Part shown: positions 1 through 32,761 of the stretch, piece by piece | Numbering within the stretch: the first letter of the stretch is position 1 | How the letters are laid out: the number at the start of each line of letters is the position of its first letter | Virus record (IMG/VR): IMGVR_UViG_3300043464_000969 | Coordinates: 1 to 32,761 of that record | Origin: a virus | DNA length: 32,761 nucleotides | Reading direction: 5' to 3' (one strand) | Notes under the pieces: generated by a model | Told to the model about the DNA's origin: nothing | The model's input: the letters and a program-made list of their open reading frames with translations, nothing else | Databases searched by the model: none | Translations under genes and position numbers: made by a program

Positions 1-127
1 CTGGTTTGCTGGGCGGTGGCTCAACAACCGGGGCCGATGCTTTCTATCACTCAGACCGATGCGACTAGTGCCGAGTGGATGGAGACGCGACTAAAGCCCG
101 TGCTTGGGGCGTGCGAACCGCTGCGGG
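1..127. repeat. 127-bp direct terminal repeat, left copy (assembly overlap)
   Basis: Bases 1-127 are identical to 32635-32761. The repeat falls inside the terL reading frame, which stays open when the two copies are merged. A length of exactly 127 is a common maximum k-mer size in de Bruijn assemblers, so this is most likely the overlap of a circular contig and not a biological terminal repeat. Confidence 0.93.
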
Positions 128-1545
128 GGCTCATGCCAAGCAACCGGCACCACGTCAAAAAGGATGGCATCTACTTTCCACACATGCCGCTGATGCTTGG
201 GGGCGCAAACACTTCCAACGCTCAGGAAAAATCGGTGCAGGTTCTGTTCTTGGATGAATGTTGGCAGTATAGCGACCTCATCACGCAGTTCAAAAAGAGG
301 CTCCACGACCGTTGGAATGGTTACGCGCTTTTGACCAGCCAGAGCTTCGAGGAACCGCATCAACTGACCGAGGAATGGAGATCGGGCGAAGAGTTTCAGT
401 GGTGCCATTCCTGCCCAGGATGCAGCGAGTGGGTCAAACCGGCGTGGACCGACATCAAATACGACGAGTGCAAAGGCGAGACTGGCGAATGGAACTGGGG
501 CGCGCTTGTCAAAACCGTCCGGCATGAATGTCCGCACTGTGGGCACATCACTCCTGACACGACGGCCGCTCGACGCGCGCTGACTCAGCGCAGCGAGTGG
601 AGATCGGAAGGCAATGACCACGTGGAGGGCTACCGCTCCCGGCGTGTTTCGGCGCAGTCGGTTTACTGGATCCGCTGGAGCGACCTTGTGATTCAGTGGT
701 GCCAAGCTTCGGATGCTCGACACCTCGGAGTGCTGCAACCAACCAAGGATTTTCGGATGCAACGCTTGGCGGAACCTTGGAAACTGGAGGAGGAACTGCC
801 CGCTCTGGAACTCGAAGCCTCCGAGTATTTCGTCAACGAATGGCAAGACGGGCGACCAATGCCAGATGAAGCTGCTAGGGTATTTACGGTGGACTGCCAG
901 CAAGACCACTACTGGGGCATCGTGCGGGTTTGGCTTAAAAACGGGCACTCTCGATTGCTATGGGCTGGAAAGATTCTGACCGTGGATCAACTCCGCGAGA
1001 TCCAGACCAAACTGAAAGTTCCAGACAAGCGCACGCTGCTAGACGCTGGGAACTCGTTTCATGGGCGGATTTACGATACCTGCGCAAAATACGGGTGGAC
1101 CGCACTAGTGGGGCGCGCCGAGGATCATTTCACGGTGCGAGGGCAGGACGGAAAACCAATCCGCCGCTACTATTCCGCCCCTGATCGCGTGGTTGCGCCT
1201 ACCACTCGGGACGCTGCTGGGAAACGCGTTTTTGTGACGTTCTTCTATTGGTCGTCTGACCCCATTAAGGACATCCTAGCCAATCTGCGCAACACTGGCT
1301 CGCCAGTCTGGGAGTTTCCACAGGACGCACCGCCGGAGTATGTCCGGCACCTAAACTCCGAGCGCAAGCGTGCCACAGTGGACAAACGCACCAAAAAGAC
1401 CCGCTTGCGGTGGACGGCTACGGGGCGCCCAAACCACATGTGGGACGCCGAAGCCATGAACGTCCTAGCTGCTCAGATTCTCGGCATTCTTCCCGATATG
1501 GTTTCAGCCGCACCAGAGGTTGACGAAGCCGCGCCGACAGAGTAA
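1..1545 (+). CDS. terL: Terminase large subunit, 3' part (gene crosses the ends)
   Basis: This is the large C-terminal part of the DNA-packaging motor, open in frame from base 1. The start lies at 32401 near the other end of the window; joined across the circular junction the protein is 592 aa. The Walker B motif (VLFLDE, full-length D163-E164) is in this part and the Walker A (GAGKS, K72) is in the other. Cysteine pairs near full-length residues 213-219 and 255-258 form a zinc-ribbon-like insert typical of lambda GpA-type terminases. An acidic residue in FTVDC (D376) fits the start of the RNase H-like nuclease that cuts concatemers. The protein pumps DNA into the prohead at the portal. It follows terS directly and is followed by a terminator hairpin. 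The family assignment is firm; cos versus pac packaging cannot be decided here. Confidence 0.93.
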   Translation: MVCWAVAQQPGPMLSITQTDATSAEWMETRLKPVLGACEPLRGLMPSNRHHVKKDGIYFPHMPLMLGGANTSNAQEKSVQVLFLDECWQYSDLITQFKKRLHDRWNGYALLTSQSFEEPHQLTEEWRSGEEFQWCHSCPGCSEWVKPAWTDIKYDECKGETGEWNWGALVKTVRHECPHCGHITPDTTAARRALTQRSEWRSEGNDHVEGYRSRRVSAQSVYWIRWSDLVIQWCQASDARHLGVLQPTKDFRMQRLAEPWKLEEELPALELEASEYFVNEWQDGRPMPDEAARVFTVDCQQDHYWGIVRVWLKNGHSRLLWAGKILTVDQLREIQTKLKVPDKRTLLDAGNSFHGRIYDTCAKYGWTALVGRAEDHFTVRGQDGKPIRRYYSAPDRVVAPTTRDAAGKRVFVTFFYWSSDPIKDILANLRNTGSPVWEFPQDAPPEYVRHLNSERKRATVDKRTKKTRLRWTATGRPNHMWDAEAMNVLAAQILGILPDMVSAAPEVDEAAPTE

Positions 1546-1585
1546 TTGTAAAGCTCACCCAACCATAAGGCTGGCGGGGTGGCGG

Positions 1586-1630
1586 AAAAACTGCCCGGCT
1601 CCACGTGTGTGGATGTCCGGGCTTTTTCTT
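1586..1630. terminator. Intrinsic terminator after terL (possibly bidirectional)
   Basis: The stem GCCCGG (1593-1598) pairs with CCGGGC (1617-1622), with a nested CCAC/GTGG stem in the loop. TTTTTCTT follows at 1623-1630, and AAAAA lies at 1586-1590 on the other side, so it could work in both directions. It separates terL from the gpW-like gene. The tail GGGCTTTTTCTTGCTC recurs after the second terminator near 4272. Confidence 0.75.
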
Positions 1631-1650
1631 GCTCTGAGGCCGCTAGATAG

Positions 1651-1917
1651 ATGGCTCCCGATCAAAAGTTACTCCTGCAAGTGTTCTTAACCAGAGACGT
1701 GGCAGAGTTGCGTGCCATCGTGGCGCAGAAGTTTGACCTGGTTTCTGCGGGCAAAAGCTCTCTGGTATCCAGCTCTATTGACGGGGCTGCGTTCCAGTTC
1801 AATGTGGGCGGGACTCTTTCGCCGCTCGACGTGATGATGCTGGCTCAAATGGCGCTAAACTACAAAGCCGCAGGCATTTCCGCACCAGTGCGCAGGACCC
1901 AAGCCTATTTCATATGA
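1651..1917 (+). CDS. gpW-like head-tail joining protein
   Basis: A small 88-aa protein lying between the large terminase and the portal, exactly where lambda places gpW (68 aa). It has an N-terminal helical part (LLLQVFLTRDVAELRAIV) and a later helix (MMLAQMALNYKAAG) on either side of a short beta-like region, as in the gpW fold. In lambda this protein plugs the filled head at the portal and allows tail attachment. The stop overlaps the portal start by four bases (ATGA), suggesting translational coupling. The assignment rests on size, order and fold pattern rather than on a strong motif; a small unrelated structural protein is the alternative. Confidence 0.65.
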   Translation: MAPDQKLLLQVFLTRDVAELRAIVAQKFDLVSAGKSSLVSSSIDGAAFQFNVGGTLSPLDVMMLAQMALNYKAAGISAPVRRTQAYFI

Positions 1918-3413
1918 GCCTTTTTGACCGACTGAAAAAGCTCGCGGGCTTTGGCACACCCAAAGTGCAGGCAGTTAATGAAGCCTATCGCAGGCAGCGG
2001 CTAGTTGAGGGCGGCGTCTGGGGCGAACCTTGGTGGAGAAATCACACGCAGAGTATTTCCCGCGAGTTGACCGTTGGCGAATGGCGCACCGTTAACTCGG
2101 CGGCTAGGAAATTGTACTGGAACAACGGCATGGTGAATGCCGCGATCGACCAAAAAAGCATGCTTTCCGTTGGGATGGCGATGCGTCCGATCTTTACCGG
2201 CGCGGATCGGGAATGGGGCAAACAAGCCGAAGCCGTGCTGCTGGACTGGTTTCAGATTGCGTATTTGGACGGGAAAAGCTGGTGGGAAGGGCTGCGACTG
2301 GAATCCACTGCGATTGACCGCGAGGGCGACCTGCTGACCATCCTGACGACTGCCGCAAGTGGGTATCCACAGTTGCAACAGGTGCCCTGGCATCAGATTG
2401 GAAGCCGTGGTGACGACGGCATTTTGACTGAAGGGCGCTACCGTGGGCTGCGGATCTACAACGGAGTGATCCTTTCCCGCACGAACCGCGCAATAGCATA
2501 TCGGGTGCTCGGGGAGGATCAGAGCGGCGCCGAGGATCGCGACATCCCGGTGCAATCGTGCATGCTGACGATGGACCCGCGAGAAGTGGACCAGGTGCGC
2601 GGCATTTCGGCATTTGCTCCCGCCATCCGCGATCTCATTTCCCTCAAGGACCTTGGCGACGACATTCAGTCCGCATCTAGGATGGCCGCAAAGATCGGGC
2701 TACTTGTCACCAATCAGCAGGGCATGGCTGACGCATCAGACGCTTACAACGCTCTGACCGAGACAAACATGCCGCAGTGCGGTCCGGGCTTGCGATTGAC
2801 TCCGATGGCTGGCGGGCGGATTGAATATCTGCAAGCCAACGCTGGAGAGTCCATCAACCAGATTGATGCCAAAATCCCGACAGAGGCTCAGGACCGCTTG
2901 CAGGAAAGGCTTATCCGAAACGCTTTGCTGGCTGCACAGTGGCCGCCTGAGTTTGGCTGGGACATGTCGAAATTAGGCGGAGCTTCTGCCAGAATCGTGT
3001 TGGAACAGGTAAATCGCATTACGTCCGAACGTCACGCCTACCTTGCGGCATTTTGTAAACGCCGGTGCGCATACGCCATTGCCAAATTTGTGGAGATGGG
3101 AATGTTGCCTGAGTATCGTGGAACTGATCGGGACCGAGGCGGTGCATATCAGTTCCGGTTCACCGAACCTGCCAGGCTCACCGCTGATTCTGGCTACGCT
3201 TCTCGGGATGCCATTGAAGCCTACCGTGCTGGAATGCGCAGCATGACCGATATTCTGGCTTCTGGCTCCAAGACCCTTGAGGAGCATCTTGACGAAGTGG
3301 AACGCGAGGAGTTGGAAATCAAAAAGCGCGTGGAACGCTCTGGGCTTTCGCGTGACGTGTTCGGGCTCCTGACTCCTAACGGCAACTTGCCAACAACCTC
3401 TCCCACAGAATGA
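1914..3413 (+). CDS. Portal protein, lambda gpB family
   Basis: This 499-aa protein forms the dodecameric ring at the prohead vertex through which DNA is packaged and ejected and onto which the tail is built. The length and sequence pattern match the lambda-type portal family: an N-terminal RRQRLVEGG region, an acidic core with WGKQAEAVLLDWF and DREGDLLTIL, and a C-terminal helical region (GGASARIVLEQVNRITSER). It sits between the gpW-like gene and the S49 protease, the same order as lambda W-B-C. The start overlaps the upstream stop (ATGA) and its own stop overlaps the protease start in the same way, so the three are probably translated together. Confidence 0.9.
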   Translation: MSLFDRLKKLAGFGTPKVQAVNEAYRRQRLVEGGVWGEPWWRNHTQSISRELTVGEWRTVNSAARKLYWNNGMVNAAIDQKSMLSVGMAMRPIFTGADREWGKQAEAVLLDWFQIAYLDGKSWWEGLRLESTAIDREGDLLTILTTAASGYPQLQQVPWHQIGSRGDDGILTEGRYRGLRIYNGVILSRTNRAIAYRVLGEDQSGAEDRDIPVQSCMLTMDPREVDQVRGISAFAPAIRDLISLKDLGDDIQSASRMAAKIGLLVTNQQGMADASDAYNALTETNMPQCGPGLRLTPMAGGRIEYLQANAGESINQIDAKIPTEAQDRLQERLIRNALLAAQWPPEFGWDMSKLGGASARIVLEQVNRITSERHAYLAAFCKRRCAYAIAKFVEMGMLPEYRGTDRDRGGAYQFRFTEPARLTADSGYASRDAIEAYRAGMRSMTDILASGSKTLEEHLDEVEREELEIKKRVERSGLSRDVFGLLTPNGNLPTTSPTE

Positions 3414-4225
3414 AATTTCAGCGAATTATCGAACAAGTCTTTTACCGTCCTTGGCTCATCACGCCCGGCGGTTACGCAGCAGTCCGCAAGCTCGTTGAGG
3501 GCCGATTGGTGCGCGCTGGCGGGGATGACTACAATGGCATGGCAGGGATGATGTCCCAACGCGAACCAATGGAGATTGACGGGCAGGGAATCGCGCACAT
3601 CTGCATCGAGGGGACGCTTGCCAAGGGCATTTCTGCAATCGAAGCCTGTTGCGGCGCGTGGGATTACGAGTGGGTTGCCGAAGATTTGGAAGCTGCAATG
3701 GAAGCAAACGTTCGGGGCGTGTTGCTGGAAATCAATTCCCCTGGCGGCAGTTGCTCGGGATGCTCGGAAATTACTGACCTGATTCAGTTTTTGAAAGTGC
3801 CCATCGTGGCCTACTCCGACGACACCGCTTGCTCGGCTGCCTACAATATCGCCGTGAGTTGCGATAAAGTTTTTGGCTCGATTGGATCAACTTGGGGCTC
3901 CATCGGGACGATTATCCCGTGGGTGGATCAGTCCGCAATGTTTGAAGAGGAAGGGCTTGTGTGGGACCCGATTACGTCAGGCCCGCTAAAGGGCGCAGGG
4001 ATGGGACCGTCTTTGACTTCAGCTCAACGCGCAAGCCTCCAGCAGCTTGTGGACGACAGCTTTGCACAGTTTCGCGACAACGTGTTGCGCAACCGGCGCG
4101 TGGCCGATGAGTTCATGACCGGGGCCGCTTATTTGGCTCCTCGCGCAAAAGCTGCGAATTTGATTGACGGCATCGGAAATCAAGAGCTTGCGTACGCAGA
4201 ATTACTTGGTATGGTGGGCGCGTAG
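3410..4225 (+). CDS. Prohead protease, S49 (SppA/lambda gpC) family
   Basis: This 271-aa serine protease is expected to trim scaffold and head proteins during prohead maturation. It has the ClpP/crotonase-like core typical of S49: the NSPGGS oxyanion turn (residues 109-114), the nucleophile in CSAAY (S142) and a downstream SGPLKGAG with K194, giving a Ser-Lys dyad. The segment VFGSIGSTWGSIG after the serine is also characteristic. It follows the portal as gpC follows gpB in lambda, and a scaffold-like coiled coil comes next. In lambda the scaffold (Nu3) is an in-frame C-terminal product of C, whereas here it is a separate downstream gene. A strong terminator follows its stop. Confidence 0.9.
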   Translation: MKFQRIIEQVFYRPWLITPGGYAAVRKLVEGRLVRAGGDDYNGMAGMMSQREPMEIDGQGIAHICIEGTLAKGISAIEACCGAWDYEWVAEDLEAAMEANVRGVLLEINSPGGSCSGCSEITDLIQFLKVPIVAYSDDTACSAAYNIAVSCDKVFGSIGSTWGSIGTIIPWVDQSAMFEEEGLVWDPITSGPLKGAGMGPSLTSAQRASLQQLVDDSFAQFRDNVLRNRRVADEFMTGAAYLAPRAKAANLIDGIGNQELAYAELLGMVGA

Positions 4226-4245
4226 TTGGTTTCATTTGTTGTTTG

Positions 4246-4282
4246 GCCCGCTCAGGAGTGCATGCCTGAGCGGGCTTTTTCT
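4246..4282 (+). terminator. Intrinsic terminator after the prohead protease
   Basis: A perfect 11-bp stem, GCCCGCTCAGG (4246-4256) with CCTGAGCGGGC (4265-4275), has an 8-base loop and is followed by TTTTTCTT. It lies between the protease stop and the scaffold-like start at 4304, so expression of scaffold and capsid needs read-through, antitermination or a nearby promoter. Confidence 0.85.
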
Positions 4283-4303
4283 TGCTCCTGCCCCGATGGG
4301 TAT

Positions 4304-4705
4304 ATGGAGCTTCCATCGACCCTCACTGACGCGCTGGCCGCGCTTTCTGCCGCCCAGGCGGATGTGGCCGCGCTTAACGCTCTCTCCGCAGAGCACACCG
4401 CGCTAGTGGCACAATTTGACGCACTCAAGGCTTCCAACATGGACCTCGCCGCAGCGGTGCAGGCACTCTCGGCGGAAAAGCTGGAGCTGGCAAAAGCACT
4501 TGATGCCGCAAAGCTCGCCGAGTCTGAAGCTTCCGCGAAGGCAAACGCCATCGTGGCAAACTTGGGAGTGGCTCCTGTTGCCATCGTGCCCGAAGAACTT
4601 TCCGCGCCTAAGACGAAAGAACAACTCTGGGCGCACTACGCAACTCTTGGATTTAACGAGCGAAATCAGTTTTTCGCCGCGAACAAGAAAGCAATGCAGC
4701 TTTAA
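4304..4705 (+). CDS. Scaffold-like coiled-coil head protein
   Basis: A 133-aa Ala/Leu/Glu-rich protein with an almost continuous heptad pattern (LAALSAAQADVAALNALSAE, then VQALSAEKLELAKALDAAKL), predicting a long coiled coil over residues 5-85. A more compact C-terminal end follows, with aromatic residues (WAHYATLGFNERNQFFA). I chose ATG 4304 because an upstream in-frame start at about 4226 would place the terminator hairpin inside the coding sequence. The context TATATGG matches the capsid gene start. Its place between protease and major capsid, its length and its coiled-coil nature point to a capsid assembly scaffold. There is no sequence motif that proves this. Confidence 0.6.
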   Translation: MELPSTLTDALAALSAAQADVAALNALSAEHTALVAQFDALKASNMDLAAAVQALSAEKLELAKALDAAKLAESEASAKANAIVANLGVAPVAIVPEELSAPKTKEQLWAHYATLGFNERNQFFAANKKAMQL

Positions 4706-4725
4706 CCCTCACACACTAAAAATAT

Positions 4726-5604
4726 ATGGCTCTTAATGGCGTTTTTCTCGGACAAATATCGCAGCAGTCGCTGCCGTTTCTTACGAATGCATTCGCTCCT
4801 TTGCGTGGCATCACGACCGATTTCTCTACGGATGTTGCATCCGAAGGGTCTTCTGTGACGACTCGCTTTGCGACCGTTCCTTCAGTTGTTAGCATTTCCA
4901 GCGATGGCTATGTCCCCGTTGCTGGTGACACGACTGCCAAAACCATCACGCTCGACCAGCATCGCGGCGTGACTCTTGGGTTTACTGACATCGAAGTCCT
5001 TCAGTCTTCGATCAATTTCGAGCGTCTTTTCTTAGCCCCTATGGTGCAGGCTTTGGGCGCTGATATGTTTGGACAGCTCTGGAATCTGGTGACGTCCAGC
5101 AACTTCACCAACTCGATCACATCGACCGCAGCCAACTTTGACCGCTCCGATTTGATTGACTTGAGCACAACGCTCACTGGCACGCTCAAGGCTCCTAAAA
5201 TTGGCCGTAGCTTCATTTGTAACCCTGACTTCTACGGTGCGTTGCTGAAGACGCTTAACAGTGCAGAAATCCCTGGCATCACTCCTGACAAAGCCGACGG
5301 CATCGTCCCTCGCGTTTCTGGCTTGGACGTGTACCAGTCCGATCTTTGCGACAACAACAGCCAGAATCTGGGCGCATTTGCTTGCCACAGCTCCGCGCTT
5401 ATCATGGCAGCCCGCCGTGTGAATCCCGAAGCCGCGTTGCAGGATTCCATCCAGATTGCCGAAGTGGTCGTCCCTGATTTGGGGCTGCCCATCACTTTCC
5501 GTATGTTCTATGATCGCGCACTTGGAAAGACTTGCATTAACGTGAGTTGCATCTGGGGCGTAAGCACTGGAACGGCAATGGGCGTTCGCGTAATCACCTC
5601 TTAA
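4726..5604 (+). CDS. Major capsid protein, HK97-fold type
   Basis: A 292-aa protein in the major-capsid position, preceded by scaffold and protease and followed by a terminator and head-completion genes. The N-terminal part (FLTNAFAPLRGITTDFS) is followed by a region like the HK97-fold E-loop and spine helix: the phrase ITLDQHRGVTLGFTDIEVLQ, then SSINFERLFLAPMVQALGADMFGQLW, as in P22-type and related coat proteins. The C-terminal half carries the beta-rich pattern of A and P domains. It forms the icosahedral shell. It is shorter than lambda gpE (341 aa). The start context is TATATGG without a clear Shine-Dalgarno. The role is confident from context; the exact subfamily is not assigned. Confidence 0.85.
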   Translation: MALNGVFLGQISQQSLPFLTNAFAPLRGITTDFSTDVASEGSSVTTRFATVPSVVSISSDGYVPVAGDTTAKTITLDQHRGVTLGFTDIEVLQSSINFERLFLAPMVQALGADMFGQLWNLVTSSNFTNSITSTAANFDRSDLIDLSTTLTGTLKAPKIGRSFICNPDFYGALLKTLNSAEIPGITPDKADGIVPRVSGLDVYQSDLCDNNSQNLGAFACHSSALIMAARRVNPEAALQDSIQIAEVVVPDLGLPITFRMFYDRALGKTCINVSCIWGVSTGTAMGVRVITS

Positions 5605-5618
5605 TTCAACTTAGCCGG

Positions 5619-5651
5619 GGCACCCTCCTTCACAGGGGGGTGCCTTTGCTT
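5619..5651 (+). terminator. Intrinsic terminator after the major capsid gene
   Basis: Stem GGCACCCTCC (5619-5628) pairs with GGGGGGTGCC (5635-5644), with one G-U pair and loop TTCACA, followed by TTTGCTT. It is the third such hairpin in the head module and would set a high capsid-to-tail transcript ratio. Confidence 0.8.
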
Positions 5652-5666
5652 CATCCGATTATCACG

Positions 5667-5897
5667 ATGAAAGTTTCTCTTGTTCTCGAAGATGCGGGAT
5701 GCGGGCCCCGCGTGATTTACACCTCAACCAACCCGGAAGAAGCGCGCCAGTTTTACAAGGCGCACAGCACACCAGGAAAGATTGAGTTGATAATCAACCC
5801 GCGTGCTGACCTGTTTCGCACAATTAAGCCTTCGCCAGTGGTGGAGATAGAAACCGCAAAGCCTGTTTCTCGGCGCAAAGCTGAAACGCTCATCTAA
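5667..5897 (+). CDS. Small head-region protein, function unknown
   Basis: A 76-aa protein starting MKVSLVLED. ATG 5667 is preferred because the longer in-frame version would begin inside the capsid gene and pass through the terminator. The sequence has a short beta-alpha-beta look (VSLVLED, then a helix EEARQFYKAH, then KIELIINP) and a basic C-terminus (SRRKAETLI). It is not recognised. Its stop overlaps the next start (TAATG). The position between major capsid and connector suggests a head-completion or minor head role. Confidence 0.6.
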   Translation: MKVSLVLEDAGCGPRVIYTSTNPEEARQFYKAHSTPGKIELIINPRADLFRTIKPSPVVEIETAKPVSRRKAETLI

Positions 5898-6199
5898 TGT
5901 CCGACTGGACCGTTATCACTGAATCTGCAATGAGCCATGCACTGGACTACATGCAGGCAGACTCCGTTACCTACAACGGCGTCACGGTGTTTTCGGTGGC
6001 GAGCGAAAAGACCTCGGACCTGTTGGCAATGGGCGGTTTCGAGCAGCATTTTGCAGGCTCAGTGCGGCTGTTGAAGGCTGGTTTCCCTGAACCAATCAAG
6101 GGCGCAAAATTGACCGTAAACGGAACTGATCGCCGGATTACGAGTTGGGATGAAGATCCAATTTCGTGGAAACTGTACCTTGAGGACATTACGCGATGA
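5897..6199 (+). CDS. Head-tail connector-like protein
   Basis: A 100-aa protein with a helical start (MSDWTVITESAMSHALDYM) and a beta-rich rest ending in a pattern seen in phage head-closure proteins: GAKLTVNGTDRRITSWDEDP, a beta-hairpin with an xVNGxxxRI turn, then WKLYLED. Proteins of this type sit under the portal and close the filled head or receive the tail. The start overlaps the upstream stop by one base and the stop overlaps the next start by four (ATGA). The assignment rests on order, size and fold pattern. Confidence 0.55.
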   Translation: MSDWTVITESAMSHALDYMQADSVTYNGVTVFSVASEKTSDLLAMGGFEQHFAGSVRLLKAGFPEPIKGAKLTVNGTDRRITSWDEDPISWKLYLEDITR

Positions 6200-6573
6200 T
6201 TGACGGTGTTTTCTCCGCAGCAGTTCAAGATGCGCTATCGCTTGCGCTTCCGGGTGTCTACATTGGCGAACCTCAAGACGACCAGCCGATCCCGGCAAAG
6301 TCCGTGCTGATGGAGTTGCAAACCGACGTTGTGGTGGGCAGTCCGCTCCAGCGCGGCACGCTCACGCTCAACGTGATTTCGCAGGCTGACGACTACAGCA
6401 AGGCCGACCAGGCAGAGTTCACCGCCGAGGTGGACGCCGCAATGCGCTCTCTAGTTCTCGTTTCCAACGCCGTGCAACTTTACGGCGTGGTCGCACAATC
6501 AACCGACAATCTCCGCGATGAGCGTCACTGGCGCACTTCGCTTCCGTACATCGTGGGCTTTGGTCCAAAATAA
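6196..6573 (+). CDS. Tail terminator or completion-like protein
   Basis: A 125-aa protein lying between the connector-like gene and the tail-tube candidates, where gpU/gpZ-type tail terminator genes occur. It begins with a helix (VFSAAVQDALSLAL), then alternates strands and helices (VLMELQTDVVVGSPLQ; LTLNVISQADDY; FTAEVDAAMRSLVLVS), the alpha-beta pattern of the family. The last segment (HWRTSLPYIVGFGPK) is beta-rich. A terminator ring would stop tube growth and join tail to head. No diagnostic motif is visible, so this is a positional call. Confidence 0.5.
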   Translation: MIDGVFSAAVQDALSLALPGVYIGEPQDDQPIPAKSVLMELQTDVVVGSPLQRGTLTLNVISQADDYSKADQAEFTAEVDAAMRSLVLVSNAVQLYGVVAQSTDNLRDERHWRTSLPYIVGFGPK

Positions 6574-6583
6574 CTAAAAACTT

Positions 6584-6883
6584 ATGCCTGTATCATTTGG
6601 AGCCGTAACATTTAGCGTCACCGCGCCAAGCGGTTACCTGCAAGAGTCTTCACAAGAAAAAGCCGTTGAACTCGCGACAATCCGCGATGCAGACGGGCAA
6701 ACTGTCGTTGTGCAGGCAAAGCCGCGTAGCACGACCACTACAACTGTCAAAACCAAAGGCGAAGACGATTTGCTGGCAGTTCCAGAGGGAGCATTCAGCG
6801 GCGCAAAGCTGACCAGCTCTAAGGTTTCACAAACCAATGATGACTTCTCAACCTCCGAAGCAACCTACACACTTTTTGAATAA
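6584..6883 (+). CDS. Beta-rich tail protein, tail tube candidate A
   Basis: A 99-aa protein, mostly beta-strand by composition, with a Thr-rich run (STTTTTVKT). Its C-terminal 30 residues (LTSSKVSQTNDDFSTSEATY) align with the end of the next gene (VTLDSKNDDFRGWSATATVY), so the two look like diverged paralogues. They lie between the terminator-like protein and the tail chaperones, where the major tail tube gene is expected, and no other tube gene is visible. A role as a tube subunit or half-subunit is inferred. The start is an A-rich leader (AAAAACTTATG) with no Shine-Dalgarno. Confidence 0.5.
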   Translation: MPVSFGAVTFSVTAPSGYLQESSQEKAVELATIRDADGQTVVVQAKPRSTTTTTVKTKGEDDLLAVPEGAFSGAKLTSSKVSQTNDDFSTSEATYTLFE

Positions 6884-6885
6884 TT

Positions 6886-7200
6886 ATGGCAACTTTTGGA
6901 GTTACAATTTTGAGTCCGGTTGGGTCCATTGTTGAATCTTTGGACGTTGAGATGAAAGGTGAGTTTAAGCAGCTCATCAACTCACTTGGTCAACACTCTG
7001 AGGCAAAAACCTACGACAGTTCGTACACTGTAAGCCTGAAAGGAAAAGGCGACACAGCACCCTACGACGCGGGAGATGAAACTCCCAACATTACGGGAGT
7101 TTCTGGAAAAGGTATTTGGACCAACGTGACGCTGGATTCCAAAAACGACGATTTCCGTGGCTGGTCCGCGACTGCCACAGTTTACAAACACGCAACCTAA
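6886..7200 (+). CDS. Beta-rich tail protein, tail tube candidate B
   Basis: A 104-aa protein rich in beta-strands with the sequence SSYTVSLKGKGDTAPYDAG and a C-terminal NDDF...ATATVYK motif shared with the gene just upstream, which it follows after two bases. Adjacent paralogues of this kind suggest a duplicated tube domain, either two different tube subunits or one tube and one accessory protein. The ring-forming tail tube fold (as in lambda gpV and Hcp) would be the expected structure. No family is recognised directly. Confidence 0.5.
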   Translation: MATFGVTILSPVGSIVESLDVEMKGEFKQLINSLGQHSEAKTYDSSYTVSLKGKGDTAPYDAGDETPNITGVSGKGIWTNVTLDSKNDDFRGWSATATVYKHAT

Positions 7201-7211
7201 CCAAATAAAAT

Positions 7212-7637
7212 ATGCGCCTCCGATTATTAGAGGATCACGAAGCTCCCGGGAAGAGCTTCAACACTGACATCATCGCCGCCTGGTTGACATCAGGCGGCGC
7301 GCTCATTGAACGCGGCGGGTTCCAACACTTTGTTGACGAAGCTGGAAAGACCCACGTCCGTTGGATCGTGAATTGCGACGTGCTTGCCAAGGTTGACGGT
7401 GAGGAGATCGACTTTGATGAGTTCCGCAAAAGGTTTGAAAACCTCGACTGGTGCAAGGCCAATCCTGACTCTGACATCTCCTGGATGCGGGGATATCGGG
7501 ACAATGCACGCGATTTGAAGCGGTTTGCAAAATCCGCAGCCGTGGGGATTTCCCGAAAAGATGGCCGCACATTTGGCATCGTCTATCCAGATAGTCCAGA
7601 GTGGCTGAAACAAGAGTTCTCCGCACGTTTCGCATGA
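7212..7637 (+). CDS. Tail-region protein, function unknown
   Basis: A 141-aa protein between the tube candidates and the tail assembly chaperone. It mixes charged helices (EEIDFDEFRKRFENLDW; DNARDLKRFAKSAAVG) with a beta-rich N-terminal half (KTHVRWIVNCDV). It is not recognised. It begins after an A-rich leader (AAATAAAATATG), and its stop overlaps the chaperone start (ATGA), so it is probably coupled to tail assembly. It has no signal peptide or membrane segment. Confidence 0.6.
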   Translation: MRLRLLEDHEAPGKSFNTDIIAAWLTSGGALIERGGFQHFVDEAGKTHVRWIVNCDVLAKVDGEEIDFDEFRKRFENLDWCKANPDSDISWMRGYRDNARDLKRFAKSAAVGISRKDGRTFGIVYPDSPEWLKQEFSARFA

Positions 7638-8014
7638 ACCCATTTTTTCTCAAACCAACAAAGGTCGGCCCACTCGAACTGAGGCCGTGGACCCTGACGA
7701 CTCAAAAGGCAATCGCGGATCTGAACGTGGCCGAGATGTCCGAGCCGGAACAGGTTGCGGCTTGTGCTTGGATGCAAAGCCGCGAACCCGAAGAGGTGGA
7801 GCAGGCAATTTCTGACAAGACTGCACTGGATCAAATCAAAGCGTTTGCCAGGCACTTCCCGCTGGCACTTGCAAAACAAGTGGGGCAGTGGTGCCGAGAT
7901 CAAAACGAGACTATTGAGTCCGGCAAAGTTGAGATCATGCCACAGCCTGGGATGGCTCGGGAGGACGCACCAAAAAACTCACAGCGCCAGACTGGACGGA
8001 AGGCTTCGTCTTAG
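7634..8014 (+). CDS. Tail assembly chaperone, short form (lambda gpG-like)
   Basis: A 126-aa protein just upstream of the tape measure region, the place of lambda G. ATG 7634 is chosen over an upstream in-frame start because it overlaps the previous stop as ATGA. The sequence has the family pattern of an N-terminal small beta part followed by helices (PLELRPWTLTTQKAIADLN; KTALDQIKAFARHFPLALA). The last codons contain the slippery heptamer A AAA AAC (7972-7978), at which a share of ribosomes should move to the -1 frame to make the long form. The short form and the fusion coat the tape measure protein during tail tube assembly. The stop TAG is at 8012-8014. Confidence 0.8.
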   Translation: MNPFFLKPTKVGPLELRPWTLTTQKAIADLNVAEMSEPEQVAACAWMQSREPEEVEQAISDKTALDQIKAFARHFPLALAKQVGQWCRDQNETIESGKVEIMPQPGMAREDAPKNSQRQTGRKASS

Positions 8015-8199
8015 TACTGGCGCGCGAAACGGGATGGGACTTCGACTACATCTTCCGCAGAGCACCGCTGGCAATGCTTCTCCGCATTTACCACGCGGCT
8101 TTGTGGGGGAATGGGGCGTGGACTATCAAACGCAATGCAAAAGCCTTGGAAACGCTGTTTGTGACCCAGCAACAGCAGGAGGACGAGGACGATGAGTGA
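7634..8199 (+). CDS. Tail assembly chaperone, -1 frameshift fusion (lambda gpGT-like)
   Basis: The predicted frameshift product shares residues 1-115 with the short form, then continues in the -1 frame from base 7978 (LTAPDWTEGFVLVLARETGW...) to TGA 8197-8199, 188 aa in total. The downstream frame has no start codon of its own but encodes a coherent sequence with a T-domain-like pattern: an ARETGWDFDY helix, APLAMLLRIYHAALWG, then an acidic Q/E/D-rich tail (QQQQEDEDDE). In lambda the equivalent T extension of gpGT is needed to recruit the tube protein. The end overlaps the next gene start (8192) by eight bases. Confidence 0.8.
7972..8023 (+). promoter_or_regulatory. Programmed -1 ribosomal frameshift signal
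   Basis: The heptamer AAAAAAC (7972-7978) is in the correct register, read as AAA AAC in the zero frame. After a 5-base spacer comes a perfect 7-bp stem, GCGCCAG (7984-7990) with CTGGCGC (8017-8023). An inner 6-bp hairpin is nested in its loop (7995-8000 with 8005-8010, loop AGGC). The zero-frame stop lies in the outer loop. Heptamer, spacer and structure all fit a classic -1 frameshift site. Confidence 0.85.
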
Positions 8200-8944
8200 C
8201 GCGATCCGAGTGACGACCAACGTGGGTGCTTACGCGGATCGTTTTAACCGCTACTTGCGGCGGACGATTCAGATCAGCCGACTCACATCTGAACAAGTTA
8301 TCCGGCGCGAGGCCAAAGGACTTATCAAGTTTGCATTTAAATACACGCCACCAATGGCGACACGTTCTTTTGCAAAGGGCTACTCGCATTCCAAAAAAGC
8401 AATCCGAGGTGACCTAAAAAAAGCATTGGTGGCGCGAAATCTGGAAACGACAACGCGAGTTTTTGAGCGCACGCGAAACGCGGCACGGCGCGAACAATAC
8501 CGCGAGATTCTGGATCAACTCCAAGCATCTCCGAGCACTGTTGTGCGGTTCATAAAACAGAATCAGAAACCTAGCAAACGATACCCGGCAGACGGTCCAA
8601 AACATTTTGTCACGGTAGAAACGCGCAAACAGGTTCAGCTTTTGCTTGAAAGAACAATCGGGGTGACCGCTGCGGGATGGTGCGCGGCTGCAACTTCTTT
8701 GGGTGTTACCTTTCCTGACTGGATTGGGCGTTGGGCGTCAAAAAATGCCGGGGCCGTTGTTTTTCGTGTCAGTGGAAACGTGATTGAGTTTAAGGCTCGA
8801 AACCCAAACCGACACACTGACTCGCGCAGGATTCAACGGGCGCTTGACGCGGCGTTTTTTGAACAGGCTCAAAACATGCGCTCACAACTCAACAGCGCAA
8901 TCGCGGCGGGAATCTTTAACCGCTCTGAGATTTACGGGAGATAA
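8192..8944 (+). CDS. Tail-region protein between chaperone and tape measure, function unknown
   Basis: A 250-aa basic protein, rich in Arg and Lys (RFNRYLRRTIQISRL; RGDLKKALVARNLETTTRVF). It has a long helical N-terminal two-thirds and a Trp-containing central part (AAGWCAAATSLGVTFPDWIGRW). No known domain is recognised. The start lies inside the end of the frameshift product and the next gene is the tape measure, so it is likely to be a minor tail or tail-assembly protein. The basic charge might suit contact with DNA or with the acidic tail of the chaperone fusion, but this is speculation. Confidence 0.65.
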   Translation: MSDAIRVTTNVGAYADRFNRYLRRTIQISRLTSEQVIRREAKGLIKFAFKYTPPMATRSFAKGYSHSKKAIRGDLKKALVARNLETTTRVFERTRNAARREQYREILDQLQASPSTVVRFIKQNQKPSKRYPADGPKHFVTVETRKQVQLLLERTIGVTAAGWCAAATSLGVTFPDWIGRWASKNAGAVVFRVSGNVIEFKARNPNRHTDSRRIQRALDAAFFEQAQNMRSQLNSAIAAGIFNRSEIYGR

Positions 8945-8946
8945 CC

Positions 8947-10443
8947 ATGGCTAACACAATTCAGATCGGTGCAGATACCAGCGGATTTGTCAGTGCAGTG
9001 AACCGCGCACGGACCTCGATGACTGGGTTGGGAAGCGCAGTGCAGAGCGCAACAGCGCCAGGCATGTTTTCGGGGCTCACCAGCGGCCTGCAAGGGCTTT
9101 TGGGCGGTGTTGGTATTATGGCCGCGCTAGCGGGGGCTGCACGGGGTTTTTATAGCGCCATGGAGGCGGGTGGAACGCTTGTGGATTTGTCGGGGCAAAC
9201 AGGAATTGCCGTGGACAAGCTCATGGAACTCCAGATGGCATTTGACCAAGCTGGAATGAGTGCCGGTGATGTTCAGCCAGTAGTTGCAAAGCTGCAAAAG
9301 ACCATCTCCGAGGCAGCGACGGGCAATGTGGACGCCGCAAACAAGTTTAAGCAAATGGGATTGGCAATCCAAAACCTGCAAGGGCTTTCTGCTGACCAGC
9401 AACTTGCGGCAGTGGGGGATGCTATCGGCAAAATTGAAAACCCGGCGCAACGGGCTGCGATGTCGATGGAGATATTCGGCAAGAGCGGCGCAAAGCTGCT
9501 TTCTGTCTTTTCCGCGGGGGGGCTTGAAGACGTACAAAAAAACTTAGGCGACCAAGCTGCTTTGATGGCTGAAAATGCCGGGCTGTTTGATCGGGCGACC
9601 GATGTCCTAGGGACGGCTGGAAGCAAAATACAAGGGCTTTTTGTTGGCATGGCTTCCGCGGTGGTGCCGCAGATTATTGAGGTGGTGGACAGTCTTAACT
9701 CCATCGACCTTTCTGGAATTGGACAAGCTTTTGGAGACGCAATTTCTTTTTGGATCAATTACTTCAAAAATTTTGGCACCGAAGGCACTATTGTTTACAA
9801 CACGCTGAAGTTGGCTTTCATGGATGCGGTCAACTCGCTGAACGAGTCACTGCAAATGACTTGGGGTGAAACATACGCTGGACTAAAGCTAGCTTTTGCC
9901 GAAGCCATCAATTTCCTGGCAGTTGAAATGGCTGTGATGTTTTCCAAGACCGCTGCAAAGGTGAAGGCGCTTTTCAGTCGCGGGGATGCTGACGCGGCTG
10001 GAGCGGCGGCAGAAAAAGAAGTTCGGGCTCGCAAGTTGCCAATTGACACCGAGCAACTGAAAAAGGATTTGGACATGTCAAAATACAAAGTGGTAACGCC
10101 GCTTTTTGACACGACCGAAACGCAGACAAAGATTGAAGAGGATCGGGCAAAGATTGACGAGAGCACGCAAAAAACGGCGGCAGCGGCCCGCGAAAAGTAT
10201 GCGACTCCAGCACCTGCACCAACTGGGGCGGGATTTTTGCCTAAAGCAGAGGCAGAAAAACCAGTTGGCGCAATCGTCTCCAGCATGGCCAAAATCGGTG
10301 GCGATCAAGGGTACGCGCAAACCTCCGCAGTGGACTACGCTCGCCAGCAACTGCAAGCGCAGCAGGAGACGGCAAAGAACACTGCAAAGATGGTTGAGAG
10401 GATGACAAACAACCAGCCTTCAACTTCAATTGTTTACCAATGA
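8947..10443 (+). CDS. Tape measure protein
   Basis: A 498-aa protein with the composition of a tape measure: Ala/Gly/Gln/Lys-rich, mostly helical. It has a hydrophobic stretch near residues 43-75 (SGLQGLLGGVGIMAALAGAA), more weakly hydrophobic segments around 225-245 and 310-335, and a charged C-terminal coil (DRAKIDESTQKTAAAAREKY). It follows the tail chaperones, as in lambda G-GT-H. It sets tail length and probably forms the DNA passage through the envelope. At about 0.15 nm per residue the tail would be roughly 75 nm. I see no peptidase or lysozyme domain. The start has one of the few recognisable ribosome binding sites here (GGGAG before ATAACCATG). Confidence 0.85.
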   Translation: MANTIQIGADTSGFVSAVNRARTSMTGLGSAVQSATAPGMFSGLTSGLQGLLGGVGIMAALAGAARGFYSAMEAGGTLVDLSGQTGIAVDKLMELQMAFDQAGMSAGDVQPVVAKLQKTISEAATGNVDAANKFKQMGLAIQNLQGLSADQQLAAVGDAIGKIENPAQRAAMSMEIFGKSGAKLLSVFSAGGLEDVQKNLGDQAALMAENAGLFDRATDVLGTAGSKIQGLFVGMASAVVPQIIEVVDSLNSIDLSGIGQAFGDAISFWINYFKNFGTEGTIVYNTLKLAFMDAVNSLNESLQMTWGETYAGLKLAFAEAINFLAVEMAVMFSKTAAKVKALFSRGDADAAGAAAEKEVRARKLPIDTEQLKKDLDMSKYKVVTPLFDTTETQTKIEEDRAKIDESTQKTAAAAREKYATPAPAPTGAGFLPKAEAEKPVGAIVSSMAKIGGDQGYAQTSAVDYARQQLQAQQETAKNTAKMVERMTNNQPSTSIVYQ

Positions 10444-11108
10444 GCACTTTAACCAGAGTTGAAACAGGGCGAGATGCTCGCGGAAATCTTTACCAAACAA
10501 AGGTTTATAAAGGCTTTGAAGCATTAACTCCATCAAACTCAGCGACAAGCTACACGCTCACGCATGAGGATGGAGTTTACACGCTTTCCGAAACCTTTAC
10601 CGAAAACGTGCCAGACCCCGGCGGTGGCGCTGGATCTTTCCCTGACATTTGGAGCCTAGACGTTTCTACCATTACCGAGGCGATGGAGAGCAATTTGTAC
10701 TTCAAAAACGGCATGACTCTAGAACAAATGGGATGGTGGACTGCCTGGAAGATGGGGAGAGATGCTGAAAAAGGAAAAATATATCCTATTGATGGATTTC
10801 CTGGATCTGGTCCATCCACAAGTGCAGTTGTTCAACAAATATACGAACGGTTCAACCGGGGGGAAACCGACTATTTGTCGCCTCGCGTTGTCGTAAAGCT
10901 TCAACGGGTTTATGCAACGCCTCCAAATTTGGGAGGGACGGGGTATGCAACTGGCAACATCCCTGGGTGTCCTTTTTCGTTTCGCAGCGATGTTAATTTT
11001 TTACAGACAGGAGCAACTGCTGTAACCGAAGGAAACCTTTTTCGCGTCACGCTTGAATGGCTTGTGTCTAAACCTGGCAACTGGGACATCCTTATTTACG
11101 GGAGCTAA
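10440..11108 (+). CDS. Distal tail protein candidate
   Basis: A 222-aa beta-rich protein directly after the tape measure, with overlapping start (ATGA). The sequence is aromatic and Gly/Pro-rich (PGGGAGSFPDIWSLDVST; MTLEQMGWWTAWKMG; FNRGETDYLSPRVVV) and ends with strands (LFRVTLEWLVSKPGNWDIL). In siphoviruses this position holds the distal tail protein or a tail-tip component. No family motif is recognised, so the role rests on position and composition. Confidence 0.55.
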   Translation: MSTLTRVETGRDARGNLYQTKVYKGFEALTPSNSATSYTLTHEDGVYTLSETFTENVPDPGGGAGSFPDIWSLDVSTITEAMESNLYFKNGMTLEQMGWWTAWKMGRDAEKGKIYPIDGFPGSGPSTSAVVQQIYERFNRGETDYLSPRVVVKLQRVYATPPNLGGTGYATGNIPGCPFSFRSDVNFLQTGATAVTEGNLFRVTLEWLVSKPGNWDILIYGS

Positions 11109-11111
11109 AAA

Positions 11112-12440
11112 ATGGATCTGCCAGACGTAAAAGCCGGCATGGCGATCATGGCCGAGCACATTCGGCGACTCAATGCAGCCATCACTCAGACGCGAGTGCG
11201 ACCAGGCGTAGGATACTTGGTCAAAGAGTCCAACGGGGGAACATCTTTGGTTATTAATCCTAAACTATTTGGAAGTGGAGGAGCAGCGCAACCTTGTCCA
11301 TTTAGTGTTACAGACGTTTCGGAACCAAAGCCTAGCGGCGGGTTGACTCTAAAAATCCAAATCTCTCAAGATCCAATTCTTGGAACAATTAGCGATGCTT
11401 ACCCCGAAGGACGGTATCCGAACGGGATGAGTGGCGATCCCGCTGCTCCACCTTACAAAATGACGCTGACCGATGCCGCTGGCATCGTTTACGTTTATGT
11501 GAACGTCCAAGTTAATCAGCTAGGCGAGATCCTTGCGCCATCTAGTGCCATCACGATCAGCGCGGACGACGAGTTTACTCAGGGGAGTTCGACCTACCAA
11601 AAGTCACTGGTGGCAATCGTAGAAAAACAACTGGATGACGCTGGGAATGCGTACATTTCCGAGATTCAAAACCTTTGCCCGCTTGTTTTTGCTCATCCAG
11701 CTCCGCCTTGCCCGTTTCTGGTAGAGGACGACAGCCGCGATGGGGTTGCGCGCGTGTCAGTGCGGAGCGGGCTCGTGGCTAACGCGTTGCCGGACGATAT
11801 GACGCTGACCGACACGTTTACCCTCACATTGGCGACCACTCAAAGCTTTTGGGTCATTTACTGCGGGATGGTCGTCAACAACGGGGTGATCCAAACTGGA
11901 CCCGGCAACATCACAATCTTTGCTTCTGAGGCTTACGAGGCAAACACGTCCACTTACGTTTATTTCAAATTAGCGCAACTTAATTTGTCTCAGCGAGCAA
12001 GCGGGGATTGGTATGCGTCCTACATCCTCAACAGTTGTGCGGTGCCTTTTGTGGCTGGCGGTGGATCAGCGTGCGCCTATTTTGCGGTTACAAACGCAAC
12101 CGAAGGCACAGATTTGAAGGTGCAGGTGGCTCAGAATCTAATCGCAGGCAGATACCCAGACGGCATGGGTAACGGGTTTCCTCCGTTTATTTTGCAGGTT
12201 TCCCAAAGCTGCTACATCTACGCAGCAATTTACTGGGACATCGCTACACTCACAATTGGCTCAGACTCAACAGCCATTACGATTCTGCAAAGCAACGACC
12301 TGCTGCCAAACACTGCAACCATGCAGTATATTTTGGTTGCAACTGTGACGGTTGGAGGATCTCCCGAAGCGATTACTAGCATCGTCAATGTGTGCTCACA
12401 ACCGCAGCCAAATCCTTGCTTGCTAGACTGGAGCAGCTAA
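11112..12440 (+). CDS. Tail-tip protein with three beta-sandwich-like repeats
   Basis: A 442-aa protein with an N-terminal helix (MAIMAEHIRRLNAAI) that could dock on the tail, then three imperfect repeats of about 110-130 aa (roughly 62-193, 200-313 and 321-430). Each repeat opens with a Cys and aromatic motif (CPFSVTD, CPFLVED, CAYFAVT), runs through a series of strands and closes with a Cys near its end. Repeats 1 and 3 share phrases such as GRYPNGM/GRYPDGM. Such repeats resemble Ig-like or jelly-roll modules in tail-tip proteins. The role in host contact or tail-tip architecture is inferred from position before the fibre genes. Confidence 0.6.
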   Translation: MDLPDVKAGMAIMAEHIRRLNAAITQTRVRPGVGYLVKESNGGTSLVINPKLFGSGGAAQPCPFSVTDVSEPKPSGGLTLKIQISQDPILGTISDAYPEGRYPNGMSGDPAAPPYKMTLTDAAGIVYVYVNVQVNQLGEILAPSSAITISADDEFTQGSSTYQKSLVAIVEKQLDDAGNAYISEIQNLCPLVFAHPAPPCPFLVEDDSRDGVARVSVRSGLVANALPDDMTLTDTFTLTLATTQSFWVIYCGMVVNNGVIQTGPGNITIFASEAYEANTSTYVYFKLAQLNLSQRASGDWYASYILNSCAVPFVAGGGSACAYFAVTNATEGTDLKVQVAQNLIAGRYPDGMGNGFPPFILQVSQSCYIYAAIYWDIATLTIGSDSTAITILQSNDLLPNTATMQYILVATVTVGGSPEAITSIVNVCSQPQPNPCLLDWSS

Positions 12441-13042
12441 TGAACTGTTACGAGTGGCAGCATCAAATTAGCCTATCTGGGATGAGCATCACCGCGGATT
12501 GCTCTTATGAAATGGAAAACCCAGATGATCCCGGGACGCCGATTATCATCACAATTTCCGGTGAGGCCACATGGCCAGACGTTGCCCCTCCCTACAACCG
12601 CAGGGGGATGCGGTGCGGCTCAGGGTATGACAAACAATACGCTAGGCGCAGCGGGTGGAATAATTTAGACCGTTTTTACATTACTACTGGAGTACAGGCC
12701 AATGTACCGTATCCGCTTGAGGTTACCAGCTCGGATGGAAGCCCGCTTAGAATGGCTGGCATCTTTGGTTCTGCTGTCAGCAACATTCCATTTTTTATCT
12801 CTGGCTTGTACAAGCCAGAAGACCCTTCGGATCCATTTTATACGTGCGGCTTTGGTGTGTGGAGCAAATCCACAGAGGTTACAAAAGGGGCTGTTTTTAT
12901 TTTCGCAGAAGACGGCGAACAGCTTGCCATTGGCCTTTATCCAAAGATTGAGCCCGGGGGGGAGATCACTTATTATAGAGATTTGCTTTTCGATCCCGCA
13001 ATTGGCACTGGAATAATGAACTACACGCTAACCACGGTATGA
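12440..13042 (+). CDS. Tail-tip or fibre-associated protein, function unknown
   Basis: A 200-aa protein starting MNCYEW. ATG 12440 is chosen because it shares a base with the upstream stop (TAATG); a longer in-frame version would overlap the repeat protein by about 50 bases. The sequence is beta-rich with many aromatic and Gly/Pro turns (EATWPDVAPPYNRRG; FFISGLYKPEDPSDPFYTCGF). It has four cysteines and no recognisable domain. It is coupled to its neighbours at both ends by overlapping start and stop codons, which suggests that it is assembled with them at the tail tip. Confidence 0.6.
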   Translation: MNCYEWQHQISLSGMSITADCSYEMENPDDPGTPIIITISGEATWPDVAPPYNRRGMRCGSGYDKQYARRSGWNNLDRFYITTGVQANVPYPLEVTSSDGSPLRMAGIFGSAVSNIPFFISGLYKPEDPSDPFYTCGFGVWSKSTEVTKGAVFIFAEDGEQLAIGLYPKIEPGGEITYYRDLLFDPAIGTGIMNYTLTTV

Positions 13043-13272
13043 CCCCGCAATGGGTAGCTGACAAGCGCTCTGGAATGTGCCTAAACTGCGACCAGTACGC
13101 AGGGTGCCCTGGGCGATGGGACATCCTAGCGGACGCTCCAAAGTGTCCACTTGGCAAACTGCCAAGCGTCGGAGACGAGATCGCGGCCAGAGCATGGCCG
13201 GATGGCGCGCAGCCTGTAAGCGGGTGCTGCGACTCGGCTCTTAATTACTTGCCCCAAGGCCACAGAATATAA
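13039..13272 (+). CDS. Small Cys-rich, probably metal-binding protein
   Basis: A 77-aa protein with cysteines at 14, 17, 23, 36, 63 and 64. The first four form C-x2-C-x5-C-x12-C, a spacing that could hold a zinc or an Fe-S cluster. A small hydrophilic protein of this kind among tail genes is unusual. It overlaps the upstream stop (ATGA) and shares a base with the next start (TAATG), so it belongs to the tail operon. Possible roles are a tail-tip metal site or a fibre-assembly factor; none can be shown here. Confidence 0.6.
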   Translation: MTPQWVADKRSGMCLNCDQYAGCPGRWDILADAPKCPLGKLPSVGDEIAARAWPDGAQPVSGCCDSALNYLPQGHRI

Positions 13273-13592
13273 TGGTCGCCGTCCAAACTTCATCCACGAT
13301 ACAGAGAGGAGCCGACTGGGATTTCTCTTTTAAGCTCCAGGAAGACGGCGCGTGCAGCCAATACGCGGATCTAACGGACTGGGTGGTGACGCCGACTCTC
13401 AAGACTGCTGCTGGGGCATCGCTGACCACTCCGAGCGTTGAGCGTCCGCATGCTGACGTTGTGGCGCTGCGGCTTACTCAGACACAAACTGCCGCGCTCG
13501 CCGTCCAATTTGGCGCGCAGCTAACCATTAACGTCCAGCGCCCGGATGGCTGGGATATACGCCTTATTGAGGCCAGAATTACAATCTCATGA
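13272..13592 (+). CDS. Beta-sandwich fibre-associated protein
   Basis: A 106-aa protein that looks like a single Ig-like or BppU-type module. It opens with a polar start (TIQRGADWDFSFKLQEDG), continues with ADLTDWVVTPTLKTAAG and ends with paired strands (LTINVQRPDGWDIRLIEARI). The phrase GxDWxFxFxLxxDG...DLTxW is common in small baseplate or receptor-binding adaptor proteins of siphoviruses. It would link fibres to the tail tip. This family resemblance is from memory of the pattern and is moderate. Confidence 0.55.
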   Translation: MVAVQTSSTIQRGADWDFSFKLQEDGACSQYADLTDWVVTPTLKTAAGASLTTPSVERPHADVVALRLTQTQTAALAVQFGAQLTINVQRPDGWDIRLIEARITIS

Positions 13593-13870
13593 GCTGCGAA
13601 TCTTCCTGCGGCCCTTTGGTCGTCACACTACTTACCGGCGCGCCGGGCTTGCAAGGCCCAGAGGGTCCACAAGGTCCACAAGGACCGCCTGGATCGCTTA
13701 CAAGCATCACCGGCGACCTCTTGTTGACCACAGGGCCAAGTAGCACCGTGGCAACTGTTACCGGCATTCGCGGCACAGCGGTTGTCGATCAAGCTCCATC
13801 GCTCAATCAACTTTATCAATACAACGGCACCTCTTGGGAGCCGGTTAATTACACCGCAGGCACTTACTAA
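13589..13870 (+). CDS. Short collagen-like fibre protein
   Basis: A 93-aa protein with an N-terminal Cys-containing segment (MSCESSCG) and a run of Gly-X-Y triplets at about residues 18-36 (GAPGLQGPEGPQGPQGPPG), which would form a short collagen triple helix. A fibre motif follows (LYQYNGTSWEPV) and the end is TAGTY. The following fibre protein ends SAGTY, and the YNGTSW motif recurs in all the fibre genes. It overlaps the upstream stop as ATGA. It is probably a trimeric fibre or spike linker at the tail tip. Confidence 0.75.
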   Translation: MSCESSCGPLVVTLLTGAPGLQGPEGPQGPQGPPGSLTSITGDLLLTTGPSSTVATVTGIRGTAVVDQAPSLNQLYQYNGTSWEPVNYTAGTY

Positions 13871-13879
13871 ATTAAGATC

Positions 13880-14824
13880 ATGGCATTTCCAATCCAACCA
13901 AAACGCAACGCAACCGCAGATAGTGCAACTCCTCCAGCTTCTGGAGATTTACTGCTCGGCGAATTAGGGGTTAATACGCAGAGTAAAAAGACTTTCCTCA
14001 AAGCAAACGGGAATGAGGTGGTCGAAATCGGATGGGATCGCATCCTGTCCACCGATGCCGTGGAAACAGCCACCGCTGGCAAGGTTGTAAAGCTCACGAG
14101 CACAGGCATAATTGCCGAAGCTCAGATTAGCGGCTTGAAATACAGCCAGATTGCTGACGCAGTTAGCACTCCAGCAGGTGCAAACAAGATCGCGCTAACT
14201 GGCTCAGATGGCAAGATTCCAAGCGCGTTCCTTCCCGCAGCGTCTGTTGGTGCGCTGACCTACAAAGGCGCGTGGACGGTCAACACTGACCCAGTCATTG
14301 CATCTGGTGGCGTGGTTGGCACTGGCAATGCCGCCAAGGGCGATTACTACATCGCGGCTAACACTGCAACGCTTGACCCAGCTATTGACGGGCAGACCGT
14401 TGTGCAGGCTGGTGACATGATCGCGTTTAATGGCGCAACTTGGGACTTTATTGACGGGGCCAAGTCTGAAGTGCGCAGCGTCAATTCTGTTGCTCCTACC
14501 GCCGCTGGGAATGTGGTTCTGACCGCTGCAAATGTCGGCGCAATTGCTACTGATGACGCAGTGGAAACTGCGACTGCTGGAAAAGTTGTCAAACTCAACT
14601 CAGACGGCAAAGTCTCTGACGTGCAGCTCAATATTGCAAGCACGACTCAGAAGGGCGTGATTAGCGTAGACGCAGATGCCACCAATGGGTTTTTCGTTTC
14701 CGCAGCCGGTGCTGCAAAAATCATCCCGGGGACAACTACCGTGGTGGGCGGTGTAAAAGGTTCCGACTCCATTGCCATTGCGCTAGACGGCACTGCAACG
14801 GTGCAATCCGCAGGCACTTACTAA
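13880..14824 (+). CDS. Tail fibre protein with duplicated module
   Basis: A 314-aa fibre. The N-terminal 45 residues (MAFPIQPKRN...LLLGELGVNTQSKKTFLKANG) are homologous to those of the next fibre gene, indicating a common docking domain. The phrase DAVETATAGKVVKL occurs twice (near residues 59 and 227), marking an internal repeat. A central part (GALTYKGAWTVNTDP, GDYYIAANTATL, IAFNGATWDFIDG) matches a widespread tail-fibre beta module. The C-terminus (VQSAGTY) matches the end of the collagen-like gene upstream. It is probably a trimeric fibre contacting the host surface. Confidence 0.75.
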   Translation: MAFPIQPKRNATADSATPPASGDLLLGELGVNTQSKKTFLKANGNEVVEIGWDRILSTDAVETATAGKVVKLTSTGIIAEAQISGLKYSQIADAVSTPAGANKIALTGSDGKIPSAFLPAASVGALTYKGAWTVNTDPVIASGGVVGTGNAAKGDYYIAANTATLDPAIDGQTVVQAGDMIAFNGATWDFIDGAKSEVRSVNSVAPTAAGNVVLTAANVGAIATDDAVETATAGKVVKLNSDGKVSDVQLNIASTTQKGVISVDADATNGFFVSAAGAAKIIPGTTTVVGGVKGSDSIAIALDGTATVQSAGTY

Positions 14825-14827
14825 ACT

Positions 14828-15775
14828 ATGGCATTTCCGATTATTCCAAGGAGGCGCAGCGCGGCAACGGGAAATCCGACCTCGCTTAATCTGGGAGAGC
14901 TCGCAGTCAACACACTGACGGGCGAGCTCTTCCTTGGGGCCGATGGTGGCGTGACACTGCTTAACGGTCCGGTGGCTGCCGGGACAACGGTAACCGAGCA
15001 CACGGGCGACGGCACGACTGTTGCGTTTACGTTTGGCGGCTACAACGGCACCGCAGACGGCGGCTACATTGTAAGCGTGGGCGGCATTGACCAACCACCC
15101 AGCAAATATTCGATCAGCAACACGGCGGGCGGGACGATCACGTTTGTCGATGCTCCTGTGGATGGGGAGCTTATCAGCATCCGAGCAATGGTTGCGGGAT
15201 CTGGTGGAGGTAGCAGCGGCAATGCGACATCTTTGCAAGGAGTTCCAATTTCTATTATTCCTCCTTTAAGCGGTGAAGGTCTTGTGTACGATGGTACGCA
15301 ATGGTTTGCCGGAGGCATTGGCAATGCTACGTCAATCAAAAGCTACCCAATCGCGGATAGTTATACGCCAGCAAATGGGGATTTTTTAAATTTCAACAAC
15401 GGGGAATGGACTGGAACTGGAATTAACACGGGCAACGCAACGTCGTTGCAAAATGCTCCAATCTCTACAACCAGTCCAGACACAGGATATTTGTTGCGTT
15501 TTGATGGCAACCAATGGGCACCGTTTGATGGTGTTGGAATCCAAAACTGGAACGCATCACAATCATACGTCCTTGGTGACAAGGTTTATTACCAAGGGCT
15601 TATTTATTCAAACAGAGGCACATACACATCGACAAATCCAGCGGCAGACCCAGCAAACTGGGATCAAGCAAGCGGAGGCAGCAACTCTCCGGGACCAACA
15701 GACCCTGTAAATGTTGCCTATTGGATGCGCATAAACTTTGAAGGCGCTTGGTCTTACATACCTGTATATCGCTAA
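14828..15775 (+). CDS. Tail fibre with triple repeat and CBM5/12-like carbohydrate-binding module
   Basis: A 315-aa fibre whose first 45 residues copy the docking domain of the gene upstream (MAFPIIPRRR...LNLGELAVNTLTGELFLGADG). Residues 48-121 form a common fibre domain (GDGTTVAFTFGG...ITFVDAPVDGELI). Three tandem repeats of about 35 aa follow (131-160, 166-194, 202-231), each opening GNATS and closing with a (Y/F)(D/N)G/NGxxW motif. Residues 240-279 (NWNASQSYVLGDKVYYQG...NPAADPANW) have the spaced Trp/Tyr pattern of chitinase-type CBM5/12 modules, which suggests direct glycan binding. The C-terminal 35 residues are a separate small domain. Confidence 0.75.
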   Translation: MAFPIIPRRRSAATGNPTSLNLGELAVNTLTGELFLGADGGVTLLNGPVAAGTTVTEHTGDGTTVAFTFGGYNGTADGGYIVSVGGIDQPPSKYSISNTAGGTITFVDAPVDGELISIRAMVAGSGGGSSGNATSLQGVPISIIPPLSGEGLVYDGTQWFAGGIGNATSIKSYPIADSYTPANGDFLNFNNGEWTGTGINTGNATSLQNAPISTTSPDTGYLLRFDGNQWAPFDGVGIQNWNASQSYVLGDKVYYQGLIYSNRGTYTSTNPAADPANWDQASGGSNSPGPTDPVNVAYWMRINFEGAWSYIPVYR

Positions 15776-15778
15776 TTT

Positions 15779-17257
15779 ATGCCGCTTAACTCTCCAATTA
15801 TCACCGGCGACGTGTCCGGCGGGCTACACTCTACCAGCGTAGACAAGATTAAGGGCTCTGCCGTATCTGGCACCGCGCCAACCAACGGGCAGACGCTTGT
15901 GTGGAATGGCACAGCGTGGACACCAGCAACGCCAAGTGGTGGCGGCGGCGGGGGCGCAAACGGGCTGACCTACTATCTCAACCAAGGCACCAATGCAGAC
16001 GCGCCGACGACCAATCTGCCCGGCACTCCCAAGCAACTCGGCCGCAGTGCAGACGCGAGTCAGACGACTGCCGCGAGTGGCACACTGACGCCGGAAACAT
16101 GGACGCAGTTTGCTGGATTTGTCACCGAGTCCACGCCGCAGGATCCGGGCACATCTGACATTCCGGCGGGCTTGTGGGATTTTAACGTGTGGCTCTTAGG
16201 GGTGGCTGACAACAACCACAGCAACAGCGTCCGCGCAAAAGTCTACAAGTACAACGGCACCGACGCACCTACGCTGCTCGCAACCTCCGCAGAGGTCACC
16301 ATTGGCACGACTGCCGCACTTGTTAGCATCACGGTGCTGGTGCCCGAAACCACCATGCTGGTGACAGATCGCATCTTTGTTACGCTGGAAGCATTCGCGA
16401 CTGGAAACAACCACAGTGTTACTGGCGAGTTTGGCGGAAACACGCCGAGCCACGTCCACACCTCGCTGGGGCTTGTCGCAGGCACTGGGCTTTGGAAAAA
16501 CGTGGCGGGAACCCTCCAATCTCCCGCAAGTTTGCTGGTGAATGCTGACGTTGACCCTGCTGCGGCTATTGCTCAGAGCAAAATTGACGGGCTTACCAAC
16601 GCACTGGCAAACGTCCCGACGCCTGGAACTTACCTTGAGTTTTTTGAGCAATTCATGGCGCTAGTTTCGCTTTCTGGAAACTTAGCATTTGGAGTGACAG
16701 GCGGGGGAAACTCTCAAGTTAATTCTGGGTTTGGAGTTGTTGCAATGTCTACAGGCGCAACAGCAACAGCAAACCAGCAGAGCCGACTTAATCAGGCTGC
16801 AAACAGCATGCTGATTGGAAACTCTGCCGCTAGGGTTATTTTCCGTGTGGGACAAAGTGGCCCCACTTGGTTTGATACCACGTTGACCGGCGCACTTCGA
16901 TGCGGATGGGGCGATTCAACAACTGGAGAACCTGCAAATGGCATTTTTTTTCGCGTGCAAAACGGTCAAGCAATTGATTTTGTCACAAAGGCCACAAATG
17001 TTGAAACCGTCACCGCAACAGGTGTTTCCTTTTCGCCAAACACGTTTCGATCTTTGGAAATTTTGATCAACGCAGCGGGCACTGAGATTACGGCAAAAAT
17101 TGACGGATCAACTGTAGCCACGCACACCACCAACATCCCGGCGGCGCGTATCATTTTCTTTGCTCACATTACCCGCACGGCAGCAATTGGAACGGCGGTG
17201 GTGGCAAACGTGGATTTTGTTTATTCGCGGATCACGCCAAACACGCCCTACTTCTAG
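15779..17257 (+). CDS. Large tail fibre, receptor-binding candidate
   Basis: A 492-aa protein and the last structural gene. The N-terminus (IITGDVSGGL...VDKIKGSAV...GQTLVWNGTAW) is a common fibre docking motif, followed by a Gly6 hinge (residues 54-59). Residues 60-240 form a beta-rich shaft domain (ETWTQFAGFVTEST; GLWDFNVWLLGVAD). A glycine-rich hinge and helix (ANVPTPGTYLEFFEQFMAL) lead to a C-terminal domain of about 190 aa with alternating strands (FRVQNGQAIDFVT; RSLEILINAAGTEITAKIDG) that resembles concanavalin or LamG-like lectin folds. This is the best candidate for the main receptor-binding protein, inferred from position and architecture. Confidence 0.7.
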   Translation: MPLNSPIITGDVSGGLHSTSVDKIKGSAVSGTAPTNGQTLVWNGTAWTPATPSGGGGGGANGLTYYLNQGTNADAPTTNLPGTPKQLGRSADASQTTAASGTLTPETWTQFAGFVTESTPQDPGTSDIPAGLWDFNVWLLGVADNNHSNSVRAKVYKYNGTDAPTLLATSAEVTIGTTAALVSITVLVPETTMLVTDRIFVTLEAFATGNNHSVTGEFGGNTPSHVHTSLGLVAGTGLWKNVAGTLQSPASLLVNADVDPAAAIAQSKIDGLTNALANVPTPGTYLEFFEQFMALVSLSGNLAFGVTGGGNSQVNSGFGVVAMSTGATATANQQSRLNQAANSMLIGNSAARVIFRVGQSGPTWFDTTLTGALRCGWGDSTTGEPANGIFFRVQNGQAIDFVTKATNVETVTATGVSFSPNTFRSLEILINAAGTEITAKIDGSTVATHTTNIPAARIIFFAHITRTAAIGTAVVANVDFVYSRITPNTPYF

Positions 17258-17260
17258 CGC

Positions 17261-17740
17261 ATGTCTTTCCTCTCAAAACTCCTCCCCACCATAGGCAATC
17301 TTTTAGGCGGCCCCCTTGGCGGGGCTGCCGTAGAGGCTGTTGGAAAAGCTCTAGGCATGAGCGAGGCGACGACCGACAAAGTGCAAAAGGCGCTGACCAG
17401 CGGGAACCTCACCGCCGAGCAGATTGCCGCTTTGCAGGCCGCTGACCTCCAACTCAAGACCCGCATGGCTGAGTTGGGTATCGACGCCGAGCGACTGGCT
17501 CAGGAGGACAGGGCGAGCGCACGAAACATGCAGACTGCAATGGCATCTTGGGTGCCTCCTGTACTTGCCTGTGGAGTCACGCTTGGCTTCTTTGGTATCC
17601 TTATCGGTCTTCTTACCGGGGATCTTAAGCTCTGGGAAAGTACGACCTTGAGCTTGTTGATCGGTTCGCTAAGTACGGCATTCTCGTCTGTGCTGGCGTT
17701 CTACTACGGCGGGATTCACAAGCCCGACGAAAAGAAATGA
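17261..17740 (+). CDS. Holin-like membrane protein (GTA holin type)
   Basis: A 159-aa protein opening the lysis cassette. The N-terminal half is amphipathic and helical (GPLGGAAVEAVGKALGMSEATT), with an acidic middle (LAQEDRASARNMQTAMA). Two clear membrane segments follow (VPPVLACGVTLGFFGILIGL and LSLLIGSLSTAFSSVLAFYY, near residues 105-125 and 131-150) and the tail is charged (HKPDEKK). This layout matches the holin family found in gene transfer agents and many phages. A holin opens the inner membrane at the end of infection so that the endolysin can reach the cell wall. Confidence 0.7.
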   Translation: MSFLSKLLPTIGNLLGGPLGGAAVEAVGKALGMSEATTDKVQKALTSGNLTAEQIAALQAADLQLKTRMAELGIDAERLAQEDRASARNMQTAMASWVPPVLACGVTLGFFGILIGLLTGDLKLWESTTLSLLIGSLSTAFSSVLAFYYGGIHKPDEKK

Positions 17741-18048
17741 TCGAGGAACTCAAGAACGCAGGAATCGACTTGGGGCTTGCTATGGCAGGCTTTGCTGGGA
17801 GCGTTCTGATGTCGTCAAAGGAAGCCGGCAAGAACCTACCACGCACGCTTGCAAGCCTGCTTGGTGGAGCTGCTAGTGCAAACTACGTTACGCCACTTAT
17901 TCTGAAGCTGGCACGCCTCGATTCCGAACCGCAGTACAGTTACGCAGCAGCGTTCTTGCTGGGCTTTTGCGGGCTGCGGGCAGTCGAAACCATTAGCGCA
18001 CGATTTATTACCGATGACTCCAGTAACAGCAATAAACGCAACCGCTAA
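17737..18048 (+). CDS. Small membrane protein of the lysis cassette
   Basis: A 103-aa protein with three hydrophobic stretches (LGLAMAGFAGSVLM; LASLLGGAASANYVTPLI; AAAFLLGFCGLRAV) and a polar C-terminal tail (DDSSNSNKRNR). The start overlaps the holin-like stop by four bases (ATGA). It could be a second holin, an antiholin or a partner of the first. No family is recognised. Its end overlaps the next gene by 35 bases in a different frame. Confidence 0.6.
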   Translation: MIEELKNAGIDLGLAMAGFAGSVLMSSKEAGKNLPRTLASLLGGAASANYVTPLILKLARLDSEPQYSYAAAFLLGFCGLRAVETISARFITDDSSNSNKRNR

Positions 18049-18394
18049 CGCAATTCTGGCTGTCTCGGCGCTTCACCTTGTCTTTCGAGTTTTCGGGCAT
18101 CCTGAAAGCGCAATTTGGCGGCGTCCGTGGGCTGCTGTGTTGTGCAAGACTGCTACCACCATCACAGTTTGCGGCGCACTCTGGAATCTGCTAACATTAT
18201 CGAGCCCAGCGGCATCCGAGGTGATGCTAAACATTGGCATTTCGCTTAACTTTCTTTGGATCTCCTTCTTTTATGACCGTCCTGCCCATTCCAAACATTC
18301 CCGCGTTCCAAGCCAAGTACCTGGGCGCAACCCCTCCCGCCGGGCTCGAAGTGCTGGCTCCCGTAAAAAGAGTGCTCCCGCCAGCAGGAACTGA
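18014..18394 (+). CDS. Membrane protein of the lysis cassette, basic tail
   Basis: A 126-aa protein with probable membrane segments at about residues 8-27 (NATANAILAVSALHLVFRVF), 41-61 (AVLCKTATTITVCGALWNLL) and 70-86 (VMLNIGISLNFLWISFF), and a strongly basic, Ser/Pro-rich C-terminus (SRRARSAGSRKKSAPASR). Three membrane segments with a basic tail are typical of class I holins. The last 122 bases also encode the start of the next gene in another frame, so some of the basic tail could simply reflect that overlap. ATG 18014 lies inside the upstream gene. Confidence 0.55.
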   Translation: MTPVTAINATANAILAVSALHLVFRVFGHPESAIWRRPWAAVLCKTATTITVCGALWNLLTLSSPAASEVMLNIGISLNFLWISFFYDRPAHSKHSRVPSQVPGRNPSRRARSAGSRKKSAPASRN

Positions 18395-18506
18395 AGGGAA
18401 CGGACTTCCGCCGGACAAGATTTTGCCGTATTCTGGCATCTATGACGCCAACGGAAGACTCCCGCGAGTGCCAGGGCCAGGATCTACCTTTATCGCTCAT
18501 GTCTAG
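18273..18506 (+). CDS. Pro-rich small protein overlapping the holin-like gene
   Basis: A 77-aa protein starting MTVLPIPNIPAF, rich in Pro and Gly (VLPPAGTEGNGLPPDKILPY), with no cysteine and no clear membrane segment. ATG 18273 is chosen; a longer form adds residues that would overlap the upstream gene further. The first 122 bases lie within the previous gene in another frame, which recalls nested Rz/Rz1 spanin pairs, but the lipobox expected of an Rz1-type lipoprotein is absent. The stop overlaps the following start. A role as a small structural or lysis accessory protein is possible, and the gene is less certain than its neighbours. Confidence 0.5.
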   Translation: MTVLPIPNIPAFQAKYLGATPPAGLEVLAPVKRVLPPAGTEGNGLPPDKILPYSGIYDANGRLPRVPGPGSTFIAHV

Positions 18507-18672
18507 TCACCGCCACTTATTCGACCTCGCCGCCGTCAACTTGGCAAACATGGGCGCACTCGCGCTTTCGCTGAGTGAGGCCGAACAATGGCTCCGTGTG
18601 GCCGGATGTTTGCTGGCCGCCGTGTTTACCGCACTCAAGATCGTCGAAACCATCCGCAGCTTGCGCAAATGA
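18499..18672 (+). CDS. Small membrane protein before the endolysin
   Basis: A 57-aa protein with a membrane segment near residues 32-48 (LRVAGCLLAAVFTALKIV) and a basic end (ETIRSLRK). ATG 18499 is chosen because it overlaps the previous stop; a longer form would run back into the upstream gene. The stop overlaps the endolysin start (ATGA). The size, one membrane helix and place immediately before the endolysin suggest a pinholin-like or spanin-like lysis protein. Confidence 0.55.
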   Translation: MSSHRHLFDLAAVNLANMGALALSLSEAEQWLRVAGCLLAAVFTALKIVETIRSLRK

Positions 18673-19271
18673 ATCTGTCACCTCGCGGCATCAAATCCAT
18701 CATCGCTTGGGAGACAGGCGGCGAGTCGTATTACGACCGTAACCCGGAATGGCCCGGTGAACAGTCTGGAATCACAATCGGCGTGGGATGGGATCTCGGG
18801 CACACTCCAGCAAGCGAAACGAGCCGCGCTTGGGCGCCGCATTTAGACGCGAAAACGCTGGCCGCACTGGTGGCTGTATCAGGCCGCAAAGGCGCAGACG
18901 CTCAGGCGGTGCTGCCGCATGTCCGGCATCTAGTGGTGCCCTGGGCTGCCGCACTGGCAGTCTTTGAGGCGGTGACGATCCCGACATGGTATCTGCGAAC
19001 GCTCAGGATCTATCCTCAAGCGCAGGCACTACACGGGAATTGTGCTGCCGCACTGGTAAGCTTGGTGTTCAATCGCGGGGCTAGTTTGACCGGCGAAAGG
19101 CGCAGCGAGATGCTGCGTATTCAAGAGCTTCTGAGAGTCAATGAACTGGCGCAGATTCCCGACCAGTTCCGCGCCATGTGCAGGCTTTGGCCTAATTCCA
19201 AAGGGCTCCGGCGGCGCAGGGAAGAAGAGGCCGAACTGTTTGAGTCCGGCCTCATCCCGACTGGCGATTAA
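18669..19271 (+). CDS. Endolysin, GH24 lysozyme-like
   Basis: A 200-aa muramidase that should cleave the glycan backbone of peptidoglycan at lysis. ATG 18669 is preferred over an upstream in-frame start because of the ATGA overlap. The N-terminal region holds the family motif: E15 in WETGGESYYD is the likely catalytic acid, followed by SGITIGVGWDLGH (T36 aligns with T26 of T4 lysozyme). The conserved C-terminal phrase AALVSLVFNRG closes the lysozyme core. There is no signal peptide, so export needs the holins upstream. It is the last gene of the late operon, and its stop overlaps the end of the minus-strand gene. Confidence 0.85.
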   Translation: MNLSPRGIKSIIAWETGGESYYDRNPEWPGEQSGITIGVGWDLGHTPASETSRAWAPHLDAKTLAALVAVSGRKGADAQAVLPHVRHLVVPWAAALAVFEAVTIPTWYLRTLRIYPQAQALHGNCAAALVSLVFNRGASLTGERRSEMLRIQELLRVNELAQIPDQFRAMCRLWPNSKGLRRRREEEAELFESGLIPTGD

Positions 19272-19531
19272 GCCTCTGCCCCGTCGTACACTCCGACGCA
19301 CGTGCCTGCTTGGTGCTGCACTTCGTACCAGGCAGCCTTGACGGCGCCGCGTTTAGTCTTGAGGCTGGTTTTGATGCGCTCAATCTGCTTGGCAGCCTTG
19401 CCACTCGCGAGGCTGTAAGCGTGTTCAGCTTTAAGGGCTTTTGATACAGCTTTTTTCAGATTAGCAACATGCGGTGCAGCTTCTTTGACTGTGCGGGGCT
19501 TACGGGTTTTTACTGGTGCTAGTGTTTCCAT
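19268..19531 (-). CDS. Small basic protein, only gene on the minus strand
   Basis: An 87-aa Lys/Ala-rich protein (METLAPVKTRKPRTVKEA; LKKAVSKALKAEHAYSLASG; IERIKTSLKTKRGAVKAAWY) ending VGVYDGAEA. ATG at 19531-19529 is chosen because it has a good Shine-Dalgarno on the minus strand (GGCGGAGTTATG), unusual in this phage; the longer form would begin further upstream without support. The composition suggests nucleic-acid binding, either a histone-like or a regulatory protein. It is convergent with the endolysin and divergent from the early operon, like a repressor or control gene. No helix-turn-helix is evident. Confidence 0.65.
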   Translation of the reverse strand: METLAPVKTRKPRTVKEAAPHVANLKKAVSKALKAEHAYSLASGKAAKQIERIKTSLKTKRGAVKAAWYEVQHQAGTCVGVYDGAEA

Positions 19532-19694
19532 AACTCCGCCAAGATATACTTTTTCCGAAAAGCGCAATAGCAATTTGCCGTATGGTGCGCAGGGAGAGCC
19601 TGCGACGGGTGTGATTCCCCATGAAACAAAGGCACTTGTGTTGACGGCGCAAAACACGCACTAGACAGCAAAGCGGGCTTTGCTAGGCTGCGGC
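19532..19694. promoter_or_regulatory. Divergent control region between the minus-strand gene and the early operon
   Basis: This is the only divergent intergenic region. Toward the minus gene, TTGCTA with a 17-base spacer to AGTATA, or TATATC nearby, is a weak promoter candidate. Toward the early operon, TTGACG (19641-19646) is a possible -35, and TAGACA (19663-19668) with TAGGCT (19685-19690) at 16 bases is another pair that would give a leaderless transcript. A 6-bp hairpin CGCAGG/CCTGCG with loop GAGAG lies at 19588-19604. No promoter can be fixed by eye. Confidence 0.45.
19667..19684. promoter_or_regulatory. Operator-like inverted repeat, copy 1
   Basis: AGCAAAG (19667-19673) and CTTTGCT (19678-19684) form a 7-bp inverted repeat with a 4-base centre, ending 10 bases before the DUF3310 start. 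A closely similar element precedes the gene at 20100, so it may be a shared operator for a phage regulator. Confidence 0.5.
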
Positions 19695-19904
19695 ATGGAC
19701 TTAGTGAACCATCCACCGCACTACACCTCGCACCCATCGGGCGTGGAATGTATCCAAGTGACCGAGCACTTCAACTTTTGCATCGGCAACGCAATCAAGT
19801 ATCTCTGGCGCGCCGGGCGCAAGGGGGGATATTTGGAGGACTTGCGCAAAGCCGCTTGGTACATCAACCGAGAAATCAACCGCTTAGAACGAAATGAGCA
19901 CTGA
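19695..19904 (+). CDS. DUF3310 protein
   Basis: A 69-aa protein with the full DUF3310 signature: VNHPPHYTSHPSGVECIQV at the start, then FNFCIGNAIKYLWRAGRKGG and LRKAAWYINREI. DUF3310 proteins are common in early regions of phages; they are sometimes annotated as nucleotide kinases, but their activity is not established. ATG 19695 is chosen over an in-frame TTG 15 bases upstream because homologues begin near this point. It opens the early operon and overlaps the next gene by 11 bases. The operator-like palindrome sits just upstream. Confidence 0.85.
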   Translation: MDLVNHPPHYTSHPSGVECIQVTEHFNFCIGNAIKYLWRAGRKGGYLEDLRKAAWYINREINRLERNEH

Positions 19905-20067
19905 AAAGACACTCCGAGAGCACTGCCGGGAGATTGGGAAGCTGGGCGGCGCTGCTAAATCCGAAAAAAAAGCAGAGGCAGTGCGCCGGAATGCGTGCAA
20001 GCCTAGACCTAAAGCGCGGGAAATGAACGCTTTGAGGCGGGCTAAAAAAAGTTTAACAAATAGCTAG
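19894..20067 (+). CDS. Small basic protein, 57 aa, function unknown
   Basis: The reading frame starts MSTEKTLREHCREIGKLGG and ends RRAKKSLTNS. It is rich in Lys and Arg (about a third of residues), with two cysteines. The N-terminal half could be a helix-turn-helix-like pair (TLREHCREIGKLGGAAKSE), a pattern also seen in small nucleic-acid-binding phage proteins. It overlaps the DUF3310 gene by 11 bases, and its stop lies inside the second operator-like palindrome. It is supported by coupling and composition, not by a known family. Confidence 0.55.
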   Translation: MSTEKTLREHCREIGKLGGAAKSEKKAEAVRRNACKPRPKAREMNALRRAKKSLTNS

Positions 20068-20086
20068 CAAAGCGCGGTTTGCTGGC
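20063..20086. promoter_or_regulatory. Operator-like inverted repeat, copy 2
   Basis: AGCAAA (20066-20071) and TTTGCT (20078-20083) form the core, extendable to 9 bp with one G-T pair (20063-20071 with 20078-20086). The element resembles the copy at 19667 in arms and flanks (CTAG before, GGCT after). It overlaps the stop of the small gene and precedes the gene at 20100; TAGAGT (20087-20092) could be a -10. Confidence 0.5.
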
Positions 20087-20099
20087 TAGAGTTTGGCCC

Positions 20100-20276
20100 A
20101 TGACAACGAACACCGCAGCAATCGCCGCCGAACTCAACATTTCTGCCGATTCCATCGAAAACATCAAAACATGGGATGGCTTTTTAACTTTTGTAGTCAA
20201 TGGTCGCGAGTATTGGAACAAGTTGACCAAGACCGGCAAACACAAAAAGGGGTCAGTTCGTCTGGCTTGCGCATAG
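20100..20276 (+). CDS. Small protein, 58 aa, function unknown
   Basis: A 58-aa protein (MTTNTAAIAAELNISADSIE...). ATG 20100 is used rather than an in-frame TTG 21 bases upstream, which lies inside the palindrome. The first 20 residues could be an HTH-like helix pair (IAAELNISADSIENIK), followed by a beta-rich part (FLTFVVNGREYWNKL) and a basic end (KTGKHKKGSVRL). It may be a small DNA-binding or anti-host protein. The hammerhead ribozyme begins at its stop codon. Confidence 0.6.
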   Translation: MTTNTAAIAAELNISADSIENIKTWDGFLTFVVNGREYWNKLTKTGKHKKGSVRLACA

Positions 20277-20342
20277 TTTAGGCCGAAACCCCTTCGGGGG
20301 TCCACCCGTAAGGCGGGTGCTGACGAGGCCGTTAGAGTAAAC
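20276..20342 (+). ncRNA. Type II hammerhead ribozyme
   Basis: All core elements of a hammerhead are present in the circular order that leaves stem II open. Stem II is GGCC (20281-20284) with GGCC (20327-20330), so G10.1-C11.1 is kept, extended beyond a 7-base bulge by GTTTA/TAAAC (20276-20280 with 20338-20342). GAA follows at 20285-20287, and A15.1 (20288) pairs with U16.1 (20301). Stem III is CCCC with a TTCG loop and GGGG (20289-20300). The cleavage-site nucleotide C17 is 20302. Stem I is CACCCG/CGGGTG (20303-20308 with 20314-20319), followed by the invariant CTGACGA (20320-20326). Self-cleavage would occur after 20302, separating the upstream small gene from the gene at 20360. Confidence 0.88.
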
Positions 20343-20359
20343 AACAAACCAACCAACAA

Positions 20360-20566
20360 ATGAGCACCTCACACTACTCAAGCCGCCCCTACCAGGGCCC
20401 TACACCGCCGCGCAACACGCGCAAATGGACCGTTGCCAAAGTCGCGACGATTGGCGCGCTTTTGGTTGTCGATATGCTGGCACTTATCGGCAGCACCAAC
20501 CTAGGCGAGTCCATCGCGCTGGCTTGTCTCGTTATCGTCAACCTTTGGGCTTTGAACTCAAAATGA
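20360..20566 (+). CDS. Small membrane protein downstream of the hammerhead ribozyme
   Basis: A 68-aa protein with a polar, Pro-rich N-terminus (SSRPYQGPTPPRNTRKW) and two hydrophobic segments (VAKVATIGALLVVDMLALIG; SIALACLVIVNLWAL). It starts after the leader CCAACCAACAAATG with no Shine-Dalgarno. It is probably an inner-membrane protein with an early role such as superinfection exclusion or altering host membrane functions. The ribozyme in the leader would leave its message with a 5' hydroxyl and a short hairpin close to the 5' end. It overlaps the next start (ATGA). Confidence 0.7.
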   Translation: MSTSHYSSRPYQGPTPPRNTRKWTVAKVATIGALLVVDMLALIGSTNLGESIALACLVIVNLWALNSK

Positions 20567-21153
20567 GCGGGATGAACGGTTCAATGAACGGGAAGCCGTG
20601 CTGGAGCCCAGCGGCACGGACTCGCGTTTTTGAGTTTGGCTCCGCAGTGGAAACAGACGACGAACGGGAGGCTATCCTGGCGGAAGCTGCGGAACTGGTG
20701 CGCGCTGGCATTAAGGCTGGACTGGTGGAACCGGCACAGGCACCAAAGCCGGTTAAACCGCCCAAAACTCAGAAATACGGCGCAGGATGGCGCACGATTA
20801 ACTGCGCACAGTGCGGCATCGGATTTTTTCGGGGCAACATCAGCATCACTAAATGCGGGAGTTGCAGACTCGGAACCAGAATCTGTTTTTGTGGGAAGAC
20901 CTTCCAGCCGCTCCAAAACAAGACGCAAAGCTGCTCCCCGGAATGCTCTAAGGCGCGACAGATCGCAACCTTTCAAGCAAACCATGGCGCTGACACAAAA
21001 CCCGTGCTTCTTGCTGAATGCATCATCTGCCATCAGATGAAGCCTAGGCGGCAGGCAGGCAGCACCTTTGCTAAAACATGCTCGAAAGAGTGCGCCAGCG
21101 TTTACCGCAAGCAAAAGGGCGCGGAGTATAAACAATCCAGAACAACCAAATGA
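20563..21153 (+). CDS. Protein with three four-cysteine zinc knuckles
   Basis: A 196-aa protein. ATG 20563 (overlap ATGA) is chosen over a longer form that would run out of frame through the membrane protein. After an N-terminal helical part (ETDDEREAILAEAAELVRAG) come three four-Cys modules: C81-x2-C84-x13-C98-x2-C101, C108-x-C110-x13-C124-x3-C128 and C153-x2-C156-x16-C173-x3-C177. Each should hold one zinc. The linkers are basic (QKYGAGWRTIN; KQKGAEYKQSR). A nucleic-acid-binding role fits its place directly before the helicase-methyltransferase gene, with which it overlaps (ATGA). No known family is recognised. Confidence 0.75.
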   Translation: MSGMNGSMNGKPCWSPAARTRVFEFGSAVETDDEREAILAEAAELVRAGIKAGLVEPAQAPKPVKPPKTQKYGAGWRTINCAQCGIGFFRGNISITKCGSCRLGTRICFCGKTFQPLQNKTQSCSPECSKARQIATFQANHGADTKPVLLAECIICHQMKPRRQAGSTFAKTCSKECASVYRKQKGAEYKQSRTTK

Positions 21154-23339
21154 CCTACGACGACTACATCATAGGCAAGCAAAAGACCGTCCGGGATGCC
21201 GGGTTTGAACCTTTGCCAATCATCGCTCCACTGTTTGACTGGCAAGCGCACATCGTGCGTTGGGCGCTTAGAAAAGGCCGTTGCGCACTCTTTGAGGACT
21301 GCGGGCTTGGCAAGACTGCTCAACAGCTCGAATGGGCCAGCCAAGTAGTGCGGCACACTGGCGGCAGCGTGCTTATTCTGACCCCTCTTGCTGTGGCATC
21401 ACAGACTGCTAGGGAAGCTCAGAAGTTTGGAATCGAAGCAAAGCAGATTGCCAGCGGTGACGAAATCACAGCGCCAGGAGTTTGGATTACCAATTACGAG
21501 AAGCTGGAGCATTTTGACTGTTCAGTGTTTGCCGGGGTGGTTTTGGACGAGAGCAGCATCCTCAAATCTTTTACAGGAAAAACGAGAAAAGCACTGACAG
21601 ATGCCTTTTCGCAGACACCATATAGGCTCGCATGTACCGCGACCCCATCACCGAACGACTACACCGAACTCGGGCAGCACGCTGATTTTCTCGGGATCTG
21701 CTCGCCTGCTCAGATGCTGGCGACGTTCTTCGTGAACGACACGTTCAACACTGGGGACTGGCGGCTCAAAAAGCACGCTGAGAGTGAGTTTTGGAAATGG
21801 CTGGCGAGTTGGGCCGCGTGCGTTTCAAAGCCGTCTGACATTGGCTTTGAAAACGCTGGGTACGATCTGCCAGCACTTAACATGCAAACAATTCTGGTGG
21901 ACGCTGACATCAGCACAAATACTGGGCAGGACTTGTTTCGCATTGCCACGCTATCAGCGACGACGATGCACCGCGAAATGCGCATGACCTCGGCAGACCG
22001 ATCCAATGCGGTGGCAAATCTCGTGAATGGATCAAGCGAACCTTGGATTGTCTGGTGTAACACGAACGACGAGGCAGACAACCTGGCGCAGCGCATACCA
22101 GATGCAATTGAAGTCCGAGGATCTGACACATCAACGCGCAAGGAAACTTTGCTGAGTGATTTTAGCCAAGGGCGGGCTCGCGTAATTATTACCAAGCCGA
22201 GCATTGCTGGGTTCGGCCTTAACTGGCAGCACTGCCGCAACGTGGCATTTGTGGGACTTAGCTACTCGTTTGAGGACTTCTACCAAGCTCTCAGACGCTC
22301 CTACAGGTTCGGGCAAACGCAAGAGGTAAACGCCTACATCGTGCAGGCAAAGACGGAAGGAGCCATCCTTCAATCAATCAGACGCAAAATTGAGCAACAT
22401 GAGAAAATGCAAGAGAACATGAAACTAGCAGCAGCAGAAATGACTTTTCAGAAGTCCGAGACAGTGGAAGCAAAGACAGGAGTGGACAGTTACTCAGGCA
22501 AGAATTGGACAGTGCACCACGGCGATTGTGTGCGAGTTGCCAAGACGATCCCGACGGGCTCGATTGACTTCTCAGTTTTCAGCCCGCCTTTTGCTGACCT
22601 TTTTACTTACTCAAACGACCCGCAAGACATGGGAAACTGTGACTCTATGGCAGACTTCATGGTGCATTTTGATTTTCTCATTCAAGAGATCAAACGGATC
22701 ATGCAGCCTGGGCGCGAAGTGGCGGTGCACTGCGTGGATTTGCTTTCCACGAAATGGAAGACTGGATCCATCCAGTTCCAAGACTTCAGCGGCGAGATCA
22801 TCCGCGCGTTTTGGAAGCATGACTTCCTGTTTCACTCTCGCATCTGCATCTGGAAGAGTCCGGTGACAGAGATGCAGCGCACAAAGGCGCACGGGCTCCT
22901 GCACAAGACGCTCAAAACCGACTCCTCCAGTTCGCGAGTCGGCTGCGCTGACTATCTGCTAGTTTTCCGAGCACCAGGGCAGACGGTTGTCCCAGTGACA
23001 AAAGACGGATCAGAGTTTCCAGTCTCTTGGTGGCAGGAAGTGGCATCTCCTGTCTGGATGACAGTCGATCAAGGGCGCGTTTTGAACGGAGAAGTGGCGC
23101 GGGATCAGGCAGATGAAAAGCACATTTGCCCGCTACAGCTTGACGTTATCGAGCGAGCCATCACGCTCTGGAGCAACCCCGGCGAGTTGGTTTACTCGCC
23201 ATTCACCGGAATTGGATCGGAAGGGTACGGGGCGCTGACCCTTGGACGGCGATTTGTAGGATCGGAACTTAAAAAATCATACGCAGAACACGCCGTCACA
23301 AACCTTCGCAACATCGAAGCTCAACCGAGCCTTTTTTAA
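21150..23339 (+). CDS. SNF2-like helicase fused to a DNA methyltransferase
   Basis: A 729-aa fusion. Residues 1-420 carry SF2/SNF2 ATPase motifs: I DCGLGKT (50-56), II DES (133-135), III TATPSPND (163-170), V KPSIAGFGLN (349-358) and VI QALRRSYRFGQT (379-390). Residues 450-729 are an N6-adenine or N4-cytosine DNA methyltransferase with the catalytic SPPF (478-481) before the SAM-binding PFTGIGS (684-690), a beta-class order. I see no nuclease motif, so it is not an obvious restriction enzyme. It may methylate phage DNA while translocating, protecting it from host restriction, or remodel protein-DNA complexes. It is linked by overlaps to the zinc-knuckle protein upstream and the nuclease downstream. 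Confidence 0.9.
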   Translation: MTYDDYIIGKQKTVRDAGFEPLPIIAPLFDWQAHIVRWALRKGRCALFEDCGLGKTAQQLEWASQVVRHTGGSVLILTPLAVASQTAREAQKFGIEAKQIASGDEITAPGVWITNYEKLEHFDCSVFAGVVLDESSILKSFTGKTRKALTDAFSQTPYRLACTATPSPNDYTELGQHADFLGICSPAQMLATFFVNDTFNTGDWRLKKHAESEFWKWLASWAACVSKPSDIGFENAGYDLPALNMQTILVDADISTNTGQDLFRIATLSATTMHREMRMTSADRSNAVANLVNGSSEPWIVWCNTNDEADNLAQRIPDAIEVRGSDTSTRKETLLSDFSQGRARVIITKPSIAGFGLNWQHCRNVAFVGLSYSFEDFYQALRRSYRFGQTQEVNAYIVQAKTEGAILQSIRRKIEQHEKMQENMKLAAAEMTFQKSETVEAKTGVDSYSGKNWTVHHGDCVRVAKTIPTGSIDFSVFSPPFADLFTYSNDPQDMGNCDSMADFMVHFDFLIQEIKRIMQPGREVAVHCVDLLSTKWKTGSIQFQDFSGEIIRAFWKHDFLFHSRICIWKSPVTEMQRTKAHGLLHKTLKTDSSSSRVGCADYLLVFRAPGQTVVPVTKDGSEFPVSWWQEVASPVWMTVDQGRVLNGEVARDQADEKHICPLQLDVIERAITLWSNPGELVYSPFTGIGSEGYGALTLGRRFVGSELKKSYAEHAVTNLRNIEAQPSLF

Positions 23340-24331
23340 TGAAAATACGACACTCATCACTTCCCAAGCTCGCATTGTGCGGGCAATACGAAGGCGCGCC
23401 GGGCACCAGTCCGGCAGCAGAGCGCGGCACCAAACTAGACGCAGCATTTCGGCACGCCTGGACGCATGGCGAGTTTCCTGACTGGGAACTACCAGAGGAA
23501 GACGCGCAGGCAGTTCGGTGGGCAATTAACCAGTGCATCAGTCTCAATGGTGGGGCTGACAACTTAACGACCATTGAAAACCGCTGCCGCATTTACACCG
23601 AAGGGCTTGAGCATCGCGGAACCGCTGACGGTGTGGCAATCAAAGGCCGCTGGCTTATAGACCTAAAGAGCGGGCAGATTTACGACTACCAGGCGCAGAT
23701 GGCAGCCTACGCGCTGGGGCTCATGCAAGAGCACTTCGTGGGCGAGTGGACGACTCATTTGCTGTTTTGCGATCAGCGCCAAGTTGTGACACACGTCTGG
23801 AGCTACAGGACAGCTTTCGAGTTGGTAGCAAAGGTGCTGGCAAATGTGGGCACTGCACCTACCGAAAACGACTACTGCGGGTGGTGCAGTAAATCGCTGA
23901 CCTGCCCGGCTCGTGTTGCTAGCAAGGACAGCGCACTGGTGACAGTGGCGGGGCTTGCGCCTACCGTGCAGGATGAAGCGTTTCTTGCGCTGCTCAACGA
24001 TCCTGACCGACTCGGGCAGTTTCTGGCCGCTTGCCAGACGCTGGATGATTTCAGAGACGCTGCAAAGGAGAAGGCTCGCGGACTGCTTGAAGCTGGCGTG
24101 AAAGTGCCGGGCTGGAGGCTGCAAAAGCCGCGTGCATCCGAGTACATCGAGGCCGAACACGTCGCGCAGGCAGTGCAAAACGGCGTGCTGGGTGCTGGGG
24201 ACGTGATCCGTGCTCAGGGCTCGATCAGCATCAAAAAGGCGCAAGCTCTCTGGAGTGCTGCCGGTGCGGTGCTGCCGGATGAGATCGTGCAAAGGAAGAT
24301 TGGGCAGGCTCCACTTGTTGCAAGTAAATGA
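23339..24331 (+). CDS. Cas4/RecB-like PD-(D/E)XK nuclease (DUF2800 type)
   Basis: A 330-aa nuclease. The active-site signature is present: G-T-A-D97, then D108-L-K110 and the downstream YQAQMAAYALGL helix (QxxxY motif IV). A Cys pattern of one N-terminal (C14) and three later cysteines (C180-x2-C183-x5-C189) matches the 4Fe-4S site of Cas4/AddB-type enzymes. Such proteins act as 5'-3' or 3'-5' exonucleases; in phages they often pair with a RecT-type annealase, which is encoded nearby here. It is likely to resect DNA ends for recombination or replication. TAATG overlap with the upstream gene. Confidence 0.85.
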   Translation: MKIRHSSLPKLALCGQYEGAPGTSPAAERGTKLDAAFRHAWTHGEFPDWELPEEDAQAVRWAINQCISLNGGADNLTTIENRCRIYTEGLEHRGTADGVAIKGRWLIDLKSGQIYDYQAQMAAYALGLMQEHFVGEWTTHLLFCDQRQVVTHVWSYRTAFELVAKVLANVGTAPTENDYCGWCSKSLTCPARVASKDSALVTVAGLAPTVQDEAFLALLNDPDRLGQFLAACQTLDDFRDAAKEKARGLLEAGVKVPGWRLQKPRASEYIEAEHVAQAVQNGVLGAGDVIRAQGSISIKKAQALWSAAGAVLPDEIVQRKIGQAPLVASK

Positions 24332-24531
24332 GCACGCAAAAACAAATCTGCGAGCTTCACCGCAAACTCCGCGAGGAACGCGCAAAGTTTAAAGACGCAT
24401 CCGTAAAATTAACTGACGCCCGGCAGATCATTGCGTGGCAAGGCGAGTCCGTGCGGCTGCTCCGGGAGTCTCTAAATCACCTCGAAAACCACAGCGTGCT
24501 CGCCCGTATTTGGGCGAGATTAACTAAATAA
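24328..24531 (+). CDS. Small coiled-coil protein, function unknown
   Basis: A 67-aa charged helical protein (HRKLREERAKFKDASVKLTD; LRESLNHLENHSVLARIWA). It overlaps the nuclease stop (ATGA) and is probably translated with it. There is no membrane segment or cysteine cluster beyond a single Cys. It could be a partner of the nuclease, but there is no direct evidence. Confidence 0.6.
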   Translation: MSTQKQICELHRKLREERAKFKDASVKLTDARQIIAWQGESVRLLRESLNHLENHSVLARIWARLTK

Positions 24532-24533
24532 TT

Positions 24534-24701
24534 ATGAGCCAAGGAACATACACAGTAGGCGGTGGAAAATACCGGAAACGGACTTGCAGCGGCACGCGAG
24601 TTGTAGACAAATTTCGCACGCGTGAAGAAAAGCTAGCGCAACGAGCGGAACGAACAGCAAAAGCGCGGGCTCTGCGTGAACGGTGTACTCCAAAAGCATG
24701 A
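24534..24701 (+). CDS. Small basic protein, 55 aa, function unknown
   Basis: The frame begins MSQGTYTVGGGKYRKRTCSG and ends LRERCTPKA, with about a quarter Arg/Lys. It starts two bases after the previous stop in the context AATAATTATG, and its stop overlaps the RuvC start (ATGA), which supports it as a real gene. A basic, probably helical C-terminal half (EEKLAQRAERTAKARALRE) suggests nucleic-acid binding. It is not recognised. Confidence 0.55.
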   Translation: MSQGTYTVGGGKYRKRTCSGTRVVDKFRTREEKLAQRAERTAKARALRERCTPKA

Positions 24702-25168
24702 GTAATCAAAACTACATCGCAATTGACCCAGGAGTGGGCGGCGGCATTGCCTACACCGACACCGACGGCAGCGTCCATGCACTGCCAATGCCGGAGACGG
24801 TTGCAGATTTGCGGGATCAATTGGAAATCCTCTGCACACTCGAAAGCACAAACCAAGTTGTCTTTCTTGAAGAGTTGCCCAAGTTTGCGGGCAAAATGAG
24901 CGGAAGCTCAATGGCGACTATGTTTCGCAACTACGGACGTATAGAGGGGCTGCTTTCAAGCTACCGAGCCCGCATTGAGTATCTGCCGCCCAAAAAGTGG
25001 CAACAGGCTCTTGGGCTTGGTGACAAGAAGACGCACGGGAACCGTTGGAAAGCTCATCTCAAAGGCCGCGCACAGGCGCTATATCCGCAACTTTCAGTCA
25101 CACTGAAAACCGCAGACGCTCTCCTCATTCTTGAGGCTGGGCTAAAAATGAAAAGCAAATGCAACTAA
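24698..25168 (+). CDS. RuvC-like Holliday junction resolvase
   Basis: A 156-aa protein with the RNase H-like fold of phage RuvC resolvases: strand 1 with IAIDPGVGGG (D10), an acidic strand FLEELP (E58/E59) and a C-terminal helix KTADALLILEAG (D140). The three acidic sites bind the two metals that cut DNA junctions. It should resolve recombination or replication intermediates before packaging. ATG 24698 is chosen by ATGA overlap; a GTG 15 bases upstream is possible. It overlaps recT by 10 bases, making a recombination module. Confidence 0.8.
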   Translation: MSNQNYIAIDPGVGGGIAYTDTDGSVHALPMPETVADLRDQLEILCTLESTNQVVFLEELPKFAGKMSGSSMATMFRNYGRIEGLLSSYRARIEYLPPKKWQQALGLGDKKTHGNRWKAHLKGRAQALYPQLSVTLKTADALLILEAGLKMKSKCN

Positions 25169-25890
25169 TACCATTCGACCAGACCAAACTGATGGCCGAG
25201 GCCATCGCAAAATCCAAGTTGTTCGGGATCCAAACCCCCGAGCAGGCCCTTGCGCTCGGGCTCCTTTGCCAAGCGGAGGGACGCCACCCAGCGGAAGCAG
25301 CCCGCGATTATCACATTATTAACGGCAAGCCGTCCTTGAAATCTGAAGCCATGCTTGCACGATTCCAGCAGGCTGGAGGCCGCGTTGAATGGCACGACTA
25401 CACGCACGAGGCAGTTTCGGGCACGTTTACGCATCCACAGGGAGCCTCGCTAAAAGTGAGTTGGACCATCAAGGACGCCGAGCGCGCCGGGCTCACATCA
25501 AATCCAACTTGGCGCAAGTTTCCCCGGCAGATGCTCAAGGCTAGGTGTATCAGCGAGGCAGTGCGCGGGATTTACCCTGGTGTGCTTTCGGGGCTGTACG
25601 CGCCGGAGGAGGTGCAAGAGTTTGCGCCGATCCAGTCGCACACAGAGCCAAACGATGAACCAGTCATTACGGTCGAATCATCAACCCCGACCCCGCCAAT
25701 GCTGGAACGCATCAACCCGATGCAGCGGCTACTGGCCGATAAAAACAGTGCGCAGCGTGAAAAAGTCACCGCTGGAGCACTAAAACGGGGCTGGATCAAA
25801 GAGGGTGAGACATACCTTGACATTCCCGCCGACATTGCCACGCAGGCAGTTGCATTTCCAGAAAGATTCTTTGCAGCGTTTTCCATCTAA
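25159..25890 (+). CDS. recT: RecT-family single-strand annealing protein
   Basis: A 243-aa protein with the RecT pattern: MAEAIAKSKLFGIQTPEQAL at the start, then AEGRHPAEAARDYHIINGKPSLKSEAMLARFQQAGG and a central WTIKDAERAGL...KFPRQMLKARCISEAVRGIYP, which is strongly characteristic. It anneals complementary strands exposed by a nuclease such as the Cas4-like enzyme upstream. The last 60 residues are a Pro/Thr linker and a small helical domain. It lies between ruvC and an SSB-like gene, the usual company of this family. Confidence 0.87.
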   Translation: MQLIPFDQTKLMAEAIAKSKLFGIQTPEQALALGLLCQAEGRHPAEAARDYHIINGKPSLKSEAMLARFQQAGGRVEWHDYTHEAVSGTFTHPQGASLKVSWTIKDAERAGLTSNPTWRKFPRQMLKARCISEAVRGIYPGVLSGLYAPEEVQEFAPIQSHTEPNDEPVITVESSTPTPPMLERINPMQRLLADKNSAQREKVTAGALKRGWIKEGETYLDIPADIATQAVAFPERFFAAFSI

Positions 25891-25896
25891 ATACAT

Positions 25897-26298
25897 ATGC
25901 CATCACTGAAAATAGAAACAACAGAGCAACAGCAATCCATCGAGGCCGGAATCCATTTAGCCCGGATCGAGCACGCAATCGAGGCAGTCTCAAAAGCTGG
26001 AAACGAGATGCTGCAACTCGAAGTGAAAGTGGGACCGCTTACGTTCAAATCGTGGGTTGTTTTCACCGCAAAGAACTCCCGCAACGTGGCAGACTTTGCG
26101 CTGGCAATCGGCAAGAAGGTTGTCGAAGGCAAGACGCTGGTTATCGAAACCGAGGACTGCGTTGGCAAGATTGCCAAGGTCGAACTGGGGCCCGGCGACC
26201 GCATTTCTGAGAAGACCGGCAAACCGTATTTGGAAATCAAACGCTGGTTGCCGCGATCTGCTGGCACGGAGCTAGAGTCTGACGAGATTCCGTTCTAA
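25897..26298 (+). CDS. Single-strand DNA-binding protein (SSB-like tail)
   Basis: A 133-aa protein with a beta-rich body (LQLEVKVGPLTFKSWVVFT; KTLVIETEDCVGKIAKVEL; GKPYLEIKRWLP) and an acidic C-terminal tail ending DEIPF (residues 129-133), like the conserved DDDIPF tail of bacterial SSB that recruits partner proteins. The body resembles DUF669-type phage SSBs rather than classic OB-fold SSB. It would coat single strands for RecT and for the replicative helicase downstream. The start follows an A-rich leader (AAATACATATG). Confidence 0.75.
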   Translation: MPSLKIETTEQQQSIEAGIHLARIEHAIEAVSKAGNEMLQLEVKVGPLTFKSWVVFTAKNSRNVADFALAIGKKVVEGKTLVIETEDCVGKIAKVELGPGDRISEKTGKPYLEIKRWLPRSAGTELESDEIPF

Positions 26299-26300
26299 CC

Positions 26301-26507
26301 ATGAAAAATAAAACTACAACTGACCAGGCTTCTATTTCCGAAGAAAAGGAAAGCTACGCCGACAGACTGAGAAACCACGCTGCGTTGCATTTACTCGCAG
26401 CAATGATCTCTGATTCTATGGCAAAGCATTTGACCAACGAGGAAATGGTTAGCGAATCAGTGGACATAGCTGACCTGTTGGTTGCTGCACTCAACCGCAA
26501 AAAATAA
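26301..26507 (+). CDS. Small helical protein, function unknown
   Basis: A 68-aa protein (MKNKTTTDQASISEEKESYADRL...), helical and acidic to neutral, with the middle part AALHLLAAMISDSMAKHLTN and a basic end (ALNRKK). It sits between the SSB-like gene and the next small gene in the early operon. No domain is recognised. About 44 bases after its stop hold no gene. Confidence 0.6.
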   Translation: MKNKTTTDQASISEEKESYADRLRNHAALHLLAAMISDSMAKHLTNEEMVSESVDIADLLVAALNRKK

Positions 26508-26551
26508 TCGGCAACTGGGGGCCGCGCATCCGACCAACGCGGAAACAACAA

Positions 26552-26764
26552 ATGACCAAGCACGAACGAGACGAAGCCGAACGGATTGCCGACGAACTGA
26601 TGAAGACGCACACTGCACTTGTGACTTCTGGACAACCTGGGCTCAATCCGCACGCGATGCAGACTTTCAAGCTGGCACGCGCAATTCACATCTTTTCAGC
26701 CACTGCCGAGCCAGAAATCCTGTCCGATTTGGCACGCAGGCAACGGCAACACGACGCTCGTTAA
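26552..26764 (+). CDS. Small helical protein, function unknown
   Basis: A 70-aa protein with charged helices (TKHERDEAERIADELMKTH; FKLARAIHIFSATAE; LSDLARRQRQHDAR). The start follows GAAACAACAAATG, an A-rich leader with no Shine-Dalgarno shared with other early genes. The stop lies three bases before the helicase start. It could be a helicase partner, but nothing in the sequence proves it. Confidence 0.6.
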   Translation: MTKHERDEAERIADELMKTHTALVTSGQPGLNPHAMQTFKLARAIHIFSATAEPEILSDLARRQRQHDAR

Positions 26765-26767
26765 AGG

Positions 26768-28099
26768 ATGAGCGTACAAACAGTCCCGCAGGCCGAGCAA
26801 GCCGAGCGGGCGGTGCTGGGGTGTCTCTTATTTGCCCCACACACCGCATTTCCCGCAGTTGTCGCGTCTGGGCTGACCACTGGGGACTTTTTTGATCCTA
26901 GCTTTGCGACGATCTTTGCGGGCATTCAAGCCGCAGCAGATGCAGGCCAAAGCTTGGACCCGCTTTCGCTAGCAACTCAACTAGCGCACCAGGGCATTCC
27001 TTTTGCAACCATCTCGGAACTGTCTACAGGGATGCCGAGTCTCGAACCGCTGCCGAACTGGTGCGGGCTGGTGCAGGATGCCGCAAGACGCCGAAAGCTA
27101 TTGGCGCAACTCAGGGAAGCAGCAAAAGCACTTGGTGAAGGATTGCCGACTGGTGACATCGTGGCCGGGCTTGGCGACGCGGTGACGGTTGCAAGTGCCG
27201 AGCAAGGGCTCGGAGATGTCACAGAAACGCCGTTTCTTGATTTGATGAAATATGACACAACGGAAGACCCAAACACGCTTATCGGGAACCGTTGGCTCTG
27301 CAAAGGAGGATCGTTGCTCATCAACGCGCAAAGCGGCATCGGCAAAAGCTCTCTTACGATGCAACTGGCAATTGGCTGGGCACTGGGTGCAGGTAGATTC
27401 TCCGAGCTTTTGACGTTTGGCATCAAACCAGTGCGACCGCTCAAAAGCCTGATTCTCCAAGCTGAAAACGACATAGGAGATCAAGCCGAAATCATTCAGT
27501 CAGTCGTTTACAAATACGGCTCGCAGAACAATTGCAGAGAAGAAGACATGCGAATGTTAAAGCAACAGCTAGTCTTTTACCGCGACAACGTCCACAGCGG
27601 GGCCGAGTTTCTCCGAGTTCTGGAAGCGTTAGTGGTGCGACATCGTCCAGATGTTGCATGGATTGACCCTCTAATGTGCTACCTGGGCGACGATATTTCA
27701 GACCAAAAAGTGGTTACAGAGTTTTGCAACGGGCTAAACCGAATCAGCAGCAAAACCGGGGTGCTTTTGGTTTTGATCCATCACCTGCCAAAGCCTAGGG
27801 AGGGCACAGCACGTACCGATTCCGATTTGGCATATGCTGGGTTTGGATCGAGCGCATTGACAAACTGGGCTCGCGAGGTCGTCACATTGCAGCGACTAGA
27901 GACAGAACCCGGCGAACCGCCGACCTGCTCACTGACGGCAACAAAACGCAGATTGAGGGCTGGAATGACGCATTACGACACGCAGCAACCAACAGCACAG
28001 ATTTACATTCAGCATTCACCAAACCGCGAGAAGGACGGGATGGTGTGGAAGATTTGCAGGAAGCCAGAACCACCAGAAGAACCTAAAAAACGCAAATGA
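26768..28099 (+). CDS. Replicative DNA helicase, DnaB N-terminal domain with RecA-like ATPase
   Basis: A 443-aa helicase. Residues 6-120 match the DnaB N-terminal domain (QAEQAERAVLGCLLFAPHTA; DFFDPSFATIFAGIQ). Residues 170-420 are a RecA/RepA-like ATPase with Walker A SGIGKS (189-194), E233 in QAEND and Walker B VAWID (D300), then LIHHLPKP. The Pro/Lys-rich tail (PEPPEEPKKRK) may recruit a partner. It would unwind DNA ahead of the fork and overlaps the initiator gene (ATGA), where the probable origin lies. The split of a DnaB-type N-terminus and a RepA-like core is common in small phages. Confidence 0.88.
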   Translation: MSVQTVPQAEQAERAVLGCLLFAPHTAFPAVVASGLTTGDFFDPSFATIFAGIQAAADAGQSLDPLSLATQLAHQGIPFATISELSTGMPSLEPLPNWCGLVQDAARRRKLLAQLREAAKALGEGLPTGDIVAGLGDAVTVASAEQGLGDVTETPFLDLMKYDTTEDPNTLIGNRWLCKGGSLLINAQSGIGKSSLTMQLAIGWALGAGRFSELLTFGIKPVRPLKSLILQAENDIGDQAEIIQSVVYKYGSQNNCREEDMRMLKQQLVFYRDNVHSGAEFLRVLEALVVRHRPDVAWIDPLMCYLGDDISDQKVVTEFCNGLNRISSKTGVLLVLIHHLPKPREGTARTDSDLAYAGFGSSALTNWAREVVTLQRLETEPGEPPTCSLTATKRRLRAGMTHYDTQQPTAQIYIQHSPNREKDGMVWKICRKPEPPEEPKKRK

Positions 28100-28719
28100 A
28101 AGCACGCTCTGAGAACCCAAAAGACGAAGGTCCGTTTGCTTGGCAAACTCGTGAAGCTGCCGTTGAAGCTGGTAAACTAGGCATCAACGCCTATGCGATT
28201 TATTGCGCACTGACGCACTTTCAAAGTGCAGCGGCGAGCGAACACAAAAGACGTTTTTCGGCGTCGTACCAGCAGTTGGCCGAGCATGTGGGATGCTCTC
28301 AACGGACTGTTTGTCGTGCTCTTGTGGACCTCGAAAAGGCTGGCCTGATTCGCATTTTTTCCGGCGCAAATGGAGGCTATCGGGCGACACGAAATTCCTT
28401 TTTTTTGACCTCGATTAGCCACGCCCCACAGGCGCATGGCAACGCCTCACAGGCGCGGCTCGTGAACGCCCCACAGGCGTGGCACGTGAACGCCCCACAG
28501 GCGCGCAAGAAGAGAACAGAGAACAGATTTACTGCGGGGCCTCAAGCCCCCGCATGTAAATCAGAGAAGGAAGAAACTGAGTCCGCTTGCTCGCGCTTGG
28601 GGCGCGGCAGCGACTCAAGAGAACCCGGAGACTTTATCCCGACTCCATTGACCGCAGATGAGCTTGCCGAGATGACAGCGCAGAAAGCGAGAATGATGGA
28701 AATGTTAAAAAATCTCTAA
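28096..28719 (+). CDS. Replication initiator-like protein with winged-helix domain
   Basis: A 207-aa protein with an HTH (about residues 57-85: SYQQLAEHVGCSQRTVCRAL followed by DLEKAGL) of the winged-helix type found in phage replication initiators such as lambda O. The middle (110-138) is a low-complexity octapeptide repeat of the type APQAxxVN, encoded by DNA iterons spaced about 24 bp apart. The C-terminal helix (AEMTAQKARMMEMLKNL) could load the helicase encoded just upstream. The DNA inside this gene looks like the origin itself, as in lambda. Initiation by this protein at these iterons is inferred from the arrangement. Confidence 0.75.
   Translation: MKARSENPKDEGPFAWQTREAAVEAGKLGINAYAIYCALTHFQSAAASEHKRRFSASYQQLAEHVGCSQRTVCRALVDLEKAGLIRIFSGANGGYRATRNSFFLTSISHAPQAHGNASQARLVNAPQAWHVNAPQARKKRTENRFTAGPQAPACKSEKEETESACSRLGRGSDSREPGDFIPTPLTADELAEMTAQKARMMEMLKNL
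28421..28503. repeat. Four origin-like iterons inside the initiator gene
   Basis: Four copies of ACGCC(C/T)CACAGGCG are at 28421-28434, 28442-28455, 28466-28479 and 28490-28503, spaced 21, 24 and 24 bp. Each has dyad symmetry (CGCC...GGCG). The number, spacing near two helical turns and location inside an initiator gene closely match lambda ori. Confidence 0.78.
28526..28562. repeat. Large hairpin next to the iterons
   Basis: GATTTAC plus TGCGGGG (28526-28539) pair with CCCCGCA (28548-28554), a bulged T and GTAAATC (28556-28562). This makes a 14-bp stem with an 8-base loop. It lies 22 bases after the last iteron, within the initiator reading frame. It could be a cruciform or single-strand initiation site, or an RNA hairpin. 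Confidence 0.65.
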
Positions 28720-28751
28720 AACTCAGACCGCACCGAACCGATAAAACAAAA

Positions 28752-29060
28752 ATGACTCTCGACCTAAGCAACATCACCAAAGCCGACGTTTACGCAGTCG
28801 CGCAGGATCTGGCCGAAAGGCTGGAACGGCAAAAACAGATCAGCGAGACGCTCAGGGACGAACTACGCAGCCAGGCAGCGAGGCCGTGCTTGATGTGCGC
28901 ACTGAGTCCAGCTGACGGCGAAGTTGCGTTTCAGCTCGTTTATCGGGCACTCGACGTGATCGAAAACCTGACGGCCCACGTGACGCCCAACGCGAATGTG
29001 CAAAACGAGATTGCGGAAATCTCCCACGAGTTAGCCGCTATCAACGGCAAGCACGAATAG
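28752..29060 (+). CDS. Early protein, function unknown
   Basis: A 102-aa helical protein (ITKADVYAVAQDLAERLERQ; LVYRALDVIENLTAHVT; EIAEISHELAAIN) with a short Cys pair (CLMCAL, residues 46-49). Its start follows ATAAAACAAAAATG without a Shine-Dalgarno. It follows the initiator and might take part in replication, but no domain is recognised. The 70 bases after it carry no gene. Confidence 0.6.
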   Translation: MTLDLSNITKADVYAVAQDLAERLERQKQISETLRDELRSQAARPCLMCALSPADGEVAFQLVYRALDVIENLTAHVTPNANVQNEIAEISHELAAINGKHE

Positions 29061-29130
29061 TTCACAGAACGCACAGAATGGCACTTTCTAATGCCCTGAC
29101 ACAACGAACCAGTATGACCACAGCCAACAA

Positions 29131-29766
29131 ATGAAAACCAAGCTCATTTCCATTACTCAATCCATGATTCCTGACGTACCAGACGCCGAGGGAGTCATTG
29201 TGTACGCAGCCCGTGTTTCAAATCCAAGCAACCAGCTCAACATGGCAACCGCTGACCGGCTTTTGCGCTACTGCATAACGCACGGGCATTGGTCCGTGTT
29301 TGAGACGGCATCAATGACGGTGGAGATTGAGACGAGCCGGGCTATAGCCGCGCAGATTCTCCGGCACCGCTCATTCACATTCCAAGAGTTCTCACAACGC
29401 TACTCTGAGGTGGAGCACTTCGAGACATTCGAGTTGCGCAAGCAGGCCGAAACGAACCGGCAAAGCTCATGCCAAACGATGCGCAACCAGGACTTGGAAT
29501 ACAACATCAGGCGGTTTATCGGAGGCGCTGAAGCACTGTACAGGGAGTTGCTCGACTCAGGAGTGGCCCGCGAATGCGCACGAATGGTGCTTCCGCTTTG
29601 TGTGCAGACCACGCTTTACATGACTGGCTCAGTGAGAAGTTGGATTCACTATTTCCAGCAGAGGCTTTCAGAACACACCCAGAAAGAGCACCGCGAGATC
29701 GCGCAATCCATTTTTGAAATCTTTGAACAACAATTCCCGATTATTTCACATGCAATCAACAACTGA
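29131..29766 (+). CDS. thyX: Flavin-dependent thymidylate synthase ThyX
   Basis: A 211-aa enzyme with the diagnostic ThyX motif RHRxxTxxExSxRY, here RHRSFTFQEFSQRY (residues 78-91). It uses FAD and NADPH to methylate dUMP to dTMP, supplying thymidine for phage DNA synthesis. The N-terminal region (GVIVYAARVSNPSNQLN) and the C-terminal LSEHTQKEHREIAQ match the family. The start follows the leader GCCAACAAATG. It overlaps the next small gene by 17 bases. ThyX genes are common in phages and often reflect a host that lacks ThyA or a need for extra thymidylate. Confidence 0.93.
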   Translation: MKTKLISITQSMIPDVPDAEGVIVYAARVSNPSNQLNMATADRLLRYCITHGHWSVFETASMTVEIETSRAIAAQILRHRSFTFQEFSQRYSEVEHFETFELRKQAETNRQSSCQTMRNQDLEYNIRRFIGGAEALYRELLDSGVARECARMVLPLCVQTTLYMTGSVRSWIHYFQQRLSEHTQKEHREIAQSIFEIFEQQFPIISHAINN

Positions 29767-29938
29767 ACTTCTCAAGAAACTGGATAGCTTGCTGGAGGCA
29801 TTTCCTCGGCATTACTTGGCAGTACAGGACCGGGATGCGGTGGCTCAGATGATCCAACGGGATTGCTGGACGCACTTTCAGGTTGAGGTGGCACGGGCTA
29901 GGCAAAAGATTCGGTGCGAACTGGAGGCGGGAAAATGA
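29750..29938 (+). CDS. Small protein, 62 aa, function unknown
   Basis: A small helical protein starting MQSTTELLKKLDSLLEAF with one Trp and one Cys in the middle and a basic end (RQKIRCELEAGK). ATG 29750 is chosen; a longer frame using an upstream TTG would lie inside thyX. It overlaps thyX by 17 bases and the next gene by four (ATGA). It is the first of a chain of tightly coupled tiny genes of unknown role. Confidence 0.55.
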   Translation: MQSTTELLKKLDSLLEAFPRHYLAVQDRDAVAQMIQRDCWTHFQVEVARARQKIRCELEAGK

Positions 29939-30123
29939 ACGAAGCAGGAGAACAGATTCTTTTGCACAGAATTAAATCTCTAGAGTGGCTCATAGAGGTT
30001 AAGACCGAGCAAGTTTACAGATTGGAAACCGCACTTAAGCGCATCCGCGACTGCGACTTTGTCATCACATTACCTGACCGAATGGACGCGGTGCGGGCAA
30101 TAGCAAGGGAGGCATTAGAATGA
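29935..30123 (+). CDS. Small coiled-coil protein, paralogue A
   Basis: A 62-aa helical protein (MNEAGEQILLHRIKSLEWLI...). The end, LETALKRIRDCDF...AIAREALE, matches the end of the next gene (LEIALMRIANFHH...EEAREALE), so the two are probably a tandem duplication. ATG 29935 overlaps the upstream stop (ATGA). Leucine-rich helices (VKTEQVYRLETALKRI) suggest coiled-coil dimers. Function unknown. Confidence 0.6.
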   Translation: MNEAGEQILLHRIKSLEWLIEVKTEQVYRLETALKRIRDCDFVITLPDRMDAVRAIAREALE

Positions 30124-30308
30124 CTTGGAAAGAGAAATACCGGCGTGATCCTGACATTGCTGAGTCAATCATTGAGACGCTTCAAAACGATCTCAAGGAA
30201 GCTGAGAAGCGTTGCGAAAAGCTAGAAATAGCATTGATGCGAATTGCTAACTTTCACCACTGGTCAACATACAAAATGAGAGAAGAAGCAAGGGAGGCAC
30301 TGGAATGA
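30120..30308 (+). CDS. Small coiled-coil protein, paralogue B
   Basis: A 62-aa protein with charged heptads (SIIETLQNDLKEAEKRCEKL) and the shared C-terminal LEIALMRIxxF...AREALE motif of paralogue A. It overlaps its neighbours at both ends by ATGA. The pair may form a hetero- or homodimeric coiled coil that binds a host or phage partner; no target can be read from the sequence. Confidence 0.6.
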   Translation: MTWKEKYRRDPDIAESIIETLQNDLKEAEKRCEKLEIALMRIANFHHWSTYKMREEAREALE

Positions 30309-30454
30309 TTGCAAACCTGACCTACAGAGTGTCGCACGACTGGACGCCGTTTCGTTGGTGGGTTATCCAGTCACAGAGCGAGATTGAGGCGCGGATGATT
30401 GTGGCGAAGGAGCTGGGATGCGAACTGGGTGAACTGGAGGCGAAACTGAAATGA
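30305..30454 (+). CDS. Tiny protein, 49 aa, function unknown
   Basis: The frame reads MIANLTYRVSHDWTPFRWWV and continues to EAKLK, with four Trp in the first 20 residues and a helical acidic second half (SEIEARMIVAKELGCELGEL). ATGA overlaps join it to the genes on both sides, which is the main evidence that it is real. The Trp-rich start could form a beta-hairpin. Confidence 0.55.
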   Translation: MIANLTYRVSHDWTPFRWWVIQSQSEIEARMIVAKELGCELGELEAKLK

Positions 30455-30702
30455 CCAACGAACAAATAAACGCGGCGATTGCCAAGGTGCTAAAGTACAA
30501 GCAGTGGTATCCAAACTTTGCCACAGACCTAAACGCGATGCATGAGGCTGAGAAGGTGCTGGATTCTGACGAGCTTTTTAGGGGGTACTACTTGGCACTC
30601 TATGACATCACCAAATCAACGCGCTGGCCGATCAACGCAACAGCCCGCCAACGCGCAGAGGCGTTTCTGAGGACGCTTGGCAAATGGGAGGATGGAGAAT
30701 GA
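30451..30702 (+). CDS. Phage ABA-sandwich domain protein
   Basis: An 83-aa protein with the pattern of the phage ABA-sandwich family: a start helix (NEQINAAIAKVLKY), the conserved phrase FATDLNAMHEAEKVL and the C-terminal NATARQRAEAFLRTLGKW. Members are small early proteins of unknown role, frequent in siphophages. ATGA overlaps at both ends. Confidence 0.75.
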   Translation: MTNEQINAAIAKVLKYKQWYPNFATDLNAMHEAEKVLDSDELFRGYYLALYDITKSTRWPINATARQRAEAFLRTLGKWEDGE

Positions 30703-30887
30703 GCATCAGACCCGAAGAAAGATTTCATCACGAGATTGCGCTCAATATTTTGGGCGCTGCATTGGCGGAGGCGCAAAAGCAGCTCCGGGCTGCACTGAGG
30801 CGTGTTGACGCACTAGAAACGCAGATGCGCAGGGAAGGCTGGACACAGGCTGACCTTGACGATGTGGAGCCTAGTGTGCATCACTGA
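30699..30887 (+). CDS. Small helical protein, last early gene
   Basis: A 62-aa helical protein (IALNILGAALAEAQKQLRA; LRRVDALETQMRREGWTQAD). ATG 30699 is chosen by overlap with the upstream stop. It ends 3 bases before the first helix of the structured RNA region. No domain is recognised. Its stop codon lies within the sequence CTGAAGA. Confidence 0.6.
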   Translation: MSIRPEERFHHEIALNILGAALAEAQKQLRAALRRVDALETQMRREGWTQADLDDVEPSVHH

Positions 30888-30890
30888 AGA

Positions 30891-31361
30891 GGACAGAGCT
30901 TGCTAAGCCTAGTGGCTCAAACCGGCGGGCCGCTTATTTTCGGGACGCCGAAACGGGAACGCCGCTGAGTCGATAGGCGTGACACCTCGGAGAGACGAGG
31001 ACGTGAGAGAAACCTACCGTGGGGTGGCTTTAACGCTGTCCTAGAATACGCGCCGAAGGTAAGAGGCATATGCAGACCTGACAGTCGGGAGAGACCGGCA
31101 AACGCGACACCTGCCAACGGGTTCACCCGTTGCGCATGGACCGGGGATGCTCGGTCGACGCAGTGGTGTGACTAGCTGGAGAGACAGCATCCTCGGCAAC
31201 TGAGATGAGACGTTGTGGTGAACGCACACCAGAAGTGGCGTGACAGTCGGGAGAGACCGGCAAGAACTCGGTCAGAGTTTGCGAGTTTTGCCGCGCATAA
31301 AATATAGCAAGACTGGGAACGCCGCGAACACCCCTAGGCGTGACAGCTCGGAGAGACGGCT
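30891..31361 (+). ncRNA. Large structured RNA candidate with five GAGAGA-loop hairpins
   Basis: This gene-free stretch is densely structured. GGACAG (30891-30896) pairs with CTGTCC (31036-31041), closing a first domain. Five units follow a common plan: a variable helix P1, then GACA (GACTA in unit 3), then hairpin P2 with an invariant GAGAGA loop. P2 stems differ but stay paired: CCTCG/CGAGG, GTCGG/CCGGC, GCTG/CAGC, GTCGG/CCGGC, GC(U)CG/CGGC. P1 also covaries (ACGCC/GGCGT, AGGT/ACCT, ACACC/GGTGT, ACGC/GCGT). Unit 3 holds two inner hairpins (31116-31131; 31139-31156); the loop of the second is complementary to 31186-31192, a possible pseudoknot. After unit 4 a 12-bp hairpin (31258-31293) competes with the P2 arm. 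The scale recalls large phage RNAs such as GOLLD and ROOL, but I do not recognise the family. No open frame has coding character. Confidence 0.8.
30985..31361 (+). repeat. Five hairpins with identical GAGAGA loops
   Basis: P2 hairpins lie at 30985-31000, 31084-31099, 31175-31188, 31246-31261 and 31346-31360, all with loop GAGAGA. The matching P1 helices are 30959-30963/30976-30980, 31057-31060/31076-31079, 31107-31111/31165-31169, 31222-31225/31238-31241 and 31319-31323/31337-31341. Units 1, 2, 4 and 5 have GA before P1 and GA after it, which could form tandem sheared G-A pairs. Stem changes that preserve pairing argue for selection on RNA structure and not on DNA repeats. Confidence 0.85.
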
Positions 31362-31369
31362 ACCTGCCA

Positions 31370-31708
31370 ATGAACGACCCGGAAGACTACCAAGCGGCAA
31401 TCGACGACCTGCTCGATCTCGGACTAACCGAAGAGCAGGCCGCTGATGTCTGGGATTGGCACAAGGTGACAGCAGAGGCACAGGCTCAGACTGCCGGAGG
31501 AATTGCGATAGTGAGACTGTTGACCTACCTAGCGGGTGGGCACAGGGATGCAAACTTGAGGCTTAGGCTGAACGCTGTGGCATTTGGCACAGGGCTAGGA
31601 CATCTCACGGGGCACAAGGACATGAGCCAGGCAGCGGCAGCACTGGGAGTCAGTCACGCGGCAATTAAGGATGCGGCAAAGCAGGCTGCACGGGCGCTAC
31701 TGGGATAA
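31370..31708 (+). CDS. Small HTH-like protein before the late operon
   Basis: A 112-aa protein with an N-terminal UBA-like helical part (AAIDDLLDLGLTEEQAADVW), a middle helix (GGIAIVRLLTYLAGG) and a C-terminal helix-turn-helix-like segment (MSQAAAALGVSHAAIKDAAK, near residues 84-103). ATG 31370 is chosen; a GTG start 30 bases upstream would lie inside the fifth GAGAGA hairpin. That hairpin ends 9 bases before the ATG and could control ribosome access. The gene sits between the structured RNA and terminase, where late regulators such as lambda Q occur. A transcription regulator or antiterminator role is inferred from this place only. Confidence 0.6.
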   Translation: MNDPEDYQAAIDDLLDLGLTEEQAADVWDWHKVTAEAQAQTAGGIAIVRLLTYLAGGHRDANLRLRLNAVAFGTGLGHLTGHKDMSQAAAALGVSHAAIKDAAKQAARALLG

Positions 31709-31720
31709 GTGGCACCCACC

Positions 31721-31751
31721 CCCCCTAAAGGAGTCTCCTAGAGGGGGTTTT
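31721..31751 (+). terminator. Intrinsic terminator at the end of the early region
   Basis: CCCCCT (31721-31726) pairs with AGGGGG (31742-31747), with an inner AGGA/TCCT stem, followed by TTTT. It should stop early and RNA-region transcription before terS, so late genes need their own promoter or antitermination. Confidence 0.75.
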
Positions 31752-31792
31752 GATCGGGGTGAGGTCAGGGACGCGTGCCGCTTTTTTGTGCA

Positions 31793-31825
31793 ACCGGCAA
31801 AAAGTAGCCTGTCTACCGGCAGAAA
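31793..31825. repeat. Two direct repeats upstream of terS
   Basis: ACCGGCAAAAA (31793-31803) and ACCGGCAGAAA (31815-31825) lie 22 bp apart, about two helical turns, on the same face of the DNA. In this position they may be binding sites for the small terminase or a late activator. Confidence 0.5.
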
Positions 31826-31849
31826 TTGCCGACAAGTTGTATCTTGTGG

Positions 31850-31881
31850 CTGTATTTTGGGCTGTATTATTGATAATACAG
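31850..31881. promoter_or_regulatory. Operator-like palindrome in the late promoter region
   Basis: CTGTATTAT (31862-31870) and ATAATACAG (31873-31881) are a perfect 9-bp inverted repeat around TG. A third half-site CTGTATTTT lies at 31850-31858. The repeat overlaps possible -10 sequences (TATTAT, GATAAT) with TTGTGG (31844-31849) upstream, so it probably controls the late promoter. The half-site recalls CTGT-type SOS boxes but the spacing (CTGT-N12-ACAG) differs from E. coli LexA sites. Confidence 0.6.
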
Positions 31882-31894
31882 GCAAAAAATACCC

Positions 31895-32404
31895 ATGGCA
31901 TACAGTCACAAACAGATTGCCGAACGTTACGGCGTTTCCCGCGGTGCGGTGCAAGGCTGGGAAAAGCGAGGACTCAGCAGAGAGTGGACTTGGCAGAAGA
32001 TCGAAGAATGGCGCGCAATTCACGCCGCGGGGCGCGTGGTGATCCCGCCAACAAAACCGGCAACTCCAGAACCTCAGCCAGCGACACCCGCGGCAAAGCC
32101 ATCCGCGGAGGCTGTAATCTTGCAAGCCGCGGGCTTTCAGGAAACGCGAACCGCCAAACTGCGCAAAGAGATTGAACGTCTTGACCTCATAATCAAACGC
32201 GAAAAGGGCGAACTCGTATTGGCCGACGAGATGCGCGAAACCGCTACCCGCGTGGTGGCAGTCTGGTGTTCCGAACTGGACGCACTGGTGGGCGACCTGC
32301 CTGGTCAACTCGCTGGGCTTACTGAAGCCGACATCCAGCCAAAGCTGCGGGCTCGGATTGAGCTGCTTAAGGCAAACGCTCGGCACAGCATCGACGCGCT
32401 ATGA
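31895..32404 (+). CDS. terS: Terminase small subunit
   Basis: A 169-aa protein with an N-terminal winged-helix or HTH domain (YSHKQIAERYGVSRGAVQGW), a Pro/Ala-rich linker (PTKPATPEPQPATPAAKPSA, residues 52-71), a coiled coil (KLRKEIERLDLIIKREKGEL) and a helical C-terminus. This is the layout of lambda Nu1-type small terminases, which bind the packaging site and bring in the large subunit. The start follows GCAAAAAATACCCATG. Its stop overlaps the terL start (ATGA). The repeats upstream may be its DNA target. Confidence 0.88.
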   Translation: MAYSHKQIAERYGVSRGAVQGWEKRGLSREWTWQKIEEWRAIHAAGRVVIPPTKPATPEPQPATPAAKPSAEAVILQAAGFQETRTAKLRKEIERLDLIIKREKGELVLADEMRETATRVVAVWCSELDALVGDLPGQLAGLTEADIQPKLRARIELLKANARHSIDAL

Positions 32405-32761
32405 ACCCATTTGCTGACGGGGCCCGCGCTGGAGTCCGTCTCGCCTACACTGGCGACCCTTTGGACTGGCTCGAAGCTAACGTCCGTTTTCCGCACAGCT
32501 CGCGATCCACGCACTTCGACCGCAGCACGGCGCCATGGTGGAATGCGGTGTTTCACGACTTTGCCGACCCGACTTGCCGACAAACTTTCGTTCAGGCTTG
32601 CACTGGCGCAGGAAAGAGCACCGCACTAGAGGCACTGGTTTGCTGGGCGGTGGCTCAACAACCGGGGCCGATGCTTTCTATCACTCAGACCGATGCGACT
32701 AGTGCCGAGTGGATGGAGACGCGACTAAAGCCCGTGCTTGGGGCGTGCGAACCGCTGCGGG
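32401..32761 (+). CDS. terL: Terminase large subunit, 5' part (gene crosses the ends)
   Basis: The true start of terL is ATG 32401, overlapping the terS stop. This part encodes the first residues (MNPFADGARAGVRLAYTG...) and the Walker A motif CTGAGKST (K72), the ATP-binding loop of the packaging motor. From 32635 on, the sequence repeats base 1 onward; the frame continues without a break into the 3' part at 1-1545. The long N-terminal extension before the Walker A is typical of GpA-type subunits. Confidence 0.92.
   Translation, partial: MNPFADGARAGVRLAYTGDPLDWLEANVRFPHSSRSTHFDRSTAPWWNAVFHDFADPTCRQTFVQACTGAGKSTALEALVCWAVAQQPGPMLSITQTDATSAEWMETRLKPVLGACEPLR
32635..32761. repeat. 127-bp direct terminal repeat, right copy
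   Basis: This is identical to bases 1-127. It should be removed before the genome is treated as a circle of 32,634 bp, otherwise terL is counted twice in part. Confidence 0.93.

Follow-up and report, generated by a model that had tools for sequence, protein, structure and literature searches.

GOLLD and ROOL are phage RNAs that are found near tRNAs, and each of them is a single large conserved fold. The put sites of phage HK022 and the nut sites of lambda are found at early operons. In Clostridioides difficile the abiF RNA (RF03085) binds the AbiF toxin directly and neutralises it, both in cis and in trans (PMC12373285). There are precedents for RNA mimicry by phages in pseudo-ToxI (PMC5449768) and in the Racrs (PMC10651486), which are small solitary structured phage RNAs imitating a host defence RNA.

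The window is the whole stretch of viral DNA that was analysed, with 32,761 nucleotides, and its map is circular because the large-terminase gene runs across the two ends of the record. Its gene-free stretch (30888-31369, 482 nt) lies exactly between the stop of the open reading frame 30684-30887 and the ATG at 31370, two genes from the terminase. The MFE of this stretch is -189.7 compared with -170.7 in shuffles (z -2.8; 0/100 shuffles). It contains an array of one abiF-RNA-like module and five units with the plan GA-ACgcc...ggcGU-GACA-P2-GAGAGA-P2', where P1 is the helix before GACA and P2 is the hairpin behind it. The covariance model R1 was built from 49 rows, mostly units of other phages and only 2 rows from the window. 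The features are listed here.

30684-30887: open reading frame of 67 aa, directly 5' of the gene-free stretch
30899..30930, + strand: abiF-RNA-like module, outer helix CUUGCU/GGCGGG, internal loops AA and UCAAAC, inner helix AGCC/GGCU; RF03085 19.8 bits
30955..31003, + strand: unit 1, GA-ACGCC/GGCGU-GACA, P2 CCUCG-GAGAGA-CGAGG; R1 53.7 bits, E 6.7e-11
31053..31102, + strand: unit 2, weak P1, GACA, P2 GUCGG-GAGAGA-CCGGC; R1 33.4 bits, E 2.3e-6
31107..31188, + strand: unit 3, P1 ACACC (31107-31111)/GGUGU (31165-31169) around two hairpins, GACUA, P2 GCUG-GAGAGA-CAGC
31193..31219, + strand: hairpin CAAC/GUUG linking unit 3 to unit 4, conserved in L007, L013, L107, L092, L093 and L249
31218..31264, + strand: unit 4, GA-ACGC/GCGU-GACA, P2 GUCGG-GAGAGA-CCGGC; R1 48.8 bits, E 8.2e-10
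31315..31364, + strand: unit 5, GA-ACGCC/GGCGU-GACA, P2 with GAGAGA loop and a bulge; R1 41.0 bits, E 4.6e-8
31370..31708, + strand: gene of 112 aa without PHROG match, the anchor for homologous loci (relatives L245-L251)
31735..31747, + strand: hairpin of terminator type with TTTT behind it, downstream of the 112-aa gene (consensus match only), possibly the transcript end
31895-32404: TerS (small terminase)

R1 recovered all five units of the window with E values from 7e-11 to 0.0095, which confirms the initial annotation in its claim of five hairpin units in a gap between genes. For unit 3 the model matched the core alone (31154-31192, 17.3 bits), and this unit is also present in L007, L013, L092 and L249. 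Unit 5 ends 5 nt 5' of the ATG at 31370, and there is no separate Shine-Dalgarno sequence. A covariance model and a search with it had been proposed as the check; homologues were found in other phages. Where the 112-aa gene of a relative is 89-96% identical, an array is found at the corresponding position. These arrays have 2-5 units, with or without the abiF module, and among these close relatives the units are gained and lost in blocks. Judged from this comparison, the array is modular and not one giant fold. An outer pairing of 30891-30896 with 31036-31041 had also been proposed. It is not conserved, and since its 3' half lies in a segment that is absent from close relatives, nothing speaks for one higher-order fold.

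To follow the unit outside the window, IMG/VR was searched with the pattern GTGACANNYSGGAGAGAC, in which one P2 strand is fixed and the other left free, and at least 120 loci were found. The free P2 strand was fully complementary (five pairs) in 102 of the 120 non-redundant matches listed, while 25.5 were obtained after strand swap. For P1, 195 units were chosen by P2 alone, and 142 of them have a P1 different from the common GGCGU. The exact P1 partner was found 8-45 nt upstream in 52 of these 142 units (36.6%), compared with 4.5% with swapped tails (max 10.3%). The earlier claim of an RNA under selection with covarying stems is thus supported for both helices. In alignment A4 the AC/GU at the base of P1, the GA on the 5' side and the GACA on the 3' side are invariant, and the remaining pairs show compensatory changes. 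The rows of A4 were picked for having both helices, so the strand-swap test of P2 and the swapped-tail test of P1 are the independent ones. The loop is GAGAGA in all five units of the window, as noted before, but it is not invariant across the class, where GAAAGA, GAAGAGA and GAAGAGT are also found. A CsrA-type sponge of GGA motifs was dropped as a candidate because it is the GACA linker and P1 that are conserved and not the loop, which can be GAAAGA or GAAGAGA.

The possible pseudoknot of the initial annotation was found in part of the units from other loci; in the five units of the window none was detected. It is of the H-type and joins the end of the P1 loop with nucleotides located 12-19 nt 5' of P1. 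A general test over 140 nt was weak, whereas the test with fixed geometry was strong, with 20 of 118 units with a clear P1 (about 17%) against 2.5±1.7 expected. In the enterobacterial version a second conserved domain is present, and the H-type pseudoknot shows compensatory changes. There was no Rfam match to the unit, and the whole window at gathering score was also empty (Rfam 15), which agrees with the first impression that no published class was recognised. No description of the unit was found in Rfam 15 or in the open papers that were searched. The GUGACA/GAGAGA unit is a widespread and apparently undescribed phage RNA class.

By the tests made, the array is not a member of ToxI, Racr, GOLLD or ROOL. 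It resembles ToxI and pseudo-ToxI in its tandem RNA units, which differ in number from one close relative to another, in the H-type pseudoknot of a subset and in phage copies without toxin; of these traits, the window itself has the tandem units. However, the GUGACA units have no recognised sequence similarity with ToxI and are diverged, not near-identical repeats. In addition, no toxin gene of the ToxN family was found downstream of the array, where the next gene has no PHROG match, and no R1 match was found beside 26 ToxN matches (Clostridia). The array is noncoding, structured, phage-borne and often accompanied by tRNA clusters, like GOLLD and ROOL, but it consists of small modules in variable number without an Rfam match. 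Unlike the Racrs, the GUGACA unit matches no CRISPR-repeat family, and Rfam searches gave no CRISPR-DR family match to 30888-31369.

The exact consensus unit was found on 83 bacterial genome contigs, belonging to Alpha-, Beta- and Gammaproteobacteria, Chloroflexi, Planctomycetes, Clostridia, Spirochaetes, Cyanobacteria and Bacteroidetes. In class-wide scans R1 was present in 2/274 gammaproteobacterial and 3/289 alphaproteobacterial genomes, centres included, and therefore the unit is not a core host RNA. The 49 viral records usually have one unit site or one cluster each, and the reversed-pattern control gave 0. Annotated phages that carry the unit without annotation include P1, P7, D6, cdtI, mEp390, mEp460, phiV10, SPN1S, Tyrion, Cronobacter CS01, Pseudomonas Medea1 and others. 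In P1 the unit lies between trnI and ban. A blastn search of the whole region against annotated phages gave no matches, whereas a query with the 39-nt core found P1 and others. The mEp390-type homologue is present in 1,914 of 5,426 complete E. coli genomes. A unit class which ranges from Proteobacteria to Chloroflexi, Clostridia and Cyanobacteria and which occurs in the old model phage P1 is in itself a gap in genome annotation.

Homologues follow capsid genes, cI or integrase in some genomes, precede tRNAs or lie opposite to head genes (phiV10, SPN1S) in others, and occur in prophages too. In cdtI the order is cI, terminator, promoter TTGACA-16-CATAAT (11/12 match) and array, an example of a temperate-phage locus placed 3' of cI behind a promoter of its own. 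A role as packaging RNA or in early/late control, as was proposed before, is unlikely as a general function, since these contexts are too varied and there is usually one site per genome.

In seven of the phage loci (L206, L211, L212, L214-L217, which are mEp390, phiV10, cdtI, BUCT708, Tyrion, SPN1S and BUCT711), a second recurrent hairpin, ACAAC-RUGA-AAGCGC..GCGCUU(C)CAG-GUUGU, occurs in 1-2 copies per array. In enterobacterial arrays this repeated hairpin reads ACAAC-UGA-AAGCGC..GCGCUU..GUUGU. Conserved noncoding loci of 400-750 nt were observed in Anaerolineae (L134, L145, L157, L163, L182, L184), with several copies in some genomes and with a tRNA-like minihelix of acceptor stem and T-arm 5' of the GUGACA unit. 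These Anaerolineae copies gave the first impression of a host RNA. In the CRISPR array of an Anaerolinea (L143:884-905) the consensus unit is a spacer. Such a copy is expected of a mobile element, and so it points to mobile elements and away from a host RNA.

The abiF-like module of the window reached 19.8 bits with RF03085 (E 0.71), below the Rfam gathering score of 37, and this match was read as chance until sister loci were compared. The modules of the sister loci have the full consensus CCCGCCAAG..CUCAAACCGGCGGG with about 26-30 bits and different inner loops, and the window module has CUUGCUAAGCC..GGCUCAAACCGGCGGG with G-U pairs; canonical phage copies of abiF RNA have 41-62 bits. L050, L072, L091 and L092 show the conserved outer helix and the internal loop GCCAAG/CUCAAAYCGGC of abiF RNA, which means that the architecture and the conserved loop nucleotides are retained in sister loci. 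The window module shares the outer helix, this internal loop and the short inner helix with abiF RNA. It differs in its score below gathering, in a U-to-C change in the loop, in being without Abi_2, as no such gene was found at the locus, and in being embedded among other RNA modules. By Rfam threshold and by gene context, 30899-30930 is thus not classed as an abiF RNA.

A scan of viral contigs with the abiF motif only gave 84 loci, 80 of them newly fetched. The unit was found at E<=0.01 in 19 of these 80 loci, of which about 13 look independent by eye, and each time it lay within about 410 nt of the abiF-like element. When loci with a good outer helix were pooled from both routes, an Abi_2 gene stood beside the abiF-like element in 1 of 66 loci, which include related phages and are not all independent. 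It means that these elements are orphan copies of abiF RNA.

A tRNA gene was present within 700 nt of the unit in 44 of 265 non-redundant loci (e.g. L072, L097, L109, L127, L196, L198, L205, L207, L310), and all such tRNAs (73/73) were on the strand of the unit. Many units sit 6-7 nt 5' of a tRNA. The anticodon CAT was found in 22/73 tRNAs near units compared with 3/27 far from them. Neighbour tallies with PHROG, Pfam and PADLOC gave no common family as a shared gene partner. Among the neighbour proteins of L122-L204, one gene adjoining a unit in a bacterial genome encodes an anti-defence domain of Acb2/Tad1 type (Pfam PF24729).

We propose, with a probability of about 0.5, that 30888-31369 is a modular array of RNAs which act in trans as decoys for RNA-regulated defence proteins. 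The observations behind it are an RNA class with covarying helices, modular gain and loss, and linkage to orphan abiF-like RNAs and co-oriented tRNAs; we infer that the window phage transcribes the array, that its modules act in trans, and what their targets are. The array would be transcribed within a phage RNA, and each module would imitate an RNA that is normally bound by a host defence protein, so as to occupy this protein or keep it inactive. The abiF-like module would hold toxins of AbiF/AbiD type (Abi_2, HEPN) silent as genuine abiF RNA does, a target suggested by homology, and the GUGACA units would engage another, putative RNA-binding defence factor. The array may therefore work like abiF RNA, ToxI and Racr. 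An anti-defence cassette acting in trans fits because of the co-oriented clusters of small RNAs, the rapid turnover of modules, the many contexts, and the linkage to orphan antitoxin RNAs and tRNAs. More tentatively, and with clearly less than even confidence, we suggest that the GUGACA/GAGAGA unit is a phage imitation of the RNA part of an undescribed RNA-regulated defence system of many phyla, and that phages build changeable anti-defence arrays from such imitations, abiF-like RNAs and replacement tRNAs. If the decoy reading is true, phage RNA arrays are counter-defence cassettes, and the unit could be used as bait for the host protein that it binds. The units in P1 and cdtI make the question testable in E. 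coli.

The following findings run counter to the decoy reading. No host defence locus was found with the GUGACA unit as its own RNA: beside 25 Abi_2 matches (Gammaproteobacteria) no unit was convincing (best E 0.43), and the 26 ToxN matches had none, so that a host source of the unit was found at neither set of loci. The abiF module of the window scores below the Rfam gathering score. Also, many single units end 5-30 nt 5' of a start codon, and the placement of unit 5 fits a cis role within a 5' leader as well.

The chief rival is a cis-acting leader element, suggested by the many units whose 3' end lies directly ahead of a start codon or tRNA. Each unit would then act on the gene or tRNA that follows, through its translation, stability or processing, and the likeness to abiF RNA would be a shared stable hairpin only. 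In about two thirds of the 120 listed matches a plausible start codon follows within 40 nt of the unit's end, the spacing to tRNAs is short in many loci, and unit 5, just ahead of its ATG, has the loop GGAGAG, which resembles a Shine-Dalgarno sequence. However, any intergenic RNA in a compact phage genome is placed beside a start codon, and in clusters of 2-5 units only the last one is near a gene. The loci of phiV10, SPN1S and Tyrion are far from any start and opposite to the flanking genes. The clusters, the usually solitary sites ahead of unrelated genes and the tight linkage to orphan abiF-like RNAs are left unexplained by a leader, and we consider it unlikely, with perhaps one chance in several.

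A reading of the units as sites that RNA polymerase or an antitermination factor recognises, like HK022 put or lambda nut/boxB, has a small probability. The units are likewise short paired hairpins in phage transcripts, two adjacent hairpins split by few invariant nucleotides, with a purine-rich loop, on the transcribed strand and mostly phage-borne. This likeness was judged by layout. But put and nut belong to early operons, whereas the units occur in early, late, lysogenic and tRNA modules alike, as arrays too, and once per genome instead of at each operon start. The cdtI array has its own promoter, and no conserved partner protein was seen among the neighbours.

It is just as improbable that the unit is a self-cleaving ribozyme or a processing signal separating the modules and tRNAs of a stable-RNA cluster. 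Its compact invariant core between two helices, the pseudoknot in a subset and the position between modules and directly 5' of tRNAs would agree with such a role, but most copies stand alone rather than between RNA genes, no known ribozyme family was matched, and no conserved scissile site is evident outside the two helices.

One large RNA that forms a particle or aids DNA packaging (GOLLD/ROOL-like or pRNA-like), the earlier suggestion, agrees with the length, the hairpin repeats, the position near the terminase and the occurrence of GOLLD and ROOL in phages near tRNAs, but it is very improbable, as Rfam gave no GOLLD/ROOL match at gathering score or E<=10, near relatives have 2-5 units and no shared outer helix, single 50-nt units suffice in most phages, and most homologous sites are not near terminase genes.

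The decoy reading is also related to the Racrs by a likeness in L314, a viral contig of 194.6 kb, where a candidate repeat lies beside an orphan abiF-like RNA. The solitary repeat (886-921) is CRISPR-DR34-like and type II-like, with 30.5 bits at a gathering score of 35, and is a Racr candidate by this match. The abiF-like RNA (559-602), with a U-tract, lies 284 nt 5' of it on the same strand and is preceded by a group I intron (172-407). In the window, the open reading frame 21150-23339 (729 aa) has a full-length match to a DNA helicase family and matches to DNA methyltransferase families on its C-terminal part, and it is possibly a helicase-methyltransferase fusion.
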